DNA of 64,000 nucleotides. Origin: Motilibacter deserti (GTDB taxonomy: Bacteria > Actinomycetota > Actinomycetes > Motilibacterales > Motilibacteraceae). Of the stretch, positions 1 through 64,000 are shown one piece after another. How positions within the stretch are numbered: the stretch's first letter is position 1; each line of letters starts with the position of its first letter. The DNA is taken from positions 1-64,000 of the forward strand of contig NZ_JAANNP010000004.1 in the NCBI RefSeq assembly GCF_011250635.1, written 5' to 3'. The notes beneath the pieces are model-generated. The model was given only the letters and a program-made list of their open reading frames with translations, was not told the origin of the DNA and ran no database searches. A program made the translations under genes and the position numbers.

Positions 1-187
1 GCTTGTCTGCCTCGAACGAGCACACCTGCACTCACACCCCGATGGGGCTCGAGTGCGAACAGCAAGAACCAAGAATGCGTGACGCGTCCACTGTGGGGTT
101 CTGAGACACCACCACACACCCACCCCCCCCGCGCCCGGGACACCGGGCCGCGAGCGGGGGCCGCGAGGGGTGTGTGTGTCTCGCCGT
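1..187 (+). other. 23S-5S rRNA spacer (possible last bases of 23S rRNA)
   Basis: This stretch lies directly upstream of a clear 5S gene and has no coding signal. The first bases (GCTTGTCTGCC) resemble the sequence found at or just after the 3' end of actinobacterial 23S rRNA, so the 23S gene probably ends at or just before the window edge. The rest is ordinary transcribed spacer. Confidence 0.55.
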
Positions 188-306
188 GTTACGGCGGCCA
201 TAGCGGCAGGGAAACGCCCGGTCCCATCCCGAACCCGGAAGCTAAGCCTGCCAGCGCCGATGGTACTGCCCGCGACAGCGGGTGGGAGAGTAGGACGCCG
301 CCGGAC
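188..306 (+). rRNA. rrf: 5S ribosomal RNA
   Basis: The sequence has the classic actinobacterial 5S layout: a 5' arm GTTACGGCGGC pairing with the 3' arm GCCGCCGGAC, and internal blocks CGGTCCCATCCCGAACC and GAAGCTAAGCC that form the conserved loop regions. About 119 bases matches the usual length. The ends are set by the terminal helix and could be off by one or two bases. A strong hairpin follows 19 bases later, so this is the last gene of its rRNA operon. Confidence 0.95.
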
Positions 307-324
307 GTCTTTGATAAGACGGTC

Positions 325-358
325 GTGCCCCCGCACCCCCCAAGGGTGACGGGGGCAC
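325..358 (+). terminator. Terminator of the rRNA operon
   Basis: Perfect arms GTGCCCCCG (325-333) and CGGGGGCAC (350-358) are extended inside by CACCC and GGGTG with one bulged A. No U-run follows, as is common for hairpin terminators in GC-rich actinobacteria. Confidence 0.85.
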
Positions 359-414
359 AGCCATATCACCCCCCACACCACATGCCGGCCGACGAACCTC
401 CTTCACCCTCCCGT

Positions 415-427
415 TAGTGTCGGCCGG
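415..427 (+). promoter_or_regulatory. -10 box of a leaderless promoter (DinB-like gene)
   Basis: TAGTGT at 415-420 ends 7 bases before the GTG start at 428, and there is no SD sequence. Transcription would start at about the start codon. Confidence 0.5.
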
Positions 428-958
428 GTGCAGTCGCCTCCCGATCCCGGGCCGTTCTTCGACGGGCCGCCGCAGACCGAGTCCGACCCGCAGGCCCTGC
501 TTCTGGGCTATCTCGACTGGTACCGCGAGGCGCTCTTCCGCAAGCTGGAGGGACTGTCCGACGAGCAGCTACGGACGCCGCTGGAGCGCGTCGGCTGGGC
601 GCCACTGGCCCTCGTGAAGCATCTGGGCTGGGTCGAGCGCCGCTGGCTGCGCTGGGGCTTCACCGCCGAGGACGTGCTCGCACGGCCACCCGGCGGGACG
701 CCGGCCGAGTGGCGGATCGAGGAGGACGAGCCCACGGAGGCCGTCGTCGCGGCGTACCGGACCGAGGTCGAGCACGCACGCGCCGTCCTGGCCGGCGCCT
801 CGCTCGTCTCCCCGTCCGCGGCCGGAGGCCGCTTCGCCAGTGCTGACGACGCGCCACCGCTCGGGCGCATCCTGTTCCACCTGCTGCAGGAGTACTCCCG
901 CCACGTGGGCCAGCTGGACGTCGTCCGCCAGCTCATCGACGGAGCGACGGGGGAGTAG
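428..958 (+). CDS. DinB / DUF664 family protein
   Basis: A 176-residue soluble protein that looks like a DUF664/DinB-superfamily four-helix bundle. This superfamily includes metal-dependent thiol transferases, such as those using mycothiol or bacillithiol. Visible marks are the early helix around LGYLDWYREALFRKLEGL, the VKHLGWVERRW segment carrying a conserved His, and a C-terminal HLLQEYSRHVGQLDVVRQL with a second His pair. These His residues are where the family binds its metal. The GTG start follows a TAGTGT -10 box by 7 bases, which suggests a leaderless message. The true substrate cannot be told from sequence. The gene stands alone between the rRNA operon and a convergent gene. Confidence 0.85.
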   Translation: MQSPPDPGPFFDGPPQTESDPQALLLGYLDWYREALFRKLEGLSDEQLRTPLERVGWAPLALVKHLGWVERRWLRWGFTAEDVLARPPGGTPAEWRIEEDEPTEAVVAAYRTEVEHARAVLAGASLVSPSAAGGRFASADDAPPLGRILFHLLQEYSRHVGQLDVVRQLIDGATGE

Positions 959-1068
959 CCGCCGCGAGCCGCAGGACGGCAGCTAGCCAGCCGGTCTCTC
1001 GCCGCCCGGCGAGTGTCGCCGCGGGGCCGCTGTCCCTCGACCCGGCTGCACGAGCGTCGTCGGCCCCG

Positions 1069-3330
1069 TCAGGGTGACGCGGCGAGCTCGACGGCGTGGG
1101 ACAGGCTGACCTGCGCGGCGGGGACGGGTCGCGCGTACAGGAAGCCCTGGACCAGGTCGCAGCCGGCCTCGCGCAGAGCGGCCTCGGTCTCCTGTGTCTC
1201 GACCCCCTCGGCGACGACGACGAGCCCCAGCGCGTGCGCGAGCGCGATGGTCGACCGGACGATCGCGCGGTTCCGCTCGCAGGTCGCCATGTCGGCGACG
1301 AAGCTGCGGTCGATCTTGAGCTCCGACGGGGCCAGGTCGCGCAGGTAGCTCAGTGAGCTGTACCCGGCGCCGTAGTCGTCGATGGAGATCGCGACGCCGA
1401 GGGCGCGCAGCGCCTCGAGCGCGCCGAGCGACCGCGTACGTTCCTTCATGAAGCTGTCCTCGGTGATCTCGAGCACCAGGAAGGCAGGGTCCAGCTCGTG
1501 CCGGCGCAGGAGCGACGCCACGAAGGCCGGCAGGTCAGGCACCAGCAGGTCCGCGGGCGCGAGATTGACGGAGACCCGCGGGTCGTGGCCGGCCCGATGC
1601 CAGCGTCCGGCCTGCGCCAACGCCTCGCTGAGGACCGCACGGGTCAGGTCGCGGCCGCGCCCGATGGCCTGCGCCAACGGCAGCAGCTCGAGCGGGCCGA
1701 CCAGGCCCCGCGTCGGGTGCTCCCAACGCACCAGCGCCTCGACGCCGACGATCTTGCCGGTGCTCAGGCAGAGCTGGGGCTGGTAGTGTAGGACGAGCCG
1801 CCCCGAGCCCTGCTCGCCGCTCAACGTGGCCCGAAGGCTCTCGCCGAGCCGCAGCCGGTCCAGGCGCTCGTCCCCGACCTCCTGGTAGGCCGTGACGCCC
1901 GGCCCCGCCTTCGCGGCGTACATCGCGATGTCGGCGCGGCGCAGCAGCTCCGACGGGCTCTCCGGGGACCCGAGCTCCACCGCGACGCCTACCGAGGCCG
2001 AGACGTGGACCGCGATGCCGGCCAAGGCGACGGGCAGCTCGAGCGCGCGACGCAGTGTCTCACCGAGCGCGAGGCCTTCCCGCTCGCCCGCGCCAGGCAG
2101 CAGGAGCGCGAACTCGTCGCCGCCCAGCCGGGCGAGCAGCGCGTCCGCCGGTACGCACTCGGCCCACCGGGCGGCCAGCTCGACGAGCAGCTCGTCACCG
2201 ACCGAATGGCCCAGCGAGTCGTTGACCTCCTTGAAACGGTCGACGTCGAAGAGCAGCACGGCGGCGCCGGCCCCGGGGGCGTCCAGCGCGTGGCGCTCGA
2301 CCGCCTCGTAGAAGGCCCGTCGGTTGGCCAGGCCGGTGAGCTCGTCCGTGCGCGCCTCCTGCCGGCTGAGCGCGAGCGACTGCACGTCGCGCACGGCGAG
2401 GACGGCGCGGACGAGCACGCAGAGGATTGCGGCAGCGGCCAGGCCGACGCAGGCTGCCGGCTGCGTGCTCACGCCGGCGAGCACGAGCGTCCCCACGGCC
2501 AGCGCGGCGAGCGCGATCGGGACCGCGAGGACGGCCCACCAGGCGAGCGGGCGGACGTCGCGAGTCCGCGGCCGCGACCAGGCCGCGAGCACGCAGAGGA
2601 CCACCGCGGCGCCGTAGAGCAGGTCGGGCAGCGGGCGGTTGGGGGAGTAGGTGCCGGCCGCCGTCTGCGCGAGCCACATCGTGTCGCCGAGCGTCTGGGC
2701 CAGCAGGCCGAGGCCGAGCAACAGCAGGCCGCGCTCGGGCTGCCAGTCGGCCAGGGTGAACATCACCGCGACCAGGACGACCAGGAAGAGGTCGGCCAGG
2801 GGGAACAGCGCCGTGGAGAGCTTCCCGTGGGCGCTCGCCGGCGCCCACGCGCCGACCAGCACGCCCATGGCCGCGGCGCTCAAGCCGGCGATGACGCCGT
2901 CGAGCCAGAGCGTCGACGGCAGCCGGGCCACCTTGTCCCGCAGCATCAGCATCGCGGCGACGTAGGAACAGGGGAACAGCGCGAGCCAGCACGCCTCGGA
3001 CAGGCGCACTCCGCCCGCGAGAGCAGGGTCGGGCAGCAGCCCGTACGAAGCGAGCGTCCCGGCCGCGTACGCCGCGAGCCCGGTGCCGAAGGCGAGCCAG
3101 GGGCTGCGCCCGGACCGGCCGGGCAGCAGGCCGCGGGTCAGGATGAGGCCGGTGGCGACGAGGGAGAGGAACGTCTCGAAGACCTCGTCCGCCTCGAACG
3201 CCGCGCCGGTCCGCGCGAGCCCGGAGACGGAGAGCGTCCAGTGCAGCACGTAGCCGGCCAGCAGCGCCCCGACGACGACGGCTACCGGCCGCGGCGCGTC
3301 GAGCAGGCGGTTGCGTCGGGCAGCGGTCAC
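1069..3330 (-). CDS. Membrane-bound GGDEF-EAL protein (c-di-GMP turnover)
   Basis: A 753-residue protein. Residues 1 to about 320 are a run of roughly eight to ten hydrophobic helices. A GGDEF domain follows, starting near [12 protein letters not shown], with an intact [10 protein letters not shown] active site near residue 400. An EAL domain fills the rest, with [11 protein letters not shown], the EITED segment, [20 protein letters not shown] and AEGVET. Both catalytic signatures look intact, so it could make and degrade cyclic di-GMP. An RxxD inhibitory site at the usual spacing before GGDEF is not evident, so product inhibition of the cyclase may be absent. The start is GTG with no strong SD. 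It lies downstream of two secreted glycoside hydrolases on the same strand, but a strong hairpin separates them. Confidence 0.93.
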
Positions 3331-3418
3331 CGTGCCCTATCGGCGGGGTGGCGGCGGAGCTGGGGAGCGCTGCTGCCTCCGTTTAGGTGATCTTCGCTGG
3401 CGGCAGGAGCCGGACATG

Positions 3419-3457
3419 CGTCCGGGCGGGCACTCGTGGAGAGTGCCCGCCCGGACG
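3419..3457 (-). terminator. Terminator after the first glycoside hydrolase gene
   Basis: A perfect 16-bp inverted repeat (3419-3434 with 3442-3457, 7-base loop) begins 15 bases beyond the stop codon of the hydrolase gene on the minus strand. It should separate that gene from the GGDEF-EAL gene further on. Confidence 0.85.
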
Positions 3458-3471
3458 GAGCCGTCAACCGG

Positions 3472-4725
3472 TCAGAGCCGCGTGGAGCGGATGAGCACCG
3501 GGCTCGCGATGACGGTCTGGTTGCGGGCGCCGCGGAAGGTCAGCGTCCGGCCGTTGATGAACTGAATGCCGGTCGTGTACTTCGTGGTCCGCACCCGGAT
3601 CAGCTTCGACGGGTTCCACATCACCTTGCCGTAGGAGCCGTTGCGGAAGCGGATGGTGCAGGTGTAGGTCCGCTGCCGGTCCGTGGTGCAGCCCTGCAGC
3701 TGGTTGTTGAGCAGCCACTGCTGCACGATGCGGTAGGACTCGGCCGCCCGCGTCTGCTTGCCGTTGCGGGTGAGGTCGATGCCCATGTAGCCCTTGGTGT
3801 CCCAGGCGTACCAGTAGACACGGGAGACCCCGTTGCCCGCGTTGAGCAGGAGGGTGCGGGCGACGTACGACGCGGCGTTGGCGTCGTTGTAGGTGCGCGG
3901 CTTGTCGGTGTTGGCCCAGCCGGCGCCGTAGTTGATCTCGGTGTTCCAGATCGGCTTGCGCACCCCTGCGGCCGCCATCGCGGCCTTGGCCGAGTTGAGC
4001 AGCGTGATCGAGCCCTCCGGCCCGGCGGTGGGCGCCGGGTAGAGGTGCAGGCCGATCACGTCGGAGTACTTGCCGCCGCCGGCCTGCAGGAAGGAGCGGA
4101 ACCACGGGATGTCGGTCGGCCGGCGCGTGGCGAAGCCGGGGCTCACCACGGTCGCCGTGGCGTCCGCCTTCTTGATGATCGTGCGCGCCTCCCGGGTCAG
4201 CTGCACCATCTGCGCGGGCGTCCCCGTCCAGAACGTGGACTGGTTCGGCTCGTTCCAGATCTGGTACGCCCGGACCCGGCCCTTGTAGCGCTCGGCCACG
4301 GCGGTGACGTACTCCCGCCAGTAGGTGACGCTGCGCGGCATGGCCGCGGCACCCGGGCCGTAGACGTCCTGCGACGTCGGCTTCGTCGAAGCCCACGTCG
4401 GGGTCGCCCCGAGGACGAGCAGCGGGGCCGCGCCGTAGCGGTTGGCGGTGTCGACCGCCTTGTCCAGGGCGGTGAAGTCCCACTTGCCGCGGGCCGGCTC
4501 GACCTTGTTCCAGCCGCCGCCCACGTCCCAGAGGCGGGCGCTGCCGACCGGGAGGCCGGGCCGCTCGCCCTGGGCGAGGCTCGTCTGGTGGAGGCCGAAG
4601 TACGAACGGGGGACGGTAACGGTGGCGGCCGACGCCGACTGCAGCGGCAGGGCCGCCAGCAGCGGGGCGACGGTCGCCGCGGCGGCGAGGCCGGCGAGGC
4701 GGGAACGGAGCTGACGGTGTGGCAC
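3472..4725 (-). CDS. Secreted clan GH-A glycoside hydrolase (paralogue A)
   Basis: A 417-residue exported protein with a Sec-type signal peptide: Arg-rich start, hydrophobic core, likely cut after SASA near residue 34. The catalytic layout is that of a retaining (beta/alpha)8 enzyme. IWNEPN supplies the acid/base Glu (about residue 159) and PIWNTEINYG the nucleophile Glu (about 263). This resembles GH39-like and related families that act on xylosides or exopolysaccharides, but the substrate is unknown. A longer reading from 4740 would place the GAGGAG ribosome site (4733-4738) inside the gene. The GTG at 4725 sits 7 bases after it and is preferred. The next gene upstream on this strand is a close paralogue, and the last residues (VIASPVLIRSTR) are shared. 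Confidence 0.85.
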   Translation of the reverse strand: MPHRQLRSRLAGLAAAATVAPLLAALPLQSASAATVTVPRSYFGLHQTSLAQGERPGLPVGSARLWDVGGGWNKVEPARGKWDFTALDKAVDTANRYGAAPLLVLGATPTWASTKPTSQDVYGPGAAAMPRSVTYWREYVTAVAERYKGRVRAYQIWNEPNQSTFWTGTPAQMVQLTREARTIIKKADATATVVSPGFATRRPTDIPWFRSFLQAGGGKYSDVIGLHLYPAPTAGPEGSITLLNSAKAAMAAAGVRKPIWNTEINYGAGWANTDKPRTYNDANAASYVARTLLLNAGNGVSRVYWYAWDTKGYMGIDLTRNGKQTRAAESYRIVQQWLLNNQLQGCTTDRQRTYTCTIRFRNGSYGKVMWNPSKLIRVRTTKYTTGIQFINGRTLTFRGARNQTVIASPVLIRSTRL

Positions 4726-4829
4726 AGGGATTCTCCTCACTGTCCATTTCTATCGGGCCGTACGACCGCTATTGCGAAAGACGCGCCGCGCCGGAGGATT
4801 CGTTCAGTGATCCGGGCGGCGGCCGGTGC

Positions 4830-6149
4830 TCAGACCCGCGTGCTCCGGATCAGCACCGGGCTCGCGATCACGGTCTGATTGCGCGCGCCGCGGAACCTCA
4901 GCACGCGGCCGTTCACGAACTCGACACCTGTCGTGTACTTCGTGGTTCGCACGCGGATGGCCCGCGAGGGGTTCCAGATCACCTTCGCGTACGAACGGCT
5001 GGAGTAGCGCAGCACGCAGGTGTAGGTGCGCCGGCTGTCGACCGTGCAGCTCTGGAGCCGCGCGCCTTGCATCCACTTCTGCGTGATGCGGTACGCCTGC
5101 CCGGCACGCGTCTGCCTGGACTGGCGGCTCAGGTCGATGCCGAGGAAGCCGCGGGTGTCCCAGCCGTACCAGAAGACGCGCGAGACGCCGTTGGACGCAT
5201 TGAGCAGCAGCGTGCGCGAGACGTACGCCGCTGCCGTCGAATCGGCATAGGCCCGGGGCGGCGCGCCGTTGTAGCCGGCCCCGTAGTTGATCTCGGTGTT
5301 CCAGATCGGCTTGGACACGCGCGCCTTCTTCAGCGCCTGCTTGGCCTTGTTCAGCAGCGTGATCGAGCCTTCGGGCCCGGCGGTCGGCGCCGGGTAGAGG
5401 TGCAGGGCGACGACATCGACGTACTTCCCGCCCCCGGCCCGGAAGTACGAGCTCATCCAGGGGATGTTCGTCGGGCGACGCGTGGCGAAGCCCGGGCTGA
5501 CGACGGTCGCGTTCCTGTCGTAGCGCTTGATGATCGCGCGGGCCTCGCGGGTCAGCGTCACCATCTGCGCGGCCGTGCCGGTCCAGAACGTCTCGACGTT
5601 CGGCTCGTTCCAGATCTGGTACGCCCGCACCCGCCCCTTGTAGCGCTGGGCCACCTTCGTGACGTACTCGCGCCAGTAGGTGATGCTGCGCGGCATGGAG
5701 GCCGCACCGGGGCCGTACGGGCCGGCGAGGCTCGGCTTCGACGCCGCCCAGGTGGGGGTCTGTCCCAGCACGATCATCGGCTGCGCGCCCTTCGCGCGGC
5801 TCGTCGTGACGGCGCGGTCGAGCTTGGTGAAGTCCCAGGTGCCGCGCGAGGGCTCGACGTCGCGCCACTGCGCTCCCACGTCCCACAGCCGGACGGCGCC
5901 GACGGGGGCGCCGGGGAACACTCCGCTGCTCACGCTCGACTGGTGCATGCCGAAGTAGGCCTTGGGCACGGTCACGGTCGCGGCGGAGGCGGGAAGGGCG
6001 GCGACGAGCGGAAGGGCGGTGGCCGCTGCGACGACGGCGGCGACGCGGTGGGGGCGGCGCGGACGCGCGGCGCTTCCGGCGGCTGCACGGCCGTCGACGA
6101 CCTGGTCGGAACGGTCGGGGACGAGGGATCCGGGTCGGCGGAACTGCAA
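4830..6149 (-). CDS. Secreted clan GH-A glycoside hydrolase (paralogue B), TTG start
   Basis: A 439-residue paralogue of the next gene downstream, aligning along the whole mature protein. The acid/base Glu is in IWNEPN (about residue 182) and the nucleophile Glu in PIWNTEINYG (about 286). The signal segment is longer: an Arg/Pro-rich region, a hydrophobic stretch from about residue 36 to 52, and a likely cut after PASA. The frame stays open far upstream, but a GAGGAG site (6157-6162) followed 7 bases later by TTG fixes the start at 6149. The extra upstream residues are not protein-like. Tandem duplication is the likely origin of the pair. The substrate is unknown; a cell-surface or matrix polysaccharide is an inference. 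Confidence 0.85.
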   Translation of the reverse strand: MQFRRPGSLVPDRSDQVVDGRAAAGSAARPRRPHRVAAVVAAATALPLVAALPASAATVTVPKAYFGMHQSSVSSGVFPGAPVGAVRLWDVGAQWRDVEPSRGTWDFTKLDRAVTTSRAKGAQPMIVLGQTPTWAASKPSLAGPYGPGAASMPRSITYWREYVTKVAQRYKGRVRAYQIWNEPNVETFWTGTAAQMVTLTREARAIIKRYDRNATVVSPGFATRRPTNIPWMSSYFRAGGGKYVDVVALHLYPAPTAGPEGSITLLNKAKQALKKARVSKPIWNTEINYGAGYNGAPPRAYADSTAAAYVSRTLLLNASNGVSRVFWYGWDTRGFLGIDLSRQSRQTRAGQAYRITQKWMQGARLQSCTVDSRRTYTCVLRYSSRSYAKVIWNPSRAIRVRTTKYTTGVEFVNGRVLRFRGARNQTVIASPVLIRSTRV

Positions 6150-6435
6150 AGGGCTACTCCTCAAGGTGCGGTCGGTCGTGCGGGCGTCACTCGAGCGGTC
6201 GGACACCGGCTCGGCGGCCGGCCTCCGAGAACAGGACGCACCGCCCCTGACCGGACGTTCAGTCGCGACGGAGAGTTCCTTGCCGAACGAAACCGTCCGG
6301 ACTTGGGAGACGGGGCTGCCGTAGACTGGCGACGTGCCTTCCGTCCGTACGCCCTGACGCGCCGGCGGCCGGCCCCGCTCCGCAGCGGGCCGCCGTCCCC
6401 GTCCGTCCGTCGTCCCGTCGTACCGGAGAGCTTCC

Positions 6436-8043
<1,608 letters not shown>

Positions 8044-8240
8044 AGCTCCGTCGCTGTGGCGGCCGGCTGCTCGTCGGGGCACCGTCGGCTGCCCGAAGGG
8101 GTTGACTCCAACTTTTCGCTCTGTGACCGCTTCGAGACGTGTTTGTGGCGATCACGCGGGTATCTCCCGGTCGCGCCACTCCTGCACCAGGACGGAGGGG
8201 CCGGCACGACCGACGGTGGGACGCCCGAGGAGGCGACGGA

Positions 8241-8456
8241 GTGGCCGATCAGTTGAGGAAGGGCGCTCGGGTAACAGGGAACGACCGGGCCAAGCTCGCC
8301 ACCGAGCTGAAGAAGAAGTACTCGACAGGCTCGAGCATCCGAGCCCTGGCCGAGGAGACGGGCCGGTCCTACGGCTTCGTCCACCGAATGCTTACCGAGT
8401 CCGGCGTGCAGCTCCGGGGCCGCGGGGGAGCGACCCGCGGGAAGAAGGCCTCCTAG
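8241..8456 (+). CDS. Small helix-turn-helix protein
   Basis: A 71-residue basic protein. Its core SIRALAEETGRSYGFVHRML is a helix-turn-helix with an invariant-looking recognition helix, followed by a basic tail GRGGATRGKKAS. Highly similar small HTH proteins are widespread in actinobacteria, but I know of no assigned function. The frame is open upstream. A GAGGAGG site followed 7 bases later by GTG sets the start at 8241. A perfect hairpin follows the stop, so it is probably its own transcription unit. Confidence 0.8.
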   Translation: MADQLRKGARVTGNDRAKLATELKKKYSTGSSIRALAEETGRSYGFVHRMLTESGVQLRGRGGATRGKKAS

Positions 8457-8503
8457 CGGGCCGTTGCACCGCCCCTGCCGGCCGTACGCCCAGGGAGAAA
8501 CGG

Positions 8504-8533
8504 GTCCGCGGACGGGACTTCCCGTCCGCGGAC
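8504..8533 (+). terminator. Terminator after the small HTH gene
   Basis: A perfect 13-bp stem (8504-8516 with 8521-8533) with a 4-base loop ACTT lies 47 bases after the stop codon and is followed by TTCGTGTTGT. Confidence 0.85.
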
Positions 8534-8575
8534 TTCGTGTTGTCGCCTTGAGGTTGCTACGGCTGGAGGAGGCCC

Positions 8576-10483
8576 GTGTCCCACTCGCAGTGGATGGCTC
8601 TGCGGTCCTATCAGAACGCGGGCAAGGTCAAGGGGCACAAGCTGTCCCGCGGCACGTTGCGCCGCATCCTGCGCTTCGGCCGCCCGTACCGGTCCGAGCT
8701 CGCCGTCTTCCTCGTCCTGACCGTAGTGAGCGCGGGGATCAGCGTCGTCACCCCGCTGCTCTTCAAGGTCATCATCGATGACGGGGTCGTGCCCGAGGCG
8801 AGGCGCGTCGTCGTCCTCGGCGCCCTCGCGGTCGCAGGGCTGGCGCTGCTCGACGCAGTCGTCGGGCTGGTGCAGCGGTGGTACTCCGCGCGCATCGGCG
8901 AGGGCCTGATCTACGACCTGCGCAGCCGCGTCTTCGGCCACGTCTCGGCGATGCCTGTCGCGTTCTTCACCCGTACGCAGACCGGATCGCTGGTGAGCCG
9001 GCTGAACAGCGATGTCATCGGCGCCCAGCAGGCGTTCACCACCACATTGTCAGCGGTCGTCAGCAACGTCGTGAGCCTCGTGCTCGTCGTGGCGACGATG
9101 GCCTACCTGTCGTGGCAGATCACCCTCGTCGCGCTGCTGCTGCTGCCCGTCTTCATCCTTCCCGCGCGCTGGGTGGGCGGGAAGCTGCAGGCCATCGCCC
9201 GCGAGTCGATGCAGCTGAACGCGGCGATGAGCCAGACCATGACCGAGCGGTTCAACGTCTCCGGCGCGCTGCTGGTCAAGGTGTTCGGCCGGCCCGAGGA
9301 GGAGCTGCGCGACTTCTCGGCGAAGGCGGCGCGCGTCCGCGACATCGGTGTCACCTCGGCGATGTACAGCCGCGTCTTCTTCACGGCGCTCACACTCATC
9401 GCGGCACTCGCGACCGCTCTCGTGTACGGCGTCGGCGGCCTGCTCGCCATCGACGGCTCGCTCGAGGTCGGCACACTGGTCGCGCTGTCGGCGCTGCTCA
9501 TCCGGCTGTACGGCCCGCTGACCGCGCTCTCGAACGTCCACGTCGACGTCATGACGGCGCTGGTGAGCTTCGAGCGGGTCTTCGAGGTGCTCGACCTGGC
9601 GCCCATGGTCGATGACCGGCCGGGCGCACGCGACCTGCCGGCCGAGGCGCCGGCGAGCGTCGAGCTCGAGCACGTCTCGTTCCGCTACCCGGCGGGGGAC
9701 GAGGTGTCGCTGGCTTCGTTGGAAGCCGTCGGCGCGCACGACTCCGGCCCGTCGGCACTGGTCCTCGACGACGTGTCCTTCCGCGTCGAGCCCGGGCAGC
9801 TCGTCGCGCTCGTCGGCCCCTCGGGGGCGGGCAAGACGACGATCACCGCGCTCGTGAGCCGGCTCTACGACGTCACCGGTGGCACGCTGCGCGTCGGCGG
9901 GGTCGACGTCCGCGACCTGACCCAGCGGTCTTTGCGTGCCGCGATCGGCGTGGTGACCCAGGACGCGCACATGTTCCACGACACGATCCGCGCGAACCTG
10001 CTCTACGCCCGGCCCGGCGCATCCGACGAGGAACTGGCCGAGGCGCTGCGTGCGGCGCAGGTGTGGGACCTCGTGGCCGCTCTTCCCGAGGGGCTCGACA
10101 CGGTCGTCGGGGACCGGGGCTACCGGCTGTCCGGCGGGGAGAAGCAACGGTTCGCCATTGCGCGGCTCCTGCTGAAGGCGCCGCGCCTCGTCGTGCTGGA
10201 CGAGGCGACCGCGCACCTGGACAGCGAGTCGGAGGCCGCGGTGCAGCGCGCCTTCGACACCGCCCTGGCGGGCCGTACGAGCATCGTCGTCGCGCACCGG
10301 CTGTCGACGGTCCGCGAGGCCGACCAGATCCTCGTCGTCGACGGGGGCCGCATCCGCGAGCGCGGGACGCACGAAGAGCTCCTCGGACAAGGCGGCCTCT
10401 ATGCAGAGCTCTACCGCACGCAGTTCCGCACCCAGGACTCTGCGGGCTCCGCGGCCGAGCTGTCGGTGCACGGGGAGCGGTGA
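8576..10483 (+). CDS. ABC exporter, fused permease and ATPase
   Basis: A 635-residue type IV (MsbA/MdlB-like) half-transporter. An N-terminal ABC-exporter membrane domain with about six helices (residues 35-330) is followed by one nucleotide-binding domain. The ATPase shows GPSGAGKTTI (Walker A), the Q-loop in VTQDAHMFHD, the signature LSGGEKQRFAIARLL, Walker B LVVLDEATAHLD, and the switch His in VAHRLSTV. All catalytic residues look intact. It should work as a homodimer, or with a partner encoded elsewhere, since no second half-transporter is adjacent. The GTG start has a GGAGGAGG site. A 17-bp tandem repeat starts inside the last codons and runs on past the stop. The substrate is unknown. 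Confidence 0.92.
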   Translation: MSHSQWMALRSYQNAGKVKGHKLSRGTLRRILRFGRPYRSELAVFLVLTVVSAGISVVTPLLFKVIIDDGVVPEARRVVVLGALAVAGLALLDAVVGLVQRWYSARIGEGLIYDLRSRVFGHVSAMPVAFFTRTQTGSLVSRLNSDVIGAQQAFTTTLSAVVSNVVSLVLVVATMAYLSWQITLVALLLLPVFILPARWVGGKLQAIARESMQLNAAMSQTMTERFNVSGALLVKVFGRPEEELRDFSAKAARVRDIGVTSAMYSRVFFTALTLIAALATALVYGVGGLLAIDGSLEVGTLVALSALLIRLYGPLTALSNVHVDVMTALVSFERVFEVLDLAPMVDDRPGARDLPAEAPASVELEHVSFRYPAGDEVSLASLEAVGAHDSGPSALVLDDVSFRVEPGQLVALVGPSGAGKTTITALVSRLYDVTGGTLRVGGVDVRDLTQRSLRAAIGVVTQDAHMFHDTIRANLLYARPGASDEELAEALRAAQVWDLVAALPEGLDTVVGDRGYRLSGGEKQRFAIARLLLKAPRLVVLDEATAHLDSESEAAVQRAFDTALAGRTSIVVAHRLSTVREADQILVVDGGRIRERGTHEELLGQGGLYAELYRTQFRTQDSAGSAAELSVHGER

Positions 10484-10587
10484 CGGGGTGGAAGCGGTGG
10501 CGGAACGGGGGCGGTGAACGGCCGGAGGCGGTGAGCGCACGGGTGCGGTGACCGCACGGGGCGCGGCCATCGCACGGGTGCGGTGAC
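10467..10587 (+). repeat. Seven-unit ~17-bp tandem repeat spanning a stop codon
   Basis: Seven degenerate units of 17 or 18 bases start at 10467, 10484, 10501, 10519, 10536, 10553 and 10571. The best units read CGCACGGGTGCGGTGAC (10536 and 10571, identical). The first unit contains the TGA stop of the ABC exporter. Several units are self-complementary (CGCAC/GTGCG), so the array may also fold as a terminator. Confidence 0.75.
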
Positions 10588-10625
10588 GACCCGCACATCC
10601 CGGGCTGACCCGACGCCGGCGGCAC

Positions 10626-10638
10626 TAGCCTCCGGGCC
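10626..10638 (+). promoter_or_regulatory. -10 box of a leaderless promoter (small membrane protein)
   Basis: TAGCCT at 10626-10631 ends 7 bases before the ATG at 10639; no SD sequence. Confidence 0.45.
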
Positions 10639-11013
10639 ATGAACACGCTGCGTCTTCTCCTCCTGGTCGTCCACATCCTCGGGCTCAGCGTGCTGATCGG
10701 GCCGTTCCTGTTCCAGGTGAGCCGCAAGGCGGGCTTCGACACCCGGCTGATGCTCGTCGGCGCGGCGACGCAGCTGGTGTCGGGCGTCGCGCTGGTGGGC
10801 GTCCGCCAGGCCGACGACCTCGAGGTGAACAACGCGAAGATCGCCGTCAAGCTCGTAGTCGCGCTGCTCGCCTTCGTCAGCGTCGTGCTCGCCGCCCGGA
10901 AGCAGCGCGCCGCCGATGCCGGTGCCGCCGACGCCAAGGCGCCGCTCCCGTTCTTCCACAGCGCAGGGGCGTTCGCGATCGCGAACGTTCTCGTCGCGGT
11001 GCTGTGGACGTGA
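10639..11013 (+). CDS. Small integral membrane protein, unknown function
   Basis: A 124-residue protein with four predicted membrane helices: residues about 3-27, 37-55, 69-87 and 106-123. A charged Lys/Arg/Ala loop lies between helices 3 and 4. I do not recognise a catalytic motif. The HILGLSVLIGPFLF start resembles small heme-less DUF-type membrane proteins of actinobacteria, but this is only a resemblance. It starts with ATG behind a TAGCCT -10 box and has no SD. It is followed by a convergent HNH gene. Confidence 0.75.
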   Translation: MNTLRLLLLVVHILGLSVLIGPFLFQVSRKAGFDTRLMLVGAATQLVSGVALVGVRQADDLEVNNAKIAVKLVVALLAFVSVVLAARKQRAADAGAADAKAPLPFFHSAGAFAIANVLVAVLWT

Positions 11014-11062
11014 TCGCGCAGGAGTGACGCCCGGGTGACCAAAACTCTCCGAGCCCACCACG

Positions 11063-12499
11063 TCAACTGTCCGGTTTCTCGTCGTGGGCCTGGCCCTGGT
11101 CCAGCCAAGACAGGGGTAGTCGGCTTCCGGGGTTGCGGTCGACCGAGTGCTGGCCGCGCAGCCATTGGTCGGCAGTGGGGTGGCGGAAGCGGAACAGGCC
11201 GGGGCGGTGCGGGTCGTGCTCGACCCGCCAGTGGTCGTGGTGGACGATGCGGTGGTGCCGACGGCACAACAGGATCAGATTGTCGAGGTCGGTCGGCCCG
11301 GAGTGTGACCAGAAGACGACGTGGTGGGCGTCGGTGAACGACGGCGGCCGGTCGCAGCCGGGGAAGATGCACCCGCCGTCACGCACGGTCAGCGCTCTGC
11401 GTTGGGCGACGCTGACCGTGCGGGCCGATTCCCCGAGCGCCAACGGCTGGCCGAGGCCGAGGAACCGGCCTTGCGCGTCCAGGTGCGCTCGCAGCTCCTG
11501 TGGATCGAGCGCGGCGGAATCGAGGGCGGCCACGTCGAGGGCGGCCCCGTCCCCGCCAGCGACAGGGGCGCTCATGGCAGGGCCGACGACGACGGGGGTG
11601 ACGGCCGCGTCGCAGCAGACCTGCCGCAGCTCCTCGCTTCCGAACGAGGCACCCCACAACGCGGTCAGCGCGCTCCCGGCCTGCGTGCGCGTCTCGGCGC
11701 GCAGGGTGTCGAGCGGCACGACGAGGGTGACGTGCGGCTTCTGCCCGCCGGACTCGGGCAGGGTGCCGGAGTCGGCGACCCGCTTCAGCGCGTCGAGCAG
11801 GGCGTCCATCATCCGCTGCCCGCCGGTCCGGTCGTCCGGGGTGCCGTCCGGCAGATGGGTGGGCTTGGCCAACGGCAGCAGCACCGAGCGCACCAGCTCG
11901 GCGTCCTCGTCCGCCATGACGGCGTCGAGGAACGTGAGCCCGTCCATCCCCGTCACGAGCGAGAGCCGGCGCTTGGACCAGCGCTCCACCTCGCGCCGGG
12001 CGGCGCCGTCGGGGTCGAGCGCCTCGTCCAGGCGCCGGAGCGCGACGGCCAGCTCGGCGGGCGGGGCGGCCTTGGCCAGCGGGAGCAGGGTGGGCTCGGC
12101 GGCGCGCAGATGCTCGACTCCGTGCTTGCGCAGCGCCTTGCCGAGCAGGTCCACGTGCCGCCAGGAGATCTCACCGGCGGCGAACGCCTCCGCCGTCTGC
12201 GGCAGGTCGCGCACGGTGCGGGCGGCGCGGACCGCGGCCGCGGCGTCGCCGGGCGAGAGGTTCGCCGTGCCGCGCAGCCACGCCGCGGTCGAGGTCGCCC
12301 CCGCCGCGCGGGCGGCGCCGGATCCGTCGAACACGGCCAGCGCGCGCGCCCGGGTTGCGGCCACCCGCTGCTCCTGCACGACCAAGGCGGCGGCGAACTC
12401 CCCCGCGTGCTCGGCCGGCAGGTCGGTGAGGTCGAGGGCGGACAGCGCGTCGATCGCCGCGGACAATGCCGCGAGCGCGTCGACCGTGCTGTTTCCCAT
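11063..12499 (-). CDS. DUF222 / HNH endonuclease-like protein (13E12 family), intact
   Basis: A 478-residue protein. An N-terminal helical DUF222 region fills about residues 20-330. A C-terminal HNH domain follows, with CIFPGCDRPPSFTDAHHVV supplying the Cys pair and His residues, then the TDLDNLILLCRRHHRIVH block. This is the family of the mycobacterial 13E12 repeats, which are often multicopy and of unclear function. The intact copy matters because a second copy at about 59 kb is cut exactly within the DNL-ILLC block. The ATG start follows a TAGGTT -10 box by 6 bases, with no SD. Confidence 0.9.
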   Translation of the reverse strand: MGNSTVDALAALSAAIDALSALDLTDLPAEHAGEFAAALVVQEQRVAATRARALAVFDGSGAARAAGATSTAAWLRGTANLSPGDAAAAVRAARTVRDLPQTAEAFAAGEISWRHVDLLGKALRKHGVEHLRAAEPTLLPLAKAAPPAELAVALRRLDEALDPDGAARREVERWSKRRLSLVTGMDGLTFLDAVMADEDAELVRSVLLPLAKPTHLPDGTPDDRTGGQRMMDALLDALKRVADSGTLPESGGQKPHVTLVVPLDTLRAETRTQAGSALTALWGASFGSEELRQVCCDAAVTPVVVGPAMSAPVAGGDGAALDVAALDSAALDPQELRAHLDAQGRFLGLGQPLALGESARTVSVAQRRALTVRDGGCIFPGCDRPPSFTDAHHVVFWSHSGPTDLDNLILLCRRHHRIVHHDHWRVEHDPHRPGLFRFRHPTADQWLRGQHSVDRNPGSRLPLSWLDQGQAHDEKPDS

Positions 12500-12511
12500 G
12501 CCGACAACCTA
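12500..12511 (-). promoter_or_regulatory. -10 box of a leaderless promoter (DUF222/HNH gene)
   Basis: TAGGTT on the minus strand (12511 to 12506) ends 6 bases before the ATG at 12499; no SD sequence. Confidence 0.45.
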
Positions 12512-13294
12512 GCCGCCACCACCGACAGAACTAGCCCGAAAACCGGGGTATCGGCGAAGCTCTCTTCTCACTCATAAGTTGTGAAGTCTAGTTCAGGAGA
12601 TGACGTCGAGTGGCTGGCTGTGGCTGCGCTGTTGCGGGTCGCTATCACGGCACCAGTCCTGCATTGTGTGAGCGGCTCGAAACTGTGGATCAACCGACTT
12701 CAGCTTCTAGCTGTGGACAAGTGGGGCGTGGCCCGGTCCGCTTCAGCCCGGTCGTCGCGCAACCACCGGCCAGAGCCGGTCACCAGCGGGTCTCATCGAG
12801 AGGTCGTCGGTGGGCGGAGCGAGTTCGGTGGCCCGGGTTCCGAACCCCTTGTTACGTTCACGACTCACGCGATCGATGGATAGGAGTGGTGGTGGGTCAA
12901 CCGCTTGTCGGCGAGACGGTCATCCTCATCGAGGGTGCCACGCCCCCTTATCCGTTCGATCGAGCTTGCACACCGCAGGGCGCTCCCGGCGTTGTCAGGA
13001 GAATCCACGACGGGGGAAGGCGCAGCACGCCGAAAAGGAGTGATTGCCTGCACGCCCACGCCAGTGAGCGTGCCCTGGAGGCGACGAGGGGCTGGGAACC
13101 GCGGGGCTTCACCGCTGAGCCGGCCGCCTCGATTTCGCTCAACCTGGTCGCCGATGATGCCGTCATCGACGAAGGCGTGACCACTCGCTGCCGTTGCCGG
13201 ACCCGTCGCAGCCCCCGAGGGCGCGGTCAAGGCATCGCCCTCCCACCCTTTGCAGCGCTAGCCTGCGCTCCCCACCCCGGTCGGAGGAGGAGCT
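12512..13294. other. 780-base stretch without a recognisable gene
   Basis: Open frames exist on both strands but none has a credible start, SD sequence, codon bias or recognisable family. The GC content looks somewhat lower than in the flanking genes, which may mark an old insertion or a decayed gene. I see no tRNA or other RNA gene. A segment near 12833-12850 (GGCCCGGGTTCCGAACCCC) has a T-arm-like look but no matching cloverleaf. Confidence 0.5.
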
Positions 13295-13699
13295 GTGGCC
13301 TCGCGTCTCAACCCCTACATCAGCTTCGACGGCAACGCCCGCGAGGCGCTGGAGTACTACCAGCAGACCTTCGGCGGTGACCTCGCCGTCAGCACCTTCG
13401 GTGAGTTCGACCAGGACTCCCCGATCCCCGACAAGGTCATGCACGGGATGCTCGAGGCGCCCAACGGGTTCACGCTGATGGCTGCGGACAACCCGCCCGG
13501 GATCGACGTCACGCCCGGCACCAACATCACCGTCAGCCTCAGCGGCGACGACGCGCAGAGCCTGCGGTCGTACTGGGATCGGCTGTCCGACGGCGGCACG
13601 GTGACGGTCCCGCTCGAGAAGCAGATGTGGGGCGACGAGTTCGGCGCCTGCGTCGACCGCTTCGGCATCCCCTGGATGGTCAACATCTCCGGCGGCTGA
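13295..13699 (+). CDS. VOC / PhnB-like (glyoxalase fold) protein
   Basis: A 134-residue protein of the vicinal oxygen chelate superfamily, PhnB subtype. The start LNPYISFDGNAREALEYYQQTFGG is the standard first beta-alpha unit, and the end WGDEFGACVDRFGIPWMVNI is the standard last unit. Members of this subtype often lack full metal ligands and are of unknown function, so no reaction is assigned. The GTG start has a clear GGAGGAGGAG site 3-5 bases upstream. It stands alone. Confidence 0.9.
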   Translation: MASRLNPYISFDGNAREALEYYQQTFGGDLAVSTFGEFDQDSPIPDKVMHGMLEAPNGFTLMAADNPPGIDVTPGTNITVSLSGDDAQSLRSYWDRLSDGGTVTVPLEKQMWGDEFGACVDRFGIPWMVNISGG

Positions 13700-13714
13700 C
13701 CCACCGCCCCGACT

Positions 13715-13757
13715 GGGGCGCGGCTGGGCGGGTCGGGACGGGGCGCGGCTGGGCGGG
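13715..13757 (+). repeat. Two-copy 25-bp direct repeat
   Basis: The 18-base block GGGGCGCGGCTGGGCGGG occurs at 13715 and 13740, a 25-base period, just after the stop of the VOC gene and before the SARP promoter. Confidence 0.6.
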
Positions 13758-13810
13758 ACAGGGCGGGGCAGGCCCGGACGAAAGCGGTGGCCACGGAGCG
13801 CCCACGCACC

Positions 13811-13822
13811 TACGCTCCGTCC
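13811..13822 (+). promoter_or_regulatory. -10 box of a leaderless promoter (SARP gene)
   Basis: TACGCT at 13811-13816 ends 6 bases before the ATG at 13823; no SD sequence. Confidence 0.5.
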
Positions 13823-16774
13823 ATGGAGCTCCAGGTCCTCGGACCGCTCCGCATCGTCGACGGGGGACGTGCCCTCCCGGTCGGCGGTCCGCGCCCCCGA
13901 GACCTGCTCGCGTTCCTGTCCATCCGGCGGGGCGAGTTCGTGCCTGCGTCTCGGCTCGTCGACGTCGTCTGGGGGGCGTCGGCCGGTCCCGGCGTGCTGC
14001 ACACCGCGGTCTCGCGGCTGCGCAAGACACTGGGGCCGGGCTGCCTCGTCCGCTCGGAGACGGGCTACTCGCTCGGCCCGGACGTCCACCTCGACTGCGA
14101 GCGCTTCGCCCGGTTGACCGCCGAGGGTGCCGCGGCCCGGACGGCGGGACGGCCCGACGTCGCAGCCGAACGGATCTCCGCCGCCCTGGACCTGTGGCGC
14201 GGTGAGGCCTACCTCGACGTGCCCGACGAGATCGCGGGCGCGGAGCGCCTCCGGCTCGACGAGGCCCGGACGTCCGCTCTCGAGGAGCGCATCGCTGCCG
14301 ACATCGACCGGCTCCGGCACGCCGAGGTGGTGGGGGAGCTGCGCACGCTGCTCGCCGAGCACCCGTTGCGCGAGCGCCTGCACGCGCTGCTCATCACGGC
14401 GCTCTACCGGAGCGGTCGGCAGGCCGACGCGCTCAACGCCTACCGCGAGCTGCGGCTGCTGCTCGGCGAGGAGCTCGGCCTGGACCCGTCGCCGGAGCTG
14501 GTGGACCTGCAGCAGCGGGTGCTGGCCCAGGACGAGTCCCTCGCCGCTCCCGCCCCGACCGGGTTCCGTACGCGGGTGCCGCACGCGCTCACCGCCACCC
14601 GGGGGCGGGAGGCCGACCTCGCGGCGGTCGCCGAGCTGATGGCGACGTACCGGCTGGTCACCGTCACCGGCCCCGGAGGCGTCGGGAAGACGCGCATGCT
14701 GCTCGAAGTGGGCGCGGCGGCGGAGGCGCGCGGGGAGCAGGTCGTCTACGTCGACCTCTCGGGGGCGACCGTCGAGGACGTGCCGGACGCGATAGCCCGC
14801 GCCCTGGAGGTCCCGCAGATTTACGACGACCCGGAGGAGGCGCTCGCCGAGCGCATCGGCCGGGCGCCGTTGCGGCTGCTCGTCGACAACGTCGAGCACG
14901 TCCTGGGGTCGGCCGGCCTGCTCGCCGCACTGCTCCGGCGCTGCCACCGGCTGCTCGTGGTCGCCGGCTCGCGGCAGCGGCTCAGGGTGATGGGCGAAGC
15001 CGAGTACGCCCTCGCGCCGCTCGAGGTGCCCGCGCCGGGCTCGGCCGCGCACGAGGTGCTGCGGTCGCCGGCGGTGGTCCTGCTGCTCGACCGGCTCGCC
15101 GACTCCGACCCGACGTTCCGGACGACGGGCGGCACGGCAGGCACCGGAGGCGCGCCGGGACGGGCCCGCGAGGCGGCCGCGGCAGCGCTCGCCGAGGTGT
15201 GCCGGCGGCTGGACGGGCTGCCGCTCGCCCTCGAGCTCGTAGCGGCCCAGGGGCGCATGCTCTCGCCCGCACAGCTGCTCGCCCGGCTCGAGGACCCGCT
15301 CGAGCTACGGGACCCGACGTCGGTGGACCGGCCGGACCGGCACCGCAGCCTGGCCGAGACCATCGCCTGGAGCGTCTCGTTGCTTGCACCGGGCGACCGG
15401 GCCGTCCTGGCAAGAGCGAGCGTCTTCGCCGGCGGTGCCGACCTCGAGGCGGCTGCCGCCGTGTGCGCCCCCGGCCTGGCGCGCGAGGCCGCGGAGGCCG
15501 TCCTGCTGCGCCTGGTCGACCGCAGCCTGCTGCGCATCGAGCGGACTGCGGACGGGGAGGCCAGGCTGCGCATGTTCGAGACCATCCGGGCGTATGCCCG
15601 CGGGCTCCTCGACGCCTCCGGCCGCGGGGACGCCGAGCACTGCCACCGTCAGCACTATGCCGCGCGGTGGTCGGCGCAGGAGTGGGTCGACGACGAGCTG
15701 CTGACGTCGGTGCGGAAGGACTACGACAACGCGCTCGCCGGGCTGCGCAGCGCGCTCACCGCCGCGGGGCCGGCGCCCGAGGCGTACCCCCTGGCGGTGG
15801 CGCTCGGCCTCTACTGGCTGTGGAGCGAGGCGGTCCACACCGGCTTGGCCGTGCTCGAGGAGGTTCTGCACCGCTCGCACGACGCCGAGGGGCTCGAGGT
15901 CGCGAAGGTACGCGTCATCCAGGCTGCGCTGCTTCGCCTGCGCGGCCGGGCCGACGCTGCGCGCGCCACGACCGACCAGGCGCTGCCCGCCCTGCGCGCC
16001 AGCGGTGACCCGGCCTGGCTGACCAACGCGTACGCCGTCCTGATGTGCCTCGACCATGACGCCGGCCGCTTCGCCGCCGCGGTGCGCTGGGGGCGCCTCG
16101 CTGCCGACGAGGCGGCGCAGTGCGGTGACGAGCGGTTCGCCGACGCGCTCGCGAACCTCTCGGTCGCCGCCGCCGCCGCAGGGCTGCCCGAGGCCGTGGA
16201 CTGGGCGGAGCACGCCATCGCCCTCGCCCAGCGCAGCGCGTCGACGTCCGTCCGGCTGCCGCCGCTGTGCAACGCCTGCATCGCTCTCGTGGAGTCGGGT
16301 CGGGCGGCCCGCGGGCGCGAGGTGCTCGAGCGCGAGGCGCGCAACGACGAGCTGCGGCGGTTCGCCGTCGTGCCCCAGGTCTTCGCGATCAACCTGGGCT
16401 GGGCTGCCGTCGCGGAGCAGGACTGGGAGGAGGCGCTGGGCTGCTTCGACACGTTCCTGAGCGGCCCGGAGGCCGACGAGCAGGCGCTGTGGACGGTCGA
16501 GGCCCTGTGCGGGGAAGCCTGCGCTCTCGCCGGCCTGTCGCGCATGGAGCCGGCGGCGCTGCTGCTCGCCGGAGCCGTGCGCCTCGCGGGCGACATCGGC
16601 GCCCGGCACACGCCGTGGCGCGCCGCGCGGATCGACGAGGCGGTGCGCCGCTGTGCCGGAGCCGGCGAGGCGTGGGCCCGCGGCGAGCGGCTGGCCGTAG
16701 CCGAGCTGGTGACCCTGGCGCGCTCGTTCGCCGACCACGTCAGGATGCCCGTGCAGGGCCGGGCACGAGGCTGA
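13823..16774 (+). CDS. SARP/AfsR-type transcriptional regulator with STAND ATPase
   Basis: A 983-residue regulator. Residues 1-90 are an OmpR-like winged helix (starts MELQVLGPLRIVDGG; LHTAVSRLRKTLG is the recognition region). Residues 95-240 are the bacterial transcriptional activation domain with RLDEARTSALEERI and the YRELRLLLGEELGLDPSPEL end. An NB-ARC/STAND ATPase follows, with Walker A VTGPGGVGKTRMLL near residue 283 and LRLLVDNVEHVL as Walker B. The C-terminal half is a helical TPR-like region. AfsR-type proteins activate secondary-metabolite or stress genes, but no biosynthetic cluster is next to it here. The ATG follows a TACGCT -10 box by 6 bases. An upstream GTG at 13787 in the same frame is less likely. 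Confidence 0.92.
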   Translation: MELQVLGPLRIVDGGRALPVGGPRPRDLLAFLSIRRGEFVPASRLVDVVWGASAGPGVLHTAVSRLRKTLGPGCLVRSETGYSLGPDVHLDCERFARLTAEGAAARTAGRPDVAAERISAALDLWRGEAYLDVPDEIAGAERLRLDEARTSALEERIAADIDRLRHAEVVGELRTLLAEHPLRERLHALLITALYRSGRQADALNAYRELRLLLGEELGLDPSPELVDLQQRVLAQDESLAAPAPTGFRTRVPHALTATRGREADLAAVAELMATYRLVTVTGPGGVGKTRMLLEVGAAAEARGEQVVYVDLSGATVEDVPDAIARALEVPQIYDDPEEALAERIGRAPLRLLVDNVEHVLGSAGLLAALLRRCHRLLVVAGSRQRLRVMGEAEYALAPLEVPAPGSAAHEVLRSPAVVLLLDRLADSDPTFRTTGGTAGTGGAPGRAREAAAAALAEVCRRLDGLPLALELVAAQGRMLSPAQLLARLEDPLELRDPTSVDRPDRHRSLAETIAWSVSLLAPGDRAVLARASVFAGGADLEAAAAVCAPGLAREAAEAVLLRLVDRSLLRIERTADGEARLRMFETIRAYARGLLDASGRGDAEHCHRQHYAARWSAQEWVDDELLTSVRKDYDNALAGLRSALTAAGPAPEAYPLAVALGLYWLWSEAVHTGLAVLEEVLHRSHDAEGLEVAKVRVIQAALLRLRGRADAARATTDQALPALRASGDPAWLTNAYAVLMCLDHDAGRFAAAVRWGRLAADEAAQCGDERFADALANLSVAAAAAGLPEAVDWAEHAIALAQRSASTSVRLPPLCNACIALVESGRAARGREVLEREARNDELRRFAVVPQVFAINLGWAAVAEQDWEEALGCFDTFLSGPEADEQALWTVEALCGEACALAGLSRMEPAALLLAGAVRLAGDIGARHTPWRAARIDEAVRRCAGAGEAWARGERLAVAELVTLARSFADHVRMPVQGRARG

Positions 16775-16899
16775 ACGGCGCTTCGGCGAACCGGAATGCG
16801 CAAAACGCGCTGACGTCACCCGCAGCCACACTGCTCGACGTCCACCCGGCTCATCGAGCACCACCGGTCCCAGGCAGCGGCCCGAGCGCCGGCGGAGGC

Positions 16900-19800
16900 T
16901 CAGCCGGCCGTGCACACCGCCAGCGCGAGGTCGAAGGCTCTGGCCGCCGAGAGCGTGCTCCCGGCCGCGCACGCGTCGTCGGCCCGGTCCCCGAGGTCCC
17001 GCCGCGCGGGCGCGAGCGCCTCCTCCAGCTGGGACTGCTGAGCGGGGGAGCGGGGGCTTCCGATCTCGTGGCGCAGGCGCTCGGCGGCCGACATCAGCTG
17101 CAGCGCCTCGGCCGGCATCCCGACGTGGCCCGCGAGGACCGCGACGTCCTCGTAGAGGATGCTGAGCGCCCACTTGTCGTCGTACGCGCGATAGCAGCGC
17201 AGGCTCTCGGCGTAGTGGTGCCTCGCCGCGGCGAACTCCGCCAGCCCGCGGTTCGCGTTGCCGAGGTTGTTGTGGGCGATGGCGACCATCCACAGGTCGC
17301 CGACCTCGACGTTGATCCGCATCGACTCCTCGAAGTGGGAGCGCGCGGTGGCGCAGTCGGCCTCCAGCAGGGCGATCATGCCGAGGTTGTTCTGCGACAC
17401 CCCGATCGCCCACCGGTCCCCGATCTCCGTACGCAGGGCGAGCGCCTGCTCGTTGAGCGAGCGGGCGCGCGCGTAGTCCCCGGCGTACTCCGCGATCACG
17501 CCGAGGTTGCTGAGCAGCGAGGCCATGCTCGCCTTGTCCCCGAGCCGCCGGCGGATCTCCAGGCTCTGCTCGTAGGACGCGTTCGCCTCGGGATAGTTGC
17601 CCCGCTGGGCAGCGAGCGTGCCGCGCTGGTGCAGCACCTGTCCTGTCCCGCCCGCGTGACCCAGGGCCGAGAACGCGATACCGGCCAGCTCGAGGCCGTC
17701 GGCCGCCTCGTCGTAGCGGCCCTGCTTGCGGGCGACCTCGGCGAGCGCCGTCAACGCCCACGCCACCGTGAGCCGGTCCTCGTGACGCTCCGCGAGGTCG
17801 AACGCCTCGCGGTAGACCGCCTCGGCCTCGGTCCAGCTGCCGGTCAGCTCCAGGACCTTGCCCAGCTTGAGCAGGGCCTCGGGACGCTCCCGCTCGCCCA
17901 GCAGCGGGGCGAGCCGCTCGAAGTAGTCGATGGCCGCCGCGTTGGCGTAGGCCGCCCGGGCGGCCTCCCCGGCCCGGGCGAGGTACTCGCGCTTCTTGTC
18001 GTCGTTCCCGCTGCGCCAGTAGTGGTGGGCGAGCAGGTCGAGCCGGTGCGGGGCGCCCGATGCAGCCTCGATGTGCCGGGCGACCTGCTCGTGCAGGACG
18101 GCGCGGACGGCGTACGGGATGCTCTCGTAGGCGACCTCGCGGGTCACGACGTGCTTGAACAGGTACGACGAGACGTCCGCGTCCGGGTCCGGCAGCACCA
18201 GGTCGTTCGCCGTGAGCGCGTCGAGGCTGTGGCGCAGGCCCTCCTCGGCGAGCTCGGGATAGGCGCCCTGCAGAGTGCGAGTGGAGAAGGCGCGCCCGAC
18301 GACGCTCGCGACCTTCAGCGTGCGCCGCGGGTCCTCGCTCAGCGTGTCGATGCGGCTGAGGACCAGGCTGTGCAGGCTCTCCGGCAGGTCCAGCTGCGCG
18401 ATCGCGGCCTCGTCGTCGGGTGCCACGCCACGGCTGCGCAGATAGCTCAGCAGCTCCTCGACGTAGAACGGGTTGCCCTCCGAGCGCTCGGCCACGAGGC
18501 TCTCCAGGGCGGGTGAGGGCTCGCGCACGCCGAACAGCTGCTCGAGCTTGGCGGCGATCAGCCGGCTCGTCGCGTCGCCACCGAGCTCGCCGAGCGCCAG
18601 CTCCGTCACGTGCGCGGCCCCCCCCAGGCCCAGGGCGGAGGCGGTGCCCTCCTCGGGCCGGTAGGCCAGGACCAGGAGCACGCGCAGGGACGCGATCGCC
18701 GACACGACCACGTCGAGCAGGTCCCGCGAGAGCGGGTCGAGCCGGTGGCAGTCCTCGAGCACCAGCACCAGCGGCTCGTCCGCGGCGCGCCGCGCGAGGT
18801 ACTGCGCCAGCAGGGCCTCGAGCGAGGCCTTGCGCAGCTTGCCCTCGAAGGCGCGGGTGAGGTCGTTGTCCGGGAACGAGGTGCCGAGGACCGGCCCGAG
18901 CAGCGGGATGCGCGGGACGAGCCCGGGGTTGCTGAGCTTGAAGTGCCACTCGAGAGCCAGCAGCTGGTCCGGCGGCGAGGCCTCGCGGTCGACCCGGAGC
19001 AGGTCCAGCCAGACGTCCTGCCACGCGGCGTAGCTCGTGCTCGTCCCGAACGCCTGCGCCTCGCCCACACAGGCCGTGACGCCCTCGGACCGGGCCTGCT
19101 CGACGAGCTCGGCGACCAGCCGCGACTTGCCCATGCCGGCCTCGGCGGCGATCGCGACGACCTGCCCCTCGCCCGTCAGCGCCCGGTGCAGCCGGGAACG
19201 CAGCACCTCGAGCTCACGCTCCCGGCCGACGATCGGCAGCCCGTGGCGGCGGCCGCCGACGGAGGGGCGGCGGCGCTCCCCGGCGAGCCGGCGCACGGCG
19301 ACCGGCACCACCTTGCCCTTCACCGGCAGGTCGGGCAGCGCGCTCCAGGCGTAGCCCTCGCCGGCCCTCCGCGCGACCTGGGCCGAGGCGTAGACCTGCC
19401 CGGGCGGCGCCGCCGACATCAGCCGGGCCGCGAGGTTCACCGCGTCGCCGAGGCAGCAGAACGTCCGCCGGCTGCTGTGGCCGTAGGTCCCGCTGCGCAG
19501 CCTGCCCTGCGCGACACCGATGGAGATCCCGGTGGCGGCCGTGGTGCCCTCCAGGTCACGCAGCTCCAGGGCGGCCGCGCAGGCCCGCGCCGCGTCGTCC
19601 TCATGGGCGATGGGGGAGCCGAAGACGGCGTAGAGGTAGGCGCCCTTGTCCCCGAGCGTCAGCTGAAGGGCACTGCCGCCGAAGCGGTTGATCACCCGCT
19701 GGGCGCGGACGATGAACTCGTCCAGGTCGGCCGGCGCCGTGGGGGAGTTGTCGTAGTCGATCCCGCCGAAGCGCAGGAAGAGCGGGATGGCCGGACGGAT

Positions 19801-20601
19801 CTCGGCGAGGAACTCGCCCCGCCCGGCGCGCATCCGCTCGTACACCGGCGGCAGGAGCCACTGGCGGACGACGTCGTCGGGCAGCGGCGCGTGCTTCGTG
19901 CGCAGCGGCGCAGGCTGCACCTCGACGAGCACCTCGTGGAGGGCGGCCGCCCACCGCCCGGAGGGCAGGTCACGCCGGTCCCCGGCGCGGACCCTGTCGC
20001 CCAGCGACGTGAGCGCGGAGGAGTCGAGGACGACCTCACCACGCTCGGCGGCCTTCTCGACCCCCGCGAGGTGGTCCATGAGCGAGCCGGCCAGCACGTC
20101 GAGCAGTTGGATGCCGGGGTCGCCGACGACGAACCGCCGGGCGGGACCGACGGCCAGTGCGACCTTCATGGCGAGGCGAACGTGCATGCCGGATGGGGTG
20201 GCCACGAGGCCGACCTCGGCTAGCGCGGACTGCATCGCGAGCGCGCAGGCCGCGCCGAGCAGCCCGTCGTCCCCGTTGAGCCAGCAGGTGACGGCGTCGC
20301 CGCTGAAGTAGATGACGCTGCCGCCGAAGCGGTGCAGCTCTCCCAGGAGCCGGTCGAACACCCGCCCCAGCGTCGCGGCGAGCTCCTCGGCCCCGCGCTG
20401 CGGGCCGAGGTCCTCGACCAGCGCCTCGGTCAGCCGGGTGAAGCCGGAGATGTCGGCGAACAACGCTGTGCCGAAGACTCTTTCGGGCATCGGCATCCCG
20501 GCAGCCAGCGCCGCCCGTCGGTCGCCGGGGATGTAGGCCTCGGGGTTGTCGTAGCCGCCCGGTGAGGCTGCGGCACCCGGCTCGAGCGCAAGGCCCGGCA
20601 C
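16900..20601 (-). CDS. Double class III cyclase-domain / AAA ATPase / TPR signalling protein
   Basis: A 1233-residue multidomain protein. A first cyclase homology domain spans about residues 40-190, with TALFADISGFTRLTE and FSGDAVTCWLNG carrying the two metal-binding Asp. A second, more degenerate unit (about 270-420) ends in FCCLGDAVNLAARLMS. An AAA/STAND ATPase follows, with Walker A AAEAGMGKSRLV near residue 487 and LVLEDCHRLDPLS. About 300 residues of TPR helices complete it. The tandem arrangement resembles eukaryotic-type adenylate cyclases, and cyclic AMP production is possible but not proven. The frame is open far upstream into a divergent gene. A GGGAGG site followed 4 bases later by GTG sets the start at 20601. 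It converges on the SARP gene. Confidence 0.88.
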   Translation of the reverse strand: MPGLALEPGAAASPGGYDNPEAYIPGDRRAALAAGMPMPERVFGTALFADISGFTRLTEALVEDLGPQRGAEELAATLGRVFDRLLGELHRFGGSVIYFSGDAVTCWLNGDDGLLGAACALAMQSALAEVGLVATPSGMHVRLAMKVALAVGPARRFVVGDPGIQLLDVLAGSLMDHLAGVEKAAERGEVVLDSSALTSLGDRVRAGDRRDLPSGRWAAALHEVLVEVQPAPLRTKHAPLPDDVVRQWLLPPVYERMRAGRGEFLAEIRPAIPLFLRFGGIDYDNSPTAPADLDEFIVRAQRVINRFGGSALQLTLGDKGAYLYAVFGSPIAHEDDAARACAAALELRDLEGTTAATGISIGVAQGRLRSGTYGHSSRRTFCCLGDAVNLAARLMSAAPPGQVYASAQVARRAGEGYAWSALPDLPVKGKVVPVAVRRLAGERRRPSVGGRRHGLPIVGRERELEVLRSRLHRALTGEGQVVAIAAEAGMGKSRLVAELVEQARSEGVTACVGEAQAFGTSTSYAAWQDVWLDLLRVDREASPPDQLLALEWHFKLSNPGLVPRIPLLGPVLGTSFPDNDLTRAFEGKLRKASLEALLAQYLARRAADEPLVLVLEDCHRLDPLSRDLLDVVVSAIASLRVLLVLAYRPEEGTASALGLGGAAHVTELALGELGGDATSRLIAAKLEQLFGVREPSPALESLVAERSEGNPFYVEELLSYLRSRGVAPDDEAAIAQLDLPESLHSLVLSRIDTLSEDPRRTLKVASVVGRAFSTRTLQGAYPELAEEGLRHSLDALTANDLVLPDPDADVSSYLFKHVVTREVAYESIPYAVRAVLHEQVARHIEAASGAPHRLDLLAHHYWRSGNDDKKREYLARAGEAARAAYANAAAIDYFERLAPLLGERERPEALLKLGKVLELTGSWTEAEAVYREAFDLAERHEDRLTVAWALTALAEVARKQGRYDEAADGLELAGIAFSALGHAGGTGQVLHQRGTLAAQRGNYPEANASYEQSLEIRRRLGDKASMASLLSNLGVIAEYAGDYARARSLNEQALALRTEIGDRWAIGVSQNNLGMIALLEADCATARSHFEESMRINVEVGDLWMVAIAHNNLGNANRGLAEFAAARHHYAESLRCYRAYDDKWALSILYEDVAVLAGHVGMPAEALQLMSAAERLRHEIGSPRSPAQQSQLEEALAPARRDLGDRADDACAAGSTLSAARAFDLALAVCTAG

Positions 20602-20817
20602 TCCGCCTCCCGCCGTCAGCGCGATGCGAGACCGGCGCTGGTGCGCGCGGTCGTCCCCGGGTCGCGGCGGAGCTTGCGCCTCTTCCGGGGTGGGGCCAGC
20701 ATAATCGGCCGGGGGGTTCGGCGACGGGGCGAAATGCGGCGGCAGCCGTGGGTCCTGTCGTGCCAGCCGTCCGGGCCGCCGGCGCCGGGCGAGCCGTCGT
20801 GGGGGGAAGTGGAGGCC

Positions 20818-21669
20818 GTGAGGCTGCTGCTGCTCGGCGTCCGGGGGTCGATCGCCGCCCCGGGCCACCGGTACGCCCGGTACGGCGGCAACACCTCGTG
20901 CGTCGCGGTCTATCGCGGGGACGAGCCTCTGCCGGCGCTGTGCCTGGACGCGGGGACGGGCCTGCGGCTGCTGAGCCCGCAGCTGCGCGGGCGGCCCTTC
21001 ACGGGGGCGGTCCTCCTGACCCACCTGCACTGGGACCACATGCAGGGCATCCCGTTCTTCACCGCAGCGGACCGGGACGACGCGGAGGTCGACGTCTATG
21101 TCCCGGCCCAGGACGGCAGGAGCGGGCGCGACCTGCTGGCGCAGTCGATGTCGCCGCCCGCCTTCCCCATCACCCCGGAGGACCTCGCAGGCCGATGGCG
21201 CTTCGTCGCCCTCGAGCCCGGCGTGCACCACGTCGGCGGGCTCCGGGTGGAGGCCGTCGCGGTCACGCACAAGGGCGGCCGCACCTACGGCTACCGCGTC
21301 ACGGACGGGGCGCGGTCCTGCGCCTACCTCCCGGACCACGCCCCGGCCCTGGGGTGCCCGCCCGAGGTCCTGGACCTCGTCCGCGGCGTGGACGTCCTGC
21401 TGCACGACGCGCAGTTCCTCGACTCCGAGCGCGCCCTCGCCGACGCGTACGGCCACTCGACGCTCGGGGACGCGGTTGGGCTGGCGGTCGCGGCCGAGGT
21501 CGGCACACTGGTGCTGACCCACCACGCGCCGGCCCGCGACGACGACGGGCTCGACGACGTCGCGGAGGCGGCGCGTGCGCTGGTCGCCGCCTCGGCGCGG
21601 CCGGCGATGCGGCTCGTCATGGCCCGGGAGGGCGACCTGCTCGAGGTGGCGACGACAGACCCGGCGTAG
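20818..21669 (+). CDS. Metallo-beta-lactamase-fold phosphodiesterase-like protein
   Basis: A 283-residue MBL-fold hydrolase. LLTHLHWDHMQG is the metal-binding HxHxDH signature. LHDAQFLDSE gives the bridging Asp region and LTHHAPARDDD the last His. The N-terminus MRLLLLGVRGSIAAPGHRY matches the phosphoribosyl 1,2-cyclic phosphodiesterase type, where the start is followed by GxRGS and a YGGNTSC turn. The exact substrate is unknown. The start was placed at GTG 20818 from this family N-terminus; an in-frame GTG at 20809 is a close alternative. It is divergent from the cyclase-ATPase gene. The frame remains open upstream to 20641, but that part is not protein-like. Confidence 0.85.
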   Translation: MRLLLLGVRGSIAAPGHRYARYGGNTSCVAVYRGDEPLPALCLDAGTGLRLLSPQLRGRPFTGAVLLTHLHWDHMQGIPFFTAADRDDAEVDVYVPAQDGRSGRDLLAQSMSPPAFPITPEDLAGRWRFVALEPGVHHVGGLRVEAVAVTHKGGRTYGYRVTDGARSCAYLPDHAPALGCPPEVLDLVRGVDVLLHDAQFLDSERALADAYGHSTLGDAVGLAVAAEVGTLVLTHHAPARDDDGLDDVAEAARALVAASARPAMRLVMAREGDLLEVATTDPA

Positions 21670-21764
21670 GGCCGAGCGGGTGACGTTGCGTGCCTATCTG
21701 GACGCACAATGTTAGCCAGCGGATACCTCGTGGGTACGGCCTCCTCGACGAGGGAGGGTGGCGG

Positions 21765-23456
21765 ATGGTCCGTCGAGGTGTGTGGGGCACGGTCCCGGCG
21801 TTGTGGGCGCTCGCAGCGGTGGCGGCCGGGGCCGCGCTCGGAGCGCCCGCGCCCGGGCGCTCGAAGACGCCCGACGCGGACGTCGTACGCGTCGTCGCTC
21901 GTGCCGCGTCCGTCGAGGAGGCGGCCCGCGCGGTGCAGCGCGTGGGTGGGACCGTCGACGCGCGGCTGCCGCTCGTGGACTCCGTCGCGGCCACGGTTCC
22001 GGCGTCGTCCCGTGCCCGCCTCGCCGGCGCCCCGGGCGTCGTGGACGTCGCGGACGACAGGCCCGTGCGCGTCCTCGGCGGCCCGGCTCCCGCGCCTGCC
22101 GCCGATTCAGAGCCGCAGAATGTCGAGCCGCACGCTGCCGAGACCCGCGTCGACGAGCTGGGCGCCGAGGGCGTGACCGGCGAGGGGGCCACGGTCGCGA
22201 TCGTGGACACCGGCGTCGCGGACGTCCCCCAGCTGGCCGGGCGGCTGGTGCCGGTCCGCGACGAGCGGACCGGGCGGGTCGACTCCTGCTACGACCTGTC
22301 CGGGGAGCGCAGCTGCGACGACGGCTACGGGCACGGCACGTTCCTGGCCGGGCTGGTCACCGGGGACGACGGCGTCGCCCCCGGCGCGCGCGTGCTGTCC
22401 GTGAAGGTCGCCGGGCGGGACGGCGCGACCGACGTGAGCACCGTCCTCGCCGCCATCCAGTGGGTCGTGTCGTTCCGCGCGGCCTACGGCATCGACGTGC
22501 TCAACCTCTCCCTGGGCACCGACTCGACGCAGTCCTACCGCACCGACCCGCTCAACTACGCGGTCGAGCGGGCGTGGGAGGCGGGGATCGTCGTGGTCGC
22601 CGCGGCTGGCAACCTCGGCCCCGCGGCGGGCACCGTGACCAAGCCCGCGGACGACCCCTTCGTGCTGTCCGTGGGCGCGGTGGACGACCTGGGCACCTCC
22701 GACATCGCCGACGACGTGCTTCCCGACTTCTCCTCGCGCGGCCCCACCCGCGACGGCTTCGGCAAGCCCGACGTCGTGGCGCCCGGCGCTCGGCTGCGCT
22801 CGCTGCGGGCACCGGGCAGCACGATCGACTCCGCCTACCCGCCGAGCGAGGACGGGCCGTACCGCACCGGGAGCGGGACGTCGATGGCTGCCGCGGTGGT
22901 GTCGGGCATCGCCGCACTGCTCGCGCAGGCCCGTCCCGAGTGGGGCCCGGACGAGGTGAAGCACGCGCTCATGGCCACCGCCCGACCCGCCATGACCGAC
23001 GACGGGGGCGCCTCCGGCGCGGGCATCGTCGACGCGTACGCCGCCGCCCGGCAGGCCCCGCCCGGGCGGGCCAACGAGGGACTGGAGCGCTCCACCGGCG
23101 TCGGCTCGATCGCCCTGAGCCGCGGGAGCGTGCAGGTCCGGGTCGTCGGCCTGGCCGGGCTGCTGAACGGGCTGCTGCTCAACGGGCTCGTGACCGCGCA
23201 GCTGCTGACGTGGGACCCGGTCGGCTACACCACCGGGCTCTGGGTGGCCCCCACCTGGCTGGCCTCGCCGCTGGGGCGCGTGGCCTTCTCGGACGTCACC
23301 TGGCCGGCCGGCCACAACTGGAGCGGGCACAACTGGAGCGGGCACAACTGGAGCGGCTCGGCCTGGAGCAGCGCCTCGTCCTCCGAGCGGCAGGGCTCCG
23401 CCCGCGACTACGGCGCCACCGGCCCCGGGTCGGCGTGGTACGGGGCGTGGGAGTAG
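21765..23456 (+). CDS. Secreted subtilisin-like (S8) serine peptidase
   Basis: A 563-residue exported peptidase. The N-terminus has a signal segment (VPALWALAAVAAGAALGAPA) and then an inhibitor-like propeptide with VRVVARAASVEEAARAVQRV. The catalytic triad is visible: Asp in VAIVDTGVAD, His in GYGHGTFLAGLV, Ser in GTSMAAAVVSGIAALL. The oxyanion Asn lies in AAAGNLGPAAG. A hydrophobic stretch (VVGLAGLLNGLLLNGL) and a Trp-rich tail with three HNWSG repeats end the protein; such Trp repeats are seen in other actinobacterial S8 proteins. The ATG at 21765 has a GGGAGGG site 6 bases upstream; the ORF start 75 bases earlier has none. A c-di-GMP protein gene begins 3 bases after its stop. Confidence 0.92.
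   Translation: MVRRGVWGTVPALWALAAVAAGAALGAPAPGRSKTPDADVVRVVARAASVEEAARAVQRVGGTVDARLPLVDSVAATVPASSRARLAGAPGVVDVADDRPVRVLGGPAPAPAADSEPQNVEPHAAETRVDELGAEGVTGEGATVAIVDTGVADVPQLAGRLVPVRDERTGRVDSCYDLSGERSCDDGYGHGTFLAGLVTGDDGVAPGARVLSVKVAGRDGATDVSTVLAAIQWVVSFRAAYGIDVLNLSLGTDSTQSYRTDPLNYAVERAWEAGIVVVAAAGNLGPAAGTVTKPADDPFVLSVGAVDDLGTSDIADDVLPDFSSRGPTRDGFGKPDVVAPGARLRSLRAPGSTIDSAYPPSEDGPYRTGSGTSMAAAVVSGIAALLAQARPEWGPDEVKHALMATARPAMTDDGGASGAGIVDAYAAARQAPPGRANEGLERSTGVGSIALSRGSVQVRVVGLAGLLNGLLLNGLVTAQLLTWDPVGYTTGLWVAPTWLASPLGRVAFSDVTWPAGHNWSGHNWSGHNWSGSAWSSASSSERQGSARDYGATGPGSAWYGAWE
23310..23354 (+). repeat. Three 15-bp coding repeats (HNWSG)
   Basis: Units GGCCACAACTGGAGC, GGGCACAACTGGAGC and GGGCACAACTGGAGC (23310, 23325, 23340) encode HNWSG repeats near residue 516 of the S8 peptidase. 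A fourth unit (23355-23369) is degenerate and encodes GSAWS. Confidence 0.85.
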
Positions 23457-23459
23457 CTC

Positions 23460-26400
23460 GTGCCCCACGTCGCACAGGCTCGCTCCGCGCGGGCGCGGAC
23501 CGCCCCCCGTCCCCGGGTGGAGGTCGCCGCACTCGGCGTCGGGCTCGCCGGGGTGGCTGTTGCAGCCGGCATCGCCGCCGGCCGCGCGCCGCACGCCCCG
23601 GTGGCTCCGGCGCCGCTCGAGGTCCTCGCGCTGACCGTCTGCCTGGCCGTCGCAGGCGCGCTCTGCCTGAAGATCACCAGCGGCCGGCAGGCGGACCGGC
23701 TGGACCTGTTCGAGGCCGCGGTCCTGCCCGCGCTGGCGCTGCTGCCCGGGATGCTGCTCGTGGTCCTCGTCGTGGCCGCGAAGGCCGTCTCGCAGGCGGC
23801 CCTGCGCATGCCGCCGGCCAAGGCCGCCTTCAACGCGGCCCAGTGGGGCGCGGCGGCGGCGCTGGCGAGCTGGGCGTTCAGCGAGCTGCGCGGGCCCGGC
23901 CCGATCTCCCCGGGCGACCTGCCCGAGCTGCTGCTGGCCGCCGTGGCCCTGCTCGTCGTGAACTGGGCGAGCGTCGGGCTCGCCATCCGCCTCGCGGGCG
24001 GCACGGGGGATCCCGGCGCGCTCGCCGGGCTGGGCCGGTCGCTGCTCAACGCCGCCATGACCGTCGCATTCGGGTTGCTCTTCCTCGGCGCCTGGCTCTG
24101 GTCACCGCTCGTAGCGCCCGGCTGCCTGGTGGCGCTGGCGGTCCTGCACCTCGGGAGCCGGGCGGTCGCGGCCCAGCACGTCGGCTCGGTCCGCATGCTC
24201 GGGCTCGCGAAGGCCCACGGGATGCTCACGGGCGCCGACGACCCGCAGGAGGCGCTCGCGGGCTTCCTGCGCGAGCTGCTGCCGGCGTTCGAGTGCTCGG
24301 GCGCTCAGCTGCACGTCGTCCGCGACGGCGTCGCGACGACCTACACCGCGGGCACCGACGGGCCGGTGCGCTGGAGCGGCGCCGCGGCCGAGGTCCCGGC
24401 GCTGACCGAGGCGCTCCTGCACGAGCCGGCCCCCGTACGTGTCGGCCGGGCTCCCGCAACGCGCGGGCGGGCGCTGCTGCGCGGCCCGGGGCGTACGCGC
24501 CCGGCGGCCGCGCTCCCGCAGCTGCTGCAGGCAGCGGGGTGGCAGGACTGCCTGGCGGCCCCGGTGCGCGTCGGCGGCCAGCGGGTCGGCGTCCTGTGCA
24601 CGTTCGACCGGCAGGGCGCGGAGGGGTTCGAGCGCGGCGAGCTCGCGGTGCTCGACGCGGCGGCCGGAGTGCTCGGGGAGGTGCTGGCGCGCGCCGAGGT
24701 GATGGACGCGCTCGGCCGGTCGGAGGCGCGCTGGCGCGCGCTCGTGCAGGACGTGTCCGACCTCGTCGTCGTGCTCGACGAGGAGCTGCACGTCCGCTAC
24801 GCCAGCCCCGCCGCCCGGCCGCTGCTCGGAGTGAGCGCCGGTGCCCTCGTCGGAGAGCCCCTGCTCGCCTTCGTCCACCCGGACGACGCGGAGGAGACCC
24901 GGCTGCGCCTCACCCGGCTGCCCGGCGACGCGCCCGTCGCCGAGCGCGTCGAGCTCCGCCTCGGGCGCCCCGGCTCGTGGAAGTACGCCGAGGCGGGGGT
25001 CACCGACCTGCGCTCGGACCCCGCGGTCGACGGGATCGTGCTCAGCCTGCGCGACATCACCGAGCGGCGCCGCTCGGACGCCTTCCAGGCCAACCAGGCC
25101 CGCGTCCTGGAGCTGCTCGCCCGCGGCGAGCCGGTCGACCGGGTGCTCAGCGAGCTCGCGTCGGCCCTGGAGGAGCAGCTCGAGGAGGTCGCGTGCGCGG
25201 TGCTGCTCGGCACCCTCTCCGAGGTCTCCGCCGTCGTGGCCCCGACGCTGCCCGCACCCCGCCAGACGTGCGTACGCGAGGTCGCCGCCGAGCTGCTGGC
25301 CCGGCGCGGCCACGACGCGGCAGCCGTCGAGGACCGGCTCGTCGTGGTGGCCGACGTCGGCGACGACGTGCGCTGCGCCGGCACCGGCGCGGCCGCGCGC
25401 GAGGCGGGGATCGGCGGCCTCACCGTCGTTCCCGCGCCGGTCGCCGAGGGCGGCACGCACGTCGCGCTCGCACTCGTGCGCAGCGCCCCGGGAAGGCCGT
25501 CGCGGGAGGCCCTGCGCGCGGCCGCGACCGGGGCACGGCTCGCTCACCTGGCCGTCGAGCACTCGCGGGCGCAGGCGCGCCTTGCCCACCAGGCCGCCCA
25601 CGACCCGCTGACCGACCTGCCGAACCGGACCGTGTTCCTCGACCGGCTGACGGTCGCTCTCGAGCGGTCACGGCGCGACGGCTCCTGGGCGCTCGTCCTC
25701 TTCCTCGACCTCAACCGCTTCAAGGACGTGAACGACAGCCTCGGGCACCGGGTGGGCGACGAGCTCATCCGGGCCGTGGCCGGGCGGTTGTGCTCGGCGG
25801 TGCGCCCGCACGACACGGTGGCCCGCTTCGGCGGCGACGAGTTCACCATCCTCTGCGAGGGCGTGCGCAACGAGGCGCACGCCGTCGAGGTGGCGGAGCG
25901 CGTCACGGAGGTGCTCGCCCGGCCCTTCGTCATCGGCGGCACCGAGCTGTTCGTGACGTCGAGCATCGGCATGGCGCTCGGGCGCAGCCCGTACGACAGC
26001 CCGGAGGCACTCATCGAGAACGCCGACGCGGCGATGTACCGCGCGAAGCAGCGGGGCGACATGTCGTTCGAGGTGTTCGACCAGGCCATGCGCGAGCGCG
26101 CGAGCCGGCGGCTGGCGACGCGCAGCGCGCCGCACCGCGCGGTCGAGCGCCAGGAGTTCCGGCTGGTCTACCAGCCGATCGTCTCGCTGCCGACCGGGCG
26201 GCTGGTCGGCGTGGAGGCGCTCGTGCGTTGGCAGCACCCCGAGGAGGGCCTGCTGCCGCCGGACCGGTTCATCCCGCTCGCCGAGGAGACCGGGCTCATC
26301 GTCCCCATCGGCGCCCAGGTGCTGCAGGACGCCTGCCGCCAGGCCCGCGAATGGTCGACCGGGGACGGGCCGGGGCTCACCGTCAGCGTCAACCTCTCCC

Positions 26401-26900
26401 CGCGCCAGCTGGGCGACCCGCTGCTGCCCGACATCGTGCGATCGGCCATCGCCCGCAGCCGCGTCCACCCCTCCGCGATCGCTCTCGAGCTCACGGAGAC
26501 CGCGGTGATGGAGGACATCGCGGCCAGCGAGGCCACGCTGCACAGCCTCAAGGAGCTCGGCGTGCGGCTCTACGTCGACGACTTCGGCACGGGCTACTCC
26601 TCGCTGAGCTACCTGCACCGGCTGCCCGTCGACGAGTTGAAGGTCGACCGCTCGTTCGTCGCCCGCATGGGGACGGCCGGCCGCGACGCGCAGATCGTCG
26701 GCGCGGTCGTGAGCCTGGCCCACAGCCTGGACCTGGTGGCCGTCGCCGAGGGCGTCGAGACCCGCGAGCAGGCGCTGGAGCTCAAGGCCCTGGGGTGCGA
26801 GAAGGCGCAGGGCTACCACTTCGGTCGGCCGCTGCCGCCCGAGCGCATCTCGGCGCTGCGGGTGCAGGGGCTGCCCGCGGCGGTGGTCAGTACGTTCTGA
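23460..26900 (+). CDS. Membrane GAF/PAS GGDEF-EAL protein (c-di-GMP turnover)
   Basis: A 1146-residue signalling protein. Several membrane helices fill about residues 15-235. A GAF-like region follows (to about 420), then a PAS domain ([21 protein letters not shown] to [14 protein letters not shown], about 425-540) and a second GAF-like region. The GGDEF domain has [12 protein letters not shown] and intact [16 protein letters not shown] stands 5 residues before GGDEF, the position of the inhibitory RxxD site. The EAL domain has [40 protein letters not shown] and AEGVET, all intact. GTG starts 3 bases after the stop of the secreted peptidase gene and shares GGGAG upstream, so the two are probably translated from one mRNA. 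The 3' end overlaps the convergent SDR gene by 14 bases. Confidence 0.93.
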
Positions 26901-27651
26901 GCAGCCCGCCGTCGACCGCGAGCATCGTGCCCGTGACGTAGGACGCGGCGGGGGAGAGCAGGAACGCGGCCACCCGGCCGAACTCCTCCGGGTCGCCGTA
27001 CCTCCCGAGCGGGATCTGGCGCTCCCACTCCCGGCGCGACGTCACCGGGCGACCGCTCGCGGCGTCGGTCTGCTGGATCCGCGGGGTGTCGATGCGGCCC
27101 GGCAGCAGCCCGTTGACCCGGATGTGACGGCCGGCCAGCTCGTCGGCCAGGCTCTTGGCGACCATCGCGAGGCCGGGGCGCAGCCCGTTGCTGAGCGCCA
27201 GGCCCTCGATGGGCGAGCGCACCGACGACGACAGCACGAACACGATGGACCCGCCCTCCGGCGACATCGCGTTGACGACCGCCCGTGCGGTGCGGACCGC
27301 GCCCAGGAACACCGTCTCGAACGCCGCGCGCCACTCCTCGTCCGGATGCGTGAGCGCGGTGCCCGGCTTCGGGCCACCCACGCTGATGAGCGCGCCGTCG
27401 AGCCGGCCGTAGCGGGCCACGGCCGCCGCCGCGACGCGGGTCGGGGTGCCGGGGTCGGAGAGGTCGCCGACGACCGCGAGGGCGTGGTCGGGGCCGCCCA
27501 GCTGGTCCGACGCGGCGCGCAGCGCGTCCTCGTCGCGGGCGCACAGCGACACCCGGGCCCCGTCACCGACCAGTGCCTGTGCCGTCGCGAAGCCCAGCCC
27601 GCTGCTCCCGCCGGTGACGACGTACGCCCGCTCCTGCAGCCCGAGGTCCAT
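26887..27651 (-). CDS. Short-chain dehydrogenase/reductase
   Basis: A 254-residue [15 protein letters not shown] is the Gly-rich cofactor site. SVGGPKPG stands where NAG motifs usually are. The catalytic Ser is in [11 protein letters not shown]. The usual YxxxK is replaced in the visible alignment by [21 protein letters not shown], with Leu or Asn where Tyr is expected and Lys still present further on. The enzyme may therefore be atypical or act by another residue. The C-terminal [16 protein letters not shown] is standard. The ATG at 27651 has AGGA 7 bases upstream; the frame is open much further upstream only by chance. It lies 68 bases downstream of the GH15 gene and may be co-transcribed with it. 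Confidence 0.85.
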
Positions 27652-27719
27652 GTGCACATCCTGCCCACGCTCCGCGCCCGGCTGCAGCATGCCCCGGGGC
27701 GCGGCGCTTCCACCGTCGC

Positions 27720-29549
27720 TCAGGCCTCGCGCCGCTCCACCTCGTCCACGGCGCACGCGGCGTTGATGAGGCCGAGGTAGCTCAGGGCCTGTGGCAGGTT
27801 CCCGAGCAGGCTGCCGTCGCGCGGGTCGACCATCTCGCTGAGCAGCCCCGGCCCGTCTGTCAGGGCCAGGACCTCGTCCATCAGGTGCTTGGCCTGCTCC
27901 AGCTGGTCGGTGAACGCGAGCGCCTCCACGGCCCAGAAGGTGCAAGCGAGGAAGGCTCCTTCCTCCTTCTGCATTCCTGAATACCGATGCAGCAGAGGGC
28001 CGGTCCCGAGCTCCTGCCGCACGGCCGTGACCGTCGACGCCATGCGCGGGCCGCGGTCGAAGCCGAAGCGGGCGCCGAGCAGCACGCCGGCGTCGAGGTC
28101 CTCGGTCCCCGCGTGCAACGTGTAGGCCTGTCGCTCCTCCGACCAGCAGTGCTCCGCGACCCACTCCCGGATGCGCGCCGACTCCATGCGCCAGCGCCGC
28201 GGGTTGCCGGGCAGGTGGCCCCCGTCCGCGAGCCGGGCCGCCCGGTCCAGGGCCTGCCAGCAGCTCATCTTCGACAGCGTGAAGTGGCGCTCGTCGTGCA
28301 GCTCCCACATCCCGGCGTCCCGCCGCTGCCAGTCGTCGCAGCAGCGGTCGGCCAGGTCGGCCAGCACGCGTGACGTGCGCGCGTCGAGCACGTGGCCCTC
28401 CTGCACGCAGAGGAAGACCGTCTGGAACAGGTCGCCGTACGGCCCCAGCTGCAGCTGGCCGGCCGCGTCGTTGCCGTCGACGACGGGCGCGCTGCGCCGG
28501 TAGCCCGGCACGTCCCGCCGGCGGCTGCCGCCCGGTAGCTCGCCGTCCAGGGAGTAGAACGGCTGCAGCTCGGGCCCGTGCCGCTCGACCGTGGCGAGCA
28601 GCCAGGAGACGGCTGCGTGGACCTCCTCGTGCAGGCCGAGCCGCACGAAGGCGTCGAGCGTGTACGCGGTGTCGCGCACCCACGTGTAGCGGTAGTCCCA
28701 GTTCTTGCCGCCGTCGAGCCGCTCCGGCACCGACGTCGTCGCCGCGGCGGCGATCGCGCCGGTGGGGGCATAGAGCAGCAGCTTCAGCGCCAGCGCGGCC
28801 CGGCGTACGGCCTTCTCCCAGGAGCCGCTCCAGACGAGGGTGTCCGACCAGTCCTGCCATCCGCGGACGGTGCGATCGATCCGGGAGTCCAGCTGGTCGG
28901 CGCCGGGCAGGTAGAGCGGCTCGCGCGACGTGGCCACGACACCCAGGACGCCGCGCGACCCCGGCGCGGTCCTGAAATGGCCGGTGACTGAGCTGCCGTG
29001 CGTCTCGTGGCTGCCCACGTCGCCGCACCGCACGCCCATCGTGAGGTCGTCCAGCTTCAGCAGCGGCCCCGTCTCGTGCTCGTCCGCCCAGGGCGCGAGC
29101 ACCCCGAGCGCGCTCCCGGGTGACACCTCCCAGCGCATCGGGACGTGCCCTTCGACGCCCTCGACGCGGCGGGCGAGCTCGGACCAGGGCAGCCGGCCGG
29201 CCACCCCGGTGTTGAGGGCGTCGGTGACCCGGACCCGCCCGGAGCGCGTGACGAACTCGGTGGCGACGACGTTCGTGTCGCCGACGTAGCCGCGCTCCAC
29301 GGTGAACGGCTCGTCGGGGCGCAGCGAGATCGACCCTCCCTCGCGCGGGTCCAGCAGCGCGGCGAAGGCGGGCACGCCGTGCAGGTCGGGGACCGCCCAC
29401 CAATCCACCGACCCGTCCTTGGCGATCAGCGCGACCGAGCGCCCGTCCCCGATCCCGGCGTAGTCCGCGAGCGGGGCGTAGCCGTCCTCGTCGCGGGTCG
29501 GAGCGCCGCCCGGCGGCGTCGCGGCGGGCAGGTCGGCAGGCGGCGTCAC
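27720..29549 (-). CDS. GH15 family glucoamylase/trehalase-like enzyme
   Basis: A 609-residue cytosolic protein with the two-part layout of bacterial GH15 enzymes: an N-terminal beta-sandwich (GDGRSVALIAKDGSVDWW at its start) and an (alpha/alpha)6 barrel. Visible barrel motifs are NWDYRYTWVRDTAYTL, GPYGDLFQTVF, DAGMWELHDERHFTLSKM (general acid Glu in MWE) and MQKEEGAFLACTFWAVEA (second Glu). No signal peptide is seen. Related actinobacterial enzymes include trehalases and glucoamylases, and sequence alone does not separate them. The GTG at 29549 has GGAAGGA about 9 bases upstream; the longer ORF from 29624 starts in a basic, unlikely segment. It is divergent from the sirtuin gene. Confidence 0.9.
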   Translation of the reverse strand: MTPPADLPAATPPGGAPTRDEDGYAPLADYAGIGDGRSVALIAKDGSVDWWAVPDLHGVPAFAALLDPREGGSISLRPDEPFTVERGYVGDTNVVATEFVTRSGRVRVTDALNTGVAGRLPWSELARRVEGVEGHVPMRWEVSPGSALGVLAPWADEHETGPLLKLDDLTMGVRCGDVGSHETHGSSVTGHFRTAPGSRGVLGVVATSREPLYLPGADQLDSRIDRTVRGWQDWSDTLVWSGSWEKAVRRAALALKLLLYAPTGAIAAAATTSVPERLDGGKNWDYRYTWVRDTAYTLDAFVRLGLHEEVHAAVSWLLATVERHGPELQPFYSLDGELPGGSRRRDVPGYRRSAPVVDGNDAAGQLQLGPYGDLFQTVFLCVQEGHVLDARTSRVLADLADRCCDDWQRRDAGMWELHDERHFTLSKMSCWQALDRAARLADGGHLPGNPRRWRMESARIREWVAEHCWSEERQAYTLHAGTEDLDAGVLLGARFGFDRGPRMASTVTAVRQELGTGPLLHRYSGMQKEEGAFLACTFWAVEALAFTDQLEQAKHLMDEVLALTDGPGLLSEMVDPRDGSLLGNLPQALSYLGLINAACAVDEVERREA

Positions 29550-29625
29550 GACCGCACATCCTTCCCGGCTTCCCCGCCGCCGGCACCTCCGCCGTGCCGG
29601 TCGCGCGCGACGGCCGGAAGCCACG

Positions 29626-29638
29626 TAGCGTCGTCGGT
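29626..29638 (+). promoter_or_regulatory. -10 box of a leaderless promoter (sirtuin)
   Basis: TAGCGT at 29626-29631 ends 7 bases before the GTG at 29639; no SD sequence. Confidence 0.45.
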
Positions 29639-30430
29639 GTGCAGGCGTACGACGGCATCGAGCGCGCGGCCGGCCTGGTCGCCGGCGCGCAGCGGATCGT
29701 GGTGCTCACGGGCGCCGGCATCTCCACCGAGTCGGGGATCCCCGACTTCCGCGGCCCGAACGGCCTGTGGACGCGTGACCCCTCTGCGGCGCGCATGTTC
29801 GACATCGACGAGTACGTCGCCGACCCGGAGCTGCGCAGGCGGTCGTGGCAGCTGCGGCGGGACAACGCCGCGCGGACGGCGCGGCCGAACGCCGGCCACC
29901 GGGCCCTGGTCGAGCTCGAGCGGCAGGGACGCCTGCGGACGCTGATCACGCAGAACATCGACGGACTCCACCAGCGCGCGGGCAGCTCACCGGAGCTCGT
30001 CCTCGAGCTGCACGGGACGATGTGGGAAGCCGAGTGCCTGCGTTGCGGGCGGCACGTCCCCATGGGCGAGGCGCTCGAGCGGGTAGTCGCGGGGGACGAG
30101 GACCCTGCCTGCCTCGTCTGTGGCGGCATGCTCAAGTCCGCCACGGTGAGCTTCGGCCAGGACCTCGACCCCGGCGTCCTCGCCCGGGCCTTCGACGCCG
30201 CCCGCTCGTGCGACCTCTTCCTCGCCGTCGGCACGACCCTGCAGGTGCTGCCCGCCGCCTCCCTGCCCGGTGCCGCGGAGGCCGCGGGCGCCGCGCTCGT
30301 GGTGCTCAACCAGGGCGAGACGGCCTACGACGACTCCGCGGACGCCGTCGTCCGGGCCCCGATCGGCGAGGTGCTTCCGGCGCTGGTCGCCCTCCACGCG
30401 CGCGAGAGCCGGCCCGGGCACTCGAGCTAG
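29639..30430 (+). CDS. NAD-dependent protein deacylase (sirtuin)
   Basis: A 263-residue Sir2-family enzyme that removes acyl groups from protein lysines using NAD. All hallmarks are present: VVLTGAGISTESGIPDFRG (NAD binding), ITQNIDGLH, catalytic His in ELHGTMWEAEC, a zinc site from CLRCG and CLVCGG, VSFGQDLD, and VGTTLQVLPAASLP. The GTG start at 29639 is supported by a -10 box 7 bases upstream; the ORF extends 45 bases upstream without an SD. The 3' part of this gene is overlapped over 444 bases by the open frame of the convergent glycosyltransferase gene. Confidence 0.93.
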   Translation: MQAYDGIERAAGLVAGAQRIVVLTGAGISTESGIPDFRGPNGLWTRDPSAARMFDIDEYVADPELRRRSWQLRRDNAARTARPNAGHRALVELERQGRLRTLITQNIDGLHQRAGSSPELVLELHGTMWEAECLRCGRHVPMGEALERVVAGDEDPACLVCGGMLKSATVSFGQDLDPGVLARAFDAARSCDLFLAVGTTLQVLPAASLPGAAEAAGAALVVLNQGETAYDDSADAVVRAPIGEVLPALVALHARESRPGHSS

Positions 30431-31522
30431 CAGCAGGAGCAGCAGCACCGCGGCGACGAGGTAGGCGTCCGCGACCAGCTGCGAGAGCCACCACGCCGGC
30501 CGCTCGGGCTCGCGGGGTGGGCCGGGGGCCCACCACATCGGCGCAGCCGCGAAGAGCGCGAAGCCGGCGAGCGCCGCCCGGCGCCGCCCCTCCCGCAGCA
30601 GCAGCGCCAGCGCGGGGACGACCCACACCCAGTGGTGCGTCCAGGAGATCGGCGACACGGCGAGGCCGGTGGCCGCCGTGACGACGACGGCGGCCAGCCA
30701 GTCCTCACGACGCGCGTACGCCGCGGCGAGCGCCAGCCCGAGGGCCCCGGCGAGGGCCGGCAGCAGGAGGTACGCCGACGGCACCTCGGCGGCCCGGCCG
30801 AACACGCGCGCGGCGACCCCGAACGGCGACTGGTTGGACACGTACGTCGCGCCGACCCGGCTGGTGTCGCCGAGGTAGCGGCCCCAGAACGTGGCGGACG
30901 CGCCGGGCGCGAGCGCCCACGCAGCGGCGGAGGCGGCGACGAACGCGACGACGGCGTTGCGCGCCGAGCGGGCACGGCCGGCAGCGAGCAGCAGGAGCAC
31001 GAAGACCGCGGGGGTGAGCTTGACCGCGGCCGCGAGGCCGATCCACATCCCGGCCGGGCGGCCGGAGGAGACCCGCTCGACGTCGCGCAGCACCAGGGCC
31101 ATGAGCAGGAGGTTCACCTGCCCGAGGAACAGCGTGTGCCAGACGGGCTCGAGCAGCAGCGTGGCCGCGACGGCGGCGAGGACGGCCGGCGGGCGTGCCC
31201 CGAGCCCGGCGAGGCGCAGGCCCACGCGGCAGGAGTAGGCGAGGGCCGCGACCGAGGCGAGGTCCCAGCAGAGCCGCGCGGCGGTCTCCGGCACCCATGT
31301 CAAAGGAGTGAAGAGCAGTGCGGCGAACGGCGGATAAGTGAACCAGTGTTCGTCGATCTGCGCGAGGTAGAGCTGAGCGTCCTGAAGGACGGCGGCACCG
31401 CCTCCGCGATAGATGGAGAAGTCGAGGGACTCGTACACAGCGGCGAAGACGACGAGGGCGACGAGCTCGATGGCGAGGAGGACGCGGACGCCGCGCGGGA
31501 ACGAGAGCAGGCAGGTCGGCAT
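29987..31522 (-). CDS. GT87-like membrane glycosyltransferase with long antisense C-terminal extension
   Basis: A 511-residue open frame. Residues 1 to about 365 are a polytopic membrane protein with about ten helices. FSIYRGGGAAVLQDAQLY and WFTYPPFAALLFTPL resemble the first luminal loop of GT87 polyprenyl-phosphate mannosyltransferases (DUF2029), where an Asp/Glu is catalytic. LGQVNLLLMALVLRD and AAAVKLTPAVFVL are also typical. The family usually ends soon after the last helix (AYLVAAVLLLLLLARVP). Here the frame has no stop there and runs about 145 more residues, hydrophilic and Gly/Arg/Glu-rich, through the antisense of the sirtuin gene. That tail is probably not a domain, although it is what the sequence encodes. 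The acceptor sugar is unknown. Confidence 0.75.
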   Translation of the reverse strand: MPTCLLSFPRGVRVLLAIELVALVVFAAVYESLDFSIYRGGGAAVLQDAQLYLAQIDEHWFTYPPFAALLFTPLTWVPETAARLCWDLASVAALAYSCRVGLRLAGLGARPPAVLAAVAATLLLEPVWHTLFLGQVNLLLMALVLRDVERVSSGRPAGMWIGLAAAVKLTPAVFVLLLLAAGRARSARNAVVAFVAASAAAWALAPGASATFWGRYLGDTSRVGATYVSNQSPFGVAARVFGRAAEVPSAYLLLPALAGALGLALAAAYARREDWLAAVVVTAATGLAVSPISWTHHWVWVVPALALLLREGRRRAALAGFALFAAAPMWWAPGPPREPERPAWWLSQLVADAYLVAAVLLLLLLARVPGPALARVEGDQRRKHLADRGPDDGVRGVVVGRLALVEHHERGARGLRGTGQGGGGQHLQGRADGEEEVARAGGVEGPGEDAGVEVLAEAHRGGLEHAATDEAGRVLVPRDYPLERLAHGDVPPATQALGFPHRPVQLEDELR

Positions 31523-31640
31523 GGCGTCACCGTCGCGAGGCAGGCTCCGGCGGGCGTCGGGCCACGGGCCACAGGACGGGGCGGGCGCTCGCCTCCGGGA
31601 GTACGCCCCGAGGCGGATGTGCGCCCGCGCTGTGCGCGGC

Positions 31641-31653
31641 TACGCTCCGGCGC
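31641..31653 (+). promoter_or_regulatory. -10 box of a leaderless promoter (histidine kinase)
   Basis: TACGCT at 31641-31646 ends 7 bases before the GTG at 31654; no SD sequence. Confidence 0.5.
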
Positions 31654-32841
31654 GTGCTCCCACGGTGGCCCGAGGCGGCCCGGGCGAGGCTTCCGGGCCG
31701 GCGGCCCGTCCACGTCGTCGCGGCGCGCCTGGTGGCCGTAGCCCTGCTCTGCACCCTGCTCCTGGCGGCGCTGGCGGGGTACGCCGGCGCGGTCCTCGAC
31801 GACCCGTCCCTGGTGCTCGTCGCGTTCTGCTGGGCGGCCGGTGTCGCGCTGCGCCGTCACCCGGTCGCGATGCTCGTCGTGCAGCTCGCCGTCCTGCCGG
31901 TCGCGCTGTTCCTCAGCGACGACGGGCTGGCGCCCGTCCTGCAGCTGCTCGCGGTCGCCGCGGCCCTGGCCCTCGTGTCGGCGCTGCTACCGCCGCGCCG
32001 GTCGCTGACCGTCGCGGCGGTAGCGTTAGTCGCCGTCGGCGCCCTGCTGCCGGGCCGCCCGTCCGAGGGTGTCGCGGGGGGCCTGGACGTGGTCGTCGCC
32101 GAGACCTTCCTCGCCGTGCTGCTGGCGCTGGCCTGGCTCGCGGGCTACACCGTGCTCGAGCGGCGCCGGCACGCCGCCCTGCTGCGGGAGCAGGCGACGC
32201 ACGAGGCGGTGATCGCCGAGCGGCTGCGGATCGCGCGCGAGCTGCACGACGCCGTGGCCCACAGCATCGGCGTCATCGCCATCCAGGCCGGGGTCGGCAG
32301 CCGGGTTCTCGACACCCAGCCGGAGGAGGCGCGCAACGCGTTGACGACGATCGAGCAGACCAGCCGGGAGACGCTCGCCGGGCTGCGTCGCACGGTGACG
32401 TCGCTGCGTGCGAGCGAGGGCGGCGCCGGCCGGGACGAGGCGGCGTACGCCCCGGCTCCCGGCCTCGACGGCCTCGAACGGCTCGTTGCCGGGGCCGCGG
32501 ACGCCGGCGTCGCCGTCGAGCTGAGATGGGAGGGGGAGCGGCGGGCCCCTCCTGGCGAGATCGAGCTCGCGGCGTACCGGATCGTGCAGGAGGCGGTGAC
32601 GAACGTGGTGCGGCACGCCGCCACCGACCACTGCGTGGTCACCGTCGTGCAGGGCGAGGACGCGCTGACCGTCGACGTGGCGGACTCGGGGGCGGGCACG
32701 GGGACGACCGAACCGGGCTTCGGACTCGTGGGCATGCGCGAGCGCGTCGACCTGCTCCACGGCGACCTGCGGGCGGGGCCGCGGGCCGAGGGCGGGTTCC
32801 GCGTCACAGCACGGCTCCCGTTGCCGGACGGACCGGCGTGA
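31654..32841 (+). CDS. Sensor histidine kinase (NarL/DesK-type)
   Basis: A 395-residue kinase. Residues about 22-170 hold five or so membrane helices with very short loops, so the signal is probably sensed in the membrane. The dimerisation and phosphoacceptor domain is HisKA_3-type, with the His in RIARELHDAVAHSIGVIAIQAG. The ATPase domain has EAVTNVVRHAAT (N box), VADSGAGTG and GFGLVGMRERV. The GTG start sits behind a leaderless-type -10 box. The next gene is its response regulator, whose GTG start overlaps the stop as GTGA. The signal is unknown. Confidence 0.92.
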   Translation: MLPRWPEAARARLPGRRPVHVVAARLVAVALLCTLLLAALAGYAGAVLDDPSLVLVAFCWAAGVALRRHPVAMLVVQLAVLPVALFLSDDGLAPVLQLLAVAAALALVSALLPPRRSLTVAAVALVAVGALLPGRPSEGVAGGLDVVVAETFLAVLLALAWLAGYTVLERRRHAALLREQATHEAVIAERLRIARELHDAVAHSIGVIAIQAGVGSRVLDTQPEEARNALTTIEQTSRETLAGLRRTVTSLRASEGGAGRDEAAYAPAPGLDGLERLVAGAADAGVAVELRWEGERRAPPGEIELAAYRIVQEAVTNVVRHAATDHCVVTVVQGEDALTVDVADSGAGTGTTEPGFGLVGMRERVDLLHGDLRAGPRAEGGFRVTARLPLPDGPA

Positions 32842-33545
32842 CGAGCGGCGGCGGTATGGATGACGTCGCGGAGCTCGAGCCGGTGGGCCGGGCCCTGCGG
32901 GTCGTGCTCGCCGACGACCAGCCGCTCGTCCGCGCCGGGCTGCGCGTGCTCATCGCCGACCAGCCCGACCTCGCCGTGGTCGCCGAGGCGGGCACCGGCC
33001 TTGAAGCGGTGGCAGCCGCGCGCGAGCTGCAGCCCGACGTCGTCCTGATGGACGTCCGCATGCCCCGGCTCGACGGCATCGAGGCGACGCGCCGCATCCT
33101 GGCCGAGCCCACCCGCACGCGAGTGGCTGTGCTGACGACGTTCGACGACGAGGAGTACGTCTATGGCGCGCTGCGCGCCGGGGCGAGCGGGTTCTTCGTC
33201 AAGGACATGCCGCTGGAGGCCATCCTCGACGGCATCCGAGTCGTCGCGGCCGGTGACGCGCTGCTCGCCCCCGCGGTGACGCGCCGGCTGATCGCCGACC
33301 TGGTCGACCGGCCGTCCCGACCCGTCGCGGCGCCCGCGCTGGAGCGGGTGTCCCCGCGCGAGCGCGAGGTACTCGCCCTCGTCGGCCGTGGGCTGTCCAA
33401 CGCCGAGATCGCCGACGAGCTCGTCATCACGGTGGCGACCGCGAAGGCGCACGTCGCGCGTCTGCTGACCAAGCTCGACGCCCGCGACCGGGTCCAGCTG
33501 GTCATCCTCGCCTACGAGTGCGGGCTCGTCGGCGGCCCGCGCTAG
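32838..33545 (+). CDS. LuxR-family response regulator
   Basis: A 235-residue NarL-type regulator. The receiver domain has ADDQPLVRAG (acidic pair), the phosphorylated Asp in DVVLMDVRMPRLDG, Thr in LTTFDDEEY and Lys in FFVKDMP. The C-terminal HTH has VSPREREVLALVGRGLSNAEIADEL and VATAKAHVARLLTKL. GTG at 32838 overlaps the kinase stop by four bases (GTGA), which favours translational coupling. An in-frame ATG at 32856 would remove six residues and cannot be excluded. Confidence 0.92.
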   Translation: MTSGGGMDDVAELEPVGRALRVVLADDQPLVRAGLRVLIADQPDLAVVAEAGTGLEAVAAARELQPDVVLMDVRMPRLDGIEATRRILAEPTRTRVAVLTTFDDEEYVYGALRAGASGFFVKDMPLEAILDGIRVVAAGDALLAPAVTRRLIADLVDRPSRPVAAPALERVSPREREVLALVGRGLSNAEIADELVITVATAKAHVARLLTKLDARDRVQLVILAYECGLVGGPR

Positions 33546-33571
33546 CTGTCAGAGATAGCGCTCGTCCCACG

Positions 33572-34639
33572 CTAGGAGCGCAGGAACCGGTCGACGAACC
33601 GCTCCGTCGCGTGGCCGTCGTCCAGGTGGCAGAAGCGCTCGCGGAAGCGGGCGTACGCGGCGGCGTGCTCACGGTGCCCGCGCTCGACGTCCCGCAGCTG
33701 CTCGACGAGCGCGTCGGACGTGGTCACCACCGGGCCGGGCGGGTCGGCCGTGGGGTCGAAGTAGAAGCCGCGCAGCTCGTCGCGGTAGCGCTCGAGGTCG
33801 TAGGCGAACAGCACCAGCGGCTTGCCCGTGACGGCGAAGTCGAACATCGTCGAGGAGTAGTCGGTGACCATCGCGTCGGCGGCGAGGTAGAGCTCGGCGA
33901 CGTCGGCGTGGTGCGACACGTCGCGCACCCGGGGAGACGTGCGCGGGCGCATCCTTCCGGTGAGCTTGTAGTGCAGCCGAACGAGCAGCACGACGTCCGG
34001 CCCCAGCTCGGCGGTGGCCGCGTCGACGTCCAGTGCGAGCGGGTCGGCGTCCACCGCCCCCTCCCAGAACGCGTCGTCGCGCCAGGTGGGGGTGTAGAGC
34101 ACGGCCGTCTGGCCCTCCTCGACGCCCAGCTCGCGGCGTACGCGACGGCGGATGTCGTCCGCACCGGGGGAGCGCAGCACGTCGTTGCGCGGGTAGCCGG
34201 TCTCCAGCACCTCGCCCTCCCAGCGGAACGCTCCACGCAGCACCTGCGTGCTGTAGGCGTTGGGGGAGAGCAGGACGTCCCAGCGGTCGACGTCCTCGGA
34301 CAGGTGCTCGAGCAGCCCGGGCGGCCCCCAGAGCACGTCCGCGTGGATGCGCTTGAGCGGCGTCCCGTGCCAGGTCTGCACGTACGTCGCGCCGGGACGC
34401 TTGGCCCAGTCCATCTCCAGGTGGCTGTTGGACACGACCAGGTCGGCCGACTCGAGCGCCCGCACCGCCTCCGGGGTGTAGATCTCGACCGTCGCGACGG
34501 TCGCCGGGAACGTCGCGGCGTGCTCGGGGTCGGACAGCCAGCAGTGCTCGGCGTCGGGCGCCTGCTCGAGCAGCGCCTCGTGGACGGCCCGCGGGCTGTC
34601 CGAGTAGCGCCCGTTGAAGCTGTTGTAGACCACGCGCAC
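33572..34639 (-). CDS. CDP-glycerol glycerophosphotransferase family protein
   Basis: A 355-residue protein of the TagB/TagF family, which transfers glycerol phosphate (or a related polyol phosphate) from CDP-glycerol to a wall teichoic-acid-like polymer at the inner membrane face. Visible family marks are TYVQTWHGTPLKRIHAD, TGYPRNDVL, LYTPTWRDDAFW, LLVRLHYKLT and the DAMVTDYSSTMFDFAV block, which holds catalytic and substrate residues. The protein has only the single transferase domain, no membrane anchor. GTG at 34639 is chosen because GGAGGA stands 7 bases before it and the family often begins with RVVYNSF; GTG at 34657 (GGGAGG 9 bases before) is an alternative. No other teichoic acid gene is adjacent. 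Confidence 0.88.
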   Translation of the reverse strand: MRVVYNSFNGRYSDSPRAVHEALLEQAPDAEHCWLSDPEHAATFPATVATVEIYTPEAVRALESADLVVSNSHLEMDWAKRPGATYVQTWHGTPLKRIHADVLWGPPGLLEHLSEDVDRWDVLLSPNAYSTQVLRGAFRWEGEVLETGYPRNDVLRSPGADDIRRRVRRELGVEEGQTAVLYTPTWRDDAFWEGAVDADPLALDVDAATAELGPDVVLLVRLHYKLTGRMRPRTSPRVRDVSHHADVAELYLAADAMVTDYSSTMFDFAVTGKPLVLFAYDLERYRDELRGFYFDPTADPPGPVVTTSDALVEQLRDVERGHREHAAAYARFRERFCHLDDGHATERFVDRFLRS

Positions 34640-34721
34640 CGCTGAGTCCTCCGTCACTCGATCCGGCCTCCCGGCTGCGGGAGACCGTTCACCTCGAGCC
34701 GGAGACACCGAAGAGTACGGG

Positions 34722-34841
34722 TCAGTCGTCCTCGCCGGGCTCGCCGTCGCCCGGGGGCCCGACCCGGACGCGTCCCGGCACGTACACGTGCTCGCTCGCG
34801 CCGCGGTCCTGCTCGGCCACCCGGCGGGAGATCTCTCCCAC
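34722..34841 (-). CDS. Small acidic protein, unknown
   Basis: A 39-residue predicted protein: a short helical N-terminus (GEISRRVAEQDRGASEH), then VYVPGRVRVGPP and an acidic tail ending GEDD. AAGGAGG followed 8 bases later by GTG gives a strong start, better than the ATG at 34859 in the same frame. No family is recognised. The good SD and the distinct composition argue that it is translated. Confidence 0.55.
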   Translation of the reverse strand: MGEISRRVAEQDRGASEHVYVPGRVRVGPPGDGEPGEDD

Positions 34842-34972
34842 TCCGCCCACCTCCTTCATCCTGCTGACAGGAGGGCCTGTGTCCGACATCACGTACATCA
34901 GGAGAACGCCGAGGCCGCCGAGGAGGGGCTCGACGCGCCGGACGTGCTCTTCCTGTCTACCTCCGAATCCGG

Positions 34973-35767
34973 TCAGGGGACGACCGCAGGGCGGGGGGCG
35001 GGCGCGGCGCCGTCCCCGTCGGCCTCCGCGGACTCGCGCGCGTCGCGGCGCAGCAGGACGAACCAGCCGACCAGGGCGACGCCGATGAAGACGAACCATT
35101 GGAACGCGTAGGCGAGGTTGATGCCGACGTCGGCCTCGGGCAGGTCCAGCGCCTGCGGGGCCTGCGCCGGCGCCGGGGTCTCGGCCGAGCGCTGGACGTA
35201 GCCGGCGTACGCCTGGCCGACCGACAGCTGCGGGACCAGCCGGGTCGGGGCGATGCGGGTGACGGTCGGGAAGCCGCCGACCTGCTCGAGCCGGGACTGG
35301 CGCTCGTTCGACGGCTCCGAGGCCCGGATCTGCCCCACCAGCGTCACCGTCCCGGACGGCGGCGCGGGGACGTCGGGCGCGGTCGTCGCGCTCGCCCCGG
35401 CGGGCACGAAGCCCCGGTCGACCAGGAGGACGGGGCCCGTGGCCGGCCGCAGCGGGACGAGGACGTGGAAGCCGCGCTCGCCGTCCTGGCTGCGGTTGCG
35501 CACCAGCACGGTCTTGTCCGGGAGGTACGTCCCCGTCAGCGTGACCTGGCGCCACTGCACCCGCTTGGCCGGCTCGGCGTCGACGGCGAGCAGGTCGCCC
35601 GCCGGGACCGGCTCGGCGCGGGCGGCCGCGGCGATCGCGTCGTTGGACGCCCACTTGCCCTCCGCGCGGTGCCACTGCCAGAGCCCGAGGCGCGCGAAGA
35701 CCAGGCACAGGATGACGACCACCACGCTCAGCCCGATCCAGCGCGGCTGCCGGAGGGTGCGCAGCAC
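34973..35767 (-). CDS. SURF1 family protein (cytochrome oxidase assembly)
   Basis: A 264-residue protein with the SURF1 layout. One membrane helix stands at the N-terminus (residues 11-31, then LGLWQWHRAEGK), a soluble extracytoplasmic domain follows with VQWRQVTLTGTYLPDKTVLVRNR and PVLLVDRGFVP, and a second helix lies near the end (NLAYAFQWFVFIGVALVGW). SURF1 proteins help assemble the heme a-containing oxidase. The GTG start lies behind a TACCGT -10 box by 6 bases. It is divergent from moaA, with only 26 bases between the starts, so both -10 boxes are packed together. Confidence 0.93.
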   Translation of the reverse strand: MLRTLRQPRWIGLSVVVVILCLVFARLGLWQWHRAEGKWASNDAIAAAARAEPVPAGDLLAVDAEPAKRVQWRQVTLTGTYLPDKTVLVRNRSQDGERGFHVLVPLRPATGPVLLVDRGFVPAGASATTAPDVPAPPSGTVTLVGQIRASEPSNERQSRLEQVGGFPTVTRIAPTRLVPQLSVGQAYAGYVQRSAETPAPAQAPQALDLPEADVGINLAYAFQWFVFIGVALVGWFVLLRRDARESAEADGDGAAPAPRPAVVP

Positions 35768-35779
35768 CCCTCGACGGTA
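35768..35779 (-). promoter_or_regulatory. -10 box of a leaderless promoter (SURF1 gene)
   Basis: Minus-strand TACCGT (35779 to 35774) ends 6 bases before the GTG at 35767; no SD sequence. Confidence 0.45.
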
Positions 35780-35781
35780 CC

Positions 35782-35793
35782 TAGGCTGGGGGC
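35782..35793 (+). promoter_or_regulatory. -10 box of a leaderless promoter (moaA)
   Basis: TAGGCT at 35782-35787 ends 6 bases before the ATG at 35794; the ATG has no SD sequence. The -10 boxes of the two divergent genes are only two bases apart. Confidence 0.5.
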
Positions 35794-36786
35794 ATGCTCT
35801 CGGATCGGTACGGCCGCGTCGCGACCTCGCTGCGCGTGTCCCTCACCGACCGCTGCAACCTGCGCTGCACCTACTGCATGCCGGCCGAGGGCCTGGACTG
35901 GCTGCCCAAGCCGCACCTGCTCACCGACGACGAGGTCGTCCGCATCGTGTCGGTGGCGGTCGGCCTCGGCGTGCGGGACGTGCGCCTGACCGGCGGCGAG
36001 CCGCTGCTACGCCGCGGGCTGGTGGGGCTGGTCGAGCGGCTCGCGGCGCTCACCCCGCGGCCGGCGCTCTCGGTCACGACGAACGCGGTCGGGCTCGAGC
36101 GGCTCGCCGCGCCGCTCGCCGCGGCCGGCCTGGACCGGGTCAATGTGTCGCTCGACACCCTCGACGCCGCCCGGTTCCGCGCCATCACCCACCGCGACCG
36201 GCTCGACGACGTCCTCCGCGGCCTCGCGGCAGCCCACGCGGCGGGCCTCTCGCCGGTCAAGGTCAACTCCGTGCTGCTGCGCGGGGTCAACGACGACGAG
36301 GCAGCCGCGCTCACGCGCTGGGCGCTGGGGGAGGGCTACGAGCCGCGCTTCATCGAGCAGATGCCGCTGGACGCCCAGCACGGGTGGAAGCGCGAGGAGA
36401 TGGTGACCGCCGCCGAGATCCTCGAGCTGCTGGGCCGCGAGCTCGAGCTCGAGCCGGACCCGGCGCACCGCGGCAGCGCCCCGGCCGAGCGCTGGGTGGT
36501 GCGCGAGGCGGGCCGGCTGCTCGGGCTGGTCGGCGTGGTCGGGTCGGTCACCCGCCCGTTCTGCGGCGCGTGCGACCGCATCCGGCTCACCGCCGACGGC
36601 CAGGTCCGCAACTGCCTGTTCTCCCAGGACGAGGTGGACCTGCGGGCGGCCCTGCGGACGGGGGCCGACGACGCGGCCATCGCGAACCTGCTGCGCGGTG
36701 CGGTCCAGGTCAAGCGGGCCGGGCACGGCATCGACGAGCCGGGCTTCCTGCAGCCGCCGCGGCCGATGTCCGCGATCGGCGGCTGA
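35794..36786 (+). CDS. moaA: GTP 3',8-cyclase MoaA (molybdenum cofactor synthesis)
   Basis: A 330-residue radical-SAM enzyme that makes the first intermediate of molybdopterin from GTP. The radical cluster is CNLRCTYC near residue 21-28. The second cluster uses FCGACDRIRLTADGQVRNC at about residues 252-270. The LTGGEPLLR block and the C-terminal GG, needed for work with MoaC, are present. Length is typical. No other molybdenum cofactor gene is in the window. Confidence 0.95.
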   Translation: MLSDRYGRVATSLRVSLTDRCNLRCTYCMPAEGLDWLPKPHLLTDDEVVRIVSVAVGLGVRDVRLTGGEPLLRRGLVGLVERLAALTPRPALSVTTNAVGLERLAAPLAAAGLDRVNVSLDTLDAARFRAITHRDRLDDVLRGLAAAHAAGLSPVKVNSVLLRGVNDDEAAALTRWALGEGYEPRFIEQMPLDAQHGWKREEMVTAAEILELLGRELELEPDPAHRGSAPAERWVVREAGRLLGLVGVVGSVTRPFCGACDRIRLTADGQVRNCLFSQDEVDLRAALRTGADDAAIANLLRGAVQVKRAGHGIDEPGFLQPPRPMSAIGG

Positions 36787-36826
36787 CGCTTCCCTGCGCC
36801 GTCCGGGCGACGCCCGCGCTGCGGCT

Positions 36827-36881
36827 TTGACTGCAGGAGTACGGAACCGTACCGTACTGAAGTACGGAACCGTTCCGTACT
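36827..36881 (+). promoter_or_regulatory. Autoregulated promoter with two 21-bp TetR-type operators
   Basis: A -35 TTGACT (36827-36832) and -10 TACCGT (36850-36855) stand 17 bases apart. Two 21-base repeats starting AGTACGGAACCGT lie at 36838-36858 and 36861-36881, 23 bases apart. The second is a perfect palindrome; the first differs in a few bases. The first covers the -10 box, so bound repressor should block the tetR gene that follows. Confidence 0.8.
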
Positions 36882-36897
36882 CCGGGAGGTGGCCGGG

Positions 36898-37455
36898 ATG
36901 ACCCCGAACGACACGAGCCGGGAGGCCGAGCTCTGCCGCGCCGCCCTGGACCTGCTCGTCGAGGTGGGCTACGAGGCGTTTTCGATGGACGCGCTCGCCA
37001 AGCGCGCGCACGCGAGCAAGGCGACGATCTACCGCCGATGGGCCGGCAAGCCCGAGCTCATCGTCGAGGCGCTCGCCCACGAGCACCGGCCGGAGGACCT
37101 CCCGGACACGGGCGAGCTGCGCGGGGACCTCTTGGCGTTCCTGCTCGGCTTCACCCGAGGTGACCGGGCGCCGGAGATCTTCGCCGCCGTCGCGCACGCC
37201 GTCCGCACCGACCCGCGCATGTGCGCCGCCGTGCAGGAGCGGCTCGCCGAGCCGCACCGGCGCACGAGCGTTCAGCTGGTCGAGCGCGCCGTCGCCCGCG
37301 GCGAGCTCGCCCCGCGCGCCCTCGAGCTGGGCCTCTTCCACGACATCGGCCCGTCGCTCGTGCTCAGCCGGCTGACTGCCGGCCAGAGCGTCGACGAGGC
37401 CTTCTGCGCCGAGGTCGTCGACACCGTGCTGCTGCCGGTCCTGCGGCAGAGCTGA
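36898..37455 (+). CDS. TetR family regulator
   Basis: A 185-residue regulator. Residues 8-60 form the TetR HTH, with DALAKRAHASKATIYRRWAGKPELI as helix-turn-helix. A helical ligand domain fills the rest. The ATG at 36898 has GGGAGG 8 bases upstream; the ORF could begin three codons earlier at a GTG with no SD of its own. Two palindromes overlap its promoter, so it probably represses itself and, by context, the MFS exporter gene that follows 126 bases later. The ligand is unknown. Confidence 0.92.
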   Translation: MTPNDTSREAELCRAALDLLVEVGYEAFSMDALAKRAHASKATIYRRWAGKPELIVEALAHEHRPEDLPDTGELRGDLLAFLLGFTRGDRAPEIFAAVAHAVRTDPRMCAAVQERLAEPHRRTSVQLVERAVARGELAPRALELGLFHDIGPSLVLSRLTAGQSVDEAFCAEVVDTVLLPVLRQS

Positions 37456-37581
37456 CCCGCCGCGATCGGCTGCAGCCCTGGCCGGCTGCACCGCCGCCTC
37501 GCTGCGGTGCTCCATTGCCGCGCCGTGCGCGGCCCCTTCCGCGCTCCGGCGCGTACCTGCAATCCGACGTAAGGAACCCGC

Positions 37582-39066
37582 GTGTCCACTGCTGCAACCG
37601 GCTCGCCCACGACGCAGGCGGCGCCACCCGACCCTCGCCGCTGGTGGGCGCTCGCCGTCATCGCCCTCGCCCAGCTCATGGTCGTGCTCGACGGCACGAT
37701 CGTGAACATCGCGCTGCCCGACGCGCAGCGCGAGCTCGGCATCTCCGACGTCGACCGGCAGTGGGTCGTCACGGCGTACGCCCTGGCCTTCGGCGGCCTG
37801 CTGCTCCTCGGCGGGCGCATCGCCGACTACTGGGGCCGCAAGCGCACCTTCGTCGTCGGCATGGCGGGCTTCGCGATCGCGTCCGCAGTCGGCGGCCTCG
37901 CGCAGACCGGCTTCGAGCTGTACGCGGCCCGCGCCCTGCAGGGCGTCTTCGGCGCGCTGCTGGCCCCCGCGTCGCTCGCGCTGCTGACCGTCACGTTCAC
38001 CGAGGGCAGGGAGCGGGCGAAGGCGTTCGGCGTCTACGGCGCCATCGCCGGCGGTGGCGCGGCCATCGGCCTCGTCCTCGGCGGAGTCCTCACCGAGTAC
38101 GCCGACTGGCGCTGGTGCCTGCTCGTCAACATCCCCGTCGCCGCCATCGCGGTGGCCGCGGCCATTCCGCTGGTGTCCGAGAGCAAGGCCCACGGCGACA
38201 CCCGCTACGACGTCCCCGGCGCGGTCGTCGTGACCGCCGGCCTCGTCGCCCTGGTCTACGGCTTTACCAAGGCCGGCGAGGAGGCGTACGGCTGGAGCTC
38301 GGCGGTCTCGCTCGGCTTCATCGCGGCCGGCGTCGTCCTGCTCGCGGTCTTCGTCGTCATCGAGAAGCGCAGCAACCACCCGCTGCTGCCGCTGCGGATC
38401 CCGTTGCACCCCTCGCGCGGCGGCACCTACATCGCCTCGCTGCTCGCGGGCGCCGGCCTGCTCGGCGCGCTGCTCTTCCTGACCTTCTACTTCCAGATCG
38501 TCCTGGGCTACAGCCCGATCAAGTCCGGCATCGCCTCGCTCCCGCTGACCGCGGCCGTGCTCGCGACCGCCGGCTTCGCGACCGCGATGATGACGCGTAC
38601 GGGACCGAAGCCGCTCATGGCCGCCGGCGGCCTCGTCGCCGCGTCCGGCATGGCCGTGCTGTCCCAGATCGGCGTCGAGAGCGCGTACGCCACGCACGTC
38701 CTGCCGGGGCTCGTCCTCATCGGCATCGGGCTCGGCCTGCTGTTCGTGCCGCTGTCCAACGTCGCCCTGGTCGGAGTGGAGGAGCACGACGCGGGCGCCG
38801 CGAGCGCGCTCATCAACGCCACGCAGCAGGTCGGCGGCGCGGTCGGCACGGCGCTGCTGAGCTCGTTCTACTCCAGCTCGGTCACGAGCTACCTGGAGAG
38901 CCACGCGCCCAGCCCCGCGCTGCAGTTCGAGGCGTTCGTGCACGGATACAGCACGGCGTTCTGGTGGGGCGCCGCGATCCTCGCGCTGGCTGCCGCCGTC
39001 GTCCTGGCGCTGGTGCGGGTGACGAAGGAGGAGCTGCCGACGGACGCGGTCGTCCACGTCGGCTGA
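37582..39066 (+). CDS. MFS drug/proton exporter, DHA2 (14-helix) type
   Basis: A 494-residue transporter with 14 predicted helices. LMVVLDGTIVNIALPDAQ is the motif D1 typical of DHA2 exporters. RIADYWGRKRT is motif A, RALQGVFGALLAPASLALL motif B and AIAGGGAAIGLVLGGVLTEY motif C, found in exporters. Such proteins pump toxic or antibiotic compounds in exchange for protons. The GTG start follows AAGGA by 6 bases. It lies in line behind a TetR gene, so it is a likely target of that repressor. A very strong hairpin terminator follows. Confidence 0.92.
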   Translation: MSTAATGSPTTQAAPPDPRRWWALAVIALAQLMVVLDGTIVNIALPDAQRELGISDVDRQWVVTAYALAFGGLLLLGGRIADYWGRKRTFVVGMAGFAIASAVGGLAQTGFELYAARALQGVFGALLAPASLALLTVTFTEGRERAKAFGVYGAIAGGGAAIGLVLGGVLTEYADWRWCLLVNIPVAAIAVAAAIPLVSESKAHGDTRYDVPGAVVVTAGLVALVYGFTKAGEEAYGWSSAVSLGFIAAGVVLLAVFVVIEKRSNHPLLPLRIPLHPSRGGTYIASLLAGAGLLGALLFLTFYFQIVLGYSPIKSGIASLPLTAAVLATAGFATAMMTRTGPKPLMAAGGLVAASGMAVLSQIGVESAYATHVLPGLVLIGIGLGLLFVPLSNVALVGVEEHDAGAASALINATQQVGGAVGTALLSSFYSSSVTSYLESHAPSPALQFEAFVHGYSTAFWWGAAILALAAAVVLALVRVTKEELPTDAVVHVG

Positions 39067-39080
39067 GCCGGGCTCGGCAG

Positions 39081-39112
39081 GCCCCCGGGAGCAGCTGCGC
39101 TGCCCCGGGGGC
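39081..39112 (+). terminator. Terminator after the MFS exporter gene
   Basis: Nine base pairs GCCCCCGGG/CCCGGGGGC, then one bulged A, then five more pairs (GCAGC/GCTGC) around a 3-base loop. It begins 14 bases after the stop codon. Confidence 0.9.
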
Positions 39113-39213
39113 GATGCCGGGCTGCCACGGGGGAGGCCGCCCGGCACCGCACCACACGCTCCGACGGGGGTGCGAAGCGCGTAGGAGCAGTGAAGCACTA
39201 ACCGGCGCCGAGG

Positions 39214-39543
39214 TCAGCCCTCCGAACGCCCCTTGTCCAGTGGTGCTGCCGGACCAGCCGAGATGGCGCGCCGGTCCGGGCGCAGGATCGTGCCCGGCAG
39301 GTCCTTCACGGTCTCCCGCCCCGCGTTCGCGAACACGACCGCGAGATAGGGCAGTGCCACCGCGCCGGCGACGAACGCCCACCGCAGCCAGCCGTCCGTG
39401 ACGACCGCGAGCAGGAAGCAGACGGTCCGGATGCCCATGGAGATGGCGTAGCGCCGTGCCCGGCCGCCCTGGTCCTCCTGGAGCCCGCGCGCCGCACCGG
39501 TGATCTGATAGACCGGCTGGGTCCGCCGGCTGCCGCCTGCCAC
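39214..39543 (-). CDS. DUF3099 family membrane protein
   Basis: A 109-residue protein. The N-terminal part (VYQITGAARGLQEDQGGRARRYAISM) and two membrane helices (about 37-54 and 58-77) match DUF3099, a family confined to actinobacteria and of unknown function. The GTG start at 39543 has a TAGCGT -10 box 7 bases upstream and no SD. It is divergent from fabG. Confidence 0.85.
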   Translation of the reverse strand: MAGGSRRTQPVYQITGAARGLQEDQGGRARRYAISMGIRTVCFLLAVVTDGWLRWAFVAGAVALPYLAVVFANAGRETVKDLPGTILRPDRRAISAGPAAPLDKGRSEG

Positions 39544-39556
39544 GCCGTCAACGCTA
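39544..39556 (-). promoter_or_regulatory. -10 box of a leaderless promoter (DUF3099 gene)
   Basis: Minus-strand TAGCGT (39556 to 39551) ends 7 bases before the GTG at 39543; no SD sequence. Confidence 0.45.
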
Positions 39557-39718
39557 CGTCCGCTCTGCCCGGATGGCACGCCGGGAGCCGCGCCCGCCTG
39601 CCCGCGAAGCCCGCGCTGCCGGTAGGGTCCCGGGCGCACAGGGGGAGCCGCGGCGGCGCGAGGCCGGCGGCTCGAGCACAGGCGGCCACCCTCCGCCACA
39701 GGTCGACGAAGGAGTGCG

Positions 39719-40435
39719 ATGAGCCGGTCCGTGCTGGTCACCGGGGGCAACCGCGGGATCGGGCTGTCGGTCGTGCACGCCTTCGCCGCGGCCGGTGACA
39801 ACGTCACGGCCACGTACCGCTCCGGGGAGCCGCCGGCCGGCGCGCCGGACGGCGTGACCTGGGTCCGGGCCGATGTGACGAACAGCGCGGACGTCGACGC
39901 CGCCTTCGCCGCCGCGGAGCAGGCCGCCGGCCCGGTCGAGGTGGCCGTCGCCAACGCCGGCGTGACGCGCGACCAGTTGGTGATGCGCATGCCGGACGAG
40001 GACTTCAGCGACGTGCTCGACACCAACCTCACCGGCGCGTTCCGCGTCGCGCGCCGGGCCACGAAGGGCATGCTCCGGCTGCGCCGCGGGCGCATCGTGC
40101 TGGTGGGCTCGGTCGTGGCGCTCACCGGCAGCGCCGGGCAGGTCAACTACGCCGCGTCCAAGGCCGGGCTCGTCGGCCTCGCCCGCTCGCTGGCCCGCGA
40201 GGTGGGCTCGCGCGGCATCACCGTCAACGTGGTGGCCCCGGGGTTCGTCGAGACCGACATGACCGCCGTGCTCAGCGAGGCGCGCAAGGCCGAGATCCTC
40301 GGCTCGGTGCCGCTCGGCCGGCTGGCGACGCCCGAGGAGGTCGCCGGCGTGGTCGGGTTCCTCGCCGGGCCCGCGGGCGCGTACGTCACCGGCGCGGTGC
40401 TGCCGGTCGACGGCGGCCTGGGCATGGGCCACTGA
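39719..40435 (+). CDS. fabG: 3-oxoacyl-ACP reductase FabG
   Basis: A 238-residue SDR that reduces 3-oxoacyl-ACP in fatty acid elongation. TGGNRGIGLSVV is the NADPH site, NAGVTRDQLVMRM is the FabG signature, the catalytic Ser is in VLVGSVVALTGSAGQ, and Tyr/Lys in YAASKAG. The C-terminus reads VTGAVLPVDGGLGMGH. The ATG has AAGGAG 5 bases upstream. An enoyl-ACP reductase gene follows 73 bases later on the same strand, the same order as mabA-inhA in mycobacteria, so this copy probably serves the FAS-II pathway. Confidence 0.94.
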   Translation: MSRSVLVTGGNRGIGLSVVHAFAAAGDNVTATYRSGEPPAGAPDGVTWVRADVTNSADVDAAFAAAEQAAGPVEVAVANAGVTRDQLVMRMPDEDFSDVLDTNLTGAFRVARRATKGMLRLRRGRIVLVGSVVALTGSAGQVNYAASKAGLVGLARSLAREVGSRGITVNVVAPGFVETDMTAVLSEARKAEILGSVPLGRLATPEEVAGVVGFLAGPAGAYVTGAVLPVDGGLGMGH

Positions 40436-40508
40436 CGGGCGACTCGACGGGCCACTGTCGGGCCATCGACGGGCCACCGACACCACACGAACAGAAGGAG
40501 CGATCGCA

Positions 40509-41276
40509 GTGGGAATCCTCGAGGGCAAGCGCCTTCTCGTCACGGGCGTGCTGGTCGAGAGCTCGATCGCCTTCTCGGCCGCGCGCATCGCGCAGGAGGA
40601 GGGCGCCGAGGTCGTCCTCTCCTCCTTCGGCAAGGCGCTGCGCCTCACCTCGGCCATCGCCAAGCGGCTGCCGAAGCCCGCGCCGGTCCTCGAGCTCGAC
40701 GTGACCGACACGGCGCACCTGGACTCGCTGGCGGACCGGCTGCGCGAGCACGTCGACGGGCTGGACGGGGTCGTGCACGCGATCGCCTTCGCGCCGCAGT
40801 CCGCCCTCGGCGGCCGCTTCCTCGAGACGCCGTGGGAGGACGTGGCGACGGCCGTGCACACGTCGGCGTACTCGCTGAAGTCGCTCACGATGGCCTGCAA
40901 GCCCCTCTTCGGCGACCGGGCCTCCGTCGTCGGGCTCGACTTCGACGCCACGGTCGCCTGGCCGCAGTACGACTGGATGGGCGTTGCCAAGGCGGCCTTC
41001 GAGTCGACCGCGCGCTACCTCGCCCGCGACCTCGGCAAGCAGGGCGTACGCGTCAACCTGGTCTCCGCCGGGCCGCTGGGCACCACCGCGGCCAAGCACA
41101 TCCCCGGCTTCGACCAGCTGACCGGGGTGTGGAACGACCGGGCGCCGCTCGGCTGGAACGTCGAGGACATGGACCCCGCCGCCCGCGCGATCGTGGCGCT
41201 GCTCTCGGACTGGTTCCCCGCGACGACGGGCGAGATCGTGCACGTCGACGGGGGGGTGCACGCCGTCGGCGCCTGA
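40509..41276 (+). CDS. fabI: Enoyl-ACP reductase (InhA/FabI type)
   Basis: A 255-residue NADH-dependent reductase for the last step of fatty acid elongation. The first motif is VTGVLVESSIAFSAARIA, with Ser replacing the Gly-rich turn as in InhA. VVHAIAFAPQSALGG matches the substrate-loop region, the catalytic Tyr and Lys lie in YDWMGVAKAAFES, and the NAD/isoniazid-binding segment in AGPLGTTAAKHIPGF. The final part EIVHVDGGVHAVGA is standard. GTG starts with AGAAGGAG about 8 bases upstream. It is paired with fabG in an operon. Confidence 0.93.
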   Translation: MGILEGKRLLVTGVLVESSIAFSAARIAQEEGAEVVLSSFGKALRLTSAIAKRLPKPAPVLELDVTDTAHLDSLADRLREHVDGLDGVVHAIAFAPQSALGGRFLETPWEDVATAVHTSAYSLKSLTMACKPLFGDRASVVGLDFDATVAWPQYDWMGVAKAAFESTARYLARDLGKQGVRVNLVSAGPLGTTAAKHIPGFDQLTGVWNDRAPLGWNVEDMDPAARAIVALLSDWFPATTGEIVHVDGGVHAVGA

Positions 41277-41322
41277 TCCACCCGCGGTCGGCGCACGGCG
41301 GCGCGGATGGCAGGCTGAGCGC

Positions 41323-41808
41323 ATGCCCACCCTCGTCGTCGTGCGCCACGCCAAGGCCGACAGCCCGATCGCCACCGACGACTTCGCGCGGCCCCTCCTG
41401 CCGCGCGGTCGTGAGGACGCGAAGGCGGCCGGGCGGTGGCTGCACGAGACGGTCGGCAAGCCCGGCCTCATCGTCACCTCGCCGGCACGCCGCACCGCCG
41501 AGACGGTCGAGGGGCTCATCGCCGTGCACGGGGACGACGTCCCCTCCATCGTCTACGAGGAGAGCCTCTACGAGGCCTCGCTCGGCGACATGCTCCGGCT
41601 CGTGCGGGGCCTCGACGACGACGCGGACCTCACCTTCGTCGTCGGGCACAATCCCTCGGTGAGCGAGCTGGTCAGCGAGCTGACCGGGCAGCCGGCCCAG
41701 CTGCGCACCGCGGGCATCGCGGTGATCGAGGTGCCGTCCGCGTGGGCGGACACGCCCTCGTTCTCGTGCCGGCTGGTGACGGCGGCGACGCCGCGCGCCG
41801 AGGGCTGA
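41323..41808 (+). CDS. SixA-like histidine phosphatase
   Basis: A 161-residue protein of the histidine phosphatase superfamily. The phosphorylated His is in VVVRHAKAD near the N-terminus (RHxK type, as in SixA). A second Arg is in TSPARRTAET and the second His in FVVGHNPSVSELV. SixA-type enzymes dephosphorylate His-phosphates or small molecules. The ATG has only a weak -10 (CAGGCT, 6 bases upstream) and no SD. It lies 46 bases after fabI on the same strand. Confidence 0.9.
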   Translation: MPTLVVVRHAKADSPIATDDFARPLLPRGREDAKAAGRWLHETVGKPGLIVTSPARRTAETVEGLIAVHGDDVPSIVYEESLYEASLGDMLRLVRGLDDDADLTFVVGHNPSVSELVSELTGQPAQLRTAGIAVIEVPSAWADTPSFSCRLVTAATPRAEG

Positions 41809-41886
41809 TCGATCGCCCGCGGCGCAGTTCACGTCTCGCGCTTCGGTGAAGCGCTCTGCAGGTCAGCGGGCAGGCCGGTAGGAAGC

Positions 41887-42174
41887 TCAGTAGGCGAACT
41901 GCGCGCGCGCGATCTCGGCCGAGACCACGGCGAAGAACTCCCGACGCAGCCGGTTGTGCTCCTCGTCGAGGTCGTAGCGCCGGTAGGCCGCCGCGTCGAC
42001 GAAGTCCGCCGTGATGACGTAGTCCCAGTTGCCCTCGCGCAGCCCGGCGTCGCGGCCCGCGGCGATCGACAGCATCCCGTCGACCTGCAGCTGGGAGATC
42101 CGGGCGAGCCCCTCGTCGAGGAGCGCCGCGTCCGAGCCGAGGTGCACCTTGCCGAGGACGACGTTGCGGATCAC
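41887..42174 (-). CDS. Dabb (stress-responsive A/B barrel) domain protein
   Basis: A 95-residue single-domain protein. MIRNVVLGKVHLGSDAALLDEGLARI starts the ferredoxin-like dimeric barrel, and WDYVITADFVDAAAYRRYD and the HNRLRREFF helix complete it. Members are small dimers, some of them enzymes of aromatic compound formation, most of unknown role. The GTG start has an AGGAG site 5 bases upstream. It may be co-transcribed with serB, whose stop is 41 bases upstream. Confidence 0.88.
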   Translation of the reverse strand: MIRNVVLGKVHLGSDAALLDEGLARISQLQVDGMLSIAAGRDAGLREGNWDYVITADFVDAAAYRRYDLDEEHNRLRREFFAVVSAEIARAQFAY

Positions 42175-42215
42175 GGGCGCTCCTGGGTCAGCACTGCGGG
42201 CGGGAGCGGCGCAGC

Positions 42216-43439
42216 CTAGCCCCTCGCCGCGGCGCTGCCGGCCTCGGCGCCCGGGTCGGCCGCGTCGGCCTCCTCGACCTCCTCGCGCGGGATCCCGAGC
42301 AGGTAGAGCACCGCGTCGAGGTACGGCACGGTGACCGCGGTGTCGGCGGCGGCGCGCACGACCGGCTTGGCGTTGAAGGCGACCCCGAGGCCGGCGCGCG
42401 CCAGCATGTCGAGGTCGTTGGCGCCGTCACCGATCGCCACGGTCTGGGCCAGCGGCACGTCGCACTCACGGGCGAAGCGCTCGAGCGCCACGGCCTTGCC
42501 GGCGCGGTCCACCACGTCGCCGACGATCCGCCCGGTGAGCTTGCCGTCGACGACCTCGAGCGTGTTGGCGGCGGCGAAGTCCAGGCCGAGCTCGGCCGCC
42601 AGCGGGTCGACGACCTGGCTGAACCCGCCGCTCACGACCGCGACCCGGTGGTCGAGCCGCTTCAGCGTCCGGACCAGGGTGCGTGCGCCAGGGGTCAGAC
42701 GGACGGCGGCGCGTACCTCGTCGAAGACCGACTCCGGCAGCCCGGCGAGCAGGGCGACCCGGGCGTGCAGCGAGGCCGCGAAGTCCAGCTCGCCGCGCAT
42801 CGCGGCCTCGGTGACCTTTGCCACCTCGGCAGCGGCCCCGGCGTGCTCGGCGAGCATCTCGATGACCTCGCCCTGGATGAGCGTGGAGTCCACGTCCATC
42901 ACCACGAGCCGCTTGCCGCGGCGGTGAAGGCCCACGCGCTGCACGGCGACGTCGACGCCCTGCAGCGCCGCCTCCCGGGCGAGGACCGTGCGTAGCCGCA
43001 GCGGGTCCGCGCCGGACACCTCCATCTCGACGGCCGTGACGGGGTAGCGCGCGATGCGCTTGATGCGGTCGATGTTCGCCCCGCTGTCAGCGATGCGCCC
43101 GGTGACGGCGGACAAGGCGGCGGGGACGAGCGGCTGCCCGAGGACGGTGACCAGGCTCCGGGTGCCGAGCGCCTCGGGCTCCTCGTCGGCCTCCGCCGAG
43201 ACGACGGCCTCCATGCCGAGGTCCGCCGCCACCGCCTCGATCGCCGCCGACACGGACGCTGCCTGCGCCGGGCCCGGGGCCTCGAGCAGCGCACCCAGCA
43301 GCAGCCGGCCGCGGATCACGACCTGCTCGACGTCGAGCACACCCACGTCTGCGGCCGCGAGGGCGCCGAAGAGGCGGGAGGTCACACCGGGACGGTCCGT
43401 GCCGGTGAGGGTGACGAGCAAGGTACGAGGCGCGGGCAC
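42216..43439 (-). CDS. serB: Phosphoserine phosphatase with ACT domains
   Basis: A 407-residue enzyme that frees serine from phosphoserine. The N-terminal half carries two ACT-like regulatory domains (VTLTGTDRPGVTSRLFGAL; VTVLGQPLVPAALSAVTGRIAD), as in mycobacterial SerB2. The HAD domain starts at LVVMDVDSTLIQGEVIE (nucleophile Asp and second Asp), with VSGGFSQVVDPLA (Ser), the Lys in DRAGKAVALERFA and AIGDGANDLDML. All catalytic residues are present. The GTG start lies behind a TAGCCT -10 box by 6 bases. Confidence 0.94.
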   Translation of the reverse strand: MPAPRTLLVTLTGTDRPGVTSRLFGALAAADVGVLDVEQVVIRGRLLLGALLEAPGPAQAASVSAAIEAVAADLGMEAVVSAEADEEPEALGTRSLVTVLGQPLVPAALSAVTGRIADSGANIDRIKRIARYPVTAVEMEVSGADPLRLRTVLAREAALQGVDVAVQRVGLHRRGKRLVVMDVDSTLIQGEVIEMLAEHAGAAAEVAKVTEAAMRGELDFAASLHARVALLAGLPESVFDEVRAAVRLTPGARTLVRTLKRLDHRVAVVSGGFSQVVDPLAAELGLDFAAANTLEVVDGKLTGRIVGDVVDRAGKAVALERFARECDVPLAQTVAIGDGANDLDMLARAGLGVAFNAKPVVRAAADTAVTVPYLDAVLYLLGIPREEVEEADAADPGAEAGSAAARG

Positions 43440-43451
43440 GGCCGCAGGCTA
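43440..43451 (-). promoter_or_regulatory. -10 box of a leaderless promoter (serB)
   Basis: Minus-strand TAGCCT (43451 to 43446) ends 6 bases before the GTG at 43439; no SD sequence. Confidence 0.45.
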
Positions 43452-43643
43452 CCGGCGGTGCCCGCGGGCAAGTGTTGACCGTCCCGCCGAAGCGCGCGTC
43501 TGTCGTCTCTCCGCGCTGCCGAGCCCGCTCAGGAACAGGAGGCGGCGCCGGGACGACAGCGGGCCCGGTCCGGCGCCACCACGGTGTCGTCCGACCGCGC
43601 CCTCGAACCGCTTCCTGCTGGAGGCGGGCCTGCTGTCGCGCCG

Positions 43644-44888
43644 CTACGGCGTGACGCGCTGGCCCTTGCCCACGACCACGATGCCGGACTCGGAGACCGT
43701 GTAGCCCCGGGCCCGGTCGTACTCGTGGTCGATGCCGAGCTGCGCCCCCGGCGCCACGATCACCCCCTTGTCGAGGATGGCGCGCCGCACGTCCGCGCCG
43801 CGCTCGACGACCACGTCGTCCATCACGACCGAGGCCGAGACGTTGGCGCCGCTGCGGACTTGCACTCTCGGGAAGATCACCGAGTCCGAGACGCACGACC
43901 CGGAGATGATCGCGCCGGGGGAGACCATCGACCCGCGCGCCTGGCCCTCCTGGCCCTCGTCGCCACGCACGATCTTGGCAGCCGGCATCGGGTCGTAGAT
44001 CGACAGGATCGGCCAGTCGTAGTTGTACATGTTGAACACCGGGTGGACCGAGATGAGGTCCATGTTGGCGTCGTAGAACGAGTCGAGCGTCCCGACGTCG
44101 CGCCAGTAGGCGTGGTCACGCTCGGTCGACCCGGGCACGACGTTCTGGGTGAAGTCGTAGACTTGGGCGTCGCCCTTGTCGACGAACATCGGGACCAGGT
44201 TGCCGCCGACGTCGTGCTTGCTCTCCGGCGTCATCGCGTCCCGGGTGACGGCGTCGACGAGCGCCCGGGTGGTGAAGATGTAGTTGCCCATCGAGGCGTA
44301 GACCTGGTCGGGGGCGTCCGGCAGCCCGATGGCGTCCTTCGGCTTCTCCCGGAACCGCGAGATGCGCCGTCCGGCGTCCGGCCCCTCGCTCTCGGTCTCG
44401 ATGACGCCGAACTGGTCCGCCTGCGACAGCGGCTGCCGGACGGCGGCGATCGTGAGCCCGACGCCGGACTCGATGTGCTGCTGGAGCATCTGCCGCGGGT
44501 CCATGCGGTAGATGTGGTCGGCCCCGAAGACGATGACGTACTTCGGCCGCTCGTCGTCGATGAGGTTGAGGTTCTGGTAGATCGCGTCCGCGCTGCCCGC
44601 GAACCACCGCGGCCCGAGGCGCTGCTGCGCGGGCACCGGCGTCACGTAGTTGCCGAGCAGCGTCGACATGCGCCACGTCTGCGTGATGTGGCGGTCGAGG
44701 CTGTGGCTCTTGTACTGCGTCAGCACGACGATCTTGAGGAACCCGCCGTTCACGAGGTTCGACAGGACGAAGTCGATCAGGCGGTAATTGCCCCCGAAGG
44801 GCACGGCGGGTTTTGCACGGTCGGCGGTCAGCGGCATCAGCCGCTTGCCTTCCCCGCCGGCCAGCACGATCGCGAGGACGTCAGCCAT
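43644..44888 (-). CDS. glgC: Glucose-1-phosphate adenylyltransferase
   Basis: A 414-residue enzyme that makes ADP-glucose from glucose-1-phosphate and ATP, the controlled step of glycogen synthesis. [18 protein letters not shown] is the nucleotide-binding signature; [29 protein letters not shown] and [12 protein letters not shown] follow; the C-terminal left-handed beta helix has a repeated six-residue pattern. The ATG at 44888 was preferred over the GTG-ending frame to 44897, since the family begins [12 protein letters not shown]. The gene is divergent from glgA, with 83 bases between the starts. Confidence 0.95.
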
Positions 44889-44901
44889 GATCCGCACGCT
44901 A
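44889..44901 (-). promoter_or_regulatory. -10 box of a leaderless promoter (glgC)
   Basis: Minus-strand TAGCGT (44901 to 44896) ends 7 bases before the ATG at 44888; no SD sequence. Confidence 0.45.
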
Positions 44902-44911
44902 CCCCTCCTTG

Positions 44912-44927
44912 GGTGACCTCAGTCACC
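44912..44927. promoter_or_regulatory. Palindrome in the glgC-glgA promoter region
   Basis: GGTGAC-CTCA-GTCACC is a perfect 6-bp inverted repeat with a 4-base spacer. It lies between the two divergent start codons, in the -35 region expected for glgC and just upstream of the -35 of glgA (TTGCTG). A shared operator is likely. Confidence 0.55.
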
Positions 44928-44936
44928 TTGCCCCTC

Positions 44937-44971
44937 TTGCTGTTCGGCGTCGAGGGTCTAACCTCCCTCCC
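44937..44971 (+). promoter_or_regulatory. Promoter of glgA (leaderless)
   Basis: -35 TTGCTG (44937-44942) and -10 TAACCT (44959-44964) are 16 bases apart. The -10 box ends 7 bases before the GTG at 44972; no SD sequence. Confidence 0.6.
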
Positions 44972-46156
44972 GTGCGCGCTGATCTCCTGACCCGTGAGTA
45001 CCCGCCCGAGGTCTACGGAGGTGCCGGCGTCCACGTCGAGTACCTCTCCGCCGCCCTGCGCAGAGCGGGGACCGATCTGCGCGTCAGGTGTTTCGGCGCG
45101 CCCCGCGACGAGGAGGGCGTCACCGCGTACGACGACTCCTCGGTGCTGCCCGGCGCGAACGCCGCGCTGCGCACGATGGCCGTGGACCTCGCGATCGCGG
45201 GCGACTGCGCGGGGACGCAGCTCGTGCACAGCCACACCTGGTACGCCAACTTCGCCGGCCACGTCGCCTCCCTGCTGCACGGCATCCCGCACGTCGCGAC
45301 GACGCACAGCCTCGAGCCCGACCGGCCGTGGAAGGCCGAGCAGCTCGGCGGCGGCTACGCGCTTTCGTCCTGGTGCGAGAAGACCGCGCTGGAGTCGGCG
45401 GCCGCCATCATCTCGGTGAGCGCCGGAATGCGCGAGGACGTGCTGCGGGCCTATCCCGCGCTGGACCCGGACCGCGTCCAGGTCGTTTATAACGGAATCG
45501 ATACAGAGCTCTACGCCCCCGACCCCGGCACCGACGTCCTCGAGCGGCTCGGGATCTCGCGCGAGCGCCCCTACATCGTTTTTGTCGGGCGCATTACCCG
45601 ACAGAAGGGGCTTCCGTATCTCCTGCGCGCGGCCGAGCGGCTGGACCGCGACGTCCAGGTCGTCCTGCTCGCCGGCGCACCGGACACCAAGGAGATCGCC
45701 GCCGAGGTGGAGACGCTCGTCGGGGAGCTGAAGCGCGAGCGCAGCGGCGTCGTGTGGGTGCAGGAGATGCTGCCCCGCCCGCAGGTCATCCAGGTGCTCA
45801 CGCACGCGACGGTGTTCGTCTGCCCCTCGATCTACGAGCCCATGGGCATCGTCAACCTCGAGGCGATGGCGTGCGAGACCGCCGTGGTGGCCACCGCGAC
45901 CGGCGGGATCCCGGAGGTCGTCGCCGACGGCGAGTGCGGGCTGCTGGTGCCCATCGCCCAGGTGGCCGACGGCTCGGGCACGCCCATCGACCCCGCCCAG
46001 TTCGTCAGCGACCTCGCCGGCACCATCCAGGGCCTGCTCGACGACCCCGCGCGGGCCGAGGCGATGGGCAAGGCCGGCCGCGAGCGCGCCGTCCAGCACT
46101 TCTCGTGGGACTCGATCGCGCAGCGGACGCTGGAGGTCTACCGCTCGGTGCTGTGA
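44972..46156 (+). CDS. glgA: GT4-type glycogen synthase / glycosyltransferase
   Basis: A 394-residue GT-B enzyme. The start VRADLLTREYPPEVYGGAGVHVEYL is typical of the actinobacterial GlgA (GlgM-like) proteins. HSHTWYANFAGHV, VVYNGIDTELY, FVGRITRQKGLPYLL and SIYEPMGIVNLEAMACETAVVATATGGIPEVV give the GT4 donor site. Related mycobacterial enzymes make maltose-1-phosphate from ADP-glucose and glucose-1-phosphate; the exact product here is unknown. It is divergent from glgC, which supplies its donor. Confidence 0.9.
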   Translation: MRADLLTREYPPEVYGGAGVHVEYLSAALRRAGTDLRVRCFGAPRDEEGVTAYDDSSVLPGANAALRTMAVDLAIAGDCAGTQLVHSHTWYANFAGHVASLLHGIPHVATTHSLEPDRPWKAEQLGGGYALSSWCEKTALESAAAIISVSAGMREDVLRAYPALDPDRVQVVYNGIDTELYAPDPGTDVLERLGISRERPYIVFVGRITRQKGLPYLLRAAERLDRDVQVVLLAGAPDTKEIAAEVETLVGELKRERSGVVWVQEMLPRPQVIQVLTHATVFVCPSIYEPMGIVNLEAMACETAVVATATGGIPEVVADGECGLLVPIAQVADGSGTPIDPAQFVSDLAGTIQGLLDDPARAEAMGKAGRERAVQHFSWDSIAQRTLEVYRSVL

Positions 46157-46176
46157 GCCCGGGCGGGGGGCGAGGG

Positions 46177-46947
46177 TCAGCCGGCGGGCTCCAGTGGCGA
46201 GTTCACCGCCGCCACGACCGCCCGGCGGCTCGCCTCCGCGAGCCGGTCGAGCGCGGCGCTGCGCAGCCGCATCTGCCCTGCGCTGACGGCCGCGCCGGGC
46301 TCCTCGGTCGCGAGCGCGGCGATCGCGGCCACCCGCTGCGCCGTGCCGAGGACGCGCCGGGCGCGCGGGGAGTAGCCGGGGCCGAGGCCGTCCTCCTGGG
46401 GCGCGGAGCGCAGCCGCAGGAGGGCTTCCCCGACCTCGGGCCGCCAGCGCGCGACGTCGAGCCGGACCAGCTCCTCCGTGGCCTCGCGCAGCGCCGCCGT
46501 CAGCTCGGCCTCGGCCTCGCGCAGCCCGGGCAGCGCGCCGAGGGGGACGGGCCGTACCGGCCGGGCGTGCCAGCGCACCATGGTGCCGCTCGACCCGAGC
46601 GCGGCCACCTCCGGCAGCAGGCCGTACGCCGTGCCGTCCGGGCTGCCCGCGCTGACCACCGCCTCGCCGGCGTCCACGGCTGCCGTGGTGAACTCCGCGG
46701 GCCCCCCGAGGCCGCGCGGGTCGCCGGGCACCGGCAACGCGAGCGCCAGCCCTCCGGCCCGCTCGACACGCAGGAGCCCGAGCGCCAGCGCCAGCCCCAC
46801 CTCGCCGTCCGCGCCCGAGAGGCCGGTCACGACATGCCGCGTGTCGTCGCCGACGACCGCGTCCACGGCGTCGTCCGGGCTGGCGTCGCCGCGCAGGACG
46901 GCGCCTCCCCACGCGGCGAGACGGGCGGACCGAGGCAGTTCGAGCAC
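46177..46947 (-). CDS. Conserved hypothetical protein
   Basis: A 256-residue, Ala/Leu-rich, soluble protein with no motif I can name. The part DDAVDAVVGDDTRHVVTGLSG and the later RPVPLGALPGLREAEAELTAALREATEELVRLDVARWRPEVGE suggest an alpha/beta head and a helical tail. Similar proteins of about this length are common in actinobacteria. GTG at 46947 is the likely start, with a TACGCT 8 bases upstream; the long frame to 47823 is antisense to the next gene. It converges on glgA with a 20-base gap. Confidence 0.7.
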   Translation of the reverse strand: MLELPRSARLAAWGGAVLRGDASPDDAVDAVVGDDTRHVVTGLSGADGEVGLALALGLLRVERAGGLALALPVPGDPRGLGGPAEFTTAAVDAGEAVVSAGSPDGTAYGLLPEVAALGSSGTMVRWHARPVRPVPLGALPGLREAEAELTAALREATEELVRLDVARWRPEVGEALLRLRSAPQEDGLGPGYSPRARRVLGTAQRVAAIAALATEEPGAAVSAGQMRLRSAALDRLAEASRRAVVAAVNSPLEPAG

Positions 46948-47009
46948 GGCGTCACAGCGTAGGCGCGTCCGCAGGCAGGGCGTCGGGTCCTCCCCGTCAG
47001 GGCCGTGGG

Positions 47010-47022
47010 TAGGGTGCGCGGC
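47010..47022 (+). promoter_or_regulatory. -10 box of a leaderless promoter (ABC ATPase gene)
   Basis: TAGGGT at 47010-47015 ends 7 bases before the GTG at 47023; no SD sequence. Confidence 0.45.
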
Positions 47023-47859
47023 GTGACGGACTGGCTGCCCTCTTCCGACGACGCAGGCGCCCGCGGCGCAGGGCCCGACGACGTGCTGCGGCTCTCCGGC
47101 GTCACGGTCGTCCGCGGCGGCGCTCCGATCCTGGACGAGGTCGACTGGCGGGTCCGCGAAGGCGAGCGCTGGGTCGTGCTGGGGCCGAACGGCGCGGGCA
47201 AGACAACGATGCTGCAGGTGGCGGGCGCGCAGCTGCACCCCACCCGCGGGACGGCGGAGATCCTGGGGGAGACCCTCGGCGCCGTCGACGTCTTCGAGCT
47301 GCGCCCACGGATCGGGCTCGCCAGCGCCGCGCTCGCGTCCCGGCTGCCCGCCGACGAGCGTGTGCGCGACGTGGTGCTCACCGCGTCCTACGCGGTGGTC
47401 GGCCGGTGGCGCGAGGCGTACGACCCGGTGGACGAGACCCGAGCCCAGGCCCTGCTGTCGGCGATGGGCGCCGCGCACCTGGTCGACCGCCGCTTCGGCA
47501 CCTTGAGCGAGGGCGAGCGCAAGCGGGTCCAGATCGCCCGCGCCTTGATGAGCGACCCGGAGCTGATGCTCCTCGACGAGCCCGCGGCGGGCCTCGACCT
47601 CGGCGGCCGCGAGGAGCTCGTACGCCGGCTGGCCGCGTTGGCGGCCGACCCGGGCGCCCCGGCGCTCGTGCTCGTGACGCACCACGTCGAGGAGGTGCCG
47701 CCCGGGTTCACCCATGCGGTCCTGCTGCGCGGCGGCCGCGTCGTGACGGCAGGGCCGGTGGACGAGGTGCTCACCGCCGAGCCGTTGTCCGACGCCTTCG
47801 GGCTGCGCCTGCGCGTCGACCACGCCGACGGGCGCTGGAGCGCTCGAGCCGCGGGCTGA
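47023..47859 (+). CDS. ABC transporter ATP-binding protein
   Basis: A 278-residue single ATPase subunit. Walker A is VLGPNGAGKTTMLQ, the signature LSEGERKRVQIARALM (LSEGE replaces LSGGQ), Walker B LMLLDEPAAGLD, and the His switch VLVTHHVEEVPPG. The LSEGE form and the final VTHHVEEVPPGFTHAVLLRGG resemble YlmA-type ATPases, whose partner permease is often not adjacent. None is adjacent here. The GTG at 47023 is favoured by a -10 box 7 bases upstream; the ORF could extend six codons further to a GTG at 47005. Confidence 0.9.
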   Translation: MTDWLPSSDDAGARGAGPDDVLRLSGVTVVRGGAPILDEVDWRVREGERWVVLGPNGAGKTTMLQVAGAQLHPTRGTAEILGETLGAVDVFELRPRIGLASAALASRLPADERVRDVVLTASYAVVGRWREAYDPVDETRAQALLSAMGAAHLVDRRFGTLSEGERKRVQIARALMSDPELMLLDEPAAGLDLGGREELVRRLAALAADPGAPALVLVTHHVEEVPPGFTHAVLLRGGRVVTAGPVDEVLTAEPLSDAFGLRLRVDHADGRWSARAAG

Positions 47860-47912
47860 CCCCTCGCGCCGAGGGCTGTGGACGGCGGGAGGCCAATCCG
47901 GCCCGGCGTGCC

Positions 47913-47924
47913 TACGATGCCCGC
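47913..47924 (+). promoter_or_regulatory. -10 box of a leaderless promoter (NfeD gene)
   Basis: TACGAT at 47913-47918 ends 6 bases before the ATG at 47925; no SD sequence. Confidence 0.5.
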
Positions 47925-48374
47925 ATGGGCTGGCTGGAAGACCACGTGTGGGCCGGGTGGCTCGCGCTGGCGCTCGTGCTGGCCGCCGTCGAGACGCTGA
48001 CCCTCGACCTCGTCGCCCTCATGCTCGCCGTCGGCGCGGCGGCAGGCGCGGTGGCCGCGGCGCTGGGCGCGCCGCCCGTGCTGCAGGCCGTCGTCGCCTG
48101 CGTGACCGCACTCGGGATGCTGCTGGCCGTCCGGCCGGTGGCGCTGCGCCATCTGCGCCCGGCCGCGCGGACCCGCACGGGCACGGCGGCGCTCGTGGGA
48201 CGGCAGGCTGTCGTGCTCGAGCGGACCGACGCGAGCACTGGGCGGGTGAAGCTCGCCGGAGAGGTCTGGTCGGCCCGCACATACCTTCCGGACGTCACGG
48301 TCGAGCCCGGCTCGACGGTCGACGTCATCTCCATCGACGGCGCGACCGCCGTCGTCCTACCGACAGGTCAGTGA
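47925..48374 (+). CDS. NfeD-like membrane protein
   Basis: A 149-residue protein with two or three hydrophobic helices in residues 8-75 and a C-terminal soluble OB-fold (TGTAALVGRQAVVLERTDASTGRVKLAGEVWSART; EPGSTVDVISIDGATAVVLP), the usual truncated NfeD (NfeD1b) form. NfeD proteins work with the membrane stomatin-like (SPFH) partner in membrane quality control. The SPFH gene begins 4 bases after its stop. Confidence 0.9.
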   Translation: MGWLEDHVWAGWLALALVLAAVETLTLDLVALMLAVGAAAGAVAAALGAPPVLQAVVACVTALGMLLAVRPVALRHLRPAARTRTGTAALVGRQAVVLERTDASTGRVKLAGEVWSARTYLPDVTVEPGSTVDVISIDGATAVVLPTGQ

Positions 48375-48378
48375 GGGC

Positions 48379-49263
48379 ATGATCGGCTGGATCGTCGTCG
48401 GGGTGCTGGCGCTCTTCGTGCTGCTGGTGCTCTTCCGTTCCGTGCGCATCGTTCCGCAGGCGCGCGCGGGCGTCGTCGAGCGGCTGGGGCGCTACCACCG
48501 CACCCTCGAGCCCGGGCTCGCCCTGATCGTGCCGTTCTTCGACCGGGTGCGTCCGCTCATCGACCTGCGCGAGCAGGTGGTCTCCTTCCCGCCGCAGCCC
48601 GTCATCACGGAGGACAACCTCGTGGTGGGCATCGACACGGTGCTCTACTTCTCCGTGACGGACCCGAAGGCCGCGACCTACGAGATCGCCAACTACATCC
48701 AGGGCGTGGAGCAGCTGACCGTCACCACCCTGCGCAACGTCGTCGGCGGGCTCAACCTCGAGGAGACGCTCACCTCGCGCGACCAGATCAACGGCCAGCT
48801 CCGCGGCGTCCTCGACGAGGCGACGGGGCGCTGGGGGATCCGGGTCAACCGGGTGGAGCTGAAGAGCATCGACCCGCCCGGCAGCATCCAGGACTCCATG
48901 GAGAAGCAGATGCGCGCCGAGCGTGACCGTCGCGCCGCGATCCTGCAGGCCGAGGGGCAGAAGCAGGCGGCCATCCTCACCGCGGAGGGCGCGAAGCAGT
49001 CGGCGGTGCTGCGGGCGGAGGGAGAGGCGCAGGCCGCGGTGCTGCGCGCGCAGGGTGAGGCCCGCGCCATCGGCCAGGTCTTCGAGGCGATCCACGCCGG
49101 CGACCCCGACGAGAAGCTGCTCGCCTACCAGTACCTCCAGGTGCTGCCGAAGATCGCCGAGGGCAACGCCAACAAGGTCTGGATCGTGCCGAGCGAGCTG
49201 GGCGAGGCGCTCAAGGGCATCGGCGGGATGCTCGGGCGGCAACCGGGCGGCGACGCCCGCTGA
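48379..49263 (+). CDS. SPFH / stomatin-like membrane protein
   Basis: A 294-residue slipin. It has one N-terminal membrane helix (residues 2-22), then the SPFH domain (RIVPQARAGVVERLGRYHRTLEPGL; VSFPPQPVITEDNLVVGIDTVLYF), and a long C-terminal coiled-coil with repeated QAAxLxAEGxxQxA (residues 180-240). Such proteins form large membrane rings or microdomains. It is placed directly behind the NfeD gene, as in many bacteria. The ATG has a GTGAGGG site. Confidence 0.93.
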   Translation: MIGWIVVGVLALFVLLVLFRSVRIVPQARAGVVERLGRYHRTLEPGLALIVPFFDRVRPLIDLREQVVSFPPQPVITEDNLVVGIDTVLYFSVTDPKAATYEIANYIQGVEQLTVTTLRNVVGGLNLEETLTSRDQINGQLRGVLDEATGRWGIRVNRVELKSIDPPGSIQDSMEKQMRAERDRRAAILQAEGQKQAAILTAEGAKQSAVLRAEGEAQAAVLRAQGEARAIGQVFEAIHAGDPDEKLLAYQYLQVLPKIAEGNANKVWIVPSELGEALKGIGGMLGRQPGGDAR

Positions 49264-49429
49264 CCTGCCGCGGCTCCCCGGAGGCCGGAGCCGTCGACCG
49301 GCCAGCTCGACCGTCGCCCGTCACCGTGCCTGCAAGTGCGGGGGACCTGTCTGCCCGAAAGCTTCTGGTACGTCCGGCGCTGCCTTACTAACGTGCTGTG
49401 CCCCGGTCTAGCGAGGAGCCGTGAGGCAC

Positions 49430-52306
49430 ATGCCCCGAAGCACGCCGTCCTTCCGAGCCGGGCGCGCGGGGAGGGCGTCTCGCCTGACCGGGCTGGTGCT
49501 GGCCGTCGCTGCCTCCGCCGTGCTCCCCTCGGCCCCGACGCTGGCCGCTGCCGCTCCCGTCGCCCACCACCCAGCGGCCAGCGGGCTCGGCTGGCGGGTC
49601 ACGGCCACGGCCACCGGTGGCTCAGCGGTCACGCTCGACGTCGGGCGCCTTCCGGTGCGGGACGCGCTGCCCTGGCTGGTGGTCGACGGCCGGCCGGTAG
49701 GCCCGGCTGTCCTCTCCGACGACGGGCGGCGGCTCTCGGCGGTGACAGATCGCCGGCTCGTCGGCGTGCAGGACGTGGAGCTCGCGTGGAGCGGGTCGGC
49801 GTCGGCGCCGTCCTCGTCCGCGCTGCCGTCGTCGGCGCCGCTGTCGTCGGCACGGCAGCCCTCGCCCGGAGGCCCCGGCGGCTCGCCGGGGGCTGGCACG
49901 GCGGCGGCCCGGACGAGTGCGGCTGTCGCGGCCGACGGAGTCTCCACGCGCGACTACGACCTCGGCGACGAGGCGCTCCCGCTCAGCTCCCTGGGCGGAG
50001 CCCGCGTCGAGCTGCGCGGCCGGGCGTACTGGCCAGAAGGCCTGCCGGGCCGGCGCCACCCGGTCGTCGTCCTGCTGCACGGGCGGCACGAGCCGTGCTA
50101 CGTCACGGACCCCGAGCACGTGCCCGAGCCGGTGCCGTTGCCGGAGTGGCCGTGCCCGGACGGGTGGTCGCCGGTGCCCAGCTACGGCGGGTACGACGAC
50201 ATCGGCAACGCTCTCGCCGCGGCGGGCCACGTCGTCGTCTCCGTGAGCGCGAACGCCGTCAACGCGCTGGACCACCGCGAGCCCGACGCGGGCGCTCAGG
50301 CGCGCGCCGACCTGGTGCTGGCCACCCTCGACCTGCTCGCGCGCTGGGACAAGAAGGGCGACGACCCGCTGGACGGGGTGCTCGACGGGGAGCTGGACCT
50401 GCACACTGTCGGGCTGCTCGGCCACTCCCGTGGCGGTGAGGGAGTGGTGCTCGCTGCCCTCGCGAACGCCACCCGGGCCACGCCGTACGGGATCCGGGCC
50501 GTGCTCCCGCTGGCGCCGACCGACTTCCTGCGGCTCACCCTGCCGGGCACGGCGATGAGCGTGCTGCTGCCGTACTGCGACGGAGACGTCCTCGACCTGC
50601 AGGGCGCTCACCTCGTCGACGACACGAGGTACGCCGTCACGGGCGACCGCGCGCCACGGTCGGCGCTGCTCGTGCACGGCGCCAACCACAACTTCTTCAA
50701 CACCGAGTGGACCCCGGGACTGTCGGCTGCGCCGTCGATCGACGACTGGGAGTTCGCCGACATCGACAACGACGACCCGACGTGCGGCGCCGCGGCCCCG
50801 ACCAGGCTGGCCGCCGCGGAGCAGCGGGCGGTGGGCGCCGGGTACGCGGAGGCGTTCTTCCGGCTGCACCTCGCCGACGAGCGCTCGTTCCTGCCGTACT
50901 TCGACGGCTCCGCCGCCCGCCCGGCCGGCATCGGCCGAGCCGTGGTCGACGTCGCGGCCGCTCAGCAGCCCGCGGACGAGCGGCTCGACCTCGCCCGCTT
51001 CGACGAGTCCGTGGCCCCGGCCGTCCTGTCCGGCGCCGTGACAGGCGAGATCTGCGGTGGGGCTTTGGCTCCGGGCATCGAGGAGCCGCCCGGGACGGGC
51101 ACGCACCCGCTGCCGCCGTGCACGACGCGCACCCCGACGTACGTCCTGCCGGACTGGGGGCCGTCGGCCATCGCCCTCGGGCGGCCGGCCAGCCCTGCCC
51201 TGCACTTGCGCTGGAGCGGCCACGGCTCCGTGCGGGTGCCCTTGTCGGGCCCCGCCCGACGGGCCGACAGGTACGACGCGCTCGTCCTGCGGGCGGCGCC
51301 CGGCGAGACGGCCACCGCGCCCGTCCCGCTCGTCCTGCGGCTCACCGACACGCGCGGGCGGACGACGGACCTCCCGGTCCCCGCGCTCAGCCCCGCGCTG
51401 ACGCCGCTGCCCGGCGAGCCTCCGACAGGGGAACTCGACTTCCCCATCCTCCCGAAGCTGATGCTGCGCCAGGTCCACGTCTCGCTCGACGAGGTGCGCG
51501 GAGTCGACCTGCACCGGCTCGCGGCCGTCGAGATCCTGACACCAGACGGGACGGGGGAGGCGTACATCGCTGATCTCGCCTTCGCCTCACCAGACGAGGG
51601 CAGGCCAGCCCCCACGACCCTGCCGCAGGTCTCCGTCGGAGACGTCACCGAGGCCGAAGGCGACTCCGGGACACGCACCCTGCAGGTCCCGGTGCGGCTC
51701 TCCCGCCCCTCCTCCGTGCCGGTCTCGATGTGGGTGGACGCCTACCGGCCCCTCACGGGCGAGCTCGCCTTCTCCGGCGCCGTCGACATCGCGCCCGGGA
51801 CGGCCGCGACGAACGTGCCGATCGAGGTGACCGGCAACACCGTCGACGACGGGGGCTTCCAGGAGATCGTGGTCGTCGCGAGCGGCGTCGAGGAGGCCGC
51901 CGTCGCGGACCCGCTCGGCCTCGTCCGGCTCGTCGACGAGGAGCCCCCGCCATTGCTGACCGTGTCGGGGTTCGCGGAGGCCGTCGAGCCGCCCCTCGGC
52001 CTGCCGGACGAGCCGATGCCGGTCGCGTACCTCGCCTTCCCGGCCCATCTGTCGGCCCCGAGCGGCCTTCCCGTCGAGGTCTCCGCGCGGGCGGCAGGCG
52101 GCACCGCGACCGAGTGGTACGACTACGCCCCCATCGCGTTCCTCGACGTGCCCGCGGGTGAGACCGAGGGCTCGCTGCTCGTGCCCGTCTTCGGGGACGA
52201 GGAGGTGGAGCCGGACGAGTCCGTGCTCCTGGAGCTGCTCGAGGGGGAGTCGTACGTCCTGGACGGCCCGGCCTCGTTGTTCGGGGTCATCCGCGACGCC
52301 GGCTGA
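49430..52306 (+). CDS. Secreted alpha/beta hydrolase with C-terminal Calx-beta-like repeats
   Basis: A 958-residue exported protein. A signal peptide (LVLAVAASAVLPSAPTLAAAAP) is followed by an N-terminal unknown region and a Ser/Pro linker. The alpha/beta hydrolase domain is about residues 180-490: PVVVLLHGRHEPC is the oxyanion strand, GLLGHSRGGEGV the nucleophile Ser, and LVHGANHNFFN the His region. A beta-rich region is next, then two Calx-beta-like repeats (VSVGDVTEAEGDSG to VRLVDEEPP, and LLTVSGFAEAVE to GVIRDAG). ATG 49430 is chosen; a GTG at 49421 is only 2 bases from the GAGGAG site. The substrate is unknown; a cell-surface ester is a guess. Confidence 0.82.
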   Translation: MPRSTPSFRAGRAGRASRLTGLVLAVAASAVLPSAPTLAAAAPVAHHPAASGLGWRVTATATGGSAVTLDVGRLPVRDALPWLVVDGRPVGPAVLSDDGRRLSAVTDRRLVGVQDVELAWSGSASAPSSSALPSSAPLSSARQPSPGGPGGSPGAGTAAARTSAAVAADGVSTRDYDLGDEALPLSSLGGARVELRGRAYWPEGLPGRRHPVVVLLHGRHEPCYVTDPEHVPEPVPLPEWPCPDGWSPVPSYGGYDDIGNALAAAGHVVVSVSANAVNALDHREPDAGAQARADLVLATLDLLARWDKKGDDPLDGVLDGELDLHTVGLLGHSRGGEGVVLAALANATRATPYGIRAVLPLAPTDFLRLTLPGTAMSVLLPYCDGDVLDLQGAHLVDDTRYAVTGDRAPRSALLVHGANHNFFNTEWTPGLSAAPSIDDWEFADIDNDDPTCGAAAPTRLAAAEQRAVGAGYAEAFFRLHLADERSFLPYFDGSAARPAGIGRAVVDVAAAQQPADERLDLARFDESVAPAVLSGAVTGEICGGALAPGIEEPPGTGTHPLPPCTTRTPTYVLPDWGPSAIALGRPASPALHLRWSGHGSVRVPLSGPARRADRYDALVLRAAPGETATAPVPLVLRLTDTRGRTTDLPVPALSPALTPLPGEPPTGELDFPILPKLMLRQVHVSLDEVRGVDLHRLAAVEILTPDGTGEAYIADLAFASPDEGRPAPTTLPQVSVGDVTEAEGDSGTRTLQVPVRLSRPSSVPVSMWVDAYRPLTGELAFSGAVDIAPGTAATNVPIEVTGNTVDDGGFQEIVVVASGVEEAAVADPLGLVRLVDEEPPPLLTVSGFAEAVEPPLGLPDEPMPVAYLAFPAHLSAPSGLPVEVSARAAGGTATEWYDYAPIAFLDVPAGETEGSLLVPVFGDEEVEPDESVLLELLEGESYVLDGPASLFGVIRDAG

Positions 52307-52309
52307 CGG

Positions 52310-52858
52310 TCACGCGACGGGGCGCCCGAGCCCTTCCACGACCTCGGCGCCCGGCAGGGCGGCGAGGGCGGCGCCCGGGAGCCAGAGCTTGGAACCACGT
52401 ATCCCGCTTCCGACGACGACCCGCGGTGCGGCGGCGACGGCGGCATCGACGTAGAGCGCCCATCCCGCGGGCAGGCCGACCGGGGTGATGCCGCCGTACT
52501 CCATGCCGGTCAGGGAGACCGCCGTCTCCATCGGGGCGAACGACGCCTTGCGCACCCCGAGCCGGCGGCGGACGACGTTGTTGACGTCGGCCCGCGTCGT
52601 CGCGAGGACCATGCAGGCGGCGAAGCGCTCCTCGCCCTCGCGCTTGCCGGTGACGACGACGCAGTTGGCCGACTCGTCGAGGCCCACGCCGTAGCGCTCG
52701 CAGAACTCCGCGGTGTCCGCCGCGGTCGCGTCGATCTCGGCCACCTCGACGTCGTCGACGGGCGTCGATGCGGGCCAGGCGGCGATCGCCGCCGCCACCG
52801 GGGCGGCGAGCAGGTCCGTGCGCTCACGGGCGGGGAAGAAGGTCAACGCGTCTGCCAC
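52310..52858 (-). CDS. YbaK/ProX-like aminoacyl-tRNA deacylase
   Basis: A 182-residue protein of the YbaK/EbsC family, which removes wrong amino acids from tRNA. The core is ESANCVVVTGKREGEERFAACMVLATTRADVNNVVRRRLG, then ASFAPMETAVSLTGMEYGGITPVGLP, whose Gly-rich GGITPVGLP loop is the family hallmark. Which aminoacyl-tRNA is the target cannot be told. The GTG at 52858 has AGGAG about 9 bases upstream. The open frame continues upstream antisense to the next gene, without meaning. It converges on the hydrolase gene with 3 bases between. Confidence 0.88.
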   Translation of the reverse strand: MADALTFFPARERTDLLAAPVAAAIAAWPASTPVDDVEVAEIDATAADTAEFCERYGVGLDESANCVVVTGKREGEERFAACMVLATTRADVNNVVRRRLGVRKASFAPMETAVSLTGMEYGGITPVGLPAGWALYVDAAVAAAPRVVVGSGIRGSKLWLPGAALAALPGAEVVEGLGRPVA

Positions 52859-52909
52859 CCGCACATTCTCCTGGGTACGCTGCGCAGCCGGTCCGGAGGA
52901 AGGTGCGCC

Positions 52910-54163
52910 ATGCGCGATCGGTCGGCCGGGCTGCCGCCCGGGTCGGTCCCGCCCCGCACGCCCCGCCCGCAGCCGGCACCCGTCTGCGCCAGCGCCCGCA
53001 TCGCCCGGCTCCGCCGGGAGCTCGAGGACGACCCTCATGCCGTGCAGCGTCTGTGGGACGAGGCCGAGGCGGCCGGCACTCCGTTGCTCGAGCCCGCGGG
53101 CAGCCCGGACGAGTGCGTCGCCACGTTCCTCTGGCGGGGCGAAGCGGGACGCGTGCTGCTGCTGGCGAACAAGCTCACCGACCGCAGCCACCTCGAGCGC
53201 AGCCTGATGGAGCGGGTGCCCGGGACCGACGTGTGGCACCTGTCCTACCGGCTGCCGACCCGGTGGCGGGGCAGCTACGTCTTCGCACCCGGCCCGGCGG
53301 GCGACACGGCCGCGCTGCGCGAGCTGGCGTCCCGCGCGGGCCTGCCCGACCCATACAACTGCCGAATCCTGCTTCAGCCCCCGGGTGTGGGTGCCCGCTC
53401 GGTGGCCGAGCTCCCGCAGGCCCCGGCGCAGGCATACCTCCGCGCCCGCCCAGGCGTCCCGCGCGGCGAGGTGGTCGAGCACGACGTGCAGGGAGCTGAG
53501 CTCGGCTCCCGGCGGGTGTGGGCGTACACCCCGGCAGCCCCTGCGGGGAGCGCGTTGCCCCTCCTGGTCCTGCTCGACGGCGAGATGTGGCTGCACCGGC
53601 TCTCGATCGTGCCGACCCTGGACAACCTGATCGCCGACGGAGCGGTCCCACCGCTCGTCGCCGTCATGCCGGAAGCCGGGACCAGAGAAGCCCGCTTCCG
53701 AGACCTGTCCTGCTCGGACAGCTTCACCCGCTTCCTCGCCACGGAGCTTGCTCCCTGGGCGTCCGCCTCGCTCGGTGCGACAGAGGACCCGGCGCGCACC
53801 GTCGTCGCGGGGCAGAGCCTCGGGGGCCTCGCCGCCGCGTACGCAGCCCTGGAGCACCCGGACAGGCTCGGCGCGGTGCTGGCGCAGTCCGGCTCCTGGT
53901 GGTGGCCGAGCGCCAACCCCGACGGCGTTCCGCCCGAAGCGCTCACCCGGCGGGTGCGGGAGCGCGCGTCCGTACCGGTGCGGTTCTACCTCGAGAACGG
54001 CACCGACGAGTGGGTCAGCCTCGAGCCGGCCCGGCGACTGCGCGACGCCCTCCGCGGGCGCGGCTACACGGTGGACTACCGGGAGTTCTGCGGCGGGCAC
54101 GACCAGGCGTGCTGGCGGGGCGGCATCGCGGACGGGCTGACCGCTCTGCTCCGAGGAGCCTGA
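52910..54163 (+). CDS. fes: Enterochelin esterase-like (Fes) protein
   Basis: A 417-residue protein with an N-terminal Fes-type beta domain (ATFLWRGEAGRVLLLANKLTD; WHLSYRLPTRWRGSYVF) and a C-terminal esterase domain: VWAYTPAAPAGSALPLLVLLDGEMW, nucleophile Ser in VAGQSLGGLAAAYAALEH, and catalytic His in the C-terminal CGGHDQACW. Fes opens ferric-enterobactin-like siderophores inside the cell to free iron. No signal peptide is seen. The ATG has GGAGGAAGG upstream. The following gene is an iron-siderophore binding lipoprotein with an iron box in front, supporting an iron role. Confidence 0.9.
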   Translation: MRDRSAGLPPGSVPPRTPRPQPAPVCASARIARLRRELEDDPHAVQRLWDEAEAAGTPLLEPAGSPDECVATFLWRGEAGRVLLLANKLTDRSHLERSLMERVPGTDVWHLSYRLPTRWRGSYVFAPGPAGDTAALRELASRAGLPDPYNCRILLQPPGVGARSVAELPQAPAQAYLRARPGVPRGEVVEHDVQGAELGSRRVWAYTPAAPAGSALPLLVLLDGEMWLHRLSIVPTLDNLIADGAVPPLVAVMPEAGTREARFRDLSCSDSFTRFLATELAPWASASLGATEDPARTVVAGQSLGGLAAAYAALEHPDRLGAVLAQSGSWWWPSANPDGVPPEALTRRVRERASVPVRFYLENGTDEWVSLEPARRLRDALRGRGYTVDYREFCGGHDQACWRGGIADGLTALLRGA

Positions 54164-54171
54164 GCCGGATG

Positions 54172-54191
54172 AGGTAAGGCATGCCTAACCT
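54172..54191. promoter_or_regulatory. DtxR/IdeR-type iron box
   Basis: AGGTAAGGCA/TGCCTAACCT is a 20-base palindrome with 9 of 10 pairs matching, close to the known DtxR/IdeR consensus TTAGGTTAGGCTAACCTAA. A second overlapping palindrome (TAACC-TTTC-GGTTA, 54186-54199) follows. The site overlaps the -35 region of the lipoprotein gene, so iron-bound repressor should shut it off. Confidence 0.8.
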
Positions 54192-54197
54192 TTCGGT

Positions 54198-54211
54198 TAA
54201 GCTGTCGCCTC
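54198..54211 (+). promoter_or_regulatory. -10 box of a leaderless promoter (siderophore-binding lipoprotein)
   Basis: TAAGCT at 54198-54203 ends 8 bases before the ATG at 54212; no SD sequence; the iron box lies directly upstream. Confidence 0.55.
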
Positions 54212-55237
54212 ATGTGGGTCTCGCGATTTCCCCGGCTGCTCGTCGCTGTCACGGGCGCCACCCTCGCCGCCGTCGCCGTCACCGGGTGCTCGACGGGTGA
54301 CGGCTCCGACAGCGCGTCGGCCGCGTCCTCGGCCGCCGGCACCCGCACGATCACCGACGCCTCCGGCGCCGAGGTGCAGGTGCCGGCCGCGCCGTCCCGC
54401 GTGGTCGCACTGAGCGAGCCGACGCTCGACGGCGCCCTCGCGCTCGGCGTGACACCCGTGGGCACCACGAACGGCCGTGGCCAGGGCAGCGTGCCCGCGT
54501 ACCTCGGCGACCGGGCCGGGGACATTCCCGTCGTCGCCACCATCGGCTCCCCGGACCTGGAGAAGATCGCCGCGCTCCAGCCGGACCTGATCCTCGTGGA
54601 CGGAACGACGTCCTCGGACGAGTCCGTGATCGGCAAGCTGCGCGGCATCGCCCCGACGGTCTTCGTGAGCGTGAGCGGCCAAGACTGGAAGACCGCCTTC
54701 ACGGCGCAGGCCGACGCCCTCGGGCGCGCGGCGCAGGGGGAGAAGGTCCTGTCCGACTACGAGGCCCGGGTCGAGCAGATCAAGGGCGCACTGGGCCCGA
54801 ACGCCGGCGCGACCGTCAGCATCGTGCGCTGGTCGGGCCAGCCGCAGGTGCTGATGAAGGAGCTCCTGCCCGGCAAGGTCGTGGCGGACCTCGGCCTCGC
54901 CCGTCCCGCCTCGCAGAACATGGAGGGGCCCGGCCACTCGGTGCCGATCAGCCTGGAGAACCTGCAGGAGATCGACGCCGACTGGGTCTTCTTCGGCACG
55001 CTCGGCGGCGGCGGCGCGGGGCCGGGCGGCGGAGCGAGCCAGACGGGCACCGGCGCCGAGGCGAGCGCGAAGGCGCTGGTCCAGGCCGGCCAGTCGCCGG
55101 GCTTCACCAGCCTCAAGGCCTACACGGCTCACCGGATCGTGCCGGTGGACGGCTCGGCCTGGATGAGCGCGGGCGGCCCGCTCGCGGCGACGACCATCCT
55201 GGACACCGTGCAGCAGACGCTCGCGGCAGGAGCCTGA
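54212..55237 (+). CDS. Iron-siderophore ABC transporter binding lipoprotein
   Basis: A 341-residue lipoprotein. The signal peptide ends in the lipobox AVTGC, whose Cys would carry the lipid anchor. The rest is a helical-backbone periplasmic-binding fold: RTITDASGAEVQVPAAPSRVVAL, the first-lobe block LGVTPVG, and LEKIAALQPDLILVDG, which ends the lobe at the usual TYPE III binding motif. It binds ferric siderophore outside the cell and hands it to an importer, but no permease or ATPase is beside it. An iron box overlaps its promoter. Confidence 0.9.
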   Translation: MWVSRFPRLLVAVTGATLAAVAVTGCSTGDGSDSASAASSAAGTRTITDASGAEVQVPAAPSRVVALSEPTLDGALALGVTPVGTTNGRGQGSVPAYLGDRAGDIPVVATIGSPDLEKIAALQPDLILVDGTTSSDESVIGKLRGIAPTVFVSVSGQDWKTAFTAQADALGRAAQGEKVLSDYEARVEQIKGALGPNAGATVSIVRWSGQPQVLMKELLPGKVVADLGLARPASQNMEGPGHSVPISLENLQEIDADWVFFGTLGGGGAGPGGGASQTGTGAEASAKALVQAGQSPGFTSLKAYTAHRIVPVDGSAWMSAGGPLAATTILDTVQQTLAAGA

Positions 55238-55325
55238 TCCCCGGCGTCCCTCTCCGGTAGCTTCCTGGTCCTGACGTCGTGGGCCCAGGTCAGGGGCTCC
55301 GGTGGCGAGACCGGAAGGGGGGGCG

Positions 55326-56087
55326 GTGGCGGACCCGACGGCGCAGTCGCTGCTGGCCGACCTCGCCCGGCTGGCCGGCGTGCTCGGCCCCGCCGTACGC
55401 CCTGTCGACACCGACCGCCTGCTCGCGACCATCACCCGATCGGCGCGCCAGCTGTTCGGCGCCCGGGCCTGCTCGATCGCGCTGCTCACCGAGGACGACA
55501 GCGAGCTGGTCTACACGACGGCGTCGGGTGAGGGCGAGGACGACGTGACCGGGATGCGGCTGCCCTCGGGCACGGGCATCGCCGGCTGGGTCGTGATGTC
55601 GGGGCAGCCGGTGGCCATCAGCGACCTGGAGTCCGACGCGCGGTTCGCCCGCGACGTCGCCGAGGGCACGGGCTATGTGCCGCGCGCGATGCTCGCCGTC
55701 CCCGTCAACGACGGAGACCGCGTGCTCGGGGTCATGACCCTGCTGGACCGTGACGATGGCCGGCCCGGCGCCGAGCAGGACATGGCGCTGCTGGCGGTCT
55801 TCGCCGACCAGACCGCGCTCACGCTACGCACGGAGCGGGCGCTCGGCGACCTCGGCCGCACCTTGCTCGCCACTCTCGCCCGCGCCGCCGGCGACGGCAC
55901 CGACCTCGCCGCGGCCGCGGACCGGGCGGGTGACGAGGTGCCGCCGGTGAGCGCCGACCTCCTCGAGCTGGCCGGGCTCTTCGCCGACCTGCAGCGCATG
56001 GGCGAGGCCGAGCACCGCCTCGCGCTGCGCGTCGTTCGCGAGGTGACGGCGTACGCGGCAAGGAGGCGACCACGAGCGGGGCGCTGA
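55326..56087 (+). CDS. GAF domain protein
   Basis: A 253-residue soluble protein: an N-terminal helix, then a GAF domain (about residues 30-180) with RLLATITRSARQLFGARACSIALL, GTGIAGWVVMSGQPVAISDL and AMLAVPVNDGDRVLGVMTLLDR, and a C-terminal helical part. No output domain is present, so it may signal by contact with a partner. GTG at 55326 has GGAAGGGG upstream; GTG at 55302 is possible. Its 3' end overlaps the candidate start of the subtilisin gene, so the two are likely coupled. Confidence 0.85.
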   Translation: MADPTAQSLLADLARLAGVLGPAVRPVDTDRLLATITRSARQLFGARACSIALLTEDDSELVYTTASGEGEDDVTGMRLPSGTGIAGWVVMSGQPVAISDLESDARFARDVAEGTGYVPRAMLAVPVNDGDRVLGVMTLLDRDDGRPGAEQDMALLAVFADQTALTLRTERALGDLGRTLLATLARAAGDGTDLAAAADRAGDEVPPVSADLLELAGLFADLQRMGEAEHRLALRVVREVTAYAARRRPRAGR

Positions 56088-56131
56088 GGCCGGCCTGGTC
56101 CGAGGCGTTCCTCGCGGACGCGCTCTCGCCG

Positions 56132-56899
56132 GTGCGGGTCCCGGACGTGGGCGTGACCCGGGAGTGGGCCTTCGCCGGTGCCACGGGGCGCGGCGTCGAC
56201 GTCGCCGTCGTGGACAGCGGCATCGACGCGGCGCACCCGGCCGTGGGCGAGGTCGCCGGCGGTGCCGCCCTGCGCTGGGACCGGGAGCGGCAGGAGATCG
56301 AGAGCGTCGAAGGGCCGCACGAGGACCTGTTCGGGCACGGCACCGCGTGCGCGGGGATCATCCGCAAGGCGGCCCCCGAGTGCCGGCTGCTGAGCGTCCG
56401 CGTGCTCGGCGAGCGGCTCAGCGGCAAGGGGCTGGTGTTCGCCGAGGGCATCCGGTGGGCGGTCCGGTCGGGCGCGCGCGTGGTGAACCTGAGCATGTCC
56501 ACCGGCAACGAGGACCTGCACTCGCTGCTCCACGACGTGGCCGACGAGGCGTACTTCGCCGGCACCGTCCTCGTCTGCGCGGTGAACAACGTGCGGGCGG
56601 CGAGCTACCCCTCGCAGTACGCCTCCGTCATCTCCGTCGCCGCCAACGACGCGACCGGGCCGTTCGACATCGACTGCAACCCGCACCCACCGGTCGAGTT
56701 CGGAGCGCCCGGCATCGACCTCGAAGTGGCCTGGCTGGGAGGCGGGACCATCGTCGCGACCGGCAACTCCTTTGCCGCGCCGCACGTGGCGGGCCTGGTC
56801 GCCCGGCTGCTGAGCAAGCATCCCGACCTCGTGCCGGCCGAGGTCAAATCGGTGCTGCGCGCGGTCTCCCGCAATGCGCTGCCTGTGTCAGCGGGATGA
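56132..56899 (+). CDS. Cytosolic subtilisin-like (S8) peptidase without a signal peptide
   Basis: A 255-residue (or about 275-residue) compact subtilase with the full triad: Asp in VAVVDSGIDAAH, His in LFGHGTACAGII, Ser in TGNSFAAPHVAGL. The Asn of the oxyanion hole is in CAVNNVRAASYPSQY. It has no signal or propeptide, so it acts inside the cell or is exported by another route. No ATG, GTG or TTG with an SD begins the domain. AAGGAGG (56060-56066) is followed 5 bases later by ACG at 56072, in frame, which may be a rare ACG start; the GTG at 56132 is the conservative choice used here. It is overlapped by the GAF gene at the extended end. Confidence 0.85.
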   Translation: MRVPDVGVTREWAFAGATGRGVDVAVVDSGIDAAHPAVGEVAGGAALRWDRERQEIESVEGPHEDLFGHGTACAGIIRKAAPECRLLSVRVLGERLSGKGLVFAEGIRWAVRSGARVVNLSMSTGNEDLHSLLHDVADEAYFAGTVLVCAVNNVRAASYPSQYASVISVAANDATGPFDIDCNPHPPVEFGAPGIDLEVAWLGGGTIVATGNSFAAPHVAGLVARLLSKHPDLVPAEVKSVLRAVSRNALPVSAG

Positions 56900-56998
56900 C
56901 GCAGGAAATGTCCGCCAACTGACAGACGCGCGCTCCGCGGCGGAGCAGAGTTCCCCTCAGACGCCGGACCGCCCGGCTCGCACAGCAGGGGAGCAGCA

Positions 56999-57214
56999 AT
57001 GAGCCACATCGTTCCGACCGAAGGCCCGGACGACGCGCTGGGGCACGTGAGCCTGGGCGACCCCGGCGAGATCCCCGTCGAGGGCGGGCGTGCCCGTCTC
57101 CCGCTCCCGGGCGACGAGGACGACGCGCACGGCCACCGGGTCATCGCCGCGCAGGGTGACGAGGGCGGCCAGGGCGAGCAGGGCGGCGACGAGCCCCGCC
57201 TCATCGCGCAGTAG
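56999..57214 (+). CDS. Small acidic protein, possible peptidase substrate
   Basis: A 71-residue, hydrophilic, Gly/Asp/Glu-rich protein without Cys. Two similar short segments, HRVIAAQGDE and PRLIAQ, lie near the C-terminal half. No domain is recognised. ATG with GGGGAG 5 bases upstream, and a perfect hairpin 20 bases after the stop, mark it as a separate unit. Its place directly after an intracellular subtilase and before an exporter-like gene makes a processed peptide possible, but nothing proves it. Confidence 0.6.
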   Translation: MSHIVPTEGPDDALGHVSLGDPGEIPVEGGRARLPLPGDEDDAHGHRVIAAQGDEGGQGEQGGDEPRLIAQ

Positions 57215-57233
57215 GGCCTCGGCCCACCCCAGT

Positions 57234-57264
57234 GGCCGGGGACGCGTCTGCCGCGTCCCCGGCC
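57234..57264 (+). terminator. Terminator after the small acidic protein gene
   Basis: A perfect 12-bp stem GGCCGGGGACGC/GCGTCCCCGGCC (57234-57245 and 57253-57264) with a 7-base loop. A GTG at 57232 would start the MFS gene inside this hairpin, so the MFS start was moved to 57304. Confidence 0.85.
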
Positions 57265-57303
57265 GCTGCTGTCCACCGCCCGTACCGTCCTCCGGAGAGA
57301 CCC

Positions 57304-58974
57304 GTGCCGGCTCGAACCCGCGGCCGCTACCGCAGCGCCCTGCGCTCGCGCGACCTGCGCGTCCTGCTCGCCGCGTTCACCGTGGACGCGATCGGCAGCT
57401 GGGCATACAACGTCGTCCTCGTCGTCTACGTGTTCGACCGGACCGGCTCCGCGGGCATGATCGCGGTCACCACCGCGTGCGGCTGGCTGCCCCGGCTCCT
57501 CTTCTCCGCGTACGCCGGGGTGCTCGCCGACCGCTACGAGCGCTCGCGGGTCATGGTCATGTCCGCCCTCGTGTGCAGTGCGGTGACCTTCGCGCTGGCC
57601 GCCGTCCTCGCCGTCGACGGGCCGCTGGCGATCGTCCTCGGGCTGCACGCGCTCATCGCGCTGTGCAACACGCCGTACGCGCCGGCCGTGCAGGCGGTCG
57701 TCCCGGACACCGTGCCGGAGGAGGACCTCGCCCCGGCCAACGCGCTCTTCGGGTCCCTCGAGAACCTCGTCACCGTGGCCGGCCCGGCCATCGGCGCGCT
57801 GCTGCTGCTCACCGGTGAGCCCGAGGTCGGCGTGCTCCTGGACGCCGTCACCTTCCTGCTCGCAGCCGTCATGCTCTCCCGGCTCCGGGTACGCAGCCGC
57901 GGGGACGCCGCCGACGGGCGGAGCCCGCTCGGGCGGCAGCTCGCCGCGGGCGTGGCCGCCCTGCGAGCCGAGCGAACGGCCCTCGTCCTCACCGTGTATT
58001 GCGCGCTCGACAGCGCGGTCTACGGCGCGCTCACCGTGCTCTTCGTCCCGCTCAGCGTGAAGTACGGGACCGGCCCCGACGGCTACGGCTACCTGCTCGC
58101 GAGCATGGCGCTGGGCGGCGTCCTCGCCGCAGGCCTGGTCAACCAGCTCGCGTCGGCACCCCGTCTCGCGCCCGTCATCGTGGGCGGCATGTGCCTGCTG
58201 GCGCTGCCCGTCGCCCTGGCCGCGCAGGTGCCGTGGCCGGTGCTCGGCGCGCTCGTCCTCGTGATCTCCGGCGCAGGGATGCTCGCCGTCGACGTGCTCG
58301 CGGTGACGGCGCTGCAGCGCGACGTGCCGAGCAACGTGCTCAGCCGGGTCTTCGGGATCCTCAACTCGCTCGTGCTTGCCGCCATCCTGCTTTCCAGCGC
58401 CGCGACGAGCGCGCTGCTGAGCGTGCTGTCGCTCGAGGCCACCGCGGCCCTCGTCGGGCTGGGCATCGCCGCGGTCAGCGTCGCCGGGATGGCGCCCCTG
58501 CTGCGCGCCGACCGGTCCTCTGCCGACGACGTCCGGCTGCTCGGCCGGCGAGTCGCGCTCCTCGAAGGCCTGGACCTCTTCGCCGGCGCGACCCGCCCGA
58601 CGATGGAGCAGCTGGCCCGCTCGGCGCAGGAGGTCGAGCTCGCCGATGGAGACGTGGCCGTCGCGGAGGGCGATCCGGCCGACGCGCTCTACGTCCTCGT
58701 GCACGGTACGGTCACGGTCACCGCACGAGGATCGCTGCTGGCGGAGCTGTCGGCCCCCGCGTACTTCGGCGAGATCGGTGTGCTGCGCGGCGTCCCCCGG
58801 ACGGCGACCGTGACGGCGGCGGAGCCGGTGTCGCTCTGGCGGGTGTCGGGCGCCGACTTCCTCACCGCGCTGGAGACGGGCAGCGCGAGCCCGGCGATGC
58901 TCGGGACGGTCAGTGCTCGGCTGGCGCGAGGCGGGGTGCCGGCGGTCGTGCATCCGGCGCCGGCGGGGGCTTGA
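57304..58974 (+). CDS. MFS transporter fused to a cyclic-nucleotide-binding domain
   Basis: A 556-residue fusion. Residues about 15-400 form a 12-helix MFS protein: VDAIGSWAYNVVLVVYVFDRTGSAG at helix 1, GVLADRYERSRVMV as motif A, and NALFGSLENLVTVAGPAIGALL in the middle. The final 150 residues form a CRP-like cNMP domain: VELADGDVAVAEGDPADALYVLVHGTVTV, YFGEIGVLRGVPRTATVTA with the phosphate-binding EIGVL..RTATV loop. So a nucleotide could control transport. GTG at 57304 has GGAGAG about 6 bases upstream. The substrate is unknown. Confidence 0.88.
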   Translation: MPARTRGRYRSALRSRDLRVLLAAFTVDAIGSWAYNVVLVVYVFDRTGSAGMIAVTTACGWLPRLLFSAYAGVLADRYERSRVMVMSALVCSAVTFALAAVLAVDGPLAIVLGLHALIALCNTPYAPAVQAVVPDTVPEEDLAPANALFGSLENLVTVAGPAIGALLLLTGEPEVGVLLDAVTFLLAAVMLSRLRVRSRGDAADGRSPLGRQLAAGVAALRAERTALVLTVYCALDSAVYGALTVLFVPLSVKYGTGPDGYGYLLASMALGGVLAAGLVNQLASAPRLAPVIVGGMCLLALPVALAAQVPWPVLGALVLVISGAGMLAVDVLAVTALQRDVPSNVLSRVFGILNSLVLAAILLSSAATSALLSVLSLEATAALVGLGIAAVSVAGMAPLLRADRSSADDVRLLGRRVALLEGLDLFAGATRPTMEQLARSAQEVELADGDVAVAEGDPADALYVLVHGTVTVTARGSLLAELSAPAYFGEIGVLRGVPRTATVTAAEPVSLWRVSGADFLTALETGSASPAMLGTVSARLARGGVPAVVHPAPAGA

Positions 58975-59073
58975 GCCAAGGCTGTGGGCCCGCGGGCCTG
59001 ATGGCGGCCGGCGCGGCGACCGCCTGTGGATCGTCGGGGAAGGCGTGCGGTCAGCTGCGGCAAGGTCGCAGCC

Positions 59074-60279
59074 GTGACCATCTCAGTGGCGAGCGAGCCG
59101 TCGGCAGGACTGCCGCCTGGCCCGCGAGCGCTGCTCGAGGAGGCGCTCGGCGAGCTTCAGGCGCTGGATCCGGAGAGCGTGTCCGCGACCGGGCTCGCGG
59201 ACGCGATCCGGACCGTGCAGACGTGGGAGCGGCGGCTCGCGGCGTTCCGGGCGCGGCTGGTCGGCGAGTTCGAGGCACGCGGGGCGTGCCTGGCCGAGGG
59301 CGCGCTGAGCCCGACGGCCTGGCTGGAGCGCGAGCTGAACCTGACGCGGGGTGAGGCGCACGCGGCCCGCCGTGCAGCGCGTGTGTCGCGGGCGCTGCCG
59401 GAAGTCGCGGCCGCGTTCGCCTCGGGGGAGCTGACTGCGCGGCAGATCGACCAGCTCGGTCATGTCGTCGACCGGCACGGCGCAGGTGCCGTCCGGCAGT
59501 TCGAGCCGGAACTGGTGTCGGTCGGCCGGACAGCTCCGGCGAAGGAGCTCGGCGCGGTGTTGCGCCGGGTCGAGCACGGGTTGGACCCTGACCGGGCACG
59601 CGAGGCCGAGCTGCGACGGCTGGCGGGCAGGCACCTGACGCTGACGCGCACCGGCGACGGGATGTGGGACGTGCACGGCATGCTCGCGCCGGAAGACGGC
59701 GAGGTGCTGCAGTCCGCGCTGCTACCGCTCGCCGGCCCGGTCCCGCAGCCGGACGGTTCCGAGGACCTGCGGTTGAGCGGCGAACGACAGCTTGACGCGC
59801 TCGTCGAGCTGTGCCGGAGGGCACTGGACCGGGGCGACCTCCCGGACCTCGGCGGGGACAAGCCCCACGTCACGCTCGTGGTCGACCTCGCGACGCTGCG
59901 CCAGGAGAGCGTGTGGGGAGGGAGCTCGGCGTCGGCGCTGTGGGGTGCCTCGCTGGGCAGAGACGCGTTGCTGCGGCTCTGTTGCGACTCCTCGGTCTCG
60001 ACCGTGGTCTCCGACGGTCTCGCGGTGGGACGACTCGATCCCGCCGCCCTTGGCGCCCTCCGGGACGGGCAGGGTCGGCTGTCGGGCCTCGGGCTACCCC
60101 TGGCCTCCGGGCGGACCATCCGCTCGGTGTCACCCGCCCAGCGCCGGGCGCTCGTCATGCGCGACGGAGGGTGTGTGTTCCCCGCGTGCGCGCGATCACC
60201 CGGCTTCAGCGACGCGCATCACGTCGTCCACTGGGCCCATGGAGGTGACACGGAGCTCGCGAACCTCGCCAGTCGTTGA
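59074..60279 (+). pseudogene. DUF222 / HNH gene cut in its HNH motif (13E12 family, truncated)
   Basis: A 401-residue frame homologous to the DUF222/HNH gene at 11063. DUF222 is complete, and the HNH begins (CVFPACARSPGFSDAHHVVHWAHGGDTELANL), but the frame then reads A-S-R-stop. The intact copy continues ILLCRRHHRIVH. Sequence similarity ends at about 60267, exactly where the gene should read the last HNH strand and helix. The missing part is probably at the far end of the element, outside the window. The truncated protein lacks the last metal and catalytic His residues. Confidence 0.88.
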
Positions 60280-60397
60280 GACATCCCCCTGCGGCGACCG
60301 CGCTCGACAGACTTCCTCAATCTTCACATTCGTCTCCCGGTGCACCTGCCGACGTGGAAGGCTGTCGCGACGAACACTCAACGGGGAGGACTGCACG

Positions 60398-62071
60398 GTG
60401 GTCGTGATACCAGAGGAACTCATTACCCTTGCTGCCGACAAGAGGCTGATACCGTTCCTGGGGGCGGGCTTCTCCGATTCCTTAAACCTTCCGACATGGG
60501 AGTCGATGCTGCGAGCTTTATGTACTAGCATCGAGGGTTCGCTATCCTTCGACGAGCTTCGGCAGGCAACTGGGAACGATTATTTGCAGATCGCCGAGTA
60601 TCTCTATCTCAAATGCGACCGCCACATTGGGCCGATTCGACACCAACTTGAGCGTAGCTTGAGCTCTCACATCAGCCCCCTGGTGTCTGACCCCCACCTA
60701 GAACTCGCAAATCTAGGTGCGCCACAGATCTACACAACGAACTATGACGACCTCATCGAGGAAACCTATAGGCGACTCGCGCTGCCGGTGAGCGTGGTTG
60801 TGCTGCCGAAGCATGTAGCACTTGCTCACACCGACCGTACTCAGATTGTGAAGTATCATGGTGACCTTCAACACGAACAGACACTAGTCCTGACGGAGTC
60901 GGCGTACTACAAACGACTGGACTTCGAGTCGCCAATGGACTTGAAGTTCCGTTCTGACCTGTTGGGCAAGTCGGTCTTGTTTATGGGTTACAGCTTCCGT
61001 GATGTGAATATTCGTATCGTGTGGTTCAAGCTCATGGAGATGATGCGGGATATTCCAGAGGCCGACCGCCGCCCCTCATACATAGTGCGTTTGGAATCGA
61101 ACGCAGCCCTTGAAGAGCTCTATAGTGCTGTAGGGCTGAAGACTGTCGTACTCAGTCCTGACGGGCCGGTGAAGGACCGCGCAGATCGGGCACGCTTGCT
61201 CGCTGATTTCCTGCTCGAGTTGTCTACACGTGCAGGCACGCGTGCCTCCGGTGGACAGGTAATTGCATCCGGGGCGCTGCTTCGTGCCGTCGAAACGCAG
61301 ATTCAAGAAACCGAACGCATCTTCTCGCCATTTCTTGGTGAGCCGAGGCTTGGCGGCGCGGGCATCCTCGGAGCACGCGATAAATATGTCGGCAAGTTGC
61401 TGAGTGCGGTGATTCCCGAGCCGCACGTGAGCGCGACGCATCAGGCGCTGGAGAAGGCCATGCCCTACCTAGGGATGGATGACTTTGTCAGTATCGCACG
61501 CCGGATTCCGGCGTCGCGCACGTTGACAGAGAATGTCGTCCGGATGCTGGCGGCCGGCGGTCATGAAGAGGCGCGGTCGACGAAGCGGCGACTAGTTCAC
61601 TCTCTCTCTGACTGGTCCAAAATCTGGAGTTGTCCCGTTGGCTCGAAGACAGCCGACTTCGTGCTGCGGGCCTTCGCCAAGGAGATTACGTACCAGAGCC
61701 AGCAGGGGGCGGACGAGGATATCGCCTACTTGGCGGACCTTGTCGCTCGCATCAGTCAGGGCGACCTCGTTGATGGGTCCAAGGTGGATGCTCTCCGAGG
61801 AGAGGCGGCCGAACTGCTTGGCATTGCGCGGCTTGTCTATCCGAGTATCGGCGACCTTCAGCCGGCCCGGGACGCTCCTCCCCAACTCAGCTCCGTACTG
61901 CAGGAGGTTTCCCAGCGAGCGACGGCGTTTGCGCCGGTTGAGTTGCCACGTGCCGCCCTCGACTCTCTCAGAATGAAAGAACTCAGGCTGAATATTGACG
62001 GCAGAGAAGGAGTCAGAGCGCGCCCACAACCCGCGCCTCGTCGCCGACCGTCCGTCGCACGCCCGTCTTGA
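60398..62071 (+). CDS. SIR2-domain protein, candidate NAD-hydrolysing anti-phage effector
   Basis: A 557-residue protein. Residues about 10-210 are a SIR2_2-type (PF13289-like) domain: RLIPFLGAGFSDSLNLPTW binds NAD, IYTTNYDDLIE holds the key Asn (N115), VKYHGDL the catalytic His (H154), and LFMGYSFRDVNIR (197-206) the third motif. Residues 210-557 are mostly helical and unrelated to anything I recognise. This two-part layout is seen in defence proteins that deplete NAD on phage infection (DSR, Thoeris-like and SIR2-Argonaute systems). GTG has GGGGAGGA 7 bases upstream. The gene is visibly less GC-rich than its surroundings until its last roughly 20 codons, which are GC-rich and repetitive (RPQPAPRRRPSVARPS) and may be junction sequence. 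Confidence 0.85.
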   Translation: MVVIPEELITLAADKRLIPFLGAGFSDSLNLPTWESMLRALCTSIEGSLSFDELRQATGNDYLQIAEYLYLKCDRHIGPIRHQLERSLSSHISPLVSDPHLELANLGAPQIYTTNYDDLIEETYRRLALPVSVVVLPKHVALAHTDRTQIVKYHGDLQHEQTLVLTESAYYKRLDFESPMDLKFRSDLLGKSVLFMGYSFRDVNIRIVWFKLMEMMRDIPEADRRPSYIVRLESNAALEELYSAVGLKTVVLSPDGPVKDRADRARLLADFLLELSTRAGTRASGGQVIASGALLRAVETQIQETERIFSPFLGEPRLGGAGILGARDKYVGKLLSAVIPEPHVSATHQALEKAMPYLGMDDFVSIARRIPASRTLTENVVRMLAAGGHEEARSTKRRLVHSLSDWSKIWSCPVGSKTADFVLRAFAKEITYQSQQGADEDIAYLADLVARISQGDLVDGSKVDALRGEAAELLGIARLVYPSIGDLQPARDAPPQLSSVLQEVSQRATAFAPVELPRAALDSLRMKELRLNIDGREGVRARPQPAPRRRPSVARPS

Positions 62072-62167
62072 CTTGAAGTAGCAACGTAACTCGTTGGCGC
62101 TGCTGCTGGTGGCTCGACCAGGCTGAGGCGTCCTTCTGGTCGTGGCGGCTTGTCGGTGCGGAGGAGT

Positions 62168-62206
62168 GCGTCAAGGGCGCGGAGCGGCGGAGCGCACCCT
62201 TGACGC
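62168..62206. other. Strong hairpin between the SIR2 and HTH genes
   Basis: GCGTCAAGGG (62168-62177) pairs perfectly with CCCTTGACGC (62197-62206) and extends by GCGC/GCGC with one bulge. It lies 97 bases after the SIR2 stop and about 600 bases before the Rep gene, so it may be the SIR2 terminator or the nick-site hairpin of a rolling-circle origin. Confidence 0.6.
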
Positions 62207-62275
62207 GCGAGGGAGCGCTGGCAGGCTGCAGCGACGGGAAGGGCGCTAGGGAAACGTCCCGCGCTCCGTCAGCCC

Positions 62276-62298
62276 CCAGTCCTAGGCTCTGGGACTGG
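62276..62298. promoter_or_regulatory. AGTCC/GGACT palindrome 1, before the HTH gene
   Basis: CCAGTCC and GGACTGG are separated by 9 bases, 11 bases before the HTH start and overlapping its ribosome site. Related palindromes stand before the Rep gene. Confidence 0.6.
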
Positions 62299-62309
62299 AG
62301 GTGGTGCGC

Positions 62310-62735
62310 GTGGGAGACTTCCGAGCGCAGCGGATGCCCTCGCCTGAGGGGCGAGGCATCGCGCGCGGGCGCTGGCAGCAGGCGTGGGACGCGTACTCGC
62401 GCGCGGTGGAGAAGGCCGCGGCCCCTGTGGTGGAGCCTCTGCTGCGGCCGATCACGAGCCGCATCGGGGCTGCCCGCGCGGAGGAGACGCTGGGCTTCTG
62501 GCTGCTCTGGCACCTGGAGGGCGGCTTCGAGGGGCTCCAGCGGCTCGGGATGAGCCGGTCCGGCGTGTACCGGCGGGTGGCGGCCTTCCGCAAGCTGACC
62601 GGCGTCCATCCCGACGAGTTCAAGCTGCCCGGCGTAACGCTCGATCTAGAGGCGTATGTCGCTGCCTCGGCCTCAACGGGGCCTCAGCAGGCGGAGCCGC
62701 CGCCCATCGGGGACGAGCCAGACACCACGTCCTAG
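62310..62735 (+). CDS. HTH-type regulatory protein of the element
   Basis: A 141-residue protein. The C-terminal half has EETLGFWLLWHLEGGFEGLQRLGMSRSGVYRRVAAFRKLTG, where LGMSRSGVYRRVAAF looks like an HTH recognition unit. The N-terminus is basic and then helical. Small HTH genes of this kind often sit before rep genes on actinobacterial elements. The start was set at GTG 62310, 8 bases after GGAGG; earlier GTGs in frame have no room for an SD. It may control itself and rep through the AGTCC palindromes. Confidence 0.7.
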   Translation: MGDFRAQRMPSPEGRGIARGRWQQAWDAYSRAVEKAAAPVVEPLLRPITSRIGAARAEETLGFWLLWHLEGGFEGLQRLGMSRSGVYRRVAAFRKLTGVHPDEFKLPGVTLDLEAYVAASASTGPQQAEPPPIGDEPDTTS

Positions 62736-62741
62736 TCGCAC

Positions 62742-62752
62742 AGTCCGGGACT
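62742..62752. promoter_or_regulatory. AGTCC/GGACT palindrome 2
   Basis: AGTCCGGGACT, an 11-base palindrome in the gap between the HTH and Rep genes. Confidence 0.55.
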
Positions 62753-62769
62753 AAGCGGGCACTTCGAGC

Positions 62770-62792
62770 TATAGTCCCACCTCGTGGGACTA
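62770..62792 (+). promoter_or_regulatory. Rep promoter with AGTCC/GGACT palindrome 3 over the start codon
   Basis: TATAGT at 62770-62775 is a good -10 box 8 bases before the GTG at 62784. TAGTCCCA-CCTCG-TGGGACTA (62772-62792) is a perfect 8-bp palindrome whose right arm includes the start codon. The Rep mRNA would be leaderless and open to repression or folding. Confidence 0.65.
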
Positions 62793-63545
62793 GAGCAGCG
62801 CCTGGCGGCGCCCGTTGGTGCGACGTGGGCGCTGTCGCTGTACCCGGAAGCGGCCGAGGGTGGCGGCTGCTTCGTTCCGTCGCGTCCGCCGGCCCGGAGA
62901 ACGGGCCGACGAGGCGCGGCCGAGCATCCAGAGCGGGCGCGGACGGAGGCCGCGCGCCGCGCGCGGGCGGCGCTGCGCCGGTACTGCGCGGCGAACCGGC
63001 TGAACCGGCTGGGGACGTTGACCTATCGCGGCGCCGGGTGCCATGACCCGGCCCAGGCCCGCGCCGATGCCGCCGGCTTCTTTCGCGCTCTGCGCGACGG
63101 GCTCGGCGGCCGGCCGCTGCCGTATGTGTGGGTGCCCGAGTGGCACAAGTCCGGGCACGGGCTGCACCTGCACTTCGCGGTCGGCCGGTTCGTCCGCCGG
63201 TCGCTAATCGAGTCGTCATGGGGACGCGGTTTCGTTCACATCAAGCTCCTCGGCGACCTGCCCGTCGGTGCCGGGCCGCTGGGAGAGGCGCGCAGAGCGG
63301 CGGGCTACCTGTCCAAGTACGTCGCGAAGTCCTTCAGCGACGATGACCGGCCGGCGGGGCTGCACCGTTACGACGTAGCGCAGGGTTTCCAGCCCCGCAA
63401 GCAGCGGCTCACTGCCACCTCGTCCGCCGGCGTGCTCGCAGCCGCGTCCGCTGTGATGGGCTCTGCGCCGGAACGTATCTGGTCGTCGGCCGAGGTGGAG
63501 GACTGGCAGGGGCCGCCGGCGCTGTGGGCGCAGTGGGCGGCCTGA
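62784..63545 (+). CDS. rep: HUH-type rolling-circle replication protein (Rep)
   Basis: A 253-residue protein. LGTLTY (76-81) is Rep motif I. HGLHLHFAVGRF (HLH at 128-130) is the HUH metal site. GYLSKYVAKSF (Tyr 175 and Tyr 179) supplies the nicking Tyr pair with Lys between. It should nick one DNA strand at its origin and stay bound to it, starting rolling-circle replication or transfer of the element. It carries no helicase domain. The start codon lies in a palindrome behind a TATAGT -10 box. It is followed 6 bases later by a small ORF. Confidence 0.85.
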   Translation: MGLEQRLAAPVGATWALSLYPEAAEGGGCFVPSRPPARRTGRRGAAEHPERARTEAARRARAALRRYCAANRLNRLGTLTYRGAGCHDPAQARADAAGFFRALRDGLGGRPLPYVWVPEWHKSGHGLHLHFAVGRFVRRSLIESSWGRGFVHIKLLGDLPVGAGPLGEARRAAGYLSKYVAKSFSDDDRPAGLHRYDVAQGFQPRKQRLTATSSAGVLAAASAVMGSAPERIWSSAEVEDWQGPPALWAQWAA

Positions 63546-63551
63546 CCCGGC

Positions 63552-63899
63552 ATGGCGCGACGCGCGGGCAAGCGGTCTGCTGTCTCGATGGAGGACGTGC
63601 GGGCGTGGGTGGAGCGGTCGTGCGAGGAGCAGGGCCTGCCGGTGCATCTGGAGGACCCGGCGACGCTGGGCAAGGTGCAGGCGCTGCTGACCGGGACGGC
63701 GCCGAAGCCGCGGGCGCAAGCGCGCAGCGCGAGCACGCGGGCCGGGGCCGGCCGGTCAGACCCTCCACCTTGGGGTGATTCTGTTGATGTCCAGGGACTG
63801 GGCTCCGCGGGTGCCGGGGGCGATGATCGCGTGGTCGAGGACGGCGGCGACGATCGCGCGCTGCCGGTCCAGGTTCAGCTCGGCCCATTGGGCGCGTAG
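63552..63899 (+). CDS. Small ORF after rep, partly antisense to the recombinase
   Basis: A 115-residue frame. The first 70 residues (SMEDVRAWVERSCEEQGLPVHLEDPATLGKVQALL) look like a real short helical protein of the type found behind rep on actinobacterial elements. The last 45 residues are the antisense of the conserved recombinase C-terminus and may not be natural. No SD is seen; it could be translated by coupling to rep. Confidence 0.5.
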   Translation: MARRAGKRSAVSMEDVRAWVERSCEEQGLPVHLEDPATLGKVQALLTGTAPKPRAQARSASTRAGAGRSDPPPWGDSVDVQGLGSAGAGGDDRVVEDGGDDRALPVQVQLGPLGA

Positions 63900-64000
63900 C
63901 TGCTGCCCGTTGCCGGCCCATTCGGCGGCGCGGCCACTCGCGGACGCCCGCGAAAGTCGGCGTTTGGCGTCGCTGATCCTCGCCTCGATCGGCTTGCGGG
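63756..64000 (-). CDS. Large serine recombinase, C-terminal end only (runs out of window)
   Basis: The last 81 residues of a protein read on the minus strand, ending RITPRWRV before the stop at 63756. The stretch holds a Lys/Arg/Ala-rich coiled part, then LDRQRAIVAAVLDHAIIAPG, which matches the C-terminal end of large serine recombinases (integrases/resolvases of phages and islands). The catalytic N-terminus and zinc domain are outside the window. It is convergent with the small ORF after rep and is probably the integrase of this element. Confidence 0.8.
   Translation of the reverse strand, partial: RKPIEARISDAKRRLSRASASGRAAEWAGNGQQLRAQWAELNLDRQRAIVAAVLDHAIIAPGTRGAQSLDINRITPRWRV

Follow-up and report, generated by a model that had tools for sequence, protein, structure and literature searches.

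Four genes lie in a row at positions 55326-58974 of the window, the whole 64,000-nucleotide stretch of Motilibacter deserti DNA analysed here. Pfam domains and coordinates bear out their preliminary description as genes for a GAF protein, an unexported S8 subtilase, a 71-residue acidic protein and an MFS-cNMP fusion. The first (55326..56087, + strand), starting with GTG, encodes the GAF-domain partner of the protease (Pfam GAF PF01590, E 1.8e-22). The second (56072..56899, +; Pfam Peptidase_S8, E 2e-28) has no ATG, GTG or TTG start codon in frame ahead of the conserved N-terminus of its product, and its likely start, judging from the sequence, is an ACG at 56072 that overlaps the GAF stop codon, is served by an AAGGAGG ribosome site and is kept in relatives. 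A programmed frameshift from the GAF into the S8 frame was considered as a substitute for the missing start and set aside, the ACG, which has a good ribosome site and keeps its position in relatives, being the simpler solution. The S8 protein comprises 275 amino acids, begins with TSGALRPAWSEAF... and enters its catalytic domain at about residue 39; judged by eye, it carries neither a signal-like N-terminus nor a propeptide. Its catalytic residues D48, H89 and S233 (window numbering) are unchanged in a 45-row alignment and in 96 loci, the oxyanion residue N173 is likewise unchanged in the alignment, and an AlphaFold2 model shows a whole catalytic domain (pLDDT 95.6). The last gene (57304..58974, +) encodes a single protein combining an MFS exporter (Pfam MFS_1, 8e-28) with a cNMP-binding domain (cNMP_binding, 1e-16) at residues ~444-524. 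Siderophore-uptake genes are found next to the locus, at 52910-54163 and 54212-55237. No modification enzyme was found among the genes examined beside it.

Between the protease and exporter genes lies the 71-codon ORF (56999..57214, +), a candidate precursor peptide gene. It does have its own Shine-Dalgarno sequence, as previously noted (AGGGGAG, 56987..56993, +), and its G+C content by codon position (0.89/0.48/0.93) resembles that of the neighbouring genes; on these two grounds the ORF is very likely coding. The terminator assigned to it is in fact a very strong RNA hairpin with a 17-bp stem (57230..57268, +; RNAfold -39.2 kcal/mol, z -7.26), which lacks a U run and is thus not a standard terminator. 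The encoded protein has no match in Pfam or NCBIfam, and a homologue search with it returned three marginal matches and nothing convincing besides the ORF itself. It contains the hexapeptide DDALGH at residues 11-16 (57029..57046, +) and DDAHGH at residues 41-46 (57119..57136, +). Two occurrences of DDAxGH are improbable in a protein of this composition (shuffling p ~1.5e-5), and this is the sole ORF with two copies of the looser pattern [DE][DE]xx[GA]H among the 337 small ORFs of the 64-kb window.

A motif family beside a conserved GAF-S8 pair

A search with the S8 protein as query recovered 80 named loci, along with 24 genomes belonging to the same class; some of the 103 retrieved relatives represent the same genome twice and some loci are short contigs. 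As the loci were picked by S8 similarity, the counts below describe this family rather than bacteria at large. The expectation that the gene order is conserved is largely borne out and holds best for its first half: a GAF gene adjoins the S8 gene in nearly all relatives (97/103), the pair being kept across Actinomycetota, Chloroflexota and others. Clustering of the neighbours in 96 loci placed an MFS-cNMP cluster in 41 of them, at variable positions, with the gene absent from the retrieved stretch of many loci. A Crp-like regulator occurs in 47 of the 96, fusions of a cyclase to AAA_16/NB-ARC in 18 and a further 10 (up to 28), and stand-alone cNMP domains are also found among the neighbours.

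Small ORFs near the S8 gene bear the motif [DE][DE][VT]x[GA]H, in many cases in several copies. At least two motifs within one small ORF were found in 34 of the 96 loci, while seven control motifs (reversed, permuted or charge-swapped) gave 0, 0, 0, 0, 0, 1 and 2 loci. The copies often follow one another at intervals of 14-17 amino acids as tandem units with a precursor-specific spacer, as in locus L006 (DDDDVQGHTRLNHGAA in tandem) or L022 (EDEDVEGHLRAPGRLV, five copies), and there are seven units in L114 and nine in L030. The spacers vary between species, yet are constant inside one gene. Comparison of units within genes yields a pN/pS of 0.28, indicating purifying selection on the repeat units, i.e. 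their amino-acid sequence is kept. The motif was discovered by inspecting these very loci and then tested, so the counting is partly not independent of the discovery; the later tests comprised the permuted motifs and genome-wide scans. In a blind scan of 297 genomes a strict double-motif DNA pattern hit three genomes, all of them S8-positive, and a loose pattern hit 8 of the 24 S8-positive versus 4 of the 273 S8-negative genomes (Fisher p 2e-7), lying within ~2 kb of the S8 gene in six of the S8-positive ones; both patterns miss divergent members, that of the window included. No Pfam or NCBIfam family covers the motif ORFs, and in a fair share of loci the searches used found no precursor. As judged from these comparisons, conservation of the small ORF lies in its motif family and not in an alignable protein.

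That the repeats are metal-binding or structural acidic elements, with the S8 protein a general housekeeping protease, might be suggested by the capacity of Asp/His clusters to bind metals and by the siderophore-uptake genes beside the window locus. However, such neighbours are not common to most loci, the preferences for V/T and G/A resemble protease subsites, and spacers that differ between species are kept within a gene; we therefore regard this explanation as very unlikely.

The window ORF itself is, by its sequence, a real but divergent, degenerate two-motif member of the family, as follows from two relatives. In the sister genome the equivalent slot holds a 48-aa-class DDTAGH ORF (MSETPYDTAPVETPADAAVEDDTDDTAGHMESFLSRRAGADDLEEPLR), followed by a Crp-like gene and the MFS-cNMP gene, and in locus L005 three DTEGH units are placed between the S8 and MFS-cNMP genes. 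The window ORF has Ala at the V/T place of both motifs, no repeated spacer and no recognisable core. With only two copies, it may be a decaying precursor remnant that makes nothing, the explanation of the family as a whole still being right. Yet it still has an intact palindrome (described below), ribosome site, hairpin and codon-position bias, and a motif ORF is retained in the sister genome's slot, which makes decay rather unlikely.

The motif at leader-core junctions and its putative cleavage

In loci of the Streptomyces and Ktedonobacteria types, the variant [DE]Vx[GA][HY] marks the point where the leader gives way to the core in sactipeptide-like and lanthipeptide precursors. Streptomyces-type precursors match the aroma_sacti domain (E 1e-21), the match stopping at EVQAH or DVMAH, and sit beside radical SAM enzymes, whereas the lanthipeptide loci encode Nif11-like leaders that end in DVAGY, EVSGY or EVEGY just ahead of Ser/Thr/Cys-rich cores and adjoin RamC/LanC synthetases. 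Anaerolineae-type loci have a helical-looking leader ending in EVxAH and then the units, and in L112 and L099 a large protein rich in Ala and Thr has DDVEAH close to its N-terminus. Together, these cases point to one junction common to several architectures. The four precursor types are separated by 4 changes on the S8 tree (a quick tree with hand-given labels); on this sequence evidence, precursor type follows the S8 tree.

Modification enzymes thus accompany the S8 gene at some loci: radical SAM genes in Streptomyces-type loci (together with haem-oxygenase-like genes in the one most closely examined) and synthetases in lanthipeptide loci, with class III-type lanthionine synthetases near S8 in some Chloroflexota. 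Sampling the flanks of other window-type loci revealed none. As there was none among the genes examined beside its precursor either, the window locus falls outside the strict definition of a RiPP gene cluster. The Streptomyces-type branch is related through its domain to the aroma_sacti/StsA-related sactipeptide precursors (NF045560, NF045559), its precursors adjoining S8, GAF and cyclase-AAA genes in the order cyclase-AAA, then S8-GAF; the window ORF, in contrast, has no aroma_sacti (NF045560) match and no radical SAM enzyme alongside.

Among characterised proteases, ElxP, a leader peptidase of lanthipeptides, is a cytosolic S8 enzyme recognising (D/E-5)(L/V-4)xx(Q-1), and AmyP, its class III counterpart, recognises (T/S/A)EVE (PMC10885120). 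The present system resembles both in an unexported S8 protease encoded with its precursor, and ElxP also in the layout of the recognition site, i.e. acidic, hydrophobic, x, x and P1 just before the core (PMC10885120). It differs from them in the GAF partner, in the His or Tyr at the last position, in multi-unit precursors and, at window-type loci, in having no visible modification enzyme. QhpE, which serves the maturation of quinohemoprotein amine dehydrogenase and is a cytoplasmic subtilisin-like protease as well, removes the leader in the cytoplasm, with export afterwards (PMC7876137), its substrate and exporter being different from those of the window system. With its intact triad and, by eye, neither signal peptide nor propeptide, the window S8 protein shares these features with cytosolic S8 RiPP leader peptidases, and precursors with a recognition motif at the junction occur in the family, the window having two motifs and no recognisable core. 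Membership of described groups was rejected on scores below the curated cut-offs: 118.5 bits against 165 for QhpE (NF049966), 122.7 against 278.75 for the type VII mycosins (TIGR03921) and 40.9 against 421.05 for the PatA/PatG cyanobactin protease (TIGR03895).

By these analogies, the motif, in the form [D/E][D/E][V/T/A]x[G/A]H, is probably the site at which the neighbouring cytosolic S8 protease recognises and cuts its substrate. By comparison with ElxP, AmyP and QhpE, every element would be cut, most plausibly just after the His, giving an acidic P5, Val/Thr at P4, Gly/Ala at P2 and His at P1.

The small protein might instead regulate or inhibit the protease, with DDxxGH filling the cleft, the GAF protein sensing a ligand, degradation being triggered by a signal and the exporter acting independently. 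It is acidic and encoded beside the protease, no pair of the locus is tighter than GAF-S8, and the S8 protein has no propeptide to silence it. Nevertheless, tandem units with conserved spacers, a motif at the junction of sactipeptide-like and lanthipeptide precursors, and recurrent exporters all suit substrates, and we consider an inhibitor unlikely. The preliminary description had offered two guesses of its own. One, a ligand-controlled protease removing the small protein, retains a possible part for the GAF protein, but leaves the tandem units, the RiPP junctions and the exporters unexplained; the other, a peptide that would be cut and exported, is the better of the two and fits all the evidence.

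An operator-like palindrome and possible cyclic-nucleotide signalling

The repeat motif, an operator and the cNMP-signalling context had all been overlooked at first. The operator-like palindrome TGTC-N8-GACA lies at 56909..56924, 90 bp before the precursor start, and extends as TGACAGAC to 56927; the extended form has only two copies in the whole window genome. Of 48 precursor genes, 34, that of the window among them, have the same palindrome in the 220 bp ahead of them, as compared with 1.3% of random windows of the same loci and with 0-2 of the 48 upstream regions for unrelated spacings of TGTC and GACA. The N12 spacing, found in 13 regions, corresponds to the N8 site itself, as read through GACAGACA. 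TGTC-N8-GACA ranks first of 256 tetramer palindromes, the runner-up reaching 7. Searching from the palindrome in loci with no recognised precursor uncovered motif ORFs in L016, L070, L111, L112 and L099; at random positions, as a control, such ORFs were found in 4.8%. Crp-like regulators would be the natural binder of the palindrome, none being encoded next to the four genes of the window.

The signal itself may come from a cyclase-AAA_16-TPR protein (16900..21525, - strand), which has the only class III cyclase domain found in the window genome and is encoded ~34 kb from the locus; in the sister genome the only class III cyclase lies ~10 kb from the S8 gene. A Crp-type regulator acting through the palindrome, together with the binding of cyclic nucleotides to the exporter, would then tie both production and export of the peptides to the cyclase signal. 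A Pycsar-type defence, in which the cNMP made by a cyclase would switch on both a protease and a membrane effector that binds the nucleotide, draws on matches of PADLOC cyclase and effector profiles to the cyclase and the cNMP domains. These matches are confined to those domains, however, and Pycsar includes no precursors, no RiPP synthetases, no such palindrome and no MFS protein of the exporter type; its cyclase is encoded beside a TIR/TM cNMP effector, not ~34 kb off as here. We consider a defence system of this kind extremely improbable.

The proposed peptide system

Taken as a whole, it is quite likely that the locus makes a ribosomal peptide precursor that is cut by the neighbouring cytosolic S8 protease and exported under cNMP control. 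The small acidic ORF would encode the precursor, and one short peptide would be freed per unit, many relatives having 2-9 units per precursor. The GAF protein, presumably co-translated with the protease, would probably sense a ligand or restrain the S8 enzyme, and the MFS-cNMP fusion would export the products. Loci of this type apparently form a widespread bacterial peptide-making system that is undescribed so far; a literature search on DDVEGH, on aroma-sacti and on the parts of the locus in combination found nothing relevant, and, most subscription journals lying outside it, this does not prove absence.

Yeast alpha-factor is a multi-copy prohormone in which repeated units are separated by protease sites. 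More tentatively, the present loci could be viewed as a bacterial prohormone system found in several phyla and hitherto undescribed: a subtilase under GAF control would cut multi-copy propeptides at DDVEGH within the cytosol, and the resulting species-specific signalling or antimicrobial peptides would leave through cNMP-gated MFS export, all under cyclase-Crp control. Unlike in alpha-factor, processing would be cytosolic, by a subtilase and without a secretion signal. If the proposal is correct, it adds to Actinomycetota and Chloroflexota a large peptide family unnamed in present libraries, makes the spacer between DDVEGH sites a readable code for the products, and connects the making of peptides with cyclic-nucleotide signalling. 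A common S8 rule, [DE]Vx[GA][HY], could also supply the missing leader protease of sactipeptide-like and lanthipeptide clusters. TOMM kinase/cyclase fusions (TIGR03903) are likewise tied to modified peptides, and a cyclase-AAA protein of these loci matches their model with an E-value of 7e-47, at a score of 160, below the curated cut-off of 705.75.

The S8 start codon

The gene for the cytosolic subtilase (S8) apparently starts with ACG (window 56072-56074), as it likewise appears to do in the relatives' loci L109, L006, L007, L110, L008 and L009, with ATC standing in its place in L015. In several of these cases a good ribosome site lies ahead of the apparent ACG or ATC start, which overlaps the stop of the partner GAF gene. 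The rare start is kept within the window's clade; the majority of other S8 genes begin with ATG, GTG or TTG.

Repeat units and large proteins in relatives

The repeat-unit precursor ORFs of L081 (4632-5171) and L073 (1680-2192) are built of the units IAKIAKIAKIAKI and AHKKAKSRAHKKADS, whose spacers are cationic and antimicrobial-like, with acidic motifs on either side. In L112 and L099, large Ala/Thr-rich proteins, with DDVEAH close to the N-terminus, are encoded on the minus strand beyond the operator-like palindrome TGTC-N8-GACA, which precedes their genes (in two copies in L112).

Genomic surroundings

Directly upstream of the locus lie enterochelin-esterase-like and Fe-siderophore-binding genes (52910-55237), and an IucA/IucC siderophore gene occurs near some Streptomyces-type S8-GAF loci. 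The genome's only class III cyclase domain (16900-21525, minus strand) is fused to AAA_16 and TPR repeats. By eye, an HNH endonuclease-type ORF within 59026-60400 ends abruptly at 60279, immediately ahead of a region of different look that begins with a SIR2-like protein; this is possibly an island edge.
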